Shown here: positions 1 to 37,030 of the stretch, in pieces
How the letters are laid out: every line of letters begins with the position of its first letter
How positions within the stretch are numbered: position 1 is the stretch's first letter
Source of the DNA: Pseudomonadota bacterium
GTDB taxonomy: Bacteria > Pseudomonadota > Alphaproteobacteria > Rhizobiales > Xanthobacteraceae
DNA length: 37,030 bases
Direction: 5' to 3'
NCBI GenBank assembly: GCA_021815055.1
Contig: JAKAHJ010000004.1
Coordinates: forward strand, 1-37,030
Program-made: the position numbers and the translations under genes
Notes under the pieces: generated by a model
Told to the model about the DNA's origin: nothing
Databases searched by the model: none
What the model saw: only the letters and a program-made list of their open reading frames with translations

Positions 1-123
1 CGCGACCAGCCCGCCGACCAGCGGGCCGGCGCGCTCGGCCGTCACCGTCGCCGCCAGCACGAAGCCGGCGGTGATGGCCATTTTGACGATCAGGGTGAAC
101 GCGAAATAGAGGTCGGGGGACAT
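1..123 (-). CDS. N-terminus of a small membrane protein (partial)
   Basis: The first 41 codons of a gene that runs off the left edge, starting at ATG (complement of 121-123). The peptide opens MSPDLYFAF and continues with two hydrophobic stretches (about residues 6-24 and 33-41), so it is probably a multi-pass inner-membrane protein. It reads in the same direction as the alcohol dehydrogenase gene to its right, from which a short palindrome separates it. I do not recognise the family from this fragment, and nothing can be said about function. Confidence 0.55.
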   Translation of the reverse strand, partial: MSPDLYFAFTLIVKMAITAGFVLAATVTAERAGPLVGGLVA

Positions 124-134
124 TGCTGTTCTCG

Positions 135-156
135 CTCTCCCCGCGAGCGGGGAGAG
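135..156. repeat. short palindrome, 10-bp stem
   Basis: CTCTCCCCGC and its exact reverse complement are separated by two bases. It lies in the gap after the alcohol dehydrogenase stop codon and before the next gene start. It belongs to the same general type (C-run/G-run hairpin) as the elements near 19622 and 23648. It could weaken read-through, but there is no T tract, so it is not called a terminator. Confidence 0.7.
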
Positions 157-164
157 GTGAAGAG

Positions 165-1217
165 TCATCCCGGTGTCAGCACCACGCGGCCGACGACCTT
201 GCCGGCGCGCAGCTCGTCCATCGCGGCATTGACATCGTCGAGCGGACGCGTTGCGACCGGCACCGCCGGCAGGCCGGTGCGGCGCACGAGATCCATCATT
301 TCGCGCATCTCGTGCTGGCTGCCCACATAGGAGCCCTGGATGGTCAGCGCGCGCATCGCGATCGGCGGCAGCGGAACGGTGAATTCGCCGCCGTAAAGGC
401 CGACGATGACGTATTTGCCGCCCTTGATCAGGCTGTCGAAGCCGACGCGCGCGCTCGCGGAGGAGCCGACCAGGTCGATTACGCCCCATGCCCCGCCCTT
501 GGTGAAATCGATGATCTGCTGCGCGGCATCGGGCGCCGCACCGTCGATCACCGCCGCGGCGCCGGCTTGTCGCGCGGCCTCGCGCTTCACCGGATCGATA
601 TCGACCACGATGGCGCTGTGTCCGCCCATGGCCTTGTGCAGCGCCTGGCACATCAGGCCGAGCCCGCCGGCACCGATGATGACGGTAGGCTCGGTGGTCA
701 GCGTCGGGACCTTCTTCAAGGCGCCGAATGTCGTCACGCCGGAGCAGGCGAGCGGCGCCACGCGCTCGGGCGGCAGGTCGCCGATGTCGAACAGATAGCG
801 GGCATGCGGGACCAGCATATAGTCGGCATAGCCGCCATTGGAGAACACGCCGAGGCTGCGCATGCTGCGGCAGAGATTGTCGTCGCCGCGCAGGCAGACC
901 GCGCAGGTGCCGCAGCCGATCCAGGGATCGGCCACCACGCGGTCGCCCACCTTGACGCCGATAGCATCGGGTCCGAGCGCCACCACCTGGCCGACATTCT
1001 CGTGCCCGAGCGTCACCGGCAGCTTCATGCCGCGGTCGGCGAGACTCAGGCGCTTGCCGCCGCCGAGGTCGAACCAGCCGTCGGCGAGATGCAGGTCGCT
1101 GTGGCAGACCCCGGCGGCCAAAACCTTGAGCAGAACCTCGGTCCCTTTCGGTTCCGGCGTCGGCTGCTCGTTGCATTGCAGCGGCTGGCCGCAGGTACAG
1201 ACCTGGAACATGCGCAT
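165..1217 (-). CDS. zinc-dependent alcohol dehydrogenase (MDR family)
   Basis: 350 aa, the usual length for medium-chain zinc alcohol dehydrogenases, which oxidise alcohols or reduce aldehydes with NAD(P) in the cytosol. Visible features: GVCHSD with catalytic Zn ligand Cys38, GHE at 71-73 with His72, and the structural zinc cluster Cys102/105/108/116. A Rossmann GAGGLG follows, with an acidic residue after the next strand (VVDIDP) that favours NAD over NADP. The start has a good ribosome site (GGAGAG) about 9 bases upstream. The substrate cannot be read from sequence. Genes of this type often accompany H+-ATPase and stress genes in microaerobic clusters, and such genes do lie beyond glnD here, but that link is inference. 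Confidence 0.9.
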   Translation of the reverse strand: MRMFQVCTCGQPLQCNEQPTPEPKGTEVLLKVLAAGVCHSDLHLADGWFDLGGGKRLSLADRGMKLPVTLGHENVGQVVALGPDAIGVKVGDRVVADPWIGCGTCAVCLRGDDNLCRSMRSLGVFSNGGYADYMLVPHARYLFDIGDLPPERVAPLACSGVTTFGALKKVPTLTTEPTVIIGAGGLGLMCQALHKAMGGHSAIVVDIDPVKREAARQAGAAAVIDGAAPDAAQQIIDFTKGGAWGVIDLVGSSASARVGFDSLIKGGKYVIVGLYGGEFTVPLPPIAMRALTIQGSYVGSQHEMREMMDLVRRTGLPAVPVATRPLDDVNAAMDELRAGKVVGRVVLTPG

Positions 1218-1372
1218 ATCGTTTCTCTCCCGGTGTCGCCCTTGTCGCGCCGGTTTTTTTGGCGCTACCGCACATTAGCCCAGCCATGGCCGGGAACCAT
1301 AGCCGGAGCCGGCCCTCACTTTTGCATGGAAACCGTGACTTGCGCGCGCGTCTCGGCTATCCCGGTGACCCC

Positions 1373-4192
1373 ATGGCTTCGCTCGCCTTTGAACACGATG
1401 CCCATTCGGCTTCCGAACCCGCACCGCGGGTTTCCGGCGACCTGATCGATTCACGGGCGATCGCCGCCGACCTGGAACAGCTTGCCAAGACCCACGGCAG
1501 CGCCGACCGAGAGCTGCGCAGCGCCCTGGCGACCCGGCTCAAGGCCGCGCTCATCGAGGGCCGTGCGCTGGCGGAACAGGCGCTGCTCCAGGATCGCAAC
1601 GGCCGCCGCTGCGCCGAGCGGTTGTGCCGGATGGAAGACGAGGTCATCCGGCTGCTTTACGAATTCGCGCGCAAGCACCTTTATCCGTCGCAGAATCCGT
1701 CGGAAGCCGAGCACATGGCGATCGTCGCCACCGGCGGCTATGGCCGCGGCTTGCAGGCGCCCGGTTCCGACATCGATCTTTTGTTCCTGCTGCCCTACAA
1801 GCAGACCGCCTGGGGCGAATCGATCGCCGAAGCGATCCTCTATTGCCTGTGGGATGTCGGACTGAAGGTCGGCCACGCCACGCGCTCGGTCGACGAGTGC
1901 ATTCGCCAGGCCAAGGCGGACATGACCATCCGCACCGCCATCCTGGAAGCGCGCTTCCTGCTCGGCGACCGCAACCTGTTCGACCAGCTACAAAACCGCT
2001 TCGACCACGAGGTGGTGCGCAACACCGCCGCCGAATTCGTCGCCGCCAAGCTCGCCGAACGCGAAGACCGCATCCGCCGCGCCGGCCAATCGCGCTATCT
2101 GGTCGAGCCGAACGTGAAGGATGGCAAGGGCGGCTTGCGCGATCTGCACACGCTGTTCTGGATCGCCAAATACGTCTACCGCGTGCGCGAGCCCGACGGG
2201 CTGATCGAACGCGGCGTGTTCGACAAGCGCGAGTATCAACTGTTCCGCCACTGCGAATCGTTCCTGTGGTCGGTGCGCTGCCACATGCATTTCGTCGCCG
2301 GCCGCGCCGAGGAGCGGCTGTCCTTCGACATCCAGCGCGAGATCGCGGTCAGGCTTGGCTACACCGAGCATCCCGGTTTGCAGGAAGTCGAACGTTTCAT
2401 GAAGCATTACTTCCTGATCGCGAAGGACGTCGGCGACCTGACCGCGATTCTCTGCGCCGATCTGGAAGACAGCCACGCCAAGAGCGAGCCGGTCCTGAGC
2501 CGCGTGATGGCGCGGCTTCGCCCGGTGAAGCGGCGCACGCTCAAAGAGAGCGACGATTTCGTCGTCGAGCATAATCGCATCCATCTCGCCCGCCCCGACG
2601 TCTTCGAGCGCGATCCGCTCAACCTGATCCGCATTTTTCATCTGGCGCAGAAGCACAATCTCGCTTTCCACCCGGATGCGATGCGAACCTTGACGCGTTC
2701 GCTCAAGCTCATCGACGCGACATTGCGCGAGGACGCGGAAGCCAATCGCCTGTTCCTGGAAATCCTGACCTCGCACAACGACCCGGAAACCGTGCTCAGG
2801 CGGATGAACGAAACCGGCGTGCTCGGCCGCTTCGTACCGGCCTTCGGCAAGATCGTCGCCATGATGCAGTTCAACATGTACCATCACTATACGGTGGACG
2901 AGCACCTGTTGCGCTGCATCGGCGTGCTGGCGGAGATCGAACGTGGCGCCAGCGCCGAGACCCAGCTCGCCAACGACCTGTTCCACAAGATTCTGCCCGC
3001 GCACCGGTCGCTGCTCTATGTCGCGCTGTTCCTGCACGACATCGCAAAGGGCCGTCCCGAAGACCATTCGACGGCCGGCGCGCGCGTGGCCCGGCGCTTC
3101 TGTCCGCGCCTCGGCTTTTCCGTCGCCGATACCGAGACCGTAGCCTGGCTGATCGAAAATCACCTGGTGATGTCGACGGTGGCGCAGTCGCGCGACCTGT
3201 CGGACCGCAAAACCATCGAGAATTTCGCCGCCACCGTACAGTCGGCCGAATGGCTGAAGCTCTTGACCATTCTCACCACCGCCGACATCAGGGCGGTCGG
3301 TCCCGGCGTCTGGAACGGCTGGAAGGCGCAGCTTCTGCGCACGCTCTATTACGAGACCGAGCCGGTGCTGACTGGCGGCTTCTCGGAGGTCAACCGAGCC
3401 CAGCGCGTGGCCATGGCGCAGACCGAATTCCGTACCGCCATGGCCGATTGGCCGACCGAACGGCTCGATGGCTATATCGCCAAGCACTATCCGGCCTATT
3501 GGCTCAAGGTCGATCTGCCGCACAAGGTCGAACATGCGCGCTTCGTGCGCGCGGCCGAGGACGCCGACAAGAACCTGTCGACCATGACCGGCTTCGACCG
3601 CGAGCGCGCGGTTACCGAGCTCACCGTGCTCGCGCCCGATCACCCGTGGCTGCTATCGATCATCGCGGGCGCCTGCGCCATGGCGGGCGCCAACATCGTC
3701 GATGCTCAGATCTACACCACCACCGACGGCCGCGCGCTCGATACCATCTCGCTCTCGCGCGAATTCGACCGCGACGAGGACGAGCAGCGCCGCGCCAATC
3801 GGATCGCCGATTCGATCGAGAAGGCGCTGCGCGGCGAATTGCGGTTGCCCGAGATGGTGGGCAAACGCGCGGCGCCGAAGGGGCGCATCAAGGCCTTCGC
3901 GCTCGAGCCGACGGTGACCATCAACAACCAGTGGTCCCACCGCTACACGATGGTGGAGGTCACCGGCCTCGACCGCACCGGCCTGCTCTACGAGCTGACC
4001 GCGACGCTGTCGAAGCTCAACCTCAACATCGCCAGCGCCCACGTCGCCACCTTCGGCGAGCGTGTCGTGGACGTATTCTATGTGACGGATCTAATGGGTG
4101 CGCAGATCACTTCGCCGACCCGGCAGGCCGCCATCAAGCGCGCGTTGATCGCGGTGTTTGCGACGGGCGAAGGCGAGAACAATGCGGTCTGA
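1373..4192 (+). CDS. glnD: bifunctional uridylyltransferase / uridylyl-removing enzyme GlnD
   Basis: 939 aa from the ATG at 1373, which fits GlnD of related bacteria; the frame stays open upstream (ATG at 1286 is possible). GlnD uridylylates PII proteins (GlnB/GlnK) under nitrogen limitation and removes the UMP when glutamine is high. Seen: a nucleotidyltransferase motif GGYGRG followed by SDIDLLF (Asp about 133 and 135), the GlnD-type linker (EPNVKDGKGGLRDL), an HD phosphohydrolase motif (His555-Asp556, HDIAKG) and two C-terminal ACT domains (from about residue 757 and 857) that sense glutamine. All catalytic motifs look intact. It converges on the RNase gene with only three bases between the two stop codons, so the two transcripts probably overlap. 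Confidence 0.96.
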   Translation: MASLAFEHDAHSASEPAPRVSGDLIDSRAIAADLEQLAKTHGSADRELRSALATRLKAALIEGRALAEQALLQDRNGRRCAERLCRMEDEVIRLLYEFARKHLYPSQNPSEAEHMAIVATGGYGRGLQAPGSDIDLLFLLPYKQTAWGESIAEAILYCLWDVGLKVGHATRSVDECIRQAKADMTIRTAILEARFLLGDRNLFDQLQNRFDHEVVRNTAAEFVAAKLAEREDRIRRAGQSRYLVEPNVKDGKGGLRDLHTLFWIAKYVYRVREPDGLIERGVFDKREYQLFRHCESFLWSVRCHMHFVAGRAEERLSFDIQREIAVRLGYTEHPGLQEVERFMKHYFLIAKDVGDLTAILCADLEDSHAKSEPVLSRVMARLRPVKRRTLKESDDFVVEHNRIHLARPDVFERDPLNLIRIFHLAQKHNLAFHPDAMRTLTRSLKLIDATLREDAEANRLFLEILTSHNDPETVLRRMNETGVLGRFVPAFGKIVAMMQFNMYHHYTVDEHLLRCIGVLAEIERGASAETQLANDLFHKILPAHRSLLYVALFLHDIAKGRPEDHSTAGARVARRFCPRLGFSVADTETVAWLIENHLVMSTVAQSRDLSDRKTIENFAATVQSAEWLKLLTILTTADIRAVGPGVWNGWKAQLLRTLYYETEPVLTGGFSEVNRAQRVAMAQTEFRTAMADWPTERLDGYIAKHYPAYWLKVDLPHKVEHARFVRAAEDADKNLSTMTGFDRERAVTELTVLAPDHPWLLSIIAGACAMAGANIVDAQIYTTTDGRALDTISLSREFDRDEDEQRRANRIADSIEKALRGELRLPEMVGKRAAPKGRIKAFALEPTVTINNQWSHRYTMVEVTGLDRTGLLYELTATLSKLNLNIASAHVATFGERVVDVFYVTDLMGAQITSPTRQAAIKRALIAVFATGEGENNAV

Positions 4193-4195
4193 TCG

Positions 4196-5794
4196 CTATT
4201 GGTTCGCTTCGAGCGCGCGTTTGAGCCGGCGGACGATCACGCCGCGCGCGCGATCGTCGGCGGCCGCGTCCATGGCCGCGTCGATATCGAGGATCAGCTT
4301 CGACATGTCGTTGTGCCAGTCGAGATTGACGACGGCCGCAGGCTCGAGCCGCCGCCGCAGCGTGACGTCGAGCGGTGTCGGCGCTTTGGTGGTGAGTTCG
4401 TAGACGTCGTCCAAAATCGGAATGAACACCTGCGCCGCCGGCACCGTGCGCTCGGCGATACGTTCGGACAGACCTTCGAGCGCCGGTTGTTCGCCGTGCT
4501 GCAGGAATACGCCGCGGCGGATCGGCCGCCGCGCCGCGATCCAGCGTGCCAGTTCCGGCCCGTCGGCGTGGCCGGAATATTCGTCGATGCGGCGGATGCG
4601 GGCCTTGACCTTGATCTCCTCGCCCTGGATGCGTACCGCCTTGGCGCCGCCGTCCAGGAAACGGCCGAGCGTGCCTTGCGCCTGGAAGCCGCTCAGCAGC
4701 ACGGTGGCGTTCGCCTGCCACAGCCAGCGCTTGAGATGATGGCGGATGCGTCCGGCGTCGCACATGCCGCTCGCGGCGATGACGATGTGAAAGCCGGTGA
4801 ACCGGGCGATCGACTTGCTCTCCTCTACCGTTTCGGTGCAGCGCAGATGCGGCGACGACAACAGCCGGTTGACGTCGGCGCCCGGTTCCAGAGTCTCCGC
4901 ATGCGCGCGGAATACCTCGGTGGCGCGGATTGCAAGCGGCGAATCGAGGAAAATGGGGGCGGCCGGAATGTCGCCGCGCTCCATCAGGTCGACGAGATCG
5001 ACGATCAACTCTTGCGTGCGCTCGACCGCGAAAGCAGGAATGAGCAGTGCGCCGCCGGCGGCCTGCGCTTCGCGCACTTCCGCGGCAAGCACTTGGCGGC
5101 GGCTCTCTCGCGTCACCGGCGGACGGTCGCGGTCGCCATAGGTCGATTCGCAGACGATATAGTCGAGCCCGGTCGGCGCTTCCGGATCGGGCTGCAAAAG
5201 CTTGGCGTCGGGCCCGATGTCGCCGGAGAGCAGAACGCGCAGCGGCTTGCCGGCGCCGCCCTCATCGGCGAATTCGATCTCGATGGAGGCCGAGCCGAGC
5301 AGATGGCCGGCGTTCCAGTAACGCGCGCGCGCGCCGGTCATCGCGGGTACCCAGGTCTCGTATTCGACCGCGTGGAAATGATCGAGCGCGGCGAAGGCAT
5401 CGGCCTGCGTATAGATCGGCGAAACCTCGGCGCGCCCTCGCGCGGCGTTGCGGCGGTTCAGGGCCTCGACTTCCGATTCCTGGATACTGCCGGCGTCGGG
5501 CAGCATGTAGGAGCACAGATCGATGGTGCCGCGCGTCGCGAGAATCCGGCCGCGGAAACCTTCGCGCACGAGCTTCGGCAACAGGCCGCTGTGGTCGATA
5601 TGGGCATGCGTGAGCAGCACCGTGTCGATGTCGGCCGGGTGGAAGGGAAAGCGCGAATAGTTGAGCGCCTTGAGCGTCTTCGGCCCCTGGAACAGGCCGC
5701 AGTCGACCAGCATGCGTCCGGCCTTCGTCTCGAACAGATAGCAGGAGCCGGTGACGGTGCGGGACGCGCCGCAGAAGCGTAAAGTGACGCTCAT
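4196..5794 (-). CDS. beta-CASP metallo-beta-lactamase-fold RNase
   Basis: 532 aa. The N-terminal metallo-beta-lactamase fold carries THAHIDH (62-68), followed by GHLLGSASIEI. The beta-CASP insert and its motifs follow: CESTYGDRDR, IPAFAVERTQE, an SGMCDAGRIRHHLKRWL segment, SGFQAQGT and YSGHADG. This is the architecture of archaeal/bacterial CPSF-like ribonucleases (COG1236 type), which act on RNA as endo- or 5'-exonucleases; DNA substrates are less likely. It is the last gene of a four-gene operon, and its ATG overlaps the stop of the PRPP synthetase gene (ATGA at 5791-5794), implying translational coupling. The last ~70 residues extend beyond the recognisable RNase core. Confidence 0.9.
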   Translation of the reverse strand: MSVTLRFCGASRTVTGSCYLFETKAGRMLVDCGLFQGPKTLKALNYSRFPFHPADIDTVLLTHAHIDHSGLLPKLVREGFRGRILATRGTIDLCSYMLPDAGSIQESEVEALNRRNAARGRAEVSPIYTQADAFAALDHFHAVEYETWVPAMTGARARYWNAGHLLGSASIEIEFADEGGAGKPLRVLLSGDIGPDAKLLQPDPEAPTGLDYIVCESTYGDRDRPPVTRESRRQVLAAEVREAQAAGGALLIPAFAVERTQELIVDLVDLMERGDIPAAPIFLDSPLAIRATEVFRAHAETLEPGADVNRLLSSPHLRCTETVEESKSIARFTGFHIVIAASGMCDAGRIRHHLKRWLWQANATVLLSGFQAQGTLGRFLDGGAKAVRIQGEEIKVKARIRRIDEYSGHADGPELARWIAARRPIRRGVFLQHGEQPALEGLSERIAERTVPAAQVFIPILDDVYELTTKAPTPLDVTLRRRLEPAAVVNLDWHNDMSKLILDIDAAMDAAADDRARGVIVRRLKRALEANQ

Positions 5795-6681
5795 GCGCTG
5801 AACTCCTTTTCGAGAGCGGCGGCGAGGATGCCGTCGAGCGCTATGGCATTGGTCGGATGCGGCACGCTCGACGTGGAACGGATCGAGCCGATACCGGCGC
5901 GTTTGAAATCGGCGATCATTTCGGGCGCGAACAAGGCATGCGTGATCACCGCATCGACCGTGCGCGCGCCGGCGGCGGCGAGCGCCCTGGCGCAGGCGAT
6001 CAGCGTCCCGCCGGAGGAGACGATGTCGTCGACGAGCAGTACCGGGCGGTCTTTGAACAGCGAGGGATCGGGAAAGGCGATCTCGACCGAGCGATCGCCG
6101 GCCCTGGTCTTGCGCGCGACCGCGGCGGCGAGCGACAGCCGGCCGGCGAGGTCGCTCACCCAGGCTTGCGATTCCTCGTCAGGGCCGACGACGACGGTTT
6201 CGCGTGCAATGCCGCGCAATGCATCCGCAATGGCGGGCATCGCCGACAGATCTTGCGCCTCGATGCCGGGGAACACGTCTTCGATGCGCTTCGTGCGATG
6301 CAGATGCGCGTCGACGGTGACGACGCGGTCGACGGTACGCGCGAGCAGCGCCCCGATGACCTTTTGGTTGATCGCTTCGCCAGTATGGAAGGCCGCATCC
6401 TGCCGCATGTAGCAGAGATAGGGCGCGACCAGCACCAGGCGCCTGGCGCCGCCGCGCCGCAGCGCTTCGGCCGCGAACAGGAGCACGAGCAGTTTGTCGT
6501 TCGGCCGGTCGAGCGGAAAATAGAGGATGACGGTGGGGACGGCTTCGCCGACGGTGACGCGCAATTCGCCGTCGGGAAAACGATGCACGTCGATGTCGCG
6601 CAGCGGCACACCGAGCCGCGCCGCCAGCCGCGCGGCGTCATCCGCGCCGGACGCCAAGCATTGCAGGTTGACGCCGCTCAT
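5791..6681 (-). CDS. ribose-phosphate pyrophosphokinase, divergent class
   Basis: 296 aa, slightly shorter than housekeeping Prs (about 315). Two phosphoribosyltransferase-fold halves are visible, with PYLCYMRQD (87-95) matching the conserved ATP-site RQD and [10 protein letters not shown] (217-226) as the PRPP/ribose-5-P loop. It departs from canonical Prs: the DLHAxQIQGFF element is [10 protein letters not shown] (124-133), and the usual PDxGG segment reads GPDEES (166-171). It is therefore probably a specialised paralogue making PRPP from ribose-5-phosphate or a related sugar phosphate, rather than the main Prs. It overlaps both neighbours by four bases (ATGA), so its product is likely made in step with the phosphorylase and the RNase. 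Confidence 0.85.
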
Positions 6682-8216
6682 GGCCGGTTCTCGCTGCCCG
6701 GCACAGGCGTCCTGATGACGTAGCCGTTGTCGGCCTTGGCCGCGGCCTGCGCGAGTTCGAACTCCGGCTGGTCGAAAGCGTAGATGCGATAGAGCGGCTC
6801 GCCTTTCTCCACCGGATCGCCGATCTTCTTGAACAGCTTGATGCCGGCGCCCTTGTCGATCGGCGCGCCGGCAGTGCGTGCGAGCCGGTTGAAGCGCAGG
6901 CAGTCGATCGCTTCGACCATGCCGTCGCGCGGCGCCGTCACGTCGGCAGTCAAGGTGCCGAGGTCGGTGCGCACGCCGGAGGGGCCCTGCGCGTCGATGA
7001 TCTTCTGCATTTGTTTCAGCGCGGCGCCGCTGTCGAGCAGTTCCCGCGCCCGCGCATAGCCCTTGCCGCCGCGCAACTCGGGATCGTAATCCAGGAGATG
7101 GGCGGCGAGCCGCAGCGATTTCTCGCGCAGGTCGACCGGTGCGCTGGGATCGTTCGACAGCACCGCCATAACGTCCTGCGCCTCCAGCACCGGGCCGATG
7201 CCGTTGCCGATCGGCTGGCTGCCGTCGGTCGCGATCGCCTCGACCGCGATGCCGAAGTGATCGCCGACAAATTCGAACAGCTTGCGCAGCCGCATCGCCT
7301 CCAGCGCGGTGGTGAGCTTGGCCGAGGGGCCGACGGGCAGGTCGATCAAGAGATGGGTGGATCCGGCCGCGAGCTTCTTCGACATGATCGAGGCGACCAT
7401 CTGCTCGCGGGTATCGAGGCTGAGCGGGCGCTCGACCGAGATCAGAATGTCGTCGGCCGGCGACAGGTTCACATGCCCGCCCCAGACCAGGCAGCCGTGG
7501 CAGGCGGCGACGATTTCCTTCATCTGCTCGACGCCGACATCGACGCGCGCCAGCACCTCCATGGTGTCGGCGGTGCCGGCGGGCGAGGTGATCGCGCGCG
7601 AGGAAGTTTTCGGAATGGTCAGCCCGTGCGCCGCGACGATCGGCACCACGACCATCGAGGTGCGATTGCCGGGAATGCCGCCGATGCAGTGCTTGTCCAC
7701 CACCATCGACCGCTGCCATTTGATCTGCGTGCCGGCATCGGCCATCGCCTTCGACAACGCGAGCAGTTCGCTCGAGGTCATGAAGCTGGCCGAGCCGATC
7801 AGGAAGGCGGCGACTTCCATATCGGAATAGCGGTAGTGCGAAATGTCGTCGATAATGGCGGCGATCTCGGGGGCGGAGAACGAACGGCCCTGGATCTTGC
7901 GGCGGACGAATTCGAGACTCTCGGGCGAGGCTGCCGGCGTGACCGAGACGAGCGTACCGACCGGCTCGCCGAAACGGCGGAAGGCGGGATCGGCGAGACC
8001 CAACTCGTCGACCTCGACCATGCCATCGTCGGTGAGCAGCAGAGTCGCAAGCAGGGCCTTGCCGTTCGAGCGCAGCTCGACGCGGCTGAAGCCGCGAAAC
8101 ACGTCCGGCCGCAGCGCGACCGAACGGCGCGAGATCACGACCACGTTTTCGCGGCCGGTATCGAGATTGACGCGCCGGACTTTCAGGCGCGGACGCAGAT
8201 TGTTGTTGGCTTTCAT
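6678..8216 (-). CDS. thymidine phosphorylase / AMP phosphorylase family protein (long form)
   Basis: 512 aa from the ATG at 8216; a GTG two codons upstream (8222) is also possible. At about 510 aa it is longer than classical DeoA (about 440) because it carries the extra N-terminal domain (about 1-85) found in archaeal AMP phosphorylases and the bacterial 'putative thymidine phosphorylase' family. The phosphorylase core is clear: [11 protein letters not shown], then [14 protein letters not shown], then [11 protein letters not shown], with a C-terminal domain including DKGAGI. Family members split (deoxy)nucleosides or NMPs with phosphate to base and pentose-1-phosphate or ribose-1,5-bisphosphate; sequence alone does not decide which. 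It sits 60 bases after the ATPase gene and overlaps the PRPP synthetase start. Confidence 0.9.
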
Positions 8217-8276
8217 CCCCACGGTCCATAACCGACATAAAGTAATAGAATATTAACGCTGCGGTCTGCGGCCTCG

Positions 8277-10637
8277 TCACGCAATCTTGAAAATCGCGGT
8301 CGCCGGCCGCTTGACCTGATCGAGAATGAACGCGAAGCCGATGGCCGCCAAGAATACGGCCGCGAGGGCGCGCCACGTCATCGCCTGCATGAGCGTGCCG
8401 GATAATGCGAGCGTGATGGCAATCGTGACGTCGGCGACGGATGAGGCAAAAATCCAATTGCTTGGCCGCGAGCTCCACATGTGGCGTCGCTCGCGCAGCA
8501 CGAACAGGACGGCCTGATTTCCGAAAACCAGCGTGACGAAGGCCAGCGTTTGCAGCTCGGGTTGACTCAATCCGAACCGGAATTTCCCGATCGCCAGAAT
8601 CATCGTGGAAAAGCCGAGCTTGCACGCGCCCAGCATCGCCGCGGCGGCCGTGACGTTGGGCATGCGCCAGACGCTGGGCGTGGGTGCCGGGCTGGCACGG
8701 TCGGTGGTGAGCGACATGGACAGGAAGTCGTTCGTCATGAACAACATCACCATCAGCGCCGGGGTGAGCACGGGTTGGCCGGTGAGGCCCAATCCGATCG
8801 CCAGGAACAGGACGATCTCGATCTTCTTGACCAGCATGTTGAAGGTGTAGGCGAGCAGCCGCTGGAACGCGATGCGGCCTTCCTTGACCGCATCGACGAT
8901 GCCGGCGAGGCCGGGCTCGGTGAGGACCATTCCGGCGGCGGTTTTGGCGGCGTCGGTTGCCGAAGAGACGGCGATGCCGATCTGCGCCTGCCGCAGCGCG
9001 GGTGCGTCGTTGACTCCGTCGCCGCACATGCCAACGGTGTGTGCGTGGTGTTGAAGCGCTTTTACAAGCTGGAATTTTTGCTCGGGCACGATGCGTGCGA
9101 ATACGCCGTATCGATCCACGCTCAATTCTTCCGACAACCGTTCGGCCGGGCAAACGGCGCCAGCAATTCCGACCTTGGCGGCTATGGCCGCCGCTGTCAC
9201 GGCGGAATCGCCGGTGATCATGACGGTGCGGACCCGCATGTCGTGCAGTGCCGCGATGAGCTTGGCCGAATCCTCGCGCGGCGGATCGCTGAGTGCGATG
9301 AGCCCGGCCAGCCGCGGCGGTGCCGGCGTTCCCACTGTAACGGCAATGATACGATGGCCCTGCGCGGCGAGCCCGTCGACCAGTTTGGCCGCTTGCGGCG
9401 GCAGCGTCGCCTGAGCGCCGACGACCTCGAATGCGCCTTTGATGACGTGGAGTTCACGGCCATCCGGATCGCGCGCGAAAGCTTGCGATGTCTTTACCGC
9501 CGGATCGAACGGCACGAAACGTTCGAGCCGGCTGCGCGGTTTGCTCGCGCCGGCCTGGGCCGCAGCAGCCCGGATGGCGGCATCGATCGGATCCTGATCG
9601 GCCTCCGAACTCGCCAAAGCGGCAAGCCGCAGGATGCCGTCGCGATCGAAGCCGTCCATGGCGACGATGTCGACGACCTCCAGATTATTGCGCGTCAAAG
9701 TGCCGGTCTTGTCGGCACAGAGCACATCCATCGCGGCGGCTTCGTGCGCGGCCGAGAGCCGCGTCAGCAGCACGCCACGCCGCGTGAGTACCTGGGCCGA
9801 AAGCGCGGCGGACAGCGCAAAGGTCGCCGGCAGCGCCAGCGGCATTGTCGCAAGCAATGCGGTCAGCGCGAGCCCGACCAAGTCCGGAAACGGCAGGGCC
9901 ATGAAATAGGCGGCAGCGACGATCAGCACCGCCACCGTTCCGTTCACGATCGCGAGATTGCGCGTGGCGGCGAATACGGCCCGTTGTTCGGTGCTGGCTG
10001 AATGCGCCACGCGTACAAGCTCGGCGGTGCGGCCAAAACTGGTGCGCGATCCGGTCGCGGTCACTTCGGCGATGGCCTGGCCGCGGCGCACCAGTGAACC
10101 GGCATAGGTGCGGTCGCCGGGGCCGGCGTCGACGGGAAGCGACTCCCCCGTCAGCATCGACTGGTCGGCCATGATCGTTCCCGACACCACCGTTGCATCG
10201 GCGGGGACCAGGGCCCCCATGGCCAGCCGGATGGCGTCGCCCGGAACAAGTTCGGACGCCGGCATGCGCCGCCACTCACCGTCGCGGCTCACCAGCGCGG
10301 TCGGGGCGAGCTTTTGCTTGAGCGCGGCAAGCGCAGCGCCGGCCCGGCTTTCCTGGACGAATGCGAGGATCGTATTGAACAGGAGCAGGCCGCCGATTAC
10401 CGCGGCTTCGACATAGGCGCCGAGCCCAATCTGCAGCAGGATCGCCGCTTCGAGCATCCACGGGATCGGGCTCCAGAATTTCGCCAGAAACACTTTCCAG
10501 CGCGGCGGAAGTTCCTCGCTGACGGCATTGGGCCCGAATTCGGCCAGCCGGCGCCGCGCTTCCGCGCTGGTGAGTCCGCCAATGGCGATGTCTGTCGCCG
10601 GACGGTCGTCAGTGCCGATTGGGGTTGCTTGTGCCAT
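8277..10637 (-). CDS. plasma-membrane proton-efflux P-type ATPase (P3A type)
   Basis: 786 aa, compact like bacterial and archaeal P3A H+-ATPases. Seen in order: a short N-terminal cytoplasmic region, membrane helices from about residue 55, actuator motif TGES (163-166), a PLALPATFALS stretch in M4, the phosphorylation motif DKTGTLT with Asp309, GDGVNDAP in the P domain, and an M6 segment TNDFLSMSLTTDR. That M6 Asp aligns with the proton-binding Asp of plant and fungal pumps, and the following PAPTPSVW also resembles them. Predicted role: ATP-driven proton export that maintains the membrane potential, for example when respiration is limited. First gene of the four-gene operon; a FixK/FNR-like box lies 76-89 bases upstream of its start. 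No C-terminal autoinhibitory domain is seen. Confidence 0.9.
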   Translation of the reverse strand: MAQATPIGTDDRPATDIAIGGLTSAEARRRLAEFGPNAVSEELPPRWKVFLAKFWSPIPWMLEAAILLQIGLGAYVEAAVIGGLLLFNTILAFVQESRAGAALAALKQKLAPTALVSRDGEWRRMPASELVPGDAIRLAMGALVPADATVVSGTIMADQSMLTGESLPVDAGPGDRTYAGSLVRRGQAIAEVTATGSRTSFGRTAELVRVAHSASTEQRAVFAATRNLAIVNGTVAVLIVAAAYFMALPFPDLVGLALTALLATMPLALPATFALSAALSAQVLTRRGVLLTRLSAAHEAAAMDVLCADKTGTLTRNNLEVVDIVAMDGFDRDGILRLAALASSEADQDPIDAAIRAAAAQAGASKPRSRLERFVPFDPAVKTSQAFARDPDGRELHVIKGAFEVVGAQATLPPQAAKLVDGLAAQGHRIIAVTVGTPAPPRLAGLIALSDPPREDSAKLIAALHDMRVRTVMITGDSAVTAAAIAAKVGIAGAVCPAERLSEELSVDRYGVFARIVPEQKFQLVKALQHHAHTVGMCGDGVNDAPALRQAQIGIAVSSATDAAKTAAGMVLTEPGLAGIVDAVKEGRIAFQRLLAYTFNMLVKKIEIVLFLAIGLGLTGQPVLTPALMVMLFMTNDFLSMSLTTDRASPAPTPSVWRMPNVTAAAAMLGACKLGFSTMILAIGKFRFGLSQPELQTLAFVTLVFGNQAVLFVLRERRHMWSSRPSNWIFASSVADVTIAITLALSGTLMQAMTWRALAAVFLAAIGFAFILDQVKRPATAIFKIA

Positions 10638-10712
10638 GTCGAGCGATCAGCGAATGATGAACAAGCCGCCCGCAACTCTGCAGCGAAGCTAGATAGATGT
10701 GCCTGCGGCACA

Positions 10713-10726
10713 TTGATTTGCCTCAA
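10713..10726. promoter_or_regulatory. FixK/FNR-like box
   Basis: TTGATTTGCCTCAA fits TTGA-N6-TCAA exactly and the FNR consensus TTGAT-N4-ATCAA with one mismatch. It lies between the P-type ATPase start (10637, -) and the remnant gene to its right, the expected distance from an activated promoter. It implies induction of the ATPase operon by a CRP/FNR-family regulator under low oxygen. Seen: the motif and its position. Inferred: the regulator and its effect. Confidence 0.65.
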
Positions 10727-10780
10727 GCGCGACCTTGAAACTGAATGCCCGCGGGTCCTTCGCGGTTCCGACCGGTCACA

Positions 10781-11082
10781 TTAAGGCGAGGCAATGAACC
10801 TGTCCGAAGCGACTGCGCCGCAGACGCCGAGCACGACCAGCAACAGCAGCTCGGGTTGGCCAGAAAGCTCGTGGCCGCTTCCCAATCGGCGCAGACGCGT
10901 AACCAAGTCGGAAATAGCCGGCGGTCCAGACCACGCTCAATCTCCTGCGGCAGTCCGAGTTGCCCGTTCAGCGCCGCTCGGCGAACGCGAAAGGCGTCGG
11001 CAACATAGTCGAGCGTCATCCGACCGCGGATGCTGCTCGTCATCGGCGCGCCGGCATCATAGGCCGATTGCAGGAGACGCAA
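10781..11082 (-). pseudogene. frameshifted remnant of a small membrane-anchored protein
   Basis: One frame (from a TTG at 11082, or mid-gene) gives a plausible folded segment with IRGRMTLDYVADAF and LGLPQEIE. After about position 10960 the coding sense seems to move to another frame, which reads ISDLVTRLRRLG and then a hydrophobic segment QPELLLLVVLGVCGAV before a TAA at 10781-10783. Joining the two gives a soluble ~40-residue domain, a linker and one membrane helix. I do not recognise the family. It lies upstream of the ATPase operon on the same strand, so it may be a decayed former member of the cluster; a sequencing error could also cause the shift. Confidence 0.35.
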
Positions 11083-11137
11083 GGATCCTTAGCTGCGCAA
11101 CCCGAAGAAAGCTCTGTTCTGGCTTGCAAATCTCCGC

Positions 11138-11152
11138 TTAACACCGCCTTAA
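11138..11152. promoter_or_regulatory. CtrA-like site, TTAA-N7-TTAA
   Basis: TTAACACCGCCTTAA is a full CtrA half-site pair with the standard 7-base spacer, ending 16 bases before the GTG start of the penicillin-binding protein gene. CtrA is the cell-cycle master regulator of alphaproteobacteria and its targets include envelope genes. A site this close to the start codon could activate, or repress by covering the promoter. Binding is inferred. Confidence 0.55.
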
Positions 11153-11167
11153 ACCGGCCCCACTAAC

Positions 11168-13333
11168 GTGACCGTGGGAGACCGGTGGCGCGTGCGGCCG
11201 CCGGCCGTGTGCGGGTTGCGTATGGCGCAGGTGAGGGGACATTCGAATACGCGCCGCGAGCCGGCGTTCGACTCCTCGCCGCAAGTACGCGTTTCGGCCT
11301 CCGACCGCGCCTCCAATGGCGGTGCAAGCAAACCGTCGGCGCGGCGACAGCCCAAGCGCAAGAAGCGCGTGCGCCGCCGCTCGCTCATCGTTCGCACCCT
11401 CTACTGGGGCGTGGTGGCGGGGCTGTGGCTGCTCATCGGCGTTGTCGGCACCGTGGTCTATGTCGGCGCCCATCTGCCGCCGATCCAGTCGCTGGAGATT
11501 CCCAAGCGCCCGCCCTCGATCCAGATTGTCGACGATAACGGCCGGCCGCTGGCCCGGCGCGGCGATCTTGCCGGCGCGCCGCTCGCGCTCAAGGAACTGC
11601 CGGGCTACGTGCCGAAAGCCTTCATCGCGATCGAGGACCGGCGCTTCTATCAGCATTACGGCGTCGACCCGCTCGGCATCGCGCGCGCCTTCATCGCCAA
11701 CGTCCTGCATCGCGGGGTGGCGCAGGGCGGCTCGACCATCACCCAGCAGCTCGCGAAGAATCTTTTCTTGACGCAAGAGCGGACAATCACGCGCAAGATG
11801 CAGGAGGTGCTGCTGGCGCTGTGGCTTGAGCGCAAATTCTCGAAGACGCAGATTCTCGAACTCTATCTCAATCGCGTCTATTTCGGTTCGGGCGCCTACG
11901 GCATCGAGCAGGCGTCGCAACGCTACTTCGGTAAACCCGCAAAACAGTTGAGCCTCGCCGAGGCCGCGCTGCTGGCCGGGCTCGTCAAGTCGCCGTCGCG
12001 GCTGGCGCCGACCCGCAACTTCGACGGCGCCGAACAGCGCGCCAAGGTGGTGCTTTCGGCGATGGCCGATATCGGCTTCATCAGCGAGGCCAAGGCGCGC
12101 GTTGCAATGGCGCGCCCGCCGCGCATCGTCGCGCAGGCCGGAAACGGCTCGGTCAATTACGTCGCCGACTGGGTCATGGACGTGCTCAACGATGTGCTCG
12201 GTCATGTCGATGAAGACATCGTGGTGCGCACCACCGTCGATGCGAACCTGCAAGCGGACGCGGAGAAGGCGCTTGGCGACGAACTGGCGGCCAAGGGCGA
12301 CAAAGCGCGCGTCGCGCAGGGCGCGCTCGTGGCGATGACGCCGGACGGTGCGGTGCGCGCCCTGGTCGGCGGCCGCAATTACGGCGAGAGCCAGTTCAAT
12401 CGCGCGGTGTCCGCCCGGCGCCAGCCCGGTTCGGCGTTCAAACCCTTCGTCTACCTGACCGCGCTAGAACACGGCCTCACCCCCGACACGGTCCGCGAGG
12501 ACCGCCCGATAAATGTCAAAGGCTGGCAGCCGGAGAACTACGGGCACGAATATTACGGGCCGGTCACGCTGACCAAGGCGCTCGCTTTGTCGCTCAACAC
12601 GGTGTCGGTGCGCCTCACGCTCGAAGTTACGCCGATGGCGGTGATCCGCACCGCGCACCGGCTCGGCATCGCCTCGAAGCTCGAGGCCAATGCCTCGATC
12701 GCGCTCGGCACCTCCGAAGTCTCGATGCTGGAACTCGTCGGCGCCTACGCGCCCTTCGCCAATGGCGGCTATGCGGCGATGCCGCACGTCGTTACGAGCA
12801 TCACGGCCGGCAACGGCAAGGTGCTCTATACGCGCAATAGCCGGCAGCTCGGCCGCATCATCGAGGCGCGCTATGTCGCGATGATGAACGCGATGATGCG
12901 CCAGACGCTCACCATTGGCACCGCGCACAAGGCCGCGCTGCCGGGCTGGCCGGCCGCGGGAAAGACCGGCACCTCCCAGGAATTCCGCGACGCCTGGTTC
13001 ATCGGTTATACCTCACACCTCGTCACCGGCGTCTGGCTCGGCAACGATGACGGCACGCCGACCAAGCATGTCACCGGCGGCGGTCTGCCCGTGGAAATCT
13101 GGAGCCGCTTCATGCGCGGCGCGCATCAAGGCGTGCCGGTCGCCGATCTGCCGGGAGCGCCCGCCGGCTTGTTCTCCGGATTGTTCGCCGGGAATACGCC
13201 GGCTTCCGGCAATGCGAACACGCGCATGGCGCCGCGTCCGCCAGCGCCCGTACAGCAGACGGCAGCCGATCCCGCGGCCGTGCGCGGCGGCCTCGATACC
13301 TGGCTGCTCAATAATCTATTCGGGCGACGATAG
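11168..13333 (+). CDS. class A penicillin-binding protein (PBP1a/1C-like glycosyltransferase-transpeptidase)
   Basis: 721 aa from a GTG at 11168; an ATG at 11222 would give 703 aa, and neither has a clear ribosome site. After a basic N-terminal tail (residues 56-71, rich in Arg/Lys) comes one membrane helix (about 74-100). The GT51 glycosyltransferase domain follows, with catalytic Glu156 in AIEDRRFYQH and GGSTITQQLAKN. The transpeptidase domain has SAFK (nucleophile Ser422), SLN (475-477) and KTGTS (599-603). It polymerises and cross-links peptidoglycan in the periplasm. The C-terminus is Pro/Ala-rich and ends in a short hydrophobic tail. A CtrA-like site directly upstream suggests cell-cycle control. 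It converges on the metallopeptidase gene. Confidence 0.94.
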   Translation: MTVGDRWRVRPPAVCGLRMAQVRGHSNTRREPAFDSSPQVRVSASDRASNGGASKPSARRQPKRKKRVRRRSLIVRTLYWGVVAGLWLLIGVVGTVVYVGAHLPPIQSLEIPKRPPSIQIVDDNGRPLARRGDLAGAPLALKELPGYVPKAFIAIEDRRFYQHYGVDPLGIARAFIANVLHRGVAQGGSTITQQLAKNLFLTQERTITRKMQEVLLALWLERKFSKTQILELYLNRVYFGSGAYGIEQASQRYFGKPAKQLSLAEAALLAGLVKSPSRLAPTRNFDGAEQRAKVVLSAMADIGFISEAKARVAMARPPRIVAQAGNGSVNYVADWVMDVLNDVLGHVDEDIVVRTTVDANLQADAEKALGDELAAKGDKARVAQGALVAMTPDGAVRALVGGRNYGESQFNRAVSARRQPGSAFKPFVYLTALEHGLTPDTVREDRPINVKGWQPENYGHEYYGPVTLTKALALSLNTVSVRLTLEVTPMAVIRTAHRLGIASKLEANASIALGTSEVSMLELVGAYAPFANGGYAAMPHVVTSITAGNGKVLYTRNSRQLGRIIEARYVAMMNAMMRQTLTIGTAHKAALPGWPAAGKTGTSQEFRDAWFIGYTSHLVTGVWLGNDDGTPTKHVTGGGLPVEIWSRFMRGAHQGVPVADLPGAPAGLFSGLFAGNTPASGNANTRMAPRPPAPVQQTAADPAAVRGGLDTWLLNNLFGRR

Positions 13334-13369
13334 TCGAGGACTTCGTTGTTTTCGGCGGATGCCGCGACG

Positions 13370-14137
13370 CTAGCTTGTCCCGCCCTCCGCGCCATACCGA
13401 TGCAGATCGGTGCCATGCGCGCGCAGCCAGGTCTTGGCGCGGCTCGTGTGCGGGCAGATGCGCTCGACCAGCCGCCAGAAGCGGCGCGAGTGATTCATCT
13501 CGGCGAGATGCGCCACCTCGTGCGCCGCGAGGTATTCCAGCACGAAAGGCGGCGCCAGGATCAGGCGCCACGAATAGGACAGCGTGCCGGCGGTCGAGCA
13601 TGAGCCCCAGCGGCTCGCCTGATCGCGCACCGTAACGCGGGCCACCGACACGCCGAGCGCCTGCGCCGCCTGCCTGCTGGCGGCTTCGAGATCGCGCTTG
13701 GCTTCGCGCATGAGGAAATCGCGGACGCGCCGCGCCACATGCGGTGCTTCGCCGGCAACGCACAGAAGCTGCGCGCCGTCACTCCCGCATTCGATCCAGA
13801 CCGTGCCACGCGTGCCGCGCCGATGTTCGATGCGGTGCTCGACGCCGCGCAAGGGCAGCACGGTGCCGTCGGCGAAAGGCGCCGCTTGCGGCAGCCGGCG
13901 CAGCCGCGTCGCGATCCAGGCACCGTGCTTTTGCGCGAATTCGCGCGCCTGTTTGACGCTTCCGCGCGGCGGCAATGTCAGCACGATCTCGCGCGTAGCG
14001 GCGTGAATCCGCAGCGTATAGCGGCGCGCCTGTGCGTGCCGGCGCAGGCGTACGAGATAGATCTCGCCGTCGAAGGCGACGGAAATCTCGGACGGTTCGG
14101 ACGGCGGCCGGCGGTAGAGCAGAGCGCGCAGCGGCAT
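13370..14137 (-). CDS. YgjP-type M48-like metallopeptidase (DUF45)
   Basis: 255 aa from the ATG at 14137; the frame continues open upstream but loses family resemblance. The N-terminal half is a beta-rich domain. The C-terminal half has the DUF45/WLM-type zinc motif HEVAH (206-210) followed by NHSRRFW, and before it SRWGSCS, a hallmark of this family. It is predicted to be a soluble zinc metallopeptidase; physiological substrates are generally unknown for the family. It lies 59 bases downstream of the PHB depolymerase gene on the same strand, so co-transcription is possible. Confidence 0.88.
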   Translation of the reverse strand: MPLRALLYRRPPSEPSEISVAFDGEIYLVRLRRHAQARRYTLRIHAATREIVLTLPPRGSVKQAREFAQKHGAWIATRLRRLPQAAPFADGTVLPLRGVEHRIEHRRGTRGTVWIECGSDGAQLLCVAGEAPHVARRVRDFLMREAKRDLEAASRQAAQALGVSVARVTVRDQASRWGSCSTAGTLSYSWRLILAPPFVLEYLAAHEVAHLAEMNHSRRFWRLVERICPHTSRAKTWLRAHGTDLHRYGAEGGTS

Positions 14138-14196
14138 GGATTGAAGCCAATCCCGATTCGGGACGGTAGTGTGCCACGATTCCCGACCGCGGGCGA

Positions 14197-15468
14197 TCAG
14201 TGCCGCACGCCGCTCGCAACCTTGCGTTGGGCGCCGGCATTGCCGCCATGGGTCAACACGAAATCGGCGATGCGCGGCGCGATCTCGGCCCGGAAACGGG
14301 AGCCGTTGAACACGCCATAATGGCCGACGCTGGGCTGCAGATAATGCGCCCGCATGTCGGCCGGCAGGCTGGTGCACAGGCGGTGCGCCGCCTCGGTCTG
14401 CCCGACGCTCGAAATGTCGTCCTGCTCGCCTTCCACGGTCATCAGCGCCACGCGCTCGATCGCCTTGGGATCGATGCGGCGGCCGCGGTGGGTCATCTCG
14501 CCCTTTGGCAAAGCATGGCGGATGAACACGGTGTCGACGGTCTGCAAATAGAATTCGGCGGCCAAGTCCATGACCGCGAGATATTCGTCGTAGAATTCGC
14601 GGTGCTTCTGCGCCGAATCGCCGTCGCCCTTGACGAGATGCATGAACAGATTGCGATGCGCCTCGAGATGGCGATCGAGATTCATGCTCATGAAGCCGTG
14701 CAACTGCAGAAAGCCCGGATAGACGTCGCGCATGACCCCGGGATGCGGGAACGGCACCTTGGTGATGACGTTACGGCGGAACCAGTTGAGGCCGCGGCCG
14801 ACGGCGAGCTGATTGACGCCGTTCGGATTGATGCGGGTGTCGATCGGGCCGCCCATCAGCACCATCGAATGCGGTACGTAAGGGTCCTTGTCGGCTTCCA
14901 TCATCGCCACCGCCGCCAGCACCGGCACCGATGGCTGGCACACCGCCATCACGTGCACATCGCCGCCGAGCGCGTGCAGCATCGAGATGATGTAGTCGAT
15001 GTAGTCGTCGAGATCGAAGCGGCCTTCCCCGATCGGCACCATGCGCGCGTCGATCCATTCAGTGATGTAGACGTCGTGGTTTGGCAGCATGGTTTCGACG
15101 GTGCCGCGCAGAAGCGTCGCATAGTGGCCCGACATCGGCGCCACGATCAGCAGCTTGGGCTGCGGCCGGCGCGGCGCATGTGTAAATGCGCGCTCGAAAT
15201 GCAGCAGGCGGCAGAACGGACGGCGCCAGTACGTGCTGATGTGCACAGGGACGCGTTCGCCGCCGACGGTGGTGTATTCGATGCCCCATTCCGGCCTGCG
15301 ATAGCGCCGCGTGGAACGCTCGAAGAGTTCCATGGTCGCTGCCACCGACTTGCCGTAGGCGGTGTGCGCAAGCGGATTGGCGGGATTTTTGAAGAACAGC
15401 CGCGTCGCGTCGGCGAACGCGCGAGAGGGATTGAGGGCGGCGTGACCGAGCTCGTAAAACCAGTACAT
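14197..15468 (-). CDS. phaZ: intracellular polyhydroxybutyrate depolymerase
   Basis: 423 aa from the ATG at 15468, close to the 419 aa of Ralstonia PhaZ1, whose N-terminus it resembles (MYWFYELGH). It hydrolyses stored poly-3-hydroxybutyrate granules to release carbon and reducing power. The catalytic nucleophile is a cysteine in VCQPSVPVLAA (Cys177; Cys183 in Ralstonia). The acid is in EGEQDDISS and the histidine in GHYGVFNG; MSGHYATLLR and MGGPIDTR are further family landmarks. There is no signal peptide, consistent with an intracellular enzyme. The frame remains open for 60 codons upstream, with ATGs at 15537 and 15591, so an N-terminal extension cannot be excluded. Confidence 0.93.
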   Translation of the reverse strand: MYWFYELGHAALNPSRAFADATRLFFKNPANPLAHTAYGKSVAATMELFERSTRRYRRPEWGIEYTTVGGERVPVHISTYWRRPFCRLLHFERAFTHAPRRPQPKLLIVAPMSGHYATLLRGTVETMLPNHDVYITEWIDARMVPIGEGRFDLDDYIDYIISMLHALGGDVHVMAVCQPSVPVLAAVAMMEADKDPYVPHSMVLMGGPIDTRINPNGVNQLAVGRGLNWFRRNVITKVPFPHPGVMRDVYPGFLQLHGFMSMNLDRHLEAHRNLFMHLVKGDGDSAQKHREFYDEYLAVMDLAAEFYLQTVDTVFIRHALPKGEMTHRGRRIDPKAIERVALMTVEGEQDDISSVGQTEAAHRLCTSLPADMRAHYLQPSVGHYGVFNGSRFRAEIAPRIADFVLTHGGNAGAQRKVASGVRH

Positions 15469-15676
15469 CGGCGTGGCGAGCAAAGCCCCGCTTTCGCCGG
15501 GCAGCGCTGCCGCGCCCTCGAATTCGCCAATTGCCATCTTTTCTGTCCCCGGCCCCTGCTGCGCTGCGGCAGCCTGTCGTTTTTCTGTCATTTCGTCAAC
15601 ATAGACATAGTTTCTTCGCATCCGGTTTACAATCCGGTTGGAACTCACGAATCCCAGCAGTAACAGGGCCTTGCCG

Positions 15677-16489
15677 CTATTCGCCGGTTTGCATGAGCGA
15701 GCCTTGCACGCGTGCGCTGCGCAACAGTTTCAAGAACGCGAATGTTGCAGCAGCGAACAGCACGACGTTGAACGCAAAAGCCTGCAGCATCAGGTCGGCG
15801 CGGAACACATGGTCGATCAGCAGTGCCCGCATGCCTTCGAACACATAGGTCGGCGGCAGCGCCCACGCCACGTATTGCAGCCAATGCGGCAATACCGCCA
15901 CTGGGTAGTAGACGCAGGTGAGCGGCAGAAACAGGAACATGATGGTCCAGGCGAGGCTTTCCGCGCCCATGCCGTTGCGCAGCAACAGGCCCGCGACGAA
16001 GATGCCGATCGACCAGCTCGTCAGAATCAAGTTGAGGAAGAAAGCCGCCAGCGCGAGGCCGAGCGACCATAGATTGAATCCGAAAAAAGCGACCGCGAGC
16101 AGAGTCACCGGCACCATGCCGATCGCGAGGCGCACGACGCTCATGATCATCAGCGCGGCGATGAATTCGACCGGCCGCAACGGCGACATCATCAGATTGC
16201 CGACGTTGCGCGACCACATCTCTTCGAGGAACGAGATCGAAAACCCGAGCTGCCCGCGAAACAGAATGTCCCACAACAGCACCGCGCCGATGAATACGCC
16301 GCCGGCCTGCGCGAAAAAGCCGGCGTTCTGCGCGACATACATTTGCAGAAAGCCCCACATCAGCATCTGCACGGTCGGCCAATAAATGAGGTCGAGCATG
16401 CGCGGCCAGGACGAGCGCAGCAGATACCAATAGCGCCGCACCATGGCGCCGACGCGGGTGAGGGAGAAAGTTGATTCGCTCGCGCTCAT
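15677..16489 (-). CDS. ABC-2 type transporter permease
   Basis: 270 aa with about six membrane helices and the ABC-2 export permease pattern. A cytoplasmic N-terminus is followed by a helix around FIGAVLLWDILFRGQLG, the RNVGNLMMSPLRPVEF loop, and later FLFLPLTCVYYPVAVLP and LPPTYVFEGMR, typical of this family. It forms the membrane part of an exporter with the ATPase encoded to its right. The cargo is unknown; related permeases move lipids, polysaccharides or drugs. The two genes read the same way but are 260 bases apart, and most of that gap is a large multi-arm palindrome. Confidence 0.9.
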   Translation of the reverse strand: MSASESTFSLTRVGAMVRRYWYLLRSSWPRMLDLIYWPTVQMLMWGFLQMYVAQNAGFFAQAGGVFIGAVLLWDILFRGQLGFSISFLEEMWSRNVGNLMMSPLRPVEFIAALMIMSVVRLAIGMVPVTLLAVAFFGFNLWSLGLALAAFFLNLILTSWSIGIFVAGLLLRNGMGAESLAWTIMFLFLPLTCVYYPVAVLPHWLQYVAWALPPTYVFEGMRALLIDHVFRADLMLQAFAFNVVLFAAATFAFLKLLRSARVQGSLMQTGE

Positions 16490-16509
16490 CTTGTCGAAGC
16501 CCCTCCCGG

Positions 16510-16703
16510 CCTCATGCTGAGGAGCGCTCCATCGATGTCGGGTTTACCTGACATCGATGCTTTAGCGGCGCAAGTCGGCTAAAGCCGACTTGCGTGGAGC
16601 GCGTCTCGAAGAGCATGGGGCCGCCCCATCCTTCGAGACGCATTGCCATAGCGCGCCGAAGACGCGCGTAAACGCGCTGATGGCAATGCTCCTCAGGATG
16701 AGG
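16510..16703. repeat. multi-arm palindromic element inside the ABC operon
   Basis: A 16-bp closing inverted repeat with one mismatch (CCTCATGCTGAGGAGC at 16510-16525; partner at 16688-16703) encloses four hairpins in a row. They are 16530-16559 (10 bp extending to 13 with a TTTA loop), 16569-16594 (12 bp), 16601-16641 (11 bp plus an inner 6 bp) and 16642-16687 (8 bp plus an inner 6 bp). Folded, it is a five-way junction in RNA or extruded DNA. The outer arms and third arm resemble palindromes that I recall as widespread in Bradyrhizobiaceae genomes; the other arms look like inserted modules. It would be transcribed between the ABC ATPase and permease genes. Confidence 0.85.
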
Positions 16704-16749
16704 CGGTGAAAGGCCGCGCCAAAACGCGATGGAGACGCAAGTACACCCC

Positions 16750-17511
16750 TCACTGCGCCGCCTCCCTTTGCCGGTCGCGCCCGCGCGCGACGTCGAGGAA
16801 GACTTCCTCCAGCGTTTCGCGGCCGTAGCGCGAAAGCAGCCGTTCGGGCGTGTCGTCGTCCTCGATGCGGCCCTTCTTCATGATGATCACCCGCTCGCAC
16901 AGGCGCTCCACCTCGGTCATGTTGTGCGAGGCGAGCAGCACCGTGGCATTGCGGGCCCGTCGGTAATCCTCGAGCCGGCTGCGCACCCAGTCGGCGGTGT
17001 CGGGATCGAGCGAAGCGGTCGGCTCATCGAGCAGCAGCACGTCCGGCTCGTTGAGCAGCGCCTTGGCGAGCGAGACCCGCGTCTTCTGGCCGGCTGAGAG
17101 CTTGCCCGTCGGCCGGTCGAGGAATTCGCGCAGATCGAGATCGGCGGCGAGGCGTTCGATCCGCCCATCGATGTCGGGCACCGCATAAAGCTGCGCGAAA
17201 ACCGAGAGATTCTGCCGCACGGTGAGCCGCATCGGCATGTCGACATAAGGGCTTTCGAAATTCATCCGGTGCAGCACGCGGTAGCGCTCGTCCGGCATGC
17301 TTGCGCCGAGCACGGAGACGGTGCCCGCAGTGGGGGTGACGAGGCCCATGATCATGGCGATCGTGGTCGTCTTGCCGGCGCCGTTGCCGCCGAGCAGACC
17401 GGTGATCGTCCCTGCGGGCAGGCTGAAGGAGACACCATCGACCGCGGTCGTGGTCTTATAGCGCTTGACCAGGCGGTCGACGGCGATGGCCGGGGTGTCC
17501 TGCGCGTGCAT
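16750..17511 (-). CDS. ABC transporter ATP-binding protein
   Basis: 253 aa from the ATG at 17511; the frame opens 20 codons earlier but that part looks non-coding. Walker A GGNGAGKTT (41-49), signature LSAGQKTR, Walker B VLLLDEPTA, and the switch histidine in LASHNMTE are intact. A short C-terminal part (ERLLSRYGRETLEEVFLDVAR) is typical of ATPases that drive ABC-2 exporters. It powers the permease encoded downstream. The gene is divergent from regB, with 103 bases between the starts. Confidence 0.93.
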   Translation of the reverse strand: MHAQDTPAIAVDRLVKRYKTTTAVDGVSFSLPAGTITGLLGGNGAGKTTTIAMIMGLVTPTAGTVSVLGASMPDERYRVLHRMNFESPYVDMPMRLTVRQNLSVFAQLYAVPDIDGRIERLAADLDLREFLDRPTGKLSAGQKTRVSLAKALLNEPDVLLLDEPTASLDPDTADWVRSRLEDYRRARNATVLLASHNMTEVERLCERVIIMKKGRIEDDDTPERLLSRYGRETLEEVFLDVARGRDRQREAAQ

Positions 17512-17614
17512 GGTGTCCCGAGATGTGACCTCCCCGCGCGGGAAGCGCAAGCCCCGCGCCGCCTGCGGCAAGGCGGCAATTGGTGTATGTCGCGTGAGCC
17601 ATTACATTGCCCCC

Positions 17615-18931
17615 ATGCTCGCTCCCGACCTCGCGCAGGACCGCCCCCGCCGCAATGTGCGCCTCAATACGCTGGTGCGCCTGCGCTGGCTCGCTATCGC
17701 CGGCCAGACCACGGCCGTGCTGGTGGTCTATTTCGGGCTCGAATTCGAGTTGCCGATCCTGGCTTGTCTGGCGGTCATTGCGCTCTCGGCCTGGCTCAAT
17801 GTGGCGCTACGCCTTCGCTTCCATATGGCGCAACGGCTGGAGCCCGACCGGGCCGCCTGGCTGCTCGCTTTCGACATCGCCGAGCTGGCGGTGCTTCTGT
17901 TCCTGACCGGCGGATTGCAGAACCCCTTCGCATTCCTCTTTCTGGCGCCTGTCCTGTTGTCGGCGACGGCCTTGCCGCCCCGCTTCACACTGATGCTGGG
18001 CGGCTTTGCGATCGCCTGTGCGACGGTGCTGGTCTTCGTGCATTTCCCGCTGCCCTGGGACGACGAGGACCCGCTGCGATTGCCGCCGATCTACATGATG
18101 GGAGTCTGGCTTTCGATCCTGCTCTCGATCGGCTTCATCGGGGTCTATGCCTGGCAGATCACCGAAGAGGCGCGCCAGCTCTCCGATGCGCTTGCAGCAA
18201 CCGAACTGGTGCTGGCGCGCGAACAGCACCTGTCGCAGCTCGACGGACTGGCGGCCGCCGCCGCGCATGAGCTCGGCACGCCGCTGTCGACCATATCGGT
18301 GATCGCCAAGGAGCTGGAGAACGCCATTTCCGCCGAAGCCCCGCATGGCGACGATGTGCGCCTCCTGCGCGAGCAGGCGACGCGCTGCCGCCATATTCTC
18401 GGCAAGCTGACGGAACTGTCCTCGAGCGGCGAACCGTTCGACCGCATGCCGTTCACCGCCTTGATCGAGGAAGTGGTGGCGCCGCATCGCAATTTCGGCG
18501 TTGTCATCGAAGTGAGCGCACCGGCCGACCGCGGTCCGGCGCCGGTAGGCGCGCGCAACCCGGCGATCGTCTATGGCCTGGGCAATCTTTTGGAGAACGC
18601 GGTCGATTTCGCGCACGAGCGCGTCACGGTCGCCGTGGGATGGGACGATGAACACATCGATGTGACCATAAGCGACGACGGACCGGGCTTCGCGCCGGAG
18701 GTCATGAGCCGGATCGGCGAGCCCTACGTGACCAGCCGCCGTCGACTGCCCGCGGGAGACGACGAGCCGACCGGGCTTGGATTGGGCTTTTTCATCGCCA
18801 AAACCCTGCTCGAGCGCTCCGGCGCGACGCTTTCTTTTGCCAACCGCTCGCCGCCTCAGCATGGGGCCGTCGTCCGGCTGCGCTGGCAGCGCAGCGATTT
18901 CGAGCAGGCCTTAACGCTATCGGCCGCTTGA
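17615..18931 (+). CDS. regB: RegB/ActS-type redox sensor histidine kinase
   Basis: 438 aa from the ATG at 17615; a GTG at 17594 is an alternative. Six membrane helices occupy about residues 25-180. The periplasm-side heptapeptide GGLQNPF (99-105) matches the ubiquinone-binding GGxxNPF of RegB. The H-box AAAAHELGTPLSTI carries phospho-acceptor His218. Cys258 in QATRCRHIL is at the place of the redox-active cysteine of RegB. The N/G boxes follow (GNLLENAVDFA, DDGPGF, GLGLGFFIAKT). It phosphorylates RegA when the quinone pool is reduced, switching genes for respiration, carbon and nitrogen metabolism. regA starts 101 bases downstream. Confidence 0.93.
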   Translation: MLAPDLAQDRPRRNVRLNTLVRLRWLAIAGQTTAVLVVYFGLEFELPILACLAVIALSAWLNVALRLRFHMAQRLEPDRAAWLLAFDIAELAVLLFLTGGLQNPFAFLFLAPVLLSATALPPRFTLMLGGFAIACATVLVFVHFPLPWDDEDPLRLPPIYMMGVWLSILLSIGFIGVYAWQITEEARQLSDALAATELVLAREQHLSQLDGLAAAAAHELGTPLSTISVIAKELENAISAEAPHGDDVRLLREQATRCRHILGKLTELSSSGEPFDRMPFTALIEEVVAPHRNFGVVIEVSAPADRGPAPVGARNPAIVYGLGNLLENAVDFAHERVTVAVGWDDEHIDVTISDDGPGFAPEVMSRIGEPYVTSRRRLPAGDDEPTGLGLGFFIAKTLLERSGATLSFANRSPPQHGAVVRLRWQRSDFEQALTLSAA

Positions 18932-19032
18932 TGCCGGCCGCGCGGATGGCTATCTCTAATGCATAGGGGGTATGTCCGCCGCGTATGCGCAAGCCAGCCT
19001 GCGCGGGGGGCGCATCAGATACGGGTAAGAGC

Positions 19033-19608
19033 GTGGACGCAATTAACGATGTTGCAGCAGGGTCGCTGACGGACCAAATCCCGGGCGAACGCACGGTGTT
19101 GATCGTCGAGGACGATCGTTCGTTCCTGCAACGGCTCGCCAAGGCGATGGAACAACGCGGGTTTGCCGTCGCCACCGCGGAATCGGTGGCGGACGGCTTG
19201 CTACAGGTGGAAAAATCGGCGCCCGCCTATGCGGTGGTCGACATGCGGCTCGGCGATGGCAACGGCCTCGACGTGATCTCGGCGCTGAAACGCCGGCGCC
19301 CCGAAGCCCGCGGCATCATCCTCACCGGCTATGGCAATATCGCCACCGCCGTCAATGCGGTGAAGCTCGGCGCGGTCGACTATCTCGCCAAGCCGGTCGA
19401 TGCCGACGACGTGATGGCGGCGCTGCTCGCGCAGGACAATGCCAAGATCGAGCCGCCGGAAAATCCGATGTCGGCCGACCGTGTGCGCTGGGAGCACATC
19501 CAGCGCATTTACGAATTGTGCGGCCGCAACGTCTCGGAGACTGCGCGCCGGCTCAATATGCACCGGCGCACGCTGCAGCGGATTTTGGCCAAACGGGCAC
19601 CGCGGTAA
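19033..19608 (+). CDS. regA: RegA/ActR redox response regulator
   Basis: 191 aa from the GTG at 19033, which is preceded by GGGTAAG; an ATG at 18985 would add 16 residues that have no counterpart in RegA. The receiver domain has phospho-acceptor Asp70 (VVDMRLGDGNG) and a conserved KPVDADDV segment. The linker and Fis-type helix-turn-helix at the C-terminus (ENPMSADRVRWEHIQR and RRLNMHRRTLQRILAKR) are nearly invariant in RegA orthologues. It is the DNA-binding partner of RegB. Unlike Rhodobacter, no senC/cytochrome-oxidase assembly gene lies between the two. Confidence 0.95.
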   Translation: MDAINDVAAGSLTDQIPGERTVLIVEDDRSFLQRLAKAMEQRGFAVATAESVADGLLQVEKSAPAYAVVDMRLGDGNGLDVISALKRRRPEARGIILTGYGNIATAVNAVKLGAVDYLAKPVDADDVMAALLAQDNAKIEPPENPMSADRVRWEHIQRIYELCGRNVSETARRLNMHRRTLQRILAKRAPR

Positions 19609-19621
19609 CCTTCTCCCGTTC

Positions 19622-19698
19622 GTCCCCGCGAAAGCGGGGACCCAGCGCAGAAATGCTAGTTGGTTTCGTACTTTCTGGATTCCCGCTTACGCGGGAAT
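19622..19698. repeat. double-hairpin intergenic repeat
   Basis: Two hairpins: GTCCCCGC-GAAA-GCGGGGAC (19622-19641) and ATTCCCGC-TTAC-GCGGGAAT (19679-19698), with CCCAG and CTGG as inner complementary flanks. It sits between the convergent regA and mmcB genes, where it may act as a transcription barrier for both. This element type (GTCCCCGC...ATTCCCGC) is common in proteobacterial intergenic DNA. Confidence 0.8.
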
Positions 19699-19732
19699 GA
19701 GCGGGGTGTGTTTTAACACCCGCGCAGCACCC

Positions 19733-20218
19733 TCACTCCATCTCCCCATAAGGCCCTTCCGGATCGGCGAGGCTGGACAGCCGGCGCGCGGCGGCGCGCG
19801 CGAACAGCAGCATCATGGCCTTGCGGGTGGCTGCCGGCAGCCTGTGCTCGGGCGCCTCGCATTTGAGTTCGGCGCCATAAGCATCGGCCACGATCAACCC
19901 GGCGTCGGGCGGAAAGATCTCGCACGGCACGTCGAGCGAGGTCGCGAAGAACAGCCGGTCGCAGTGCGCCCGGTATTCGTGCCATTTCTGGTCGGCGCGG
20001 AAATCGGCGATCGAGGACTTGATCTCGACGATCCAGATCGTGCCAGTCGCATCGAGCGCGACCAGATCGGCGCGGCGGCCGGAGGGGAGCGGCAGTTCGC
20101 TCACCACGTAAAGCCCGTGCGCATGCAGAAGCCGCGCGGTGCCGCGCGCGACCGCCAGCGCAGTCTCCGACTGGCGGCCGTCGACCGGCAGTTCCAAACG
20201 TTTTGCGGCAAGGTTCAT
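19733..20218 (-). CDS. mmcB: MmcB family DNA repair protein
   Basis: 161 aa. It resembles the alphaproteobacterial MmcB family (DUF2161-like nuclease fold): RADLVALDATGTIWIVEIKSS carries the D...ExK pattern of PD-(D/E)XK nucleases (Asp51, Glu65, Lys67), preceded by a helix with Glu18. Family members are linked to DNA damage or mutagenesis responses; the biochemical activity is not settled. It follows the mtnA-like gene on the same strand by 22 bases and is probably co-transcribed with it. Confidence 0.8.
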   Translation of the reverse strand: MNLAAKRLELPVDGRQSETALAVARGTARLLHAHGLYVVSELPLPSGRRADLVALDATGTIWIVEIKSSIADFRADQKWHEYRAHCDRLFFATSLDVPCEIFPPDAGLIVADAYGAELKCEAPEHRLPAATRKAMMLLFARAAARRLSSLADPEGPYGEME

Positions 20219-20240
20219 GTCCGCACCCTCGCAGCCGATC

Positions 20241-21344
20241 TTAGCGGCTTTGCGACCGCTCGGGGAAGGCCGCGGCCAGTTGCGCGCGGCTTGCCCCGAT
20301 AATACCGCGCTCGGTGATCAGCCCGGTGACCAGCCGGGCCGGGGTCACGTCGAAGGCGTAGTTCGCCACCGGCGAGCCGTCCGGCACCACCTGCACGGTT
20401 TCGATGCGGCCGTCCTTGGTTTTGCCGGTCATGGTCGCGACTTCTTCCGTGCCGCGCTGTTCGATCGGGATTTCGGTAATTCCGTCGCTGACGCTGAAGT
20501 CGATCGTCGGCGAGGGCAGCGCGACATAGAACGGCACGTTGTTGTCGCGCGCCGCCAGCGCTTTCAGGTAGGTGCCGATCTTGTTGCAGACGTCGCCTTG
20601 CGCGGTGACGCGGTCGGTGCCGACGATCGCGAGATCGACCAGCCCATGCTGCATCAGGTGGCCGCCGGTGTTGTCGGGGATCACGGTGTGCGGCACGCCG
20701 TGCTTGTTGAGCTCCCAGGCGGTGAGCGAGGCGCCCTGATTGCGCGGCCGCGTTTCGTCGGCGAACACGTGCACGCCCACGCCCTTGTCGTGCGCCATGT
20801 AGATCGGCGCGGTCGCCGTGCCCCAGTCGACGGTCGCCAGCCAGCCGGCATTGCAATGCGTGAGCACGTTGACGCGCTCGCCGTTCTTTTTGTGTGCGGC
20901 GATTTCTTCGATGAGCTTCAGGCCATGCCGCCCGATCGCCCGGTTGATGGCGACATCTTCCTCGGCGATCTCGCCGGCGCGGGCGAGCGCGGCTTGCGCG
21001 CGTTCCGCACGCGGACGGTTGCGCACGGCCGCCATCAGTTCGTCGAGCGCCCATTTCAGATTGATCGCGGTCGGCCGGGTCGCGAGCAGCGTCGCATAGG
21101 CGCGATCGAGATGGTCGTCCGAGGCGTCGGCCTTGAGCGCCAGCCATAGGCCGTAGGCCGCCGCCGCGCCGATCAGCGGCGCCCCGCGCACCTGCATCGA
21201 TTGGATCGCATGTGCGGCGTCGGCGAGCGTCGCGAGCCGCGTCGTGACGAAGCGGTGCGGCAGTTGCGTCTGGTCGATGATGCCGATCGAACGGCCGTCC
21301 TCATCCAGCCAGATCGTGCGTGTCGGCTTGCCGTCGATTTTCAT
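20241..21344 (-). CDS. mtnA: S-methyl-5-thioribose-1-phosphate isomerase (MtnA / eIF2B-like family)
   Basis: 367 aa, the standard MtnA length. Catalytic residues are present: Cys164 in [11 protein letters not shown] and Asp244 in [25 protein letters not shown] and [10 protein letters not shown] also fit. It isomerises the aldose 5-methylthioribose-1-phosphate to the ketose in methionine salvage. The same fold includes ribose-1,5-bisphosphate isomerases, but length and motifs favour MtnA. No other methionine-salvage gene is in the window. Divergent from the hydrolase gene to its right. Confidence 0.93.
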
Positions 21345-21455
21345 GGGTGTTGTGTAGCGTTTTTTCTCTCCGTTGTCGTCCCTGCGCAGACGGGGTGACG
21401 GCCTTGCTTGCGGCGTCTCCTTGCCCCAAAGTCGCGGCCCCGCCACGGAGCCCTC

Positions 21456-22307
21456 ATGTCCGCCATCAATTACGAAGTCGAATACGACAACCGCGCCCGC
21501 GTGCCCGAGCACCCGGAAATTTTCGCCCGCTGGGACCGTGAAGCGGCGGCTTATCGCGCTGTTGCGCGCAATGCTGAACTCGGCCTGAAATACGGCCCGT
21601 CGCCGCGCCAGACCATCGACCTGTTTCCGGCAGACGGCGACAATGGCCAAGCGCCACTCGCGCTGTTCATCCATGGCGGCTGGTGGCGCTCGCTCGAGCC
21701 GGCGAAGTTCAGCCAGATCGCGGCGGGCGCCAACGCACGGGGCGTAACAGTGGCTATTGCCGGCTACGATCTCTGCCCGAGCATCTCGATCGCCACCATC
21801 GTCGAACAAATGCGCGCGGCCTGCCTTTATTTGTGGCGCAAGCGCCAGCAGCGCGTGTTCGTCTACGGCCATTCCGCCGGCGGTCATCTCGCCGCTTGCA
21901 TGGCGGCGACCGATTGGAAGGCGCTCGCCGCTGACGTGCCGGCCGATCTGGTGCCGGCGGCTTACGCCGTCTCCGGCGTGTTCGATCTGGCGCCGCTCAC
22001 GCATATTTCGGTCAACCAGGACCTCAAGCTCGACGACAGAGCCGCCTACGACCTGTCGCCGCTCTATTGGAAAGTGCCGGCCGGCCGCAGCCTCGATGCC
22101 GTCGTCGGCGCGATCGAATCGAGCGAATTCCTGCGCCAAAGCCTGATGATGTCGGAGACCTGGCGGCGCGCCGGAGCGGCGACCCGCTACGAAGCGATTC
22201 CGAACGCCAACCATTTTACCGTGTTCGATCCCTTGCGCGATCCCGACAGCGCGATGACCGCGCGCGTGGCGGAACTGGCGAAACAGGTCGCGGAGATACC
22301 GCTCTGA
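21456..22307 (+). CDS. alpha/beta hydrolase (esterase / kynurenine-formamidase-like)
   Basis: 283 aa from the ATG at 21456, preceded by CACGGAG. The oxyanion-hole motif HGGWW (73-77), nucleophile elbow GHSAGGH (Ser140) and a C-terminal His in NANHFTVF form a complete hydrolase set. HGGWW with GHSAGGH is typical of small carboxylesterases and arylformamidases. The substrate is unknown, and no tryptophan-degradation genes lie nearby. It converges on the glutaryl-CoA dehydrogenase gene across a palindrome. Confidence 0.82.
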
Positions 22308-22310
22308 AAT

Positions 22311-22349
22311 CGTCGTGCCGGGCGAGCGAGCGTGAGACCCGGTACGACG
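22311..22349. repeat. inverted repeat between convergent genes
   Basis: CGTCGTGCCGGG pairs with CCCGGTACGACG (one G-T pair) around a 15-base loop. It lies just after the hydrolase stop and before the gcdH stop codon. It probably limits read-through in both directions; no T tract follows directly. Confidence 0.7.
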
Positions 22350-22357
22350 GTTCGTTA

Positions 22358-23575
<1,218 letters not shown>

Positions 23576-23647
23576 CGGAACCTCCATGACGGACTTCTGG
23601 CCGCTCATTATAGCCGCCCGCGGGCGGCGGCAAGGGCGGCTCTTCTG

Positions 23648-23788
23648 ATCCCTCCCCCGCTTGCGGGGGAGGGTGCCCGTCGAAGCCCGAAGGGCGAAGG
23701 CGGGCGGGTGGGGGCAGCCTAGTTTTGCAATTAAACCCCACCCGGCTCGCGCTTCGCGCTCGCCACCCTCCCCTTGCAGGGGAGGGAT
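23648..23788. repeat. multi-arm palindromic element A
   Basis: Closed by ATCCCTCCCC (23648-23657) and its exact reverse complement (23779-23788). Inside are a 9-bp hairpin (23650-23673), GCCC-GAA-GGGC (23685-23695), CGGGTGGGG with CCCCACCCG (23705-23744), and a 9-bp hairpin (23766-23786). It begins about 70 bases upstream of gcdH. The segment 23681-23704 recurs in inverted orientation at about 23955-23978. Stems are GC-rich and long, so accidental pairing is unlikely. Confidence 0.8.
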
Positions 23789-24010
23789 AAGCGAGGTCGC
23801 GGCCGCCCCATCGTGACTCACCGATTCAATTGTCAAATAGCCAACGCGGCGCACGGCAGGCTTGCCCGTTTCGCGCCAAGGAGCGCGCTAAGGAGCGCGC
23901 CAAGGCAAGCATCATCGCCCGTGTTCTTTGCGGCGCCGGGTACGCCGTCGTCCACCCGCCTTCGCCCTTCGGGCTTCGGCGCGGCAAGTCAACGCCCCCT
24001 CGAGGGGAGC

Positions 24011-24137
24011 GGAGCGCCGGGAAACGCGGAGCGCTTGCGATTGCGCTCCGTGGGCGGCTTGGCGAGAGCCGCCCGAGACGCGCTTTAAGAGGCGCGTCGC
24101 TCTCGCTTTTCAGCGAAAGCGCGCCTCCCGGCGCTCC
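24011..24137. repeat. multi-arm palindromic element B
   Basis: A perfect 12-bp closing stem (GGAGCGCCGGGA at 24011-24022; partner 24126-24137) encloses four hairpins: 24027-24050 (8 bp), 24052-24074 (8 bp), 24077-24098 (7 bp) and 24103-24116 (5 bp, TTTC loop). The layout, an outer inverted repeat plus four arms, is the same as in the element at 16510-16703, though most sequences differ. Confidence 0.82.
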
Positions 24138-24153
24138 ACTGCGGCGTTTTTTC

Positions 24154-24356
24154 GGCGTCCGGGCCGCGCTTCCGAAGGAGCCTTAAAGGCTCGCATCGTC
24201 AGCCAGCTCCTGGCGGGGGGTCCTATTGCCCCCGGGCGGAGCCCCGGCGCCGCCCGAGCGCGTGAGGTGCGTTTCCTCACGCCCGCGGGCGCCACGTCGC
24301 CGATGCCGGGTTTACCCGGTATCGGCCCAGTAAAGGCGGCTCCGCTTCACGACGCC
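24154..24356. repeat. multi-arm palindromic element C
   Basis: Outer pairings GGCGTC/GACGCC (24154-24159 with 24351-24356) and GGAGCC/GGCTCC (24177-24182 with 24338-24343) surround a series of hairpins. The best are 24178-24192 (7 bp), 24214-24234 (6 bp), 24260-24282 (8 bp) and 24299-24326 (12 bp, one G-T pair, TTTA loop). The last arm shares its GGTTTACC core and TTTA loop with an arm of the element at 16530-16559. The closing stem is weaker than in element B, so the outer boundary is uncertain. Confidence 0.65.
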
Positions 24357-24473
24357 TCATGAAAGCGCCCCTCGGACGAGCCGGACGGAAATAGGAATAT
24401 ATATGATAGGAAAAATGTCAAGACAGAAGCGGAATATTTTCTAAGCCCCGGCCGGCACTGTCCTCCAAAACCA

Positions 24474-24501
24474 AAACCCCGCCGGCAAGCCGGCGGGGTT
24501 T
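24474..24501 (-). terminator. rho-independent terminator of the HU-like gene
   Basis: A perfect 13-bp hairpin (AAACCCCGCCGGC, two-base loop, then its complement) followed on the minus strand by a T-rich stretch. It starts 33 bases past the HU stop codon, the normal place for an intrinsic terminator. Confidence 0.9.
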
Positions 24502-24534
24502 GCAACGCAACGACTGACGCAGACGAAGAGGCGA

Positions 24535-24849
24535 TCAGATCGCTTCCTTCAGGTCCTTGGCGGCGCGGAACGCGACCTTCTTGGAGGCCTTGATCTTGAT
24601 CGCTTCGCCGGTGGCCGGGTTGCGGCCCATGCGGGCGGCGCGCTTGCGCACCTGCAGGATGCCAAGGCCGGTGATCTTCACCCGCTCGCCCTTCTTCAGG
24701 TGCTTGGTGATCATGCCGACCAGGTTGTCCATCATCTCGACCCCCTGCTTCTTGGTCAGTTCGTGCTGCTCGGAAAGGGCGGCGGCCAATTGCCGGCTCG
24801 TCACCGGCTTCGAAGCCTTCGGCTTGGAGGCGGCGGCTGCTTTTGCCAT
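24535..24849 (-). CDS. HU-family DNA-binding protein
   Basis: 104 aa from the ATG at 24849, with AAGGAG upstream. The C-terminal 90 residues match HU/IHF proteins: a two-helix dimerisation part, the KITGLGILQVRKRAARMGRNPATG beta-arm region with the conserved GRNPxTG, and KASKKVAFRAAKDLKEAI. It lacks the Lys/Pro-rich C-tail of some actinobacterial HUs but has a short Ala/Lys-rich N-terminal lead (AKAAAASKPKASKP). It bends and compacts DNA in the nucleoid. It is a single-gene unit with its own terminator; another terminator lies upstream, so it has its own promoter in 24850-24960. Confidence 0.93.
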   Translation of the reverse strand: MAKAAAASKPKASKPVTSRQLAAALSEQHELTKKQGVEMMDNLVGMITKHLKKGERVKITGLGILQVRKRAARMGRNPATGEAIKIKASKKVAFRAAKDLKEAI

Positions 24850-24960
24850 CGAGGTAACTCCTTGTGCGCACCATTGCGCGAATGCCAAGCACTAAGAGAT
24901 TCGCGCGGCCATGCAAGCTTTTCGGCGCGTGGCAATTGGGCTTAACCACAGAAACAAGTG

Positions 24961-24987
24961 AAAAAGGCCCATCCGACGGGCATTTTT
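24961..24987 (-). terminator. terminator after the radical SAM / GT4 operon
   Basis: On the minus strand TGCCC-GTCGGAT-GGGCC followed by TTTTT; flanking A and T runs extend the stem. It lies about 80 bases past the glycosyltransferase stop codon. It is symmetrical enough to work in both directions. Confidence 0.7.
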
Positions 24988-25066
24988 CGCGCCGTTACCC
25001 CGCCCCTTCGCGCGCGCCGGTATCCGCCGCGCGGCGCGGCAAGCGAAAATCGCCTGCGGCATAAGC

Positions 25067-26299
25067 CTATCCGCGCAGCCGGGCGAGCGAGGCGTCGCCG
25101 GTAAAGACGCTCTCGAAATGCGCCAGCGTGCCCTTCGAGCGCTGCCGGGCCGTGTCGTTGCGCGGCGGTTGCCAGGACGTGCCGGGCAGGTGCTGGGTTG
25201 CCTGGTACCACTCGGCCGGGCTCGCACCGATCGCGCGCGCGAAATCGCCGGCCTGCGGCGACTTGGCGATCAGGCCGAGCCAGAGGATCATGAAGTCCTG
25301 CGCCGACTGCTTCGGGGTCCGCGTTGCCGCGATATGGGCGGCTGTCGCGCGCGCCACACGCTCGCGCAAGGGCGGAGACACGAGCAGCATATCCAAGAGC
25401 GATGCCGCCTCCTCGATCGAGCGTGCAACGAATCCGGTCTCGCCGTCGCGTATGATGGCGCGCTCCGCCGCGTTGTCGAGCACGACCGGGACGAGGCCGA
25501 GCGACATCGCCTCGATGAGCGCATTCTCGGCGGTGCCGTAATGATCGCGCTGCAGCGGATAGAAAAAAATATCGGCTTCGGATAGCGCGCGCGCCGGCTC
25601 CGCGGTCTGTCCGCGAAACACGATGCGCTCGGGATGATGCATGGCGCGGGCGCGCGCCGCTACCTCGCCCGATGGCTCGAGCGCGCCCCAGACCGGCACG
25701 CGAATGTCCGCGCCGGCGAGCCGGTCGATGGCATCGAAAAATCCGGGATGCATTTTCACGAAGTCGACCGTGCCGAGATAGGCGATCGCCGGCTTGGCGC
25801 GGCGCATGCGCAGCGGCAGGCCGGCGGCATCGAACCCGAATCCGCTGTTGACGACGGCGGTGCGCGCACGCGCTTCCTCGGACACGTGCGCCAGCGACGG
25901 GTTGGCGCGCGAGGCGTCGCTGGTGAAGACGAAGCGCATCGCCTGCTCGATCAAGCCGGGCGGGATGAAAGGCTTGCCGAGCCCCGAGACATGCGACCAG
26001 AACACGCTGCGCATCGGCGGGAACGGGCAGCGCGCGAGGCATTCGAACAGGCGCGGGTGATTCCAGTATTCGAATTGCACGATGTCGGCCTTGTGCGCGA
26101 GCCGCATCACGTAATCGAGGCTGTCAGCGACGACCACGCGCGCGCCGCCGCGCATCAGCGCATCGGCATAGCGCCGGTCGCGCGGCGCTTCCAGCAGCGC
26201 GAAGGTTTGTTCGATTTCGGGAGGCAGCGCGCTGCGCAGTGCCGCATGCGCCTTGCCGACGCCGCCGCCGAGATGCGGCGTAATGTGCAGGATGTTCAT
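25067..26299 (-). CDS. glycosyltransferase, GT4/GT-B type
   Basis: 410 aa. The N-terminus MNILHITPHLGGGVGKAH is the glycine-rich donor/acceptor loop of GT-B enzymes. The C-terminal half has YLGTVDFVKMHPGF, the ADIFFYPLQ segment and AENALIEAMSLGLVPVVLDN, which is the family-4 sugar-nucleotide signature (two Glu seven residues apart). It is predicted to add a sugar to a surface glycan at the cytoplasmic face of the membrane. Its ATG overlaps the stop of the radical SAM gene (ATGA), so the two are translationally coupled and probably work on the same glycan. Donor and acceptor are unknown. Confidence 0.85.
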   Translation of the reverse strand: MNILHITPHLGGGVGKAHAALRSALPPEIEQTFALLEAPRDRRYADALMRGGARVVVADSLDYVMRLAHKADIVQFEYWNHPRLFECLARCPFPPMRSVFWSHVSGLGKPFIPPGLIEQAMRFVFTSDASRANPSLAHVSEEARARTAVVNSGFGFDAAGLPLRMRRAKPAIAYLGTVDFVKMHPGFFDAIDRLAGADIRVPVWGALEPSGEVAARARAMHHPERIVFRGQTAEPARALSEADIFFYPLQRDHYGTAENALIEAMSLGLVPVVLDNAAERAIIRDGETGFVARSIEEAASLLDMLLVSPPLRERVARATAAHIAATRTPKQSAQDFMILWLGLIAKSPQAGDFARAIGASPAEWYQATQHLPGTSWQPPRNDTARQRSKGTLAHFESVFTGDASLARLRG

Positions 26300-27375
26300 T
26301 CCGCCGCGATGGCCGTGAAGGTCCGGCTGCTGCCGCCGGGCGGATCGAGATCGGGATCGACCGCGACGGCTTTTTTGAATTTCTCGAGCAGCATCGGGCG
26401 ATGGGCGTCGATATTGTCGGGCAGGCAATGGCTGAGCTGGCCGCAATTGCCGCAGACGCCGTTCTGCCGGCGGCGGCCCTCGAGATGCTGGAGGCGGAGC
26501 GCGTTCATGCGCTCGGACGTCCATATCTCCTTCATCGATTGCTGGCGCACGTCGCCGATTATCAGCTTGCGGCCCCAATCCAGGAAGCAGGACGAGATGA
26601 GGCCGTCCGCATTCACCGAATAGCCGTAGAAGATGTAGGGGCAGGTGTCGGTATCGCCGACGTCCTGCTGATAGATGCCCTGGCTGATGGTGACGCCGGT
26701 GTGTTCGGCGATGTCGAATTCCGGCCAGCAGGGCGCGAAATTTTCGACGAAGATGCGGTCGCAGTGATCGCCGAACGTGTCGAAGAATTTCTGCCGCTCG
26801 GCCTCGGTGATCAGTTCGCCGGGGATTTTCACGGCGACTTCGCAATTGCCCCTGTTGGCATAGAGCCAGCGCACATTCTCGACGAATTTCTCGAAGTCGA
26901 ATTTGAAGCCGGTGAAGCGCAGGTAGGTTTCCTGGCTCATGCCGTCGACCGAGATGTTGATCTTGTCGATGCCGGCTTCGAGCACGGGGCCGAGGCGTTC
27001 GGGCGTAATGAGCGTGCCGTTGGTGGTGGTGTCGATATAATCGATATGACCGGAGCGCTTGGCATAGCCGACCATGTCGGCGAAGCGCTTGTTGAGGAAC
27101 GGCTCGCCGTCCTTGTACAGGCGCAGCACCTTGATCGGCTTGTCGAAGGCGCCGAGGTCGTCGACGATCTTCTGGAACAGCTCGTATTTCATCGCGCCCT
27201 GGAAGCGACCGGTCTCCGCGATCAGGTCGCGGTGGCCGGTCGGGCAGAAGGTGCATTTGAAATTGCAGGAACTCGCCGGGTCGACGAACACGATGAAGGG
27301 CGTCGCCAGCGGGATCACGGTTTCGAGCGGCGTGCGCCCTTCGAGATTGATTCGCGGCTGCAACCGGGCTTTCAC
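26296..27375 (-). CDS. radical SAM/SPASM enzyme (paralogue 1)
   Basis: 359 aa from the GTG at 27375 (AAGGAA upstream; the opening VKARLQPR matches the MKAKYRSR start of its paralogue at 29204). The radical SAM cluster motif is Cys37-x3-Cys41-x2-Cys44 (CNFKCTFCPTG). A C-terminal SPASM/twitch-type domain has CPYIFYGYSVNADGLISSC and a distal CGNC, enough for one auxiliary Fe-S cluster. DTTTNGT and KINISVDG fit the TIM-barrel core. SPASM enzymes modify peptides or sugars; next to a glycosyltransferase, sugar epimerisation or dehydrogenation is the likelier role. The reaction is not predictable from sequence. Confidence 0.85.
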   Translation of the reverse strand: MKARLQPRINLEGRTPLETVIPLATPFIVFVDPASSCNFKCTFCPTGHRDLIAETGRFQGAMKYELFQKIVDDLGAFDKPIKVLRLYKDGEPFLNKRFADMVGYAKRSGHIDYIDTTTNGTLITPERLGPVLEAGIDKINISVDGMSQETYLRFTGFKFDFEKFVENVRWLYANRGNCEVAVKIPGELITEAERQKFFDTFGDHCDRIFVENFAPCWPEFDIAEHTGVTISQGIYQQDVGDTDTCPYIFYGYSVNADGLISSCFLDWGRKLIIGDVRQQSMKEIWTSERMNALRLQHLEGRRRQNGVCGNCGQLSHCLPDNIDAHRPMLLEKFKKAVAVDPDLDPPGGSSRTFTAIAAE

Positions 27376-27590
27376 GCAGCTTTTCCTTGGGAAGGAGGCG
27401 TCCGTTAAAATACGTAAAGAATTTAAGCGGTATTGGTTAACCAAGTCTTTGCGGCGAAGGATTCAGGTCCGTCATCGCAAGAGGCCCTGAAAAACCGACG
27501 GCCTGCCTTCGCTCGCTATGAGAGCTTCGGCGAATTTTCAGCCCGCCGAAGCGCAGAGCGCGCCGGCGGGTCAATGTGATCGGATTGACC

Positions 27591-27783
27591 CTAATCCCAC
27601 CCGCCCGGCACGCGGCCGGCCGGATTGGTCACGCGCCCGTCGGCGCGCTTGGCCTTGGCCAGCGCCGGGATCGCCTCGCGCAGCGGAATTGCCGGATTGG
27701 GCCAGTGGATAAGCAGAAGGTCGACATAATCGACGCCGAGCGCAGCGAGGCTCTGGTCGACCGAACGCGCGAAGTCGGCCGAT
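27591..27783 (-). pseudogene. aldo/keto reductase fragment
   Basis: About 60 codons on the minus strand read FARSVDQSLAALGVDYVDLL followed by LIHWPNPAIPLREAIPALAKAK, a clear aldo/keto reductase middle section. After about AKRADG the reading departs from the family and stops at 27591-27593. The N-terminal ~90 residues and the C-terminal two thirds are missing. The right break coincides with the start of the AT-richer toxin-antitoxin segment. Confidence 0.75.
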
Positions 27784-27830
27784 CACATGCGATCATTGGT
27801 TACAACGACCATCCGATTCTTTATTGTGTT

Positions 27831-27850
27831 TGTTGTCAAATATGACTACA
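27831..27850. promoter_or_regulatory. probable operator of the toxin-antitoxin operon
   Basis: TGTTGTCA-AATA-TGACTACA is an inverted repeat with one mismatch per arm, 12 bases before the toxin start and overlapping a plausible -10 region (TATGACTACAT). GGGAG at 27853-27857 is the ribosome site. This is where an Xre-type antitoxin would bind to autoregulate. Binding is inferred. Confidence 0.6.
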
Positions 27851-27862
27851 TAGGGAGCGTGG

Positions 27863-28210
27863 ATGACCCGCAACACGCGGAAGATCAATTGGGTAAAGGC
27901 GGCTCTGAAGGATTATTTGGAGCTTCCGAAAGAGGCCCAAGATCGCGCTGCCACGGCACTCACCTATGTCGCCGAGGGTGCCACGCCCGATATAGCAAAG
28001 CCGCTGACTGGTCTTGGAAGCGGCATTTGGGAGTTGGCGATCAAATCGCGAGGCGATGCGTACCGGGTCGTTTACGCACTCCAACTGGGAGAGGATATCT
28101 GGATCGTTCACGCGTTCCAGAAGAAATCCAAGAAGGGTATCGCTACGCCGAAGCACGAAATCGACCTGGTGCGCGAACGCATCAAACGGCTAAGGGAACA
28201 ACTGCGATGA
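27863..28210 (+). CDS. HigB/RelE-like toxin (phage Gp49-like family)
   Basis: 115 aa. GIWELAIKSRGDAYRVVYA followed by IWIVHAFQKKSKKGIATPK is characteristic of the Gp49-like HigB toxins, which cut mRNA on the ribosome. The strongly basic C-terminus fits RNA binding. The toxin gene comes first, the usual order for HigBA systems. Its stop overlaps the antitoxin start (ATGA at 28207-28210). Codon use is less GC-rich than in neighbouring genes, suggesting acquisition. Confidence 0.88.
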   Translation: MTRNTRKINWVKAALKDYLELPKEAQDRAATALTYVAEGATPDIAKPLTGLGSGIWELAIKSRGDAYRVVYALQLGEDIWIVHAFQKKSKKGIATPKHEIDLVRERIKRLREQLR

Positions 28211-28539
28211 AAGCTCGTAAACTCAGGACCGTCAGAGGCAGCGGTAATGTCTTTCGCGACCTTGGTCGTGAGAATGCCGAGGCCTTGCAGCTCAAGGCGC
28301 TGCTTGCGGTTGAAATTGTCCGGGCGCTCGATGACGGCAACCTCACCGTTCGCACGGCCGAAAATCTGACGGGCATTGCTGCGGCCGACTTTTCGCGCAT
28401 CCGCAACGCCAATCTCGACCGCTTCACAGTTGATCGGCTGATGGCGATCCTCGACCGCTTGGGCCGGGACGTGGACGTTGCAATTACGGTGCGGCAACGC
28501 AAGCGCTCGGCCGATCAACGCGCGCACGTCGTTGCATAA
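28207..28539 (+). CDS. HigA/Xre-type antitoxin
   Basis: 110 aa from the ATG at 28207. A helix-turn-helix of the Xre type is visible at about residues 50-80 (LTVRTAENLTGIAAADFSR followed by IRNANLDRFTVDRLMAIL), then a short strand (DVDVAITV) and a basic tail. It neutralises the upstream toxin and represses the operon, probably through the inverted repeat at 27831-27850. Translation is coupled to the toxin gene. Confidence 0.88.
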   Translation: MKARKLRTVRGSGNVFRDLGRENAEALQLKALLAVEIVRALDDGNLTVRTAENLTGIAAADFSRIRNANLDRFTVDRLMAILDRLGRDVDVAITVRQRKRSADQRAHVVA

Positions 28540-28785
28540 ACGGCGTGAACGTTGCCTTGCGCGCGGTCTATCAGCGGCTCGAAAATTTACTTGTTTCCGG
28601 TGATTACCGGAGATCGCCGGACATTATCTAAGTATTTTATTTTTATAAAAATTCATATTTTACTTGATCTGTTCACGGAGCGATGGCCTCACGGTACCGC
28701 CTTCGAAACGGGCTGGGAAATGATGGGGAAGGCTATCCGGAGCGAATCAACCAAATGAGCGGTGCCGCTAACGTCTTGAGAAATA
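28540..28785. other. AT-rich spacer between the antitoxin gene and tRNA-Arg
   Basis: No gene seen. A small hairpin (TCCGGT-GATT-ACCGGA, near 28599) is followed by a strongly AT-rich run near 28620-28675, unlike the rest of the window. It is directly downstream of the tRNA 3' end. Confidence 0.6.
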
Positions 28786-28862
28786 TGGCGCGCCCGAGAC
28801 GATTCGAACGTCCGACCTTTGCCTTCGGAGGGCAACGCTCTATCCAGCTGAGCTACGGGCGC
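28786..28862 (-). tRNA. tRNA-Arg(CCG)
   Basis: 77 nt including an encoded CCA. Acceptor stem GCGCCCG/CGGGCGC with discriminator G, D-arm with AGCTCAGCTGGATAGAGC, anticodon loop CTCCGAA (anticodon CCG, reading CGG), and a TTCGAAT T-loop. All stems pair. It is on the minus strand with the AT-rich segment immediately 3' of it. Confidence 0.96.
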
Positions 28863-29203
28863 CTGACGCCCTAGATAGACGAAACCGCCGGGGGCGGCAA
28901 CGGGCGGCGTGCGGCGGAACGCGTCCGGCGCGTCCGGCAATCTGTGCCCCGGCGCCGACGGCAAAGAGACCGCAAAACAAATCGTGGAGCGGACGCGAAG
29001 CGGCCGCCCGTGCCGGAAAAATTTTCCACGGTCGCAACCGGCCGGCCGTCTATCGGCCGCCGCCGGCCGGGGCGCTCCGGCGCCACCCGTTATGGTTAAC
29101 CCGACCTTAATCATGCCCGGCTAAAGGATACCGTCGGGCCGCGCCATCCCCGCTCTTCATCGGCCCGGCCGGCATTCGCTGGGTTTCATAAACGAGGACG
29201 CCA
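28863..29203. other. intergenic region, promoter side of the right arm of the polysaccharide locus
   Basis: 341 bp without a convincing gene. GC-rich palindrome-like sequence near 29035-29085 (CCGGCCGG and related) is followed by a CtrA-like site at 29096-29110 and a ribosome site GAGG at 29194-29197 for the radical SAM gene. Confidence 0.6.
29096..29110. promoter_or_regulatory. CtrA-like site, TTAA-N7-TTAA
   Basis: TTAACCCGACCTTAA has both half-sites, the 7-base spacer and the preferred TTAACC start. It lies 94 bases before the radical SAM start, a typical distance for a CtrA-controlled promoter. If functional, it would tie expression of the seven-gene polysaccharide operon to the cell cycle. 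Confidence 0.6.
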
Positions 29204-30223
29204 ATGAAGGCGAAGTACCGCAGCCGGCTGGCCGACAAGAGATGCGATCTCGGACAGGCGGCGCCGCTCGGGACGCCGTTCGTGCTCATCGTCGACCCGG
29301 CGAGCCACTGCAATTTCAAGTGCCGCTTTTGCCCGACCGGCGATCTCGATCTCATTGAAACCACCGGCCGTTACCAAGGGCCGATGGCGTTCGATACGTT
29401 CAAGAAGATCATCGACGACCTGCAAGAATTTTCCGAGCCCGTCAAAGTCCTGCGTCTCTACAAGGAAGGCGAGCCCTTGATGAACAAGCGCTTCGCCGAG
29501 ATGGTTCGCTATGCCCGGTCGAGCGACAAGATCGAGCGGATCGACACCACGACGAACGGCGTTCTGCTGACGCCCAAGACAAGCGAAAAGGTCATCGCTG
29601 CGGGAATCGACCAGATCAACATTTCCGTCAACGGGCTCCGGAACGAGCAATTCGCCGAACTGGTGCAGACGAAGGTCAATTTCGAAAGATATGTCGAGAA
29701 TATCAAGTATCTTTGCAGCATCAAAGGCGACTGCGAAATCTACGTGAAGGCGATCGAGGAAAATCTCTCCGAAGACGACCGCAAGCGGTTCCTCGATATC
29801 TTCGGCGATGTCGCCGACCGCGTTTTTTTCGAGCACCTTTTTCCCAACTGGCCGGGGTTCGAAAGCGATATCATTCCGATGGAATGCTCCGTCGGTCTTT
29901 ACGGCGACGAGGTCCTGGAGAGATCGGTTTGTCCATACATCTTCTATAGTACTACCATCAATTCCGACGGTTCCGTCAGCCTATGCGTGCAGGACTGGGC
30001 GAGGAAACTCGTGGTCGGCTCCGTTGCCGAAGAGTCGGTGCGCGATATCTGGTTAGGGCGGCGTCTCGACGCGCATCGCCTGTCGCACCTGAATGGGCGA
30101 CGCAAGAGCGATCCGACCTGCGCGCAATGCCAGTGCATGTCGCTCGGCGTTTTCGACAACATCGATAGCCGGGCCGGAGAAATAAAGGAACGGTTGTCTT
30201 CGGCAAATCATTACCGCAGGTAG
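29204..30223 (+). CDS. radical SAM/SPASM enzyme (paralogue 2)
   Basis: 339 aa, with GAGG seven bases before the ATG. It is plainly homologous to the enzyme at 26296-27375: PASHCNFKCRFCPTGDLDL (Cys36/40/43), VLRLYKEGEPLMNKRFAEM, DTTTNG and INISVNGL. The C-terminal part has CPYIFYSTTINSDGSVSLC and a CAQC pair for an auxiliary cluster. It probably carries out a radical modification of a sugar or sugar-linked intermediate of the glycan. It opens an operon of seven genes and is followed after five bases by an SDR gene. The two paralogues differ most at their extreme N- and C-termini. Confidence 0.85.
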   Translation: MKAKYRSRLADKRCDLGQAAPLGTPFVLIVDPASHCNFKCRFCPTGDLDLIETTGRYQGPMAFDTFKKIIDDLQEFSEPVKVLRLYKEGEPLMNKRFAEMVRYARSSDKIERIDTTTNGVLLTPKTSEKVIAAGIDQINISVNGLRNEQFAELVQTKVNFERYVENIKYLCSIKGDCEIYVKAIEENLSEDDRKRFLDIFGDVADRVFFEHLFPNWPGFESDIIPMECSVGLYGDEVLERSVCPYIFYSTTINSDGSVSLCVQDWARKLVVGSVAEESVRDIWLGRRLDAHRLSHLNGRRKSDPTCAQCQCMSLGVFDNIDSRAGEIKERLSSANHYRR

Positions 30224-30228
30224 GTGTC

Positions 30229-31227
30229 GTGCGCGTTCTGATCGTCGGCGGGACGGGAAACATCAGTTGGCGGCTGTCTCGCGCCGCGGTCGATGCCGGC
30301 TGGCGGGTCACGCTTTTGAATAGAGGCACACCCGATCGCAGGCGGCGGCCGGCGCCGCACGGATGCGACGTCATTATTTCCGACGTCAACAATCAGGCGT
30401 TGACCGAGGAAGCCCTCGGAAACCGGTCCTTCGACGCGGTCGTCGATTTCGTCTGCTATAACGAACAGCACGCGCGGCGCGCAGTTTCCTATTTCCGCCA
30501 ACGCACCCGTCACTATGTTTTCATCAGCACGACGGCCTTGTACGACCGCGAGCGGGCAAAGCCGCCTTTCACCGAGGATTCCGCGATCGTCGACAGCGGT
30601 TGGGACTATGCGCTGGCGAAGGCGCGCGCCGAGGGGGTCTTCAAGGAGGCCGCCGCGCGTGAGGGTTTCCCGGTCACCATCCTGCGCCCGGGGCACACTT
30701 ACGACACGATTATTCCGGAGGCGGTGGGCGACGGGAACTGGACCAATCCCTGGCGGGCGTTGAACGGTAAGCCGATCGTGCTGCATGGCGACGGCACCAC
30801 GCTGTGGACGGTGACGCATTCGTCCGATTTCGTGCGCGCGGTCATGGAATTTCTGCAGTCCGGCCATGCGCCAGGCGAGACCTTCCACATCACCACGGAC
30901 GAGACGTACAACTGGCGGGAGATCACCGCCATAGTCTGCCGTGAGATTGGTGCGAGCGCGCCGCAGCTCTGCTATCGCACCACGGAAGAGATCGATCGCG
31001 TCACCACGCGCTACGGCAACGGCATCAAGTGGCACAAGATGTGGTGCGACATCTACGACAACAGCAAGTTCAAGGCGGCCTGCCCGTCCTGGCGCGCGCG
31101 GGTGCCGTTGCAGGACGGCATCAAAAATGCCGTTGGCTACTATCGCAGCGACGCCAGCCTGATGATCCCCAATGAGCACCTCAACGGCATCCTCGATGCC
31201 ATCTGCGAACTGCGCGCCGTGCAGTAA
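30229..31227 (+). CDS. NAD-dependent epimerase/dehydratase (extended SDR)
   Basis: 332 aa from a GTG five bases after the previous stop. N-terminal Rossmann motif VGGTGNIS (GxxGxxG variant), FISTTALYD (active-site Ser/Thr) and Tyr-x3-Lys in WDYALAKARAEG form a full SDR catalytic set. The later VTHSSDFVRAV and TFHITTDETYNWREI resemble isoflavone-reductase/CSP41-like atypical members. It probably reduces or epimerises a nucleotide sugar; the substrate cannot be told. Confidence 0.82.
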   Translation: MRVLIVGGTGNISWRLSRAAVDAGWRVTLLNRGTPDRRRRPAPHGCDVIISDVNNQALTEEALGNRSFDAVVDFVCYNEQHARRAVSYFRQRTRHYVFISTTALYDRERAKPPFTEDSAIVDSGWDYALAKARAEGVFKEAAAREGFPVTILRPGHTYDTIIPEAVGDGNWTNPWRALNGKPIVLHGDGTTLWTVTHSSDFVRAVMEFLQSGHAPGETFHITTDETYNWREITAIVCREIGASAPQLCYRTTEEIDRVTTRYGNGIKWHKMWCDIYDNSKFKAACPSWRARVPLQDGIKNAVGYYRSDASLMIPNEHLNGILDAICELRAVQ

Positions 31228-31250
31228 CGCTCCCGCCCGAAAGTCGGCTC

Positions 31251-32339
31251 ATGCAACTCACCATATTACTGGCGACCAATCGGAGCGGCTTGGCGGCGAG
31301 CGCGCGCGTGGCGCAGGCCTGTTCCTGGGCCTCGCCCGATATCGAAGTCATCGTGCGCGACAATTCCGGCAATGGCGAGAAGCGCGAGCTGCTCGCGCGC
31401 ATGCGAAGCGAGCATTGCAATATCATCCTGGCGGAACCGTGCGATGGGCTGACCAACCTGTCCGAGATCCTGCGTCTGGCGCAAGGCGAATTCATCTTCC
31501 TGATCGCCGACGACGATCTGTTCTTCGATCATGCGATGGCGGCGCTGCCGCCCGCGCTCGAACGGATCGCGAAGGACCCGGCAGTGGTCGGCATTACCGG
31601 GGGCTATCTGGTCGAATCCGGACAGTTCGGTTCGACCATCATGGCCTACCAGAATGTTGAAGACGACGATTTGACCGCGCGCGTGGCCGGCTATCTTGCC
31701 AATGGCGGCCCGAACATCCTGCATTATGCGCCGGTGCGGCGCGATATCGTGCAAGGCACGTTCGCGTTCATGAACACGCTGCCTTTCTATTTCTCCTTCC
31801 ACGACCAGGTCGTTTCGCTGCTCTATCTGCTCAACGGCAGGTTCGTGCGGCTCAACCGGCTGCTCTATGGTTACGATCTCGGCATCTGGCAGTCGGCGGA
31901 AACCGCGCAGAAGCGGGATCTCGATTACTACCGGGAGGCGGGGCTCGATCCCGCCATCAACAAGCTGCATTGGTTCCTGTGCGGCTTCGAAGGCGCTGTT
32001 CTGGCCCGCAATGCCGATGTGTTCCCCGACCGTCCTCTGCCGCAGCGGCAAGGCATTGCCGACCGCTGGTTTTCAGCGATGTTCCATCGCTTCCGGAGTC
32101 AGGCGCGGCTGGCCGGCAATTCGCGATATTCCGGCGAGGCGGACAGACTATGCACGAAACTGCAGGCGCCGGCGGCGCAATTGTCGTTCCAGAACATGCT
32201 GGCGGAAATTTGCGGCTTGATCGCGCTGTCTTCGCCGGACCATGCGCAGCGCTATAACGCATTCTGGTCGGCGGCGATCGCGGCGCGCGTGCCGGCGCGG
32301 CGGTTTGCGGCTGCTACAGCCGAACCCCGGGTAGCCTGA
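31251..32339 (+). CDS. glycosyltransferase family 2
   Basis: 362 aa. GT-A fold: MQLTILLATNR start, EVIVRDNSGN (nucleotide-binding Asp), GEFIFLIADDDLFFDH with the metal-binding DxD. The second half is less conserved and probably binds the acceptor. No membrane segment is seen, so it is a cytosolic or peripheral enzyme. It lies between the SDR and rfbF genes, and is likely the transferase for the CDP-linked sugar made by the next genes (inference from position). Confidence 0.82.
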   Translation: MQLTILLATNRSGLAASARVAQACSWASPDIEVIVRDNSGNGEKRELLARMRSEHCNIILAEPCDGLTNLSEILRLAQGEFIFLIADDDLFFDHAMAALPPALERIAKDPAVVGITGGYLVESGQFGSTIMAYQNVEDDDLTARVAGYLANGGPNILHYAPVRRDIVQGTFAFMNTLPFYFSFHDQVVSLLYLLNGRFVRLNRLLYGYDLGIWQSAETAQKRDLDYYREAGLDPAINKLHWFLCGFEGAVLARNADVFPDRPLPQRQGIADRWFSAMFHRFRSQARLAGNSRYSGEADRLCTKLQAPAAQLSFQNMLAEICGLIALSSPDHAQRYNAFWSAAIAARVPARRFAAATAEPRVA

Positions 32340-32349
32340 GGCGCTTGGT

Positions 32350-33120
32350 ATGAAGGTCGTCATCCTCGCGGGCGGGCTCGGCACTCGGATCTCCGAGGAA
32401 AGCAATCTGCGGCCGAAGCCGATGATCGAGATCGGCGGCAAGCCCATCCTCTGGCACATCATGAAGATCTATTCGGCGCACGGCGCCAACGACTTCGTGA
32501 TCTGCTGCGGCTACAAGGGCTACGTGATCAAGGAATATTTCGCGAATTATTTCCTGCACATGTCGGACGTGACGTTCGACATGGCCAAGAACAGCATGGT
32601 CGTGCATCAGCAGAAGGTCGAGCCCTGGCGCGTGACGCTGGTCGACACCGGCGAGCAGACGCAGACCGGCGGCCGGCTGAAGCGCATCGCCCCCCACATC
32701 AGGAACGAAGAGCTGTTCTGCTTCACCTATGGCGACGGTCTCTCGGACGCGAATATCGGCGCGGCCGTGAATTTCCATCGCAGCCACGGCAAGCTCGCGA
32801 CGGTGACCGCGGTGCATCCGCCCGGCCGCTACGGCGCGCTCGATCGTGTCGGCGACCAGGTCGCCCGTTTCACCGAAAAGCCGCGCGGCGACGGCGGCAT
32901 GATCAATGGCGGCTTCTTCGTACTGTCGCCGCGCTGTCTCGACTTCATCGACGGCGACGACAGCAGTTGGGAAGGCGCGCCGATCGTCCGGCTCGCCTCT
33001 TCCGGACAGATGATGGCCTTCGAACATCGCGGGTTCTGGCAGGCGATGGATACGCTGCGCGACAAGACCATGCTGGAAGAAATGTGGGCATCCGGCAGGG
33101 CGCCATGGAAAATCTGGTAG
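32350..33120 (+). CDS. rfbF: glucose-1-phosphate cytidylyltransferase
   Basis: 256 aa, the family length; GAGG lies seven bases before the ATG. The start MKVVILAGGLGTRISEES and RPKPMIEIGGKPILWHIMK are diagnostic for RfbF/DdhA, with GYKGYVIKEYF, TGEQTQTGGRLKR and YGDGLSD as further landmarks. It makes CDP-glucose from CTP and glucose-1-phosphate, the first step of CDP-deoxysugar synthesis. Its last 16 bases overlap rfbG. Confidence 0.95.
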   Translation: MKVVILAGGLGTRISEESNLRPKPMIEIGGKPILWHIMKIYSAHGANDFVICCGYKGYVIKEYFANYFLHMSDVTFDMAKNSMVVHQQKVEPWRVTLVDTGEQTQTGGRLKRIAPHIRNEELFCFTYGDGLSDANIGAAVNFHRSHGKLATVTAVHPPGRYGALDRVGDQVARFTEKPRGDGGMINGGFFVLSPRCLDFIDGDDSSWEGAPIVRLASSGQMMAFEHRGFWQAMDTLRDKTMLEEMWASGRAPWKIW

Positions 33121-34223
33121 CGGGCGCAGCCGATGCCGCGTTCTGGCGCGGCAAGCGCGTGCTCGTCACCGGGCACAGCGGTTTCAAGGGGTCATGGATG
33201 ACGCTGTGGCTCAATCGCCTGAGCGCAAATGTCACCGGCATCAGCCTGCCGCCTGCGAGTGCGCCGAATCTTTTCACGGAAGCGCATATCGAGACGCTCT
33301 GCCAAAGCCATTTCTGCGACATCCGCGATAACGAGGCGCTTGCCGGGCTGGTTCGCGGCGCGCAGCCGGAAATCGCGTTCCACCTGGCGGCGCAGCCGCT
33401 GGTGCGCGCGAGCTATCGGGAGCCGCGCGCGACCTTCGCCGCCAATGTGATGGGCACGGTCAATGTACTTGATGCGCTGCGCGGGCTTGCGGGCGTGCGC
33501 GTTGCGGTGATGGTGACCACCGACAAAGTCTATCGCGCCGATGCGCGCCAGCCTTATGCCGAAGACGATGCGCTGGGCGGTCACGATCCCTACAGCGCCA
33601 GCAAGGCAGCCTGCGAAATGGCGATCGCGAGCTATCGCGAGTCCTTCCTGGCGGCGCAGGGCGTGGCGGTGGCGAGCGCGCGCGCCGGCAATGTGATCGG
33701 CGGCGGCGACTGGTCGGAGGATCGCCTCATCCCCGATGCGGTGCGCGCCTGGCGGGCCGGACGTCCGCTCGACATCCGCCGCCCGCAGGCGGTGCGGCCC
33801 TGGCAGCACGTACTCGAACCGCTGTTCGGTTATCTGATCCTGGCGCAGCTTCTGTGGCAGCAGCGCGCGCCTGCGGGCGCCTATAATTTCGGTCCAAACA
33901 GCGGCGATGCGGCAAGCGTGCGCGATGTGATCGAGCTCGCGCGCCGCGCCTACGGGCACGGCGAGGTGCATTACGGCAACGGGTGCGAAGGTCCGCACGA
34001 GGCGGCCTGGCTCGCGCTCGACGCCGGCAAGGCGCGTGCTGTGCTCGGGATTGCGCCGCGGTTCAGTTTGCCGCAGGCGATCGAACGCACGATGACCTGG
34101 TATCGTGCCCATCGTGAGGGGGCGGATGCGCGGGGCTTGTGCGAGGCCGACATCGCCGCATTCGAGGCTTTGGCGGCGAGCGGAAATCCCGCGCCGGTGA
34201 GGCCGGCGATTGCGGTCGCCTGA
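33105..34223 (+). CDS. rfbG: CDP-glucose 4,6-dehydratase
   Basis: 372 aa from the ATG at 33105, inside the end of rfbF. VTGHSGFKGSWMTLWL (21-36) is the family signature; HLAAQPLVRASY, VMVTTDKVY and DPYSASKAACEM (catalytic Tyr and Lys) follow, with SARAGNVIGGGDW and RPWQHVLEPL. It uses bound NAD to convert CDP-glucose to CDP-4-keto-6-deoxyglucose. No rfbH-type 3-dehydrase follows, so the keto sugar probably goes to the next two enzymes. Confidence 0.95.
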   Translation: MENLVAGAADAAFWRGKRVLVTGHSGFKGSWMTLWLNRLSANVTGISLPPASAPNLFTEAHIETLCQSHFCDIRDNEALAGLVRGAQPEIAFHLAAQPLVRASYREPRATFAANVMGTVNVLDALRGLAGVRVAVMVTTDKVYRADARQPYAEDDALGGHDPYSASKAACEMAIASYRESFLAAQGVAVASARAGNVIGGGDWSEDRLIPDAVRAWRAGRPLDIRRPQAVRPWQHVLEPLFGYLILAQLLWQQRAPAGAYNFGPNSGDAASVRDVIELARRAYGHGEVHYGNGCEGPHEAAWLALDAGKARAVLGIAPRFSLPQAIERTMTWYRAHREGADARGLCEADIAAFEALAASGNPAPVRPAIAVA

Positions 34224-34224
34224 G

Positions 34225-34755
34225 ATGCGCTTCGAACCGACACCGCTAGCCGGGGCTTTTCTCATCCATCTCGAACCGCGCATGGATACGCGCGGTCTGT
34301 TCGCGCGCGCCTTCTGCGCGCAGGAATTCGGCGCGCAGGGGCTGGAAACGGTCTTCGTGCAGGCCAATATCAGCACCAATTCACATGCCGGCACCGTGCG
34401 CGGCATGCATTTCCAGCGCGCGCCGCATGCCGAGGTGAAGCTCGTGCGCTGCATCAAAGGTGCCGTCTACGACGTGATCGTCGACATGCGCGAGGGCTCG
34501 CCGAGCTATCGGTGCTGGTTCGGCGCCGAATTGTCGGAGGGCAACGGCGCCGCGATGTATGTGCCGAAGGGCTTCGCGCACGGCTATCAGGCGCTCAGCG
34601 ACGGCGCCGCGGTGTTCTATTTGGTGAGCGCCTCCTACGCGCCGCAGGCGGAAAGCGGCGTGCGCCATGACGACCCCGCGCTGTCGATCGCGTGGCCGCG
34701 TGCCGCGGCCGATATCTCGCCGAAGGACGCCGCATGGCCGCTGATCGTCCTTTGA
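34225..34755 (+). CDS. RmlC-like 4-keto-6-deoxysugar 3,5-epimerase
   Basis: 176 aa, close to RmlC (about 180). Cupin-type core: STNSHAGTVRGMHFQ with the catalytic His equivalent, KLVRCIKGAVYDVIVDMR, YVPKGFAHGYQAL, and the C-terminal YAPQAESGVRHDDPAL with ISPKD. It starts one base after the rfbG stop. RmlC itself acts on dTDP-4-keto-6-deoxyglucose; in this context a CDP-linked substrate is likelier, because no rmlA/B/D genes are present in the window. Epimerisation at C3 and/or C5 would give an L-sugar precursor. Confidence 0.85.
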   Translation: MRFEPTPLAGAFLIHLEPRMDTRGLFARAFCAQEFGAQGLETVFVQANISTNSHAGTVRGMHFQRAPHAEVKLVRCIKGAVYDVIVDMREGSPSYRCWFGAELSEGNGAAMYVPKGFAHGYQALSDGAAVFYLVSASYAPQAESGVRHDDPALSIAWPRAAADISPKDAAWPLIVL

Positions 34756-35567
34756 TCCTGCTCACCGGATCCACCGGCTTTGTCGGCCGCCAGGTGCTGC
34801 GCACGCTGGCCGAGCGAGGCTGCCGCCTGCGCGTCGTCGTGCGGCCCGGCCGGCAAAGCGCGATCGCATCGTCGGACACGATCGACGAAATCGCCACGGC
34901 GGATCTGTGGTCGCAAAGCGCGGATGGCTATGCTGCGCTGTGCCGCGATATCGACACGGTGATTCACGTCGCCTGGTACGCCGAGCCTGGGCAATATCTG
35001 CAATCGCCGAAGAACCTCGATTGCTTGATGGGCACCCTGCGTTTCGCGCAAGCCGCGGCCGCGGCCAAAGTCCGGCGCTTCGTCGGCATCGGCACGTGCT
35101 TCGAATACGACTTCGCGCCCGGCTATCTGAAGATCGATACGCCGCTGCGGCCTTCGACGCCCTATGCCGCGGCCAAGGCCGCCGCTTTTCTCGCGCTGTC
35201 GCAATATTTGCCGCAGCAAGGGGTCGAATTTGCCTGGTGCCGTCTGTTCTATCTCTACGGCGAAGGCGAGGACGAGCGCCGCCTGGTGCCGCAACTGCGT
35301 TCCAAGCTCGCGGCCGGCGAGCCGGTCGAGCTGACCAGCGGCAAGCAGATCCGCGATTATCTCGATGTGCGCGAGGCGGGGCGCATGATCGCGGAATGCG
35401 CGCTCGGGCGCGCGCGCCGCGCGGTGAATATCTGCTCGGGCACGCCGGTCACGGTGCGCGAACTGGCGGAGCGCATCGCCGACGAATATGGCCGCCGCGA
35501 CCTGCTGCGCTTCGGCGCGCGTCCGGACAATCTGGTCGATCCGCCCTGTGTGGTAGGGGTGCGGTAG
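34734..35567 (+). CDS. NAD-dependent epimerase/dehydratase, probable 4-keto reductase
   Basis: 277 aa from the ATG at 34734, overlapping the epimerase gene by 22 bases. LLTGSTGFVGRQVL is a classical GxxGxxG Rossmann start; GIGTCFEYD and TPYAAAKAAAF hold the SDR Ser/Thr-Tyr-Lys set. LFYLYGEGEDERRLVPQL with DYLDVREAGRMI is typical of sugar-nucleotide SDRs such as the CDP-abequose/paratose synthases. Last gene of the operon; most likely it reduces the C4 keto group of the CDP-6-deoxyhexose. It is short by about 30-40 residues at the C-terminus relative to many relatives, but no frameshift is evident. Confidence 0.83.
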   Translation: MAADRPLILLTGSTGFVGRQVLRTLAERGCRLRVVVRPGRQSAIASSDTIDEIATADLWSQSADGYAALCRDIDTVIHVAWYAEPGQYLQSPKNLDCLMGTLRFAQAAAAAKVRRFVGIGTCFEYDFAPGYLKIDTPLRPSTPYAAAKAAAFLALSQYLPQQGVEFAWCRLFYLYGEGEDERRLVPQLRSKLAAGEPVELTSGKQIRDYLDVREAGRMIAECALGRARRAVNICSGTPVTVRELAERIADEYGRRDLLRFGARPDNLVDPPCVVGVR

Positions 35568-35601
35568 GGCCGGAGTAATTTCCCCTCAAATTGCCTCAAC
35601 T

Positions 35602-35690
35602 CGTCATTGCGAGCGCGAAGCGCGAAGCAATCCAGTACCGACGCTGCCGTCTGGATTGCTTCGACCCGCTATGCGGGTCTCGCAATGACG
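35602..35690. repeat. long inverted repeat, 'cgtcattgcgag...' family
   Basis: CGTCATTGCGAGCGCGAAGC...CAATCCAG at 35602-35635 pairs with CTGGATTG...CTCGCAATGACG at 35651-35690. This element family is widespread in bacterial intergenic DNA. It lies between the end of the polysaccharide operon and the convergent response regulator gene; it may end transcription from both sides. The 110 bp to its right show nothing recognisable. Confidence 0.85.
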
Positions 35691-35806
35691 GATCAGTATT
35701 GTGGGGGAGAGTTAGGGAAGGGGTGGGGCTGGCCGACGATGGGCATAGAGGCTTTCAACGAAACCCTGCCCACGGGGGGGAGTGTGCGGGCAGCGTCAGA
35801 TCCGCC

Positions 35807-36292
35807 TCACTCCGCCGCCTCGAGTGCCCGTGACAGGCGGCGCGGCTGCGGCACGTAAAAATCGCCGAGTCTCACCATCGGCCGCGGATTGCGCAGGATC
35901 GAGGTGAGCCGGTCGCGCAGCGCCTTCGGCGATGTCGGCTTGACCAGATATTCATGCGCGCCGGCGCGCAGCGCCTTCACCACCTGCGAGCGCTGGCCGC
36001 GCGCGGTCAGCATGATGATCGGCAGATTCGGACGCGGGAACACGCCGGGCGAGCGCACGATGCGCAGCACCTCCATGCCGTCGAGCACCGGCATGTCCCA
36101 GTCCAGCAGCATGACATCGGGATCGCAGGTGCGGATCATCTCCAGCCCTTCCAACCCGTCCGGCGCCTCGAGCACCGATTTGGCGCCGAGATTCGTCAGC
36201 ATCATACGCGTCAGCCGGCGCATGTAGGAATTGTTGTCGACGATCAGGATGTTGAGACCCTGAATCATCGCCTCGGCCGGGCTGTTATGCAT
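35807..36292 (-). CDS. single-domain response regulator (CheY-like)
   Basis: 161 aa from the ATG at 36292 (MIQGLNILIV at residue 9 is an alternative start). A receiver domain with the acidic pocket at VDNN (19-21), phospho-acceptor Asp64 in LLDWDMPVLDG, Thr in LTARG and Lys in YLVKPTSPKAL. The last ~30 residues form a short tail without a DNA-binding domain. It acts through protein contacts in a phosphorelay. No partner kinase is encoded next to it. Confidence 0.88.
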   Translation of the reverse strand: MHNSPAEAMIQGLNILIVDNNSYMRRLTRMMLTNLGAKSVLEAPDGLEGLEMIRTCDPDVMLLDWDMPVLDGMEVLRIVRSPGVFPRPNLPIIMLTARGQRSQVVKALRAGAHEYLVKPTSPKALRDRLTSILRNPRPMVRLGDFYVPQPRRLSRALEAAE

Positions 36293-36465
36293 AGACGGCG
36301 GACCTCGCACTGCGACGGTGCCAGGGTAACTGCGCGAGGCTGCCTTTATCCTAAGATTATTTGTTCAATTTGTTGCAATCGCGCTCGCGGACCGTGAAAT
36401 GCCCACTATTTTTCGGTGGCGGATTGCGAATTTCGGTAAAATTGTCAGCAATTGGGAAACGCATC

Positions 36466-36825
36466 GTGAAGCTGCCCGGACCCGACCACCCCATCGGCAT
36501 CAGGCCCAACACCCGGCGCGTGCGCGTCCGCTTCGCCGGCAAGGTGATCGCCGATACCAGCCGCGCGCTGACACTCAAGGAGGCGAACTATCCGCCGGTG
36601 CAGTACATTCCGCGCGCCGACGCCGACATGAATCTATTGCGCGCGACCGCCCACCGCACGCATTGCCCGTACAAGGGCGACGCCAGCTATTTCACCATCG
36701 CGGTCGATGGCGCGAGCGCCGAGAATGCGGTGTGGTCCTATGCCGAGCCGTTCCCGGCCATGGCCGAGATCAAGGGACATCTCGCTTTCTATCCGAACCG
36801 GGTTGATGCCATCGAGGAAGAGTGA
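36466..36825 (+). CDS. DUF427 domain protein
   Basis: 119 aa from a GTG at 36466 (GGGAAAC upstream; the frame is open further left but unlike the family). GPDHPIGI, VIADTSRALTLKEANYPPVQ and CPYKGDASYF are the DUF427 core. Family members are small cytosolic beta-rich proteins of unknown function. A divergent AT-rich promoter region separates it from the response regulator gene. Confidence 0.88.
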   Translation: MKLPGPDHPIGIRPNTRRVRVRFAGKVIADTSRALTLKEANYPPVQYIPRADADMNLLRATAHRTHCPYKGDASYFTIAVDGASAENAVWSYAEPFPAMAEIKGHLAFYPNRVDAIEEE

Positions 36826-36840
36826 AGGCGCGCGGCGCCG

Positions 36841-37030
36841 CTAATGCATCCTCGGCGCGCGCAGGAACTTGGCGCGGTCGGACGAATTCACCCGCACGTC
36901 GAAGGTGACGCCCTCGCGGTAGAGCGTGAGCGGCACTTCGACACCCGCCTCGCCCAGCGACCAGACCTTGCGATAGAAGGCGCCGAGCGTCGAGACGCGC
37001 TCGCCGGCGACCGCGGCGACGACGATCGGA
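36841..37030 (-). CDS. C-terminus of an HtrA-like serine protease / PDZ protein (partial)
   Basis: The last 62 codons of a gene that runs off the right edge. The text GAFYRKVWSLGEAGVEVPLT and FDVRVNSSDRAKFLRAPRMH matches the end of the PDZ domain of Rhizobiales S1C/DegP-like periplasmic proteases. The protease domain is outside the window, so this assignment is by the tail only. Confidence 0.7.
   Translation of the reverse strand, partial: PIVVAAVAGERVSTLGAFYRKVWSLGEAGVEVPLTLYREGVTFDVRVNSSDRAKFLRAPRMH

Follow-up and report, generated by a model that had tools for sequence, protein, structure and literature searches.

The window, by which we mean the whole 37,030-nucleotide stretch analysed, carries on its minus strand, in 5' to 3' order, the open reading frames of a P3A-type ATPase, a TIGR02645 phosphorylase, a protein resembling PRPP synthetase (Prs-like) and a protein with beta-CASP and RMMBL domains (Table 1). 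The ATPase and phosphorylase genes are separated by 54 bp, and each of the two following junctions is a 4-bp ATGA overlap. A scan for sigma-70 promoters and terminators returned no matches above chance. The four genes, the overlaps among the last three and the FNR/FixK-like box, all listed in a preliminary description of this DNA, were confirmed in the window sequence.

Table 1. Position of the operon features in the window, with the evidence for each assignment
Feature	Position	Strand	Evidence
Long-form phosphorylase, proposed NMP (5'-mononucleotide) phosphorylase yielding ribose-1,5-bisphosphate	6678..8222	-	TIGR02645 score, 4ga5 alignment, tree and class residues
Divergent PRPP-synthetase-like transferase, NF005537/PRK07199 subfamily; proposed substrate, the phosphorylase product	5791..6681	-	392.2 bits, residues, neighbourhood
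Beta-CASP metallo-hydrolase with RMMBL domain, probable ribonuclease	4196..5794	-	PF10996, PF07521, TTHA0252 match, residues
P3A-type plasma-membrane H+-ATPase, operon head, local addition	8277..10637	-	TIGR01647 score near cut-off, solved matches, absence from congeners' site
FNR/FixK-type box TTGATTTGCCTCAA	10713..10726	.	9/10 match, only match with at most 1 mismatch in the window, boxes in relatives

Partners of the phosphorylase

In a profile search, the Prs-like protein exceeded the cut-off of its subfamily (322 bits). It keeps F35, D37, E39, R93, Q94, D95, H126, D168, K191, R193, D218, D219 and T226, and 13 canonical ATP, metal and flexible-loop positions of PRPP synthetases are conserved in 88 subfamily members. 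The canonical HA[GP]Q His-loop, PDxGG and flexible-loop proline are replaced throughout the subfamily by HLHR, PDxE and KxRxxD, and L127-H128-R129, E170, W174 and D196 are specific to it. That the protein retains its predicted catalytic residues and has an invariant motif of its own is new here. So is its distribution: the subfamily almost never occurs without the phosphorylase (50 of 52 places). All 16 Prs-like genes detected in 298 genomes of the order lay within operon range of a TIGR02645 gene, as did 34 of another 36 from the phylum sample, and the distance was at most 300 bp in 45 of the 50 partnered places.

Another new observation is that phosphorylases lacking a Prs-like partner usually form a fusion protein with PhnN, the ribose-1,5-bisphosphate (R15P) kinase. 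All phosphorylase places of the order sample without an intact Prs-like neighbour were fusions or belonged to fusion-bearing genomes; fusions were found in 13 genomes, 9 of the order (5 checked against the cut-offs of both families) and 4 of the phylum sample. The preliminary description had suggested that the phosphorylase may release a bisphosphate, a product that these fusions support. PhnN, known as the R15P phosphokinase of phosphonate metabolism, acts on the proposed product, but the ORFs tested in two fusion neighbourhoods examined further, L155 and L161, included none for phosphonate metabolism. The upstream neighbour in L161 and L043 is a gene of the PRPP-using quinolinate-phosphoribosyltransferase family. 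The fusion clade departs at some phosphorylase residues conserved elsewhere, for instance N186 to S and E264 to N or T, so the substrate may not carry over exactly from this clade.

Other sinks for R15P were considered and rejected. No R15P isomerase (TIGR00511) exceeded the cut-off in any of 24 phosphorylase-bearing genomes, which leaves them without this mark of the pentose bisphosphate pathway, and the TIGR00511 homologue in the window is MtnA. The source assembly, at 69% completeness, contained no PhnN encoded elsewhere, and none scored over cut-off in genomes G182 and G057. G182, which is 98% complete, also lacked an R15P isomerase over cut-off; its Prs-like protein scored 303 bits, just below the cut-off.

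The Prs-like enzyme might instead make PRPP from ribose 5-phosphate (R5P) in the ordinary way and handle no R15P, with the phosphorylase balancing phosphoribosyltransferases and bases being recycled under stress. The canonical ATP, metal and flexible-loop residues are all present, and the annotation reads ribose-phosphate diphosphokinase. However, a canonical Prs (about 372-383 bits) was already encoded in all 17 genomes searched, 15 of which have the Prs-like gene, the subfamily-invariant LHR, E170 and D196 flank the catalytic residues, and the Prs-like enzyme swaps as a partner with PhnN, which acts on R15P. We consider this account unlikely.

Class of the phosphorylase and of the probable ribonuclease

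The phosphorylase scored 701.8 bits against TIGR02645 (cut-off 434.6), well within this family, and 492.2 bits against the AMP_phos equivalog TIGR03327, below its cut-off of 535. Alignment with the Thermococcus kodakarensis structure 4ga5 spans residues 13-492, including the N-terminal domain. In the tree, the protein groups with archaeal NMP phosphorylases, and a branch with full support and a length of 2.03 sets it apart from the DeoA types; 29 class residues are common to it and two archaeal sequences but are not found in DeoA. Alignment, tree and class residues thus bear out the kinship with archaeal AMP/NMP phosphorylases put forward earlier. We conclude from these comparisons, as a new result, that the phosphorylase belongs with the archaeal NMP phosphorylases and not with the thymidine phosphorylases, and that the family's annotation as 'thymidine phosphorylase' is probably wrong. 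We know of no activity established for its bacterial members. The T. kodakarensis enzyme uses AMP, CMP and UMP (PMC9700705).

The database name would still favour a thymidine or pyrimidine nucleoside phosphorylase feeding ribose-1-phosphate into the pentose phosphate route, and K177, H178, S278 and K282 occur in both the DeoA and the NMP-type classes. Identity as a thymidine phosphorylase was nevertheless rejected on the DeoA scores (NF004490, 197.8 against a cut-off of 269; TIGR02643, 147.3 against 570.7) and on the tree position; relatives whose phosphorylase is fused to an R15P kinase also speak against this role, to which we give very little credence.

The last gene of the operon encodes a protein with PF10996 and PF07521 (RMMBL) over cut-off, whose nearest solved relative is RNase TTHA0252 (E 3.7e-69). 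H63, H65, D67, H68, H164, D192, E216, H409 and H433, which include metal and beta-CASP residues, are invariant in 8 homologues, and the protein thus combines the metallo-beta-lactamase metal ligands with the beta-CASP and RMMBL domains of a beta-CASP RNase. Mononucleotide release is not a necessary activity of RNases of the TTHA0252 type.

The trio, the ATPase and oxygen control

The phosphorylase, Prs-like and RNase genes form a real unit from which the ATPase stands apart. In close relatives this trio occupies the equivalent position, flanked by glnD and a PBP gene, and a neighbourhood search across genomes, as called for in the preliminary description, found it repeatedly: the gene set is real and many proteobacteria have it. 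At about 10 loci, including Bradyrhizobium L075 and L097, the phosphorylase and RNase genes stand without an adjacent Prs-like gene; in Azospirillum ramasamyi the latter is located on another plasmid.

The ATPase was first described as a P3A H+-ATPase. Its best solved matches are plant and fungal plasma-membrane H+-ATPases, and its TM6 Asn-Asp pair aligns with that of AHA2, but it narrowly missed the TIGR01647 cut-off (612.4 against 615.5 bits), a correction to that first description. The same description made all four genes one machine, in which the pump keeps the membrane gradient during RNA breakdown under oxygen lack. A shared strand, the short gap and a common upstream box fit this idea, as do P-type ATPases near some trio loci elsewhere. 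The latter are of other types, however (about 30% identity or heavy-metal type), none of the 10 same-genus neighbourhoods that showed both the PBP gene and the trio contains the ATPase, and just 11 of 150 genomes of the family encode a relative at 40% identity or more. On synteny and rarity we reject it as a core member and judge the single machine very improbable; in this lineage the pump gene was inserted locally, downstream of the box and ahead of the trio, and shares the control but not the pathway.

The box reads TTGAGGCAAATCAA on the coding strand, agrees with the consensus at 9 of 10 bases and is centred 82 bp upstream of the ATPase start codon. Taken alone it is weak, since 35 of 100 shuffled windows contain a sequence that deviates from the consensus at one base or none. 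We give it weight because it is the sole such match in the window, sits at the operon head and has counterparts at the equivalent position in relatives, so that an upstream FixK/FNR-type box is conserved among them. In close relatives it stands mostly directly upstream of the phosphorylase gene, and ATGATCTGGGTCAA, the box of the Bradyrhizobium diazoefficiens operon described below, lies 33-67 bp upstream of the operon in L036, L037, L073 and L075. Boxes with at most two mismatches precede 29 of 48 trios against 4.1 expected, and 7 of 41 phosphorylase-Prs pairs without the RNase against 4.2 expected.

Microoxic induction and FixK2 dependence of the orthologous trio of Bradyrhizobium diazoefficiens, bll3117-bll3116-bll3115, are already published and not new. 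At 0.5% O2 the transcripts were 5.1-, 7.7- and 15.4-fold higher and the proteins changed by log2 +2.1, 4.4 and 2.9 (PMC6515984); the genes form a predicted operon with ATGATCTGGGTCAA at -74, and fold changes in delta-fixK2 were -6.6 for bll3117 and -30.6 for bll3115 (PMC9104804). That operon shares with ours the three genes, their order and the FixK-type box; it differs in that the passages found report no ATPase upstream. The genes stand in the tables of these papers, and those passages propose no pathway. Together with the box enrichment, these data support the oxygen regulation initially suggested, which the organism studied here would share.

A proposed route from nucleotides to pentose phosphates

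On this basis, we propose that the trio is a nucleotide-dismantling operon induced by oxygen lack, a counterpart in Proteobacteria to the NMP shunt of archaea, with a probability of roughly 0.55. A FixK/FNR-type regulator, as in B. diazoefficiens, would switch the trio on at low oxygen. The beta-CASP RNase may supply NMPs from RNA, which the phosphorylase would split with phosphate into base and R15P; we infer this reaction from the clade, the shared residues and the PhnN fusions. The Prs-like enzyme, in the role that PhnN has in the fusions, would then convert R15P and ATP to PRPP and ADP. Alternatively, running Prs chemistry in reverse, it would turn R15P and AMP into R5P and ADP. Our findings support such a route in Proteobacteria, from NMP to base and R15P and on to PRPP or R5P.

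Where phosphoketolase and acetate kinase are adjacent or co-regulated, the pentose phosphate might further yield acetyl phosphate and ATP. The Criblamydia L061 island includes both genes and the Agrobacterium L062 island includes phosphoketolase. As a necessary partner, phosphoketolase was rejected: it lies near the trio at about 6 of 108 loci, its enrichment in trio genomes (10 of 15, against 44 of 283 others) is confounded by lineage, and the incomplete source assembly held no full-length match. The broader idea that Proteobacteria conserve energy from RNA under oxygen lack, with NMP phosphorolysis giving R15P, an unrecognised PRK07199 'Prs' transferase family moving the 1-phosphate to AMP (or building PRPP) and R5P yielding more ATP through phosphoketolase, is a doubtful extension.

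The archaeal NMP shunt, or pentose bisphosphate pathway, of T. kodakarensis (NMP phosphorylase, R15P isomerase, RuBisCO) resembles the proposed system in having a phosphorylase that belongs to the same clade and is of the long form, N-terminal domain included, and in R15P, the product that we propose for ours. The two differ in the isomerase, not seen over cut-off in our 24 phosphorylase genomes, in the sink, for which we propose the Prs-like enzyme or PhnN, and in the beta-CASP RNase and oxygen control added in Proteobacteria. R15P metabolism via NMP phosphorylase is established in archaea, and metagenomes have prompted suggestions of bacterial cases (PMC9700705); our literature search found no description of an NMP-dismantling pathway in Proteobacteria. 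The operon points to a different version of R15P metabolism, widespread in Proteobacteria, oxygen-controlled and with a bisphosphate-handling enzyme of its own. If this is correct, two protein families, one named thymidine phosphorylase and the other a second kind of Prs, would acquire a function, and a strongly FixK2-dependent operon in the model symbiont of soybean would find its explanation.

A conserved trio and a local ATPase

The four minus-strand genes proposed as an operon in the preliminary description do form one: the phosphorylase/Prs-like and Prs-like/RNase junctions are 4-bp ATGA overlaps, the ATPase/phosphorylase junction is a 54-bp gap, and an FNR/FixK box lies upstream. Taken alone, this box is unremarkable, as at least one match of equal quality occurred in 35 of 100 shuffled windows. 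The gene order phosphorylase-Prs-RNase recurs in same-genus loci (L197-L212, one fragment showing the phosphorylase alone), with the PBP gene on one side and glnD on the other in contigs that extend far enough. None of the ten same-genus loci showing the PBP gene has the ATPase at this site, relatives of this ATPase with 40% identity or more were present in 11 of 150 family genomes, and in some relatives the same gap is filled by an SbmA/BacA-like ABC transporter or a VIT-family protein. The real unit is the trio and the ATPase is therefore a local addition; a role of the proton pump in the proposed pathway is not supported. A box with one or two mismatches was found 63-104 bp upstream of the phosphorylase in nine same-genus loci. 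In the window the ATPase sits between box and trio, with no good box directly upstream of the phosphorylase (3 mismatches), and is probably under the trio's old promoter.

Coordinates of operon features and PhnN-phosphorylase fusions
Feature	Position	Strand	Remark
glnD	1259-4192	plus	flank of four-gene set
beta-CASP/RMMBL protein gene	5794-4196	minus	
Prs-like gene	6681-5791	minus	
Long-form phosphorylase gene	8222-6678	minus	
P3A-type ATPase gene	10637-8277	minus	
FNR/FixK box	10713-10726		9/10 match
Class A PBP gene	from about 11168	plus	other flank of four-gene set
PhnN-phosphorylase fusion	L043:3444-5756		
PhnN-phosphorylase fusion	L155:8772-10802		
PhnN-phosphorylase fusion	L156:9208-11283		
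PhnN-phosphorylase fusion	L161:10724-12760		
PhnN-phosphorylase fusion	L157:2746-4833		

Oxygen control

The suggested low-oxygen, fixK-type control is already published for the Bradyrhizobium diazoefficiens orthologue, bll3117-bll3116-bll3115, which has the corresponding three genes in matching order. Published work describes increased protein and transcript at 0.5% O2 (PMC6515984), FixK2 dependence of bll3117 and bll3115 (fold changes of -6.6 and -30.6 in delta-fixK2) and a box, ATGATCTGGGTCAA, at -74 (PMC9104804). Across the loci compared, many of which are related so that counts are not independent, a box with at most two mismatches stood before 29 of the 48 trios, against 4.1 in Markov shuffles, and before 7 of the 10 phosphorylase-RNase operons, against an expected 0.75. 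Among phosphorylase-Prs pairs lacking the RNase, only 7 of 41 had one, against an expected 4.2. Box and RNase travel together.

Enzymes and their partners

The window phosphorylase scored over the TIGR02645 cut-off but under that of the AMP-phosphorylase equivalog, and failed the DeoA models in profile searches. The T. kodakarensis enzyme, which phosphorolyses AMP, CMP and UMP, converting 5'-mononucleotides (NMPs) to ribose-1,5-bisphosphate (PMC9700705), aligns across residues 13-492, a stretch that takes in the N-terminal domain. In a tree, the window and archaeal enzymes stand apart from DeoA types on a long branch with full support, and the window enzyme has 29 positions in common with two archaeal sequences that are absent from DeoA, bearing out the proposed archaeal kinship. 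The RNase, whose nearest relative is RNase TTHA0252, carries the expected ligands and would deliver the mononucleotides.

The Prs subfamily NF005537 occupied 16 places in 298 order genomes (one just under cut-off), after which scores dropped to 173 bits. A TIGR02645 gene lay in operon range of all 16, and of 34 of 36 further places in the phylum sample. In one exception (genome G680) the two genes are on separate contigs, with the phosphorylase at the edge of its own; the one clear exception is L222 (G816:C9:146780-147676), with no long-form phosphorylase near its Prs-like gene. Among eleven order-level phosphorylase places lacking an intact Prs-like neighbour, nine are single-frame PhnN fusions; the other two are in genomes also holding such a fusion, one adjoining a Prs-like remnant with a stop codon. 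Five fusions exceed the cut-offs of both families, and four additional ones occur in the phylum sample. The fusion proteins whose coordinates are tabulated above are apparently unnamed so far. The fusion clade nests within the bacterial phosphorylase clade otherwise paired with Prs-like. Directly upstream of two fusions (L043, L161) is a gene of the quinolinate phosphoribosyltransferase family, which uses PRPP. Since PhnN phosphorylates ribose-1,5-bisphosphate to PRPP (PMC9700705), the fusion points to this compound as the common intermediate.

Phosphorylase-RNase operons without adjacent Prs-like were seen at L075, L097, L058, L063, L085, L088, L091, L098 and L102. The Prs-like gene is on another plasmid in Azospirillum ramasamyi and was not located in Bradyrhizobium strains L075 and L097. 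A second phosphorylase copy without Prs-like (L223:8198-12664, genome G740) adjoins a heavy-metal P-type ATPase.

Canonical Prs was found in all 17 genomes searched, 15 of which carry Prs-like; the latter is therefore dispensable for ordinary PRPP supply. In 88 members, the Prs-like enzyme keeps the ATP, metal and flexible-loop residues and has nearly invariant residues of its own (LHR at 127-129, E170, W174, D196). Genome G182 (98% complete), with Prs-like, has neither PhnN nor ribose-1,5-bisphosphate isomerase over cut-off. For these reasons we think the putative substrate of Prs-like is ribose-1,5-bisphosphate. Running the Prs reaction backwards, it would yield R5P and ADP through attack of AMP on the 1-phosphate; alternatively, by analogy with PhnN, the enzyme might form PRPP. 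The isomerase relative at 20241-21314 of the window, some 10 kb away from the operon, is MtnA (methylthioribose-1-phosphate isomerase) by its score and was rejected as the ribose-1,5-bisphosphate isomerase.

Possible carbon fate and the proposed shunt

The trio adjoins phosphoketolase on Criblamydia and Agrobacterium plasmids (the Agrobacterium gene, annotated 'xylulose 5-phosphate 3-epimerase', being assigned by similarity) and, on the former, also acetate kinase; both enzymes are named with the trio in the FixK2 target list of B. diazoefficiens (PMC9104804). This suggests that pentose phosphate is fermented to acetyl phosphate, although not universally. Full-length phosphoketolase was not found in the incomplete source assembly. 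The plasmid of Criblamydia sequanensis, a chlamydia relative, holds a compact island (L061:1-12689) of P-type ATPase, phosphoketolase, alpha-glucan phosphorylase, ATP-cone protein, RNase, phosphorylase, Prs-like and acetate kinase genes. Independent lines of evidence for the most part back the central proposal, that the operon turns RNA into ribose phosphates; the proton-pump component lacks such support. We class the trio as a putative new version of the archaeal NMP shunt, its regulation known and its enzymology predicted.

Follow-up and report, generated by a model that had tools for sequence, protein, structure and literature searches.

Several palindromic repeats are combined in one intergenic element in the bacterial and Rhizobium interspersed mosaic elements (BIMEs and RIMEs). 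The usual view of REP-like repeats is that of unchanging palindromes associated with RAYT transposases. In REPINs, REP doublets form hairpins, and a stable long hairpin has been contrasted with a two-hairpin "clover" (PMC3116915). CGTC- and GTAG-tagged REPs, including Bradyrhizobium families, are alphaproteobacterial palindromes that often form head-to-head dimers; the part of their description drawn on here (PMC3733652) further states that heterodimers are preferred in some families, that the CGTC group is unlinked to transposase genes, and that some copies lie inside other palindromes. It presents CGTC-tagged REPs as an unpaired CGTC tag, an 8-9 bp stem, a 4-5 nt loop, and a CCA tail. The repeats Br-REP1 and Br-REP2 of Bradyrhizobium are located in 3′-UTRs and intergenic regions (PMC5082802). 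CGTC REPs and Br-REPs occur in the same order as the repeat family addressed here, which we refer to as U (PMC3733652, PMC5082802).

The locus under study is a 194-base structure within a window (the whole stretch of DNA that was analyzed, 37,030 nucleotides) of a Pseudolabrys (Hyphomicrobiales) MAG that is 69% complete. Assignment to Pseudolabrys rests on named orthologues of the locus. Genome copy counts derive from searches and retrieved stretches of this 2.52-Mb MAG. An earlier note had described a 194-bp palindrome between ATPase and permease genes, in which a 16-bp outer inverted repeat encloses four hairpins. Arms and hairpins are present at those coordinates, but the outer repeat is complementary at only 15 of its 16 positions. 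Its sole mismatch, CATGC versus CATCC, involves exactly the bases that covary within halves across family U. The two half-elements extend over approximately 16508-16705, and the region is organized as follows.

15677-16489, minus strand: ABC-2 type permease gene (PF01061).
16490-16749, minus strand: ATPase-permease gap of 260 bp.
16508-16621, plus strand: left half-element, U half of the CATGC/GCATG type, GGCCTCATGCTGAGGAGC - tip - GCGTCTCGAAGAGCATGGGGCC, from the sequence and a family of 81 distinct halves.
16510-16525, plus strand: left outer arm, CCTCATGCTGAGGAGC, from the sequence.
16524-16602, plus strand: tip 1, in the left half, with the stem GCGCTCC/GGAGCGC (16524-16530 / 16596-16602) around a twin hairpin; the stem is common to the sibling on contig C47.
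16531-16595, plus strand: N1-N2 twin-hairpin module of 65 nt, with N1 at ~16531-16558, a spacer, and N2 at ~16569-16594.
16603-16639, plus strand: facing inner arms GTCTCGAA (16603-16610) and TTCGAGAC (16632-16639), the central hairpin of the cross-half fold.
16622-16705, minus strand: right half-element, inverted, U half of the CATCC/GGATG type, CGCCTCATCCTGAGGAGC - tip with module M - GCGTCTCGAAGGATGGGGC on the minus strand, from the sequence and family comparison.
16640-16689, minus strand: tip 2, in the right half, with the stem GCATTGC/GCAATGC (16640-16646 / 16683-16689) around module M; it shows a compensatory change relative to the C47 sibling.
16647-16682, minus strand: module M, CATCAGCGCGTTTACGCGCGTCTTCGGCGCGCTATG on the minus strand, 36 nt in the window copy, from genome and genus matches and its orientation in hosts.
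16688-16703, plus strand: right outer arm, GCTCCTCAGGATGAGG, 15/16 complementary to the left outer arm, from the sequence.
16750-17511, minus strand: ABC transporter ATPase gene (PF00005); the closest NCBIfam models are DrrA/RbbA/NodI-like, all below cut-off.

The predicted RNA fold of positions 16480-16730 reached -149.9 kcal/mol against a mean of -97.2 for shuffled sequences (z = -10.5), a stability matched by 0 of 200 shuffles. The best Rfam matches to the element lay far below the gathering score, and a known structured RNA family was rejected on this basis.

A search of the whole genome with a 204-bp stretch yielded 60 matches, almost all of them partial, from which separate modules emerged. 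At the base is U, a REP-like half-element of the form CCTCATnnTGAGGAGC-tip-GCGTCTCGAAnnATGGGG, or in its longer version GGCCTCATnnTGAGGAGC - tip hairpin - GCGTCTCGAAnnATGGGGCC. Pattern search placed its core (GAGGAGC N6-36 GTCTCGAA) at 51 sites in the 2.52 Mb of this genome, while the reversed pattern used as a control hit none. Two inverted halves with their R sides facing make up the U dimer (~100 bp), a frequent arrangement. Classified by context, U copies in this genome are flanked by tandem (21), convergent (5), or divergent (3) genes, lie inside ORFs (2), or fall at contig edges (5). Dimer matches were detected in 39 of the 44 genomes of the genus and, across the order, in 52 of 249 sampled genomes and 34 of 112 genera, both counts being lower bounds. 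The plasmids of PLSDB gave no match to U. Strict M and U patterns found 0 matches in 507 kb around the permease in named loci, a result uninformative on taxonomic spread, and no relevant paper came up when the literature was searched with the U, M, and N2 sequences. Judged by its sequence, the 194-base structure is a composite of repeats dispersed in multiple copies and not a private cis-element. The window also holds other repeats. A long inverted repeat (27061-27312 / 29264-29515, 74% complementary) lies within two similar, oppositely oriented ORFs that are radical-SAM-like in appearance, and a 30-nt inverted pair of a different repeat family (23678-23707 / 23952-23981) is 93% complementary, with its members ~244 nt apart.

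In the C47 sibling (L002), the left half matches that of the window copy but ends in the tip GCGCTCC-GAA-GGAGCGC, and the right half, again bearing M, matches as well. The 65-nt N1-N2 module of the window copy takes the place of this GAA; elsewhere only a few bases differ, one of the differences being a compensatory change from a T-A to a C-G pair in the M-bearing stem. The N1-spacer-N2 arrangement recurs in further U copies and in other hosts. The earlier note had proposed a nested, modular build and a mobile palindrome with inserted arms; both proposals gain support from the dispersal of every arm as an individual repeat and from this sibling without one of the inserted arms. It had also taken arms never combined elsewhere as evidence to the contrary, which does not hold for pairs, since U with M and U with N1-N2 recur together. 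An N1-like hairpin, CGATGCCGGGTTTACCCGGTATCG, is also present at positions 24301-24324 of the window.

Module M, 36-38 nt in length, has 12 copies in this genome and matches in 39 of the 44 genomes of the genus. It occupies the tips of five palindrome host families, namely, U, a Br-REP2-like palindrome (ATTCCGGG...CCCGGAAT), CCCGGACGCG, CTCTCCCATAGGGAGAGG, and CGTCCCGGGCGAG. A rule symmetric for both directions assigned 56 copies to the forward and 0 to the reverse orientation in their hosts, leaving 18 unassigned, five of which (L280, L281, L289, L298, and L316) were read by eye as reversed. The exact ratio is uncertain because of these five reversals and the possible kinship of copies between genomes, but the orientation bias of M appears strong. 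Hosts of the CGTC type and the CCCTCCCC type carry a variant of M, its polarity likewise constant as read by eye. Three further observations concern this module. Within one host tip it can stand in tandem with a 32-bp period (three copies in L286 and at least three in L336). Positions 1, 12, and 24 of its core covary in a few events, as if one strand served two alternative hairpins. Finally, one congener (G028) has 64 M matches, far above the others, which suggests a recent expansion.

If M and N1-N2 were not mobile and the host families all went back to one ancestor with these tips in place, later divergence of the arms, with retention or loss of the tips, would directly explain why M has a single orientation in every one of its host families. 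However, no arm sequence is common to the hosts, the majority of U copies lack M and carry instead one of 41 different short tip stems, and N1-N2 is missing from the tip of the C47 sibling although the rest of that element is almost identical to the window copy. We therefore regard common descent of the tips as unlikely. Exchange of tips, as preferred here, involves modules that, by sequence comparison, are common to unrelated hosts in a fixed orientation. The loops of these tips are also distinctive. Among 100 clean tip hairpins, whose stems were of 41 different kinds, GNA formed 76 of 85 triloops and GNNA 10 of 12 tetraloops (86 of 97 loops overall). Loops of both types yield extraordinarily stable DNA minihairpins (PMC4686876), which would favor a role as single-stranded DNA; the strand matters because its complement carries TNC loops.

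To place the element in its genomic context, ATPase orthologues were sought in the 44 genomes of the genus, and 40 had the complete ATPase-permease pair. The gap is closed (ATGA overlap or ≤40 nt) in 23 of these, often by ATGA, 14 have recognizable palindrome repeats in it, and 3 gaps are unclassified. Only the window copy belongs to U; the 13 gap-filled relatives have palindromes of four other families, i.e., CGTCCCCG-type (7 genomes), Br-REP2-like (3), GTGTCCCGG (2), and CCCTCCCC (1). On a tree of the two proteins, gap states changed at least 16 times and clustered no more than shuffled labels did, indicating turnover of the gap content in the relatives. As controls, the RegB-RegA gap contained no such repeat in any of 30 genomes, and the gap between the permease and PHA depolymerase genes, ~104-118 bp and nearly constant across Pseudolabrys loci, contained no palindromes; both controls are imperfect because either gap may hold a promoter. 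In the window, ~45 and 18 nt of extra nonpalindromic sequence surround the element; no precise empty chromosomal site was defined, and no transposition event was seen.

The element separates two genes that overlap in many relatives, and a putative effect on the ATPase:permease ratio is plausible. A GGAGG-like site reads ahead of the permease start. No terminator-like site (GC-rich hairpin plus T run) was found on either strand of 16490-16749, which led to rejection of an intrinsic terminator. A dedicated cis-acting RNA structure, selected in the operon to set that ratio through processing, attenuation, or stability, is in keeping with the very stable predicted fold, with a site between genes that in most relatives touch or overlap, and with palindromes in the same gap of 13 relatives and in neither of two nearby gaps, so that structure there may be beneficial. 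Yet every module is dispersed genome-wide, the palindromes of the relatives come from other repeat families, 23 of the 40 genomes have no real gap, and the transcribed strand of the gap lacks a terminator; selection for such a dedicated device is improbable.

We compared 81 distinct U halves from this genome and its relatives. The variable triplets were TCC/GGA (34), TGG/CCA (28), TGC/GCA (8), and CCC/GGG (2), giving exact complementarity within the half in 72 of the 81. Unlike halves are joined in 16 of the 17 U dimers of this genome (10.6 expected by chance; p = 4e-4). The heterodimer conclusion rests on this set, most of whose copies came from pattern searches that ignore the variable bases; in other genomes, by contrast, BLAST with a heterodimer query supplied many of the copies. 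Other, smaller dimer sets showed the same leaning or were uninformative. Joining unlike halves introduces mismatches in the cross-half stem, so cross-half pairing is weakened while within-half pairing is kept, which points to two separate hairpins as the conserved unit. Predicted RNA energies disagree. The five-way junction proposed in the earlier note is indeed the lowest-energy RNA fold of the window copy (-133.3 versus -125.4 kcal/mol for two hairpins, a gap of ~8 kcal/mol), and a cross-half fold is favored in 31 of 35 dimers, mostly by a small margin. We gave more weight to covariation, which together with the heterodimers favors two hairpins. That the whole dimer acts as one conserved cross-half fold (five-way junction or REPIN-type long hairpin), with the half hairpins secondary, is highly improbable, for it has the energies on its side but both the within-half complementarity and the mismatched stems of the heterodimers against it.

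A mobilizing enzyme was also considered. Y1/RAYT transposases (Y1_Tnp matches) occur in 5 of the 44 genomes of the genus, with a U half nearby in only one, and are thus too rare for a general mobilizer, a role for which RAYTs were rejected. Two Y1/RAYT genes belong to this genome. One of them, a Y1/RAYT-like gene (L127; contig C20, ~9194-9960), has a single U half-element ~255 nt downstream. As in MITEs, the outer arms are inverted repeats, but neither a target duplication nor a parent transposon was found in a nonexhaustive search. We tentatively propose that M and N1-N2 moved between unrelated palindrome families of these Alphaproteobacteria by a strand-specific process on single-stranded DNA hairpin tips, with an enzyme distinct from RAYTs; repeat families would then evolve by tip exchange.

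Collectively, these observations point, with a probability of roughly three in four (0.77), to a nonautonomous mosaic mobile element of REPIN-like type whose hairpin tips can be exchanged. Its base would be an inverted heterodimer of two hairpin-forming U half units, each with an exchangeable tip, and the window copy would bear the twin-hairpin N1-N2 in one tip and module M in the other. Apparent in the sequences are its modular build, within-half pairing, heterodimers, and an empty-tip sibling. Strand specificity and the GNA/GNNA loops suggest that the units, as folded single-stranded DNA, spread and exchange their tips. The element may have entered, or been built up in, the ATPase-permease gap because this gap tolerates insertion under relaxed constraint. 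In mRNA, it would break the ATGA translational coupling of ATPase and permease, and it may protect the ATPase message, shifting output toward the ATPase. On this reading, the hairpin tip behaves as a cassette of its own that can be exchanged, keeps a fixed strand polarity, has DNA-type loops, and is common to unrelated families. The gap also shows how different palindromes can repeatedly come between two coupled genes. Sequence data and simple assays could now test whether such repeats act at the DNA or the RNA level and by what route they spread in the absence of a transposase.

Among known systems, BIMEs and RIMEs resemble the element in that each joins several palindromic repeats into a single intergenic mosaic. 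Tip modules of fixed orientation that are common to several families were not found described in a search confined largely to openly accessible papers. Br-REPs are related to it in that a Br-REP2-like palindrome hosts module M and is among the fillers of the ATPase-permease gap in relatives, but the sequences of U, M, and N1-N2 differ, and tip modules are not described in PMC5082802. CGTC/GTAG REPs share with U the nature of alphaproteobacterial palindromic repeats, dimers, a heterodimer preference, and, for CGTC, no transposase link, as far as the text of PMC3733652 goes. Within U, GCGTCTCGAA includes CGTC, but the stem, loop, and tail of U are unlike those of CGTC REPs in a comparison with that text only, in which the U consensus does not occur and exchange of tip modules among several families in a fixed orientation is not described. 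REPINs differ in that conserved bases pair across the doublet, whereas U forms mostly heterodimers with within-half covariation, even if RNA energies still slightly favor cross-half pairing; U tips can be exchanged, and most genomes of the genus lack a RAYT, with no RAYT gene flanked by the repeat as a rule. Nevertheless, U likewise consists of short extragenic palindromes in many copies (51 halves), its dimers are inverted doublets predicted to form hairpins, and the long hairpin and clover of REPINs (PMC3116915) are the same two alternative folds that U dimers can adopt. REPINs are the closest kind to this element.
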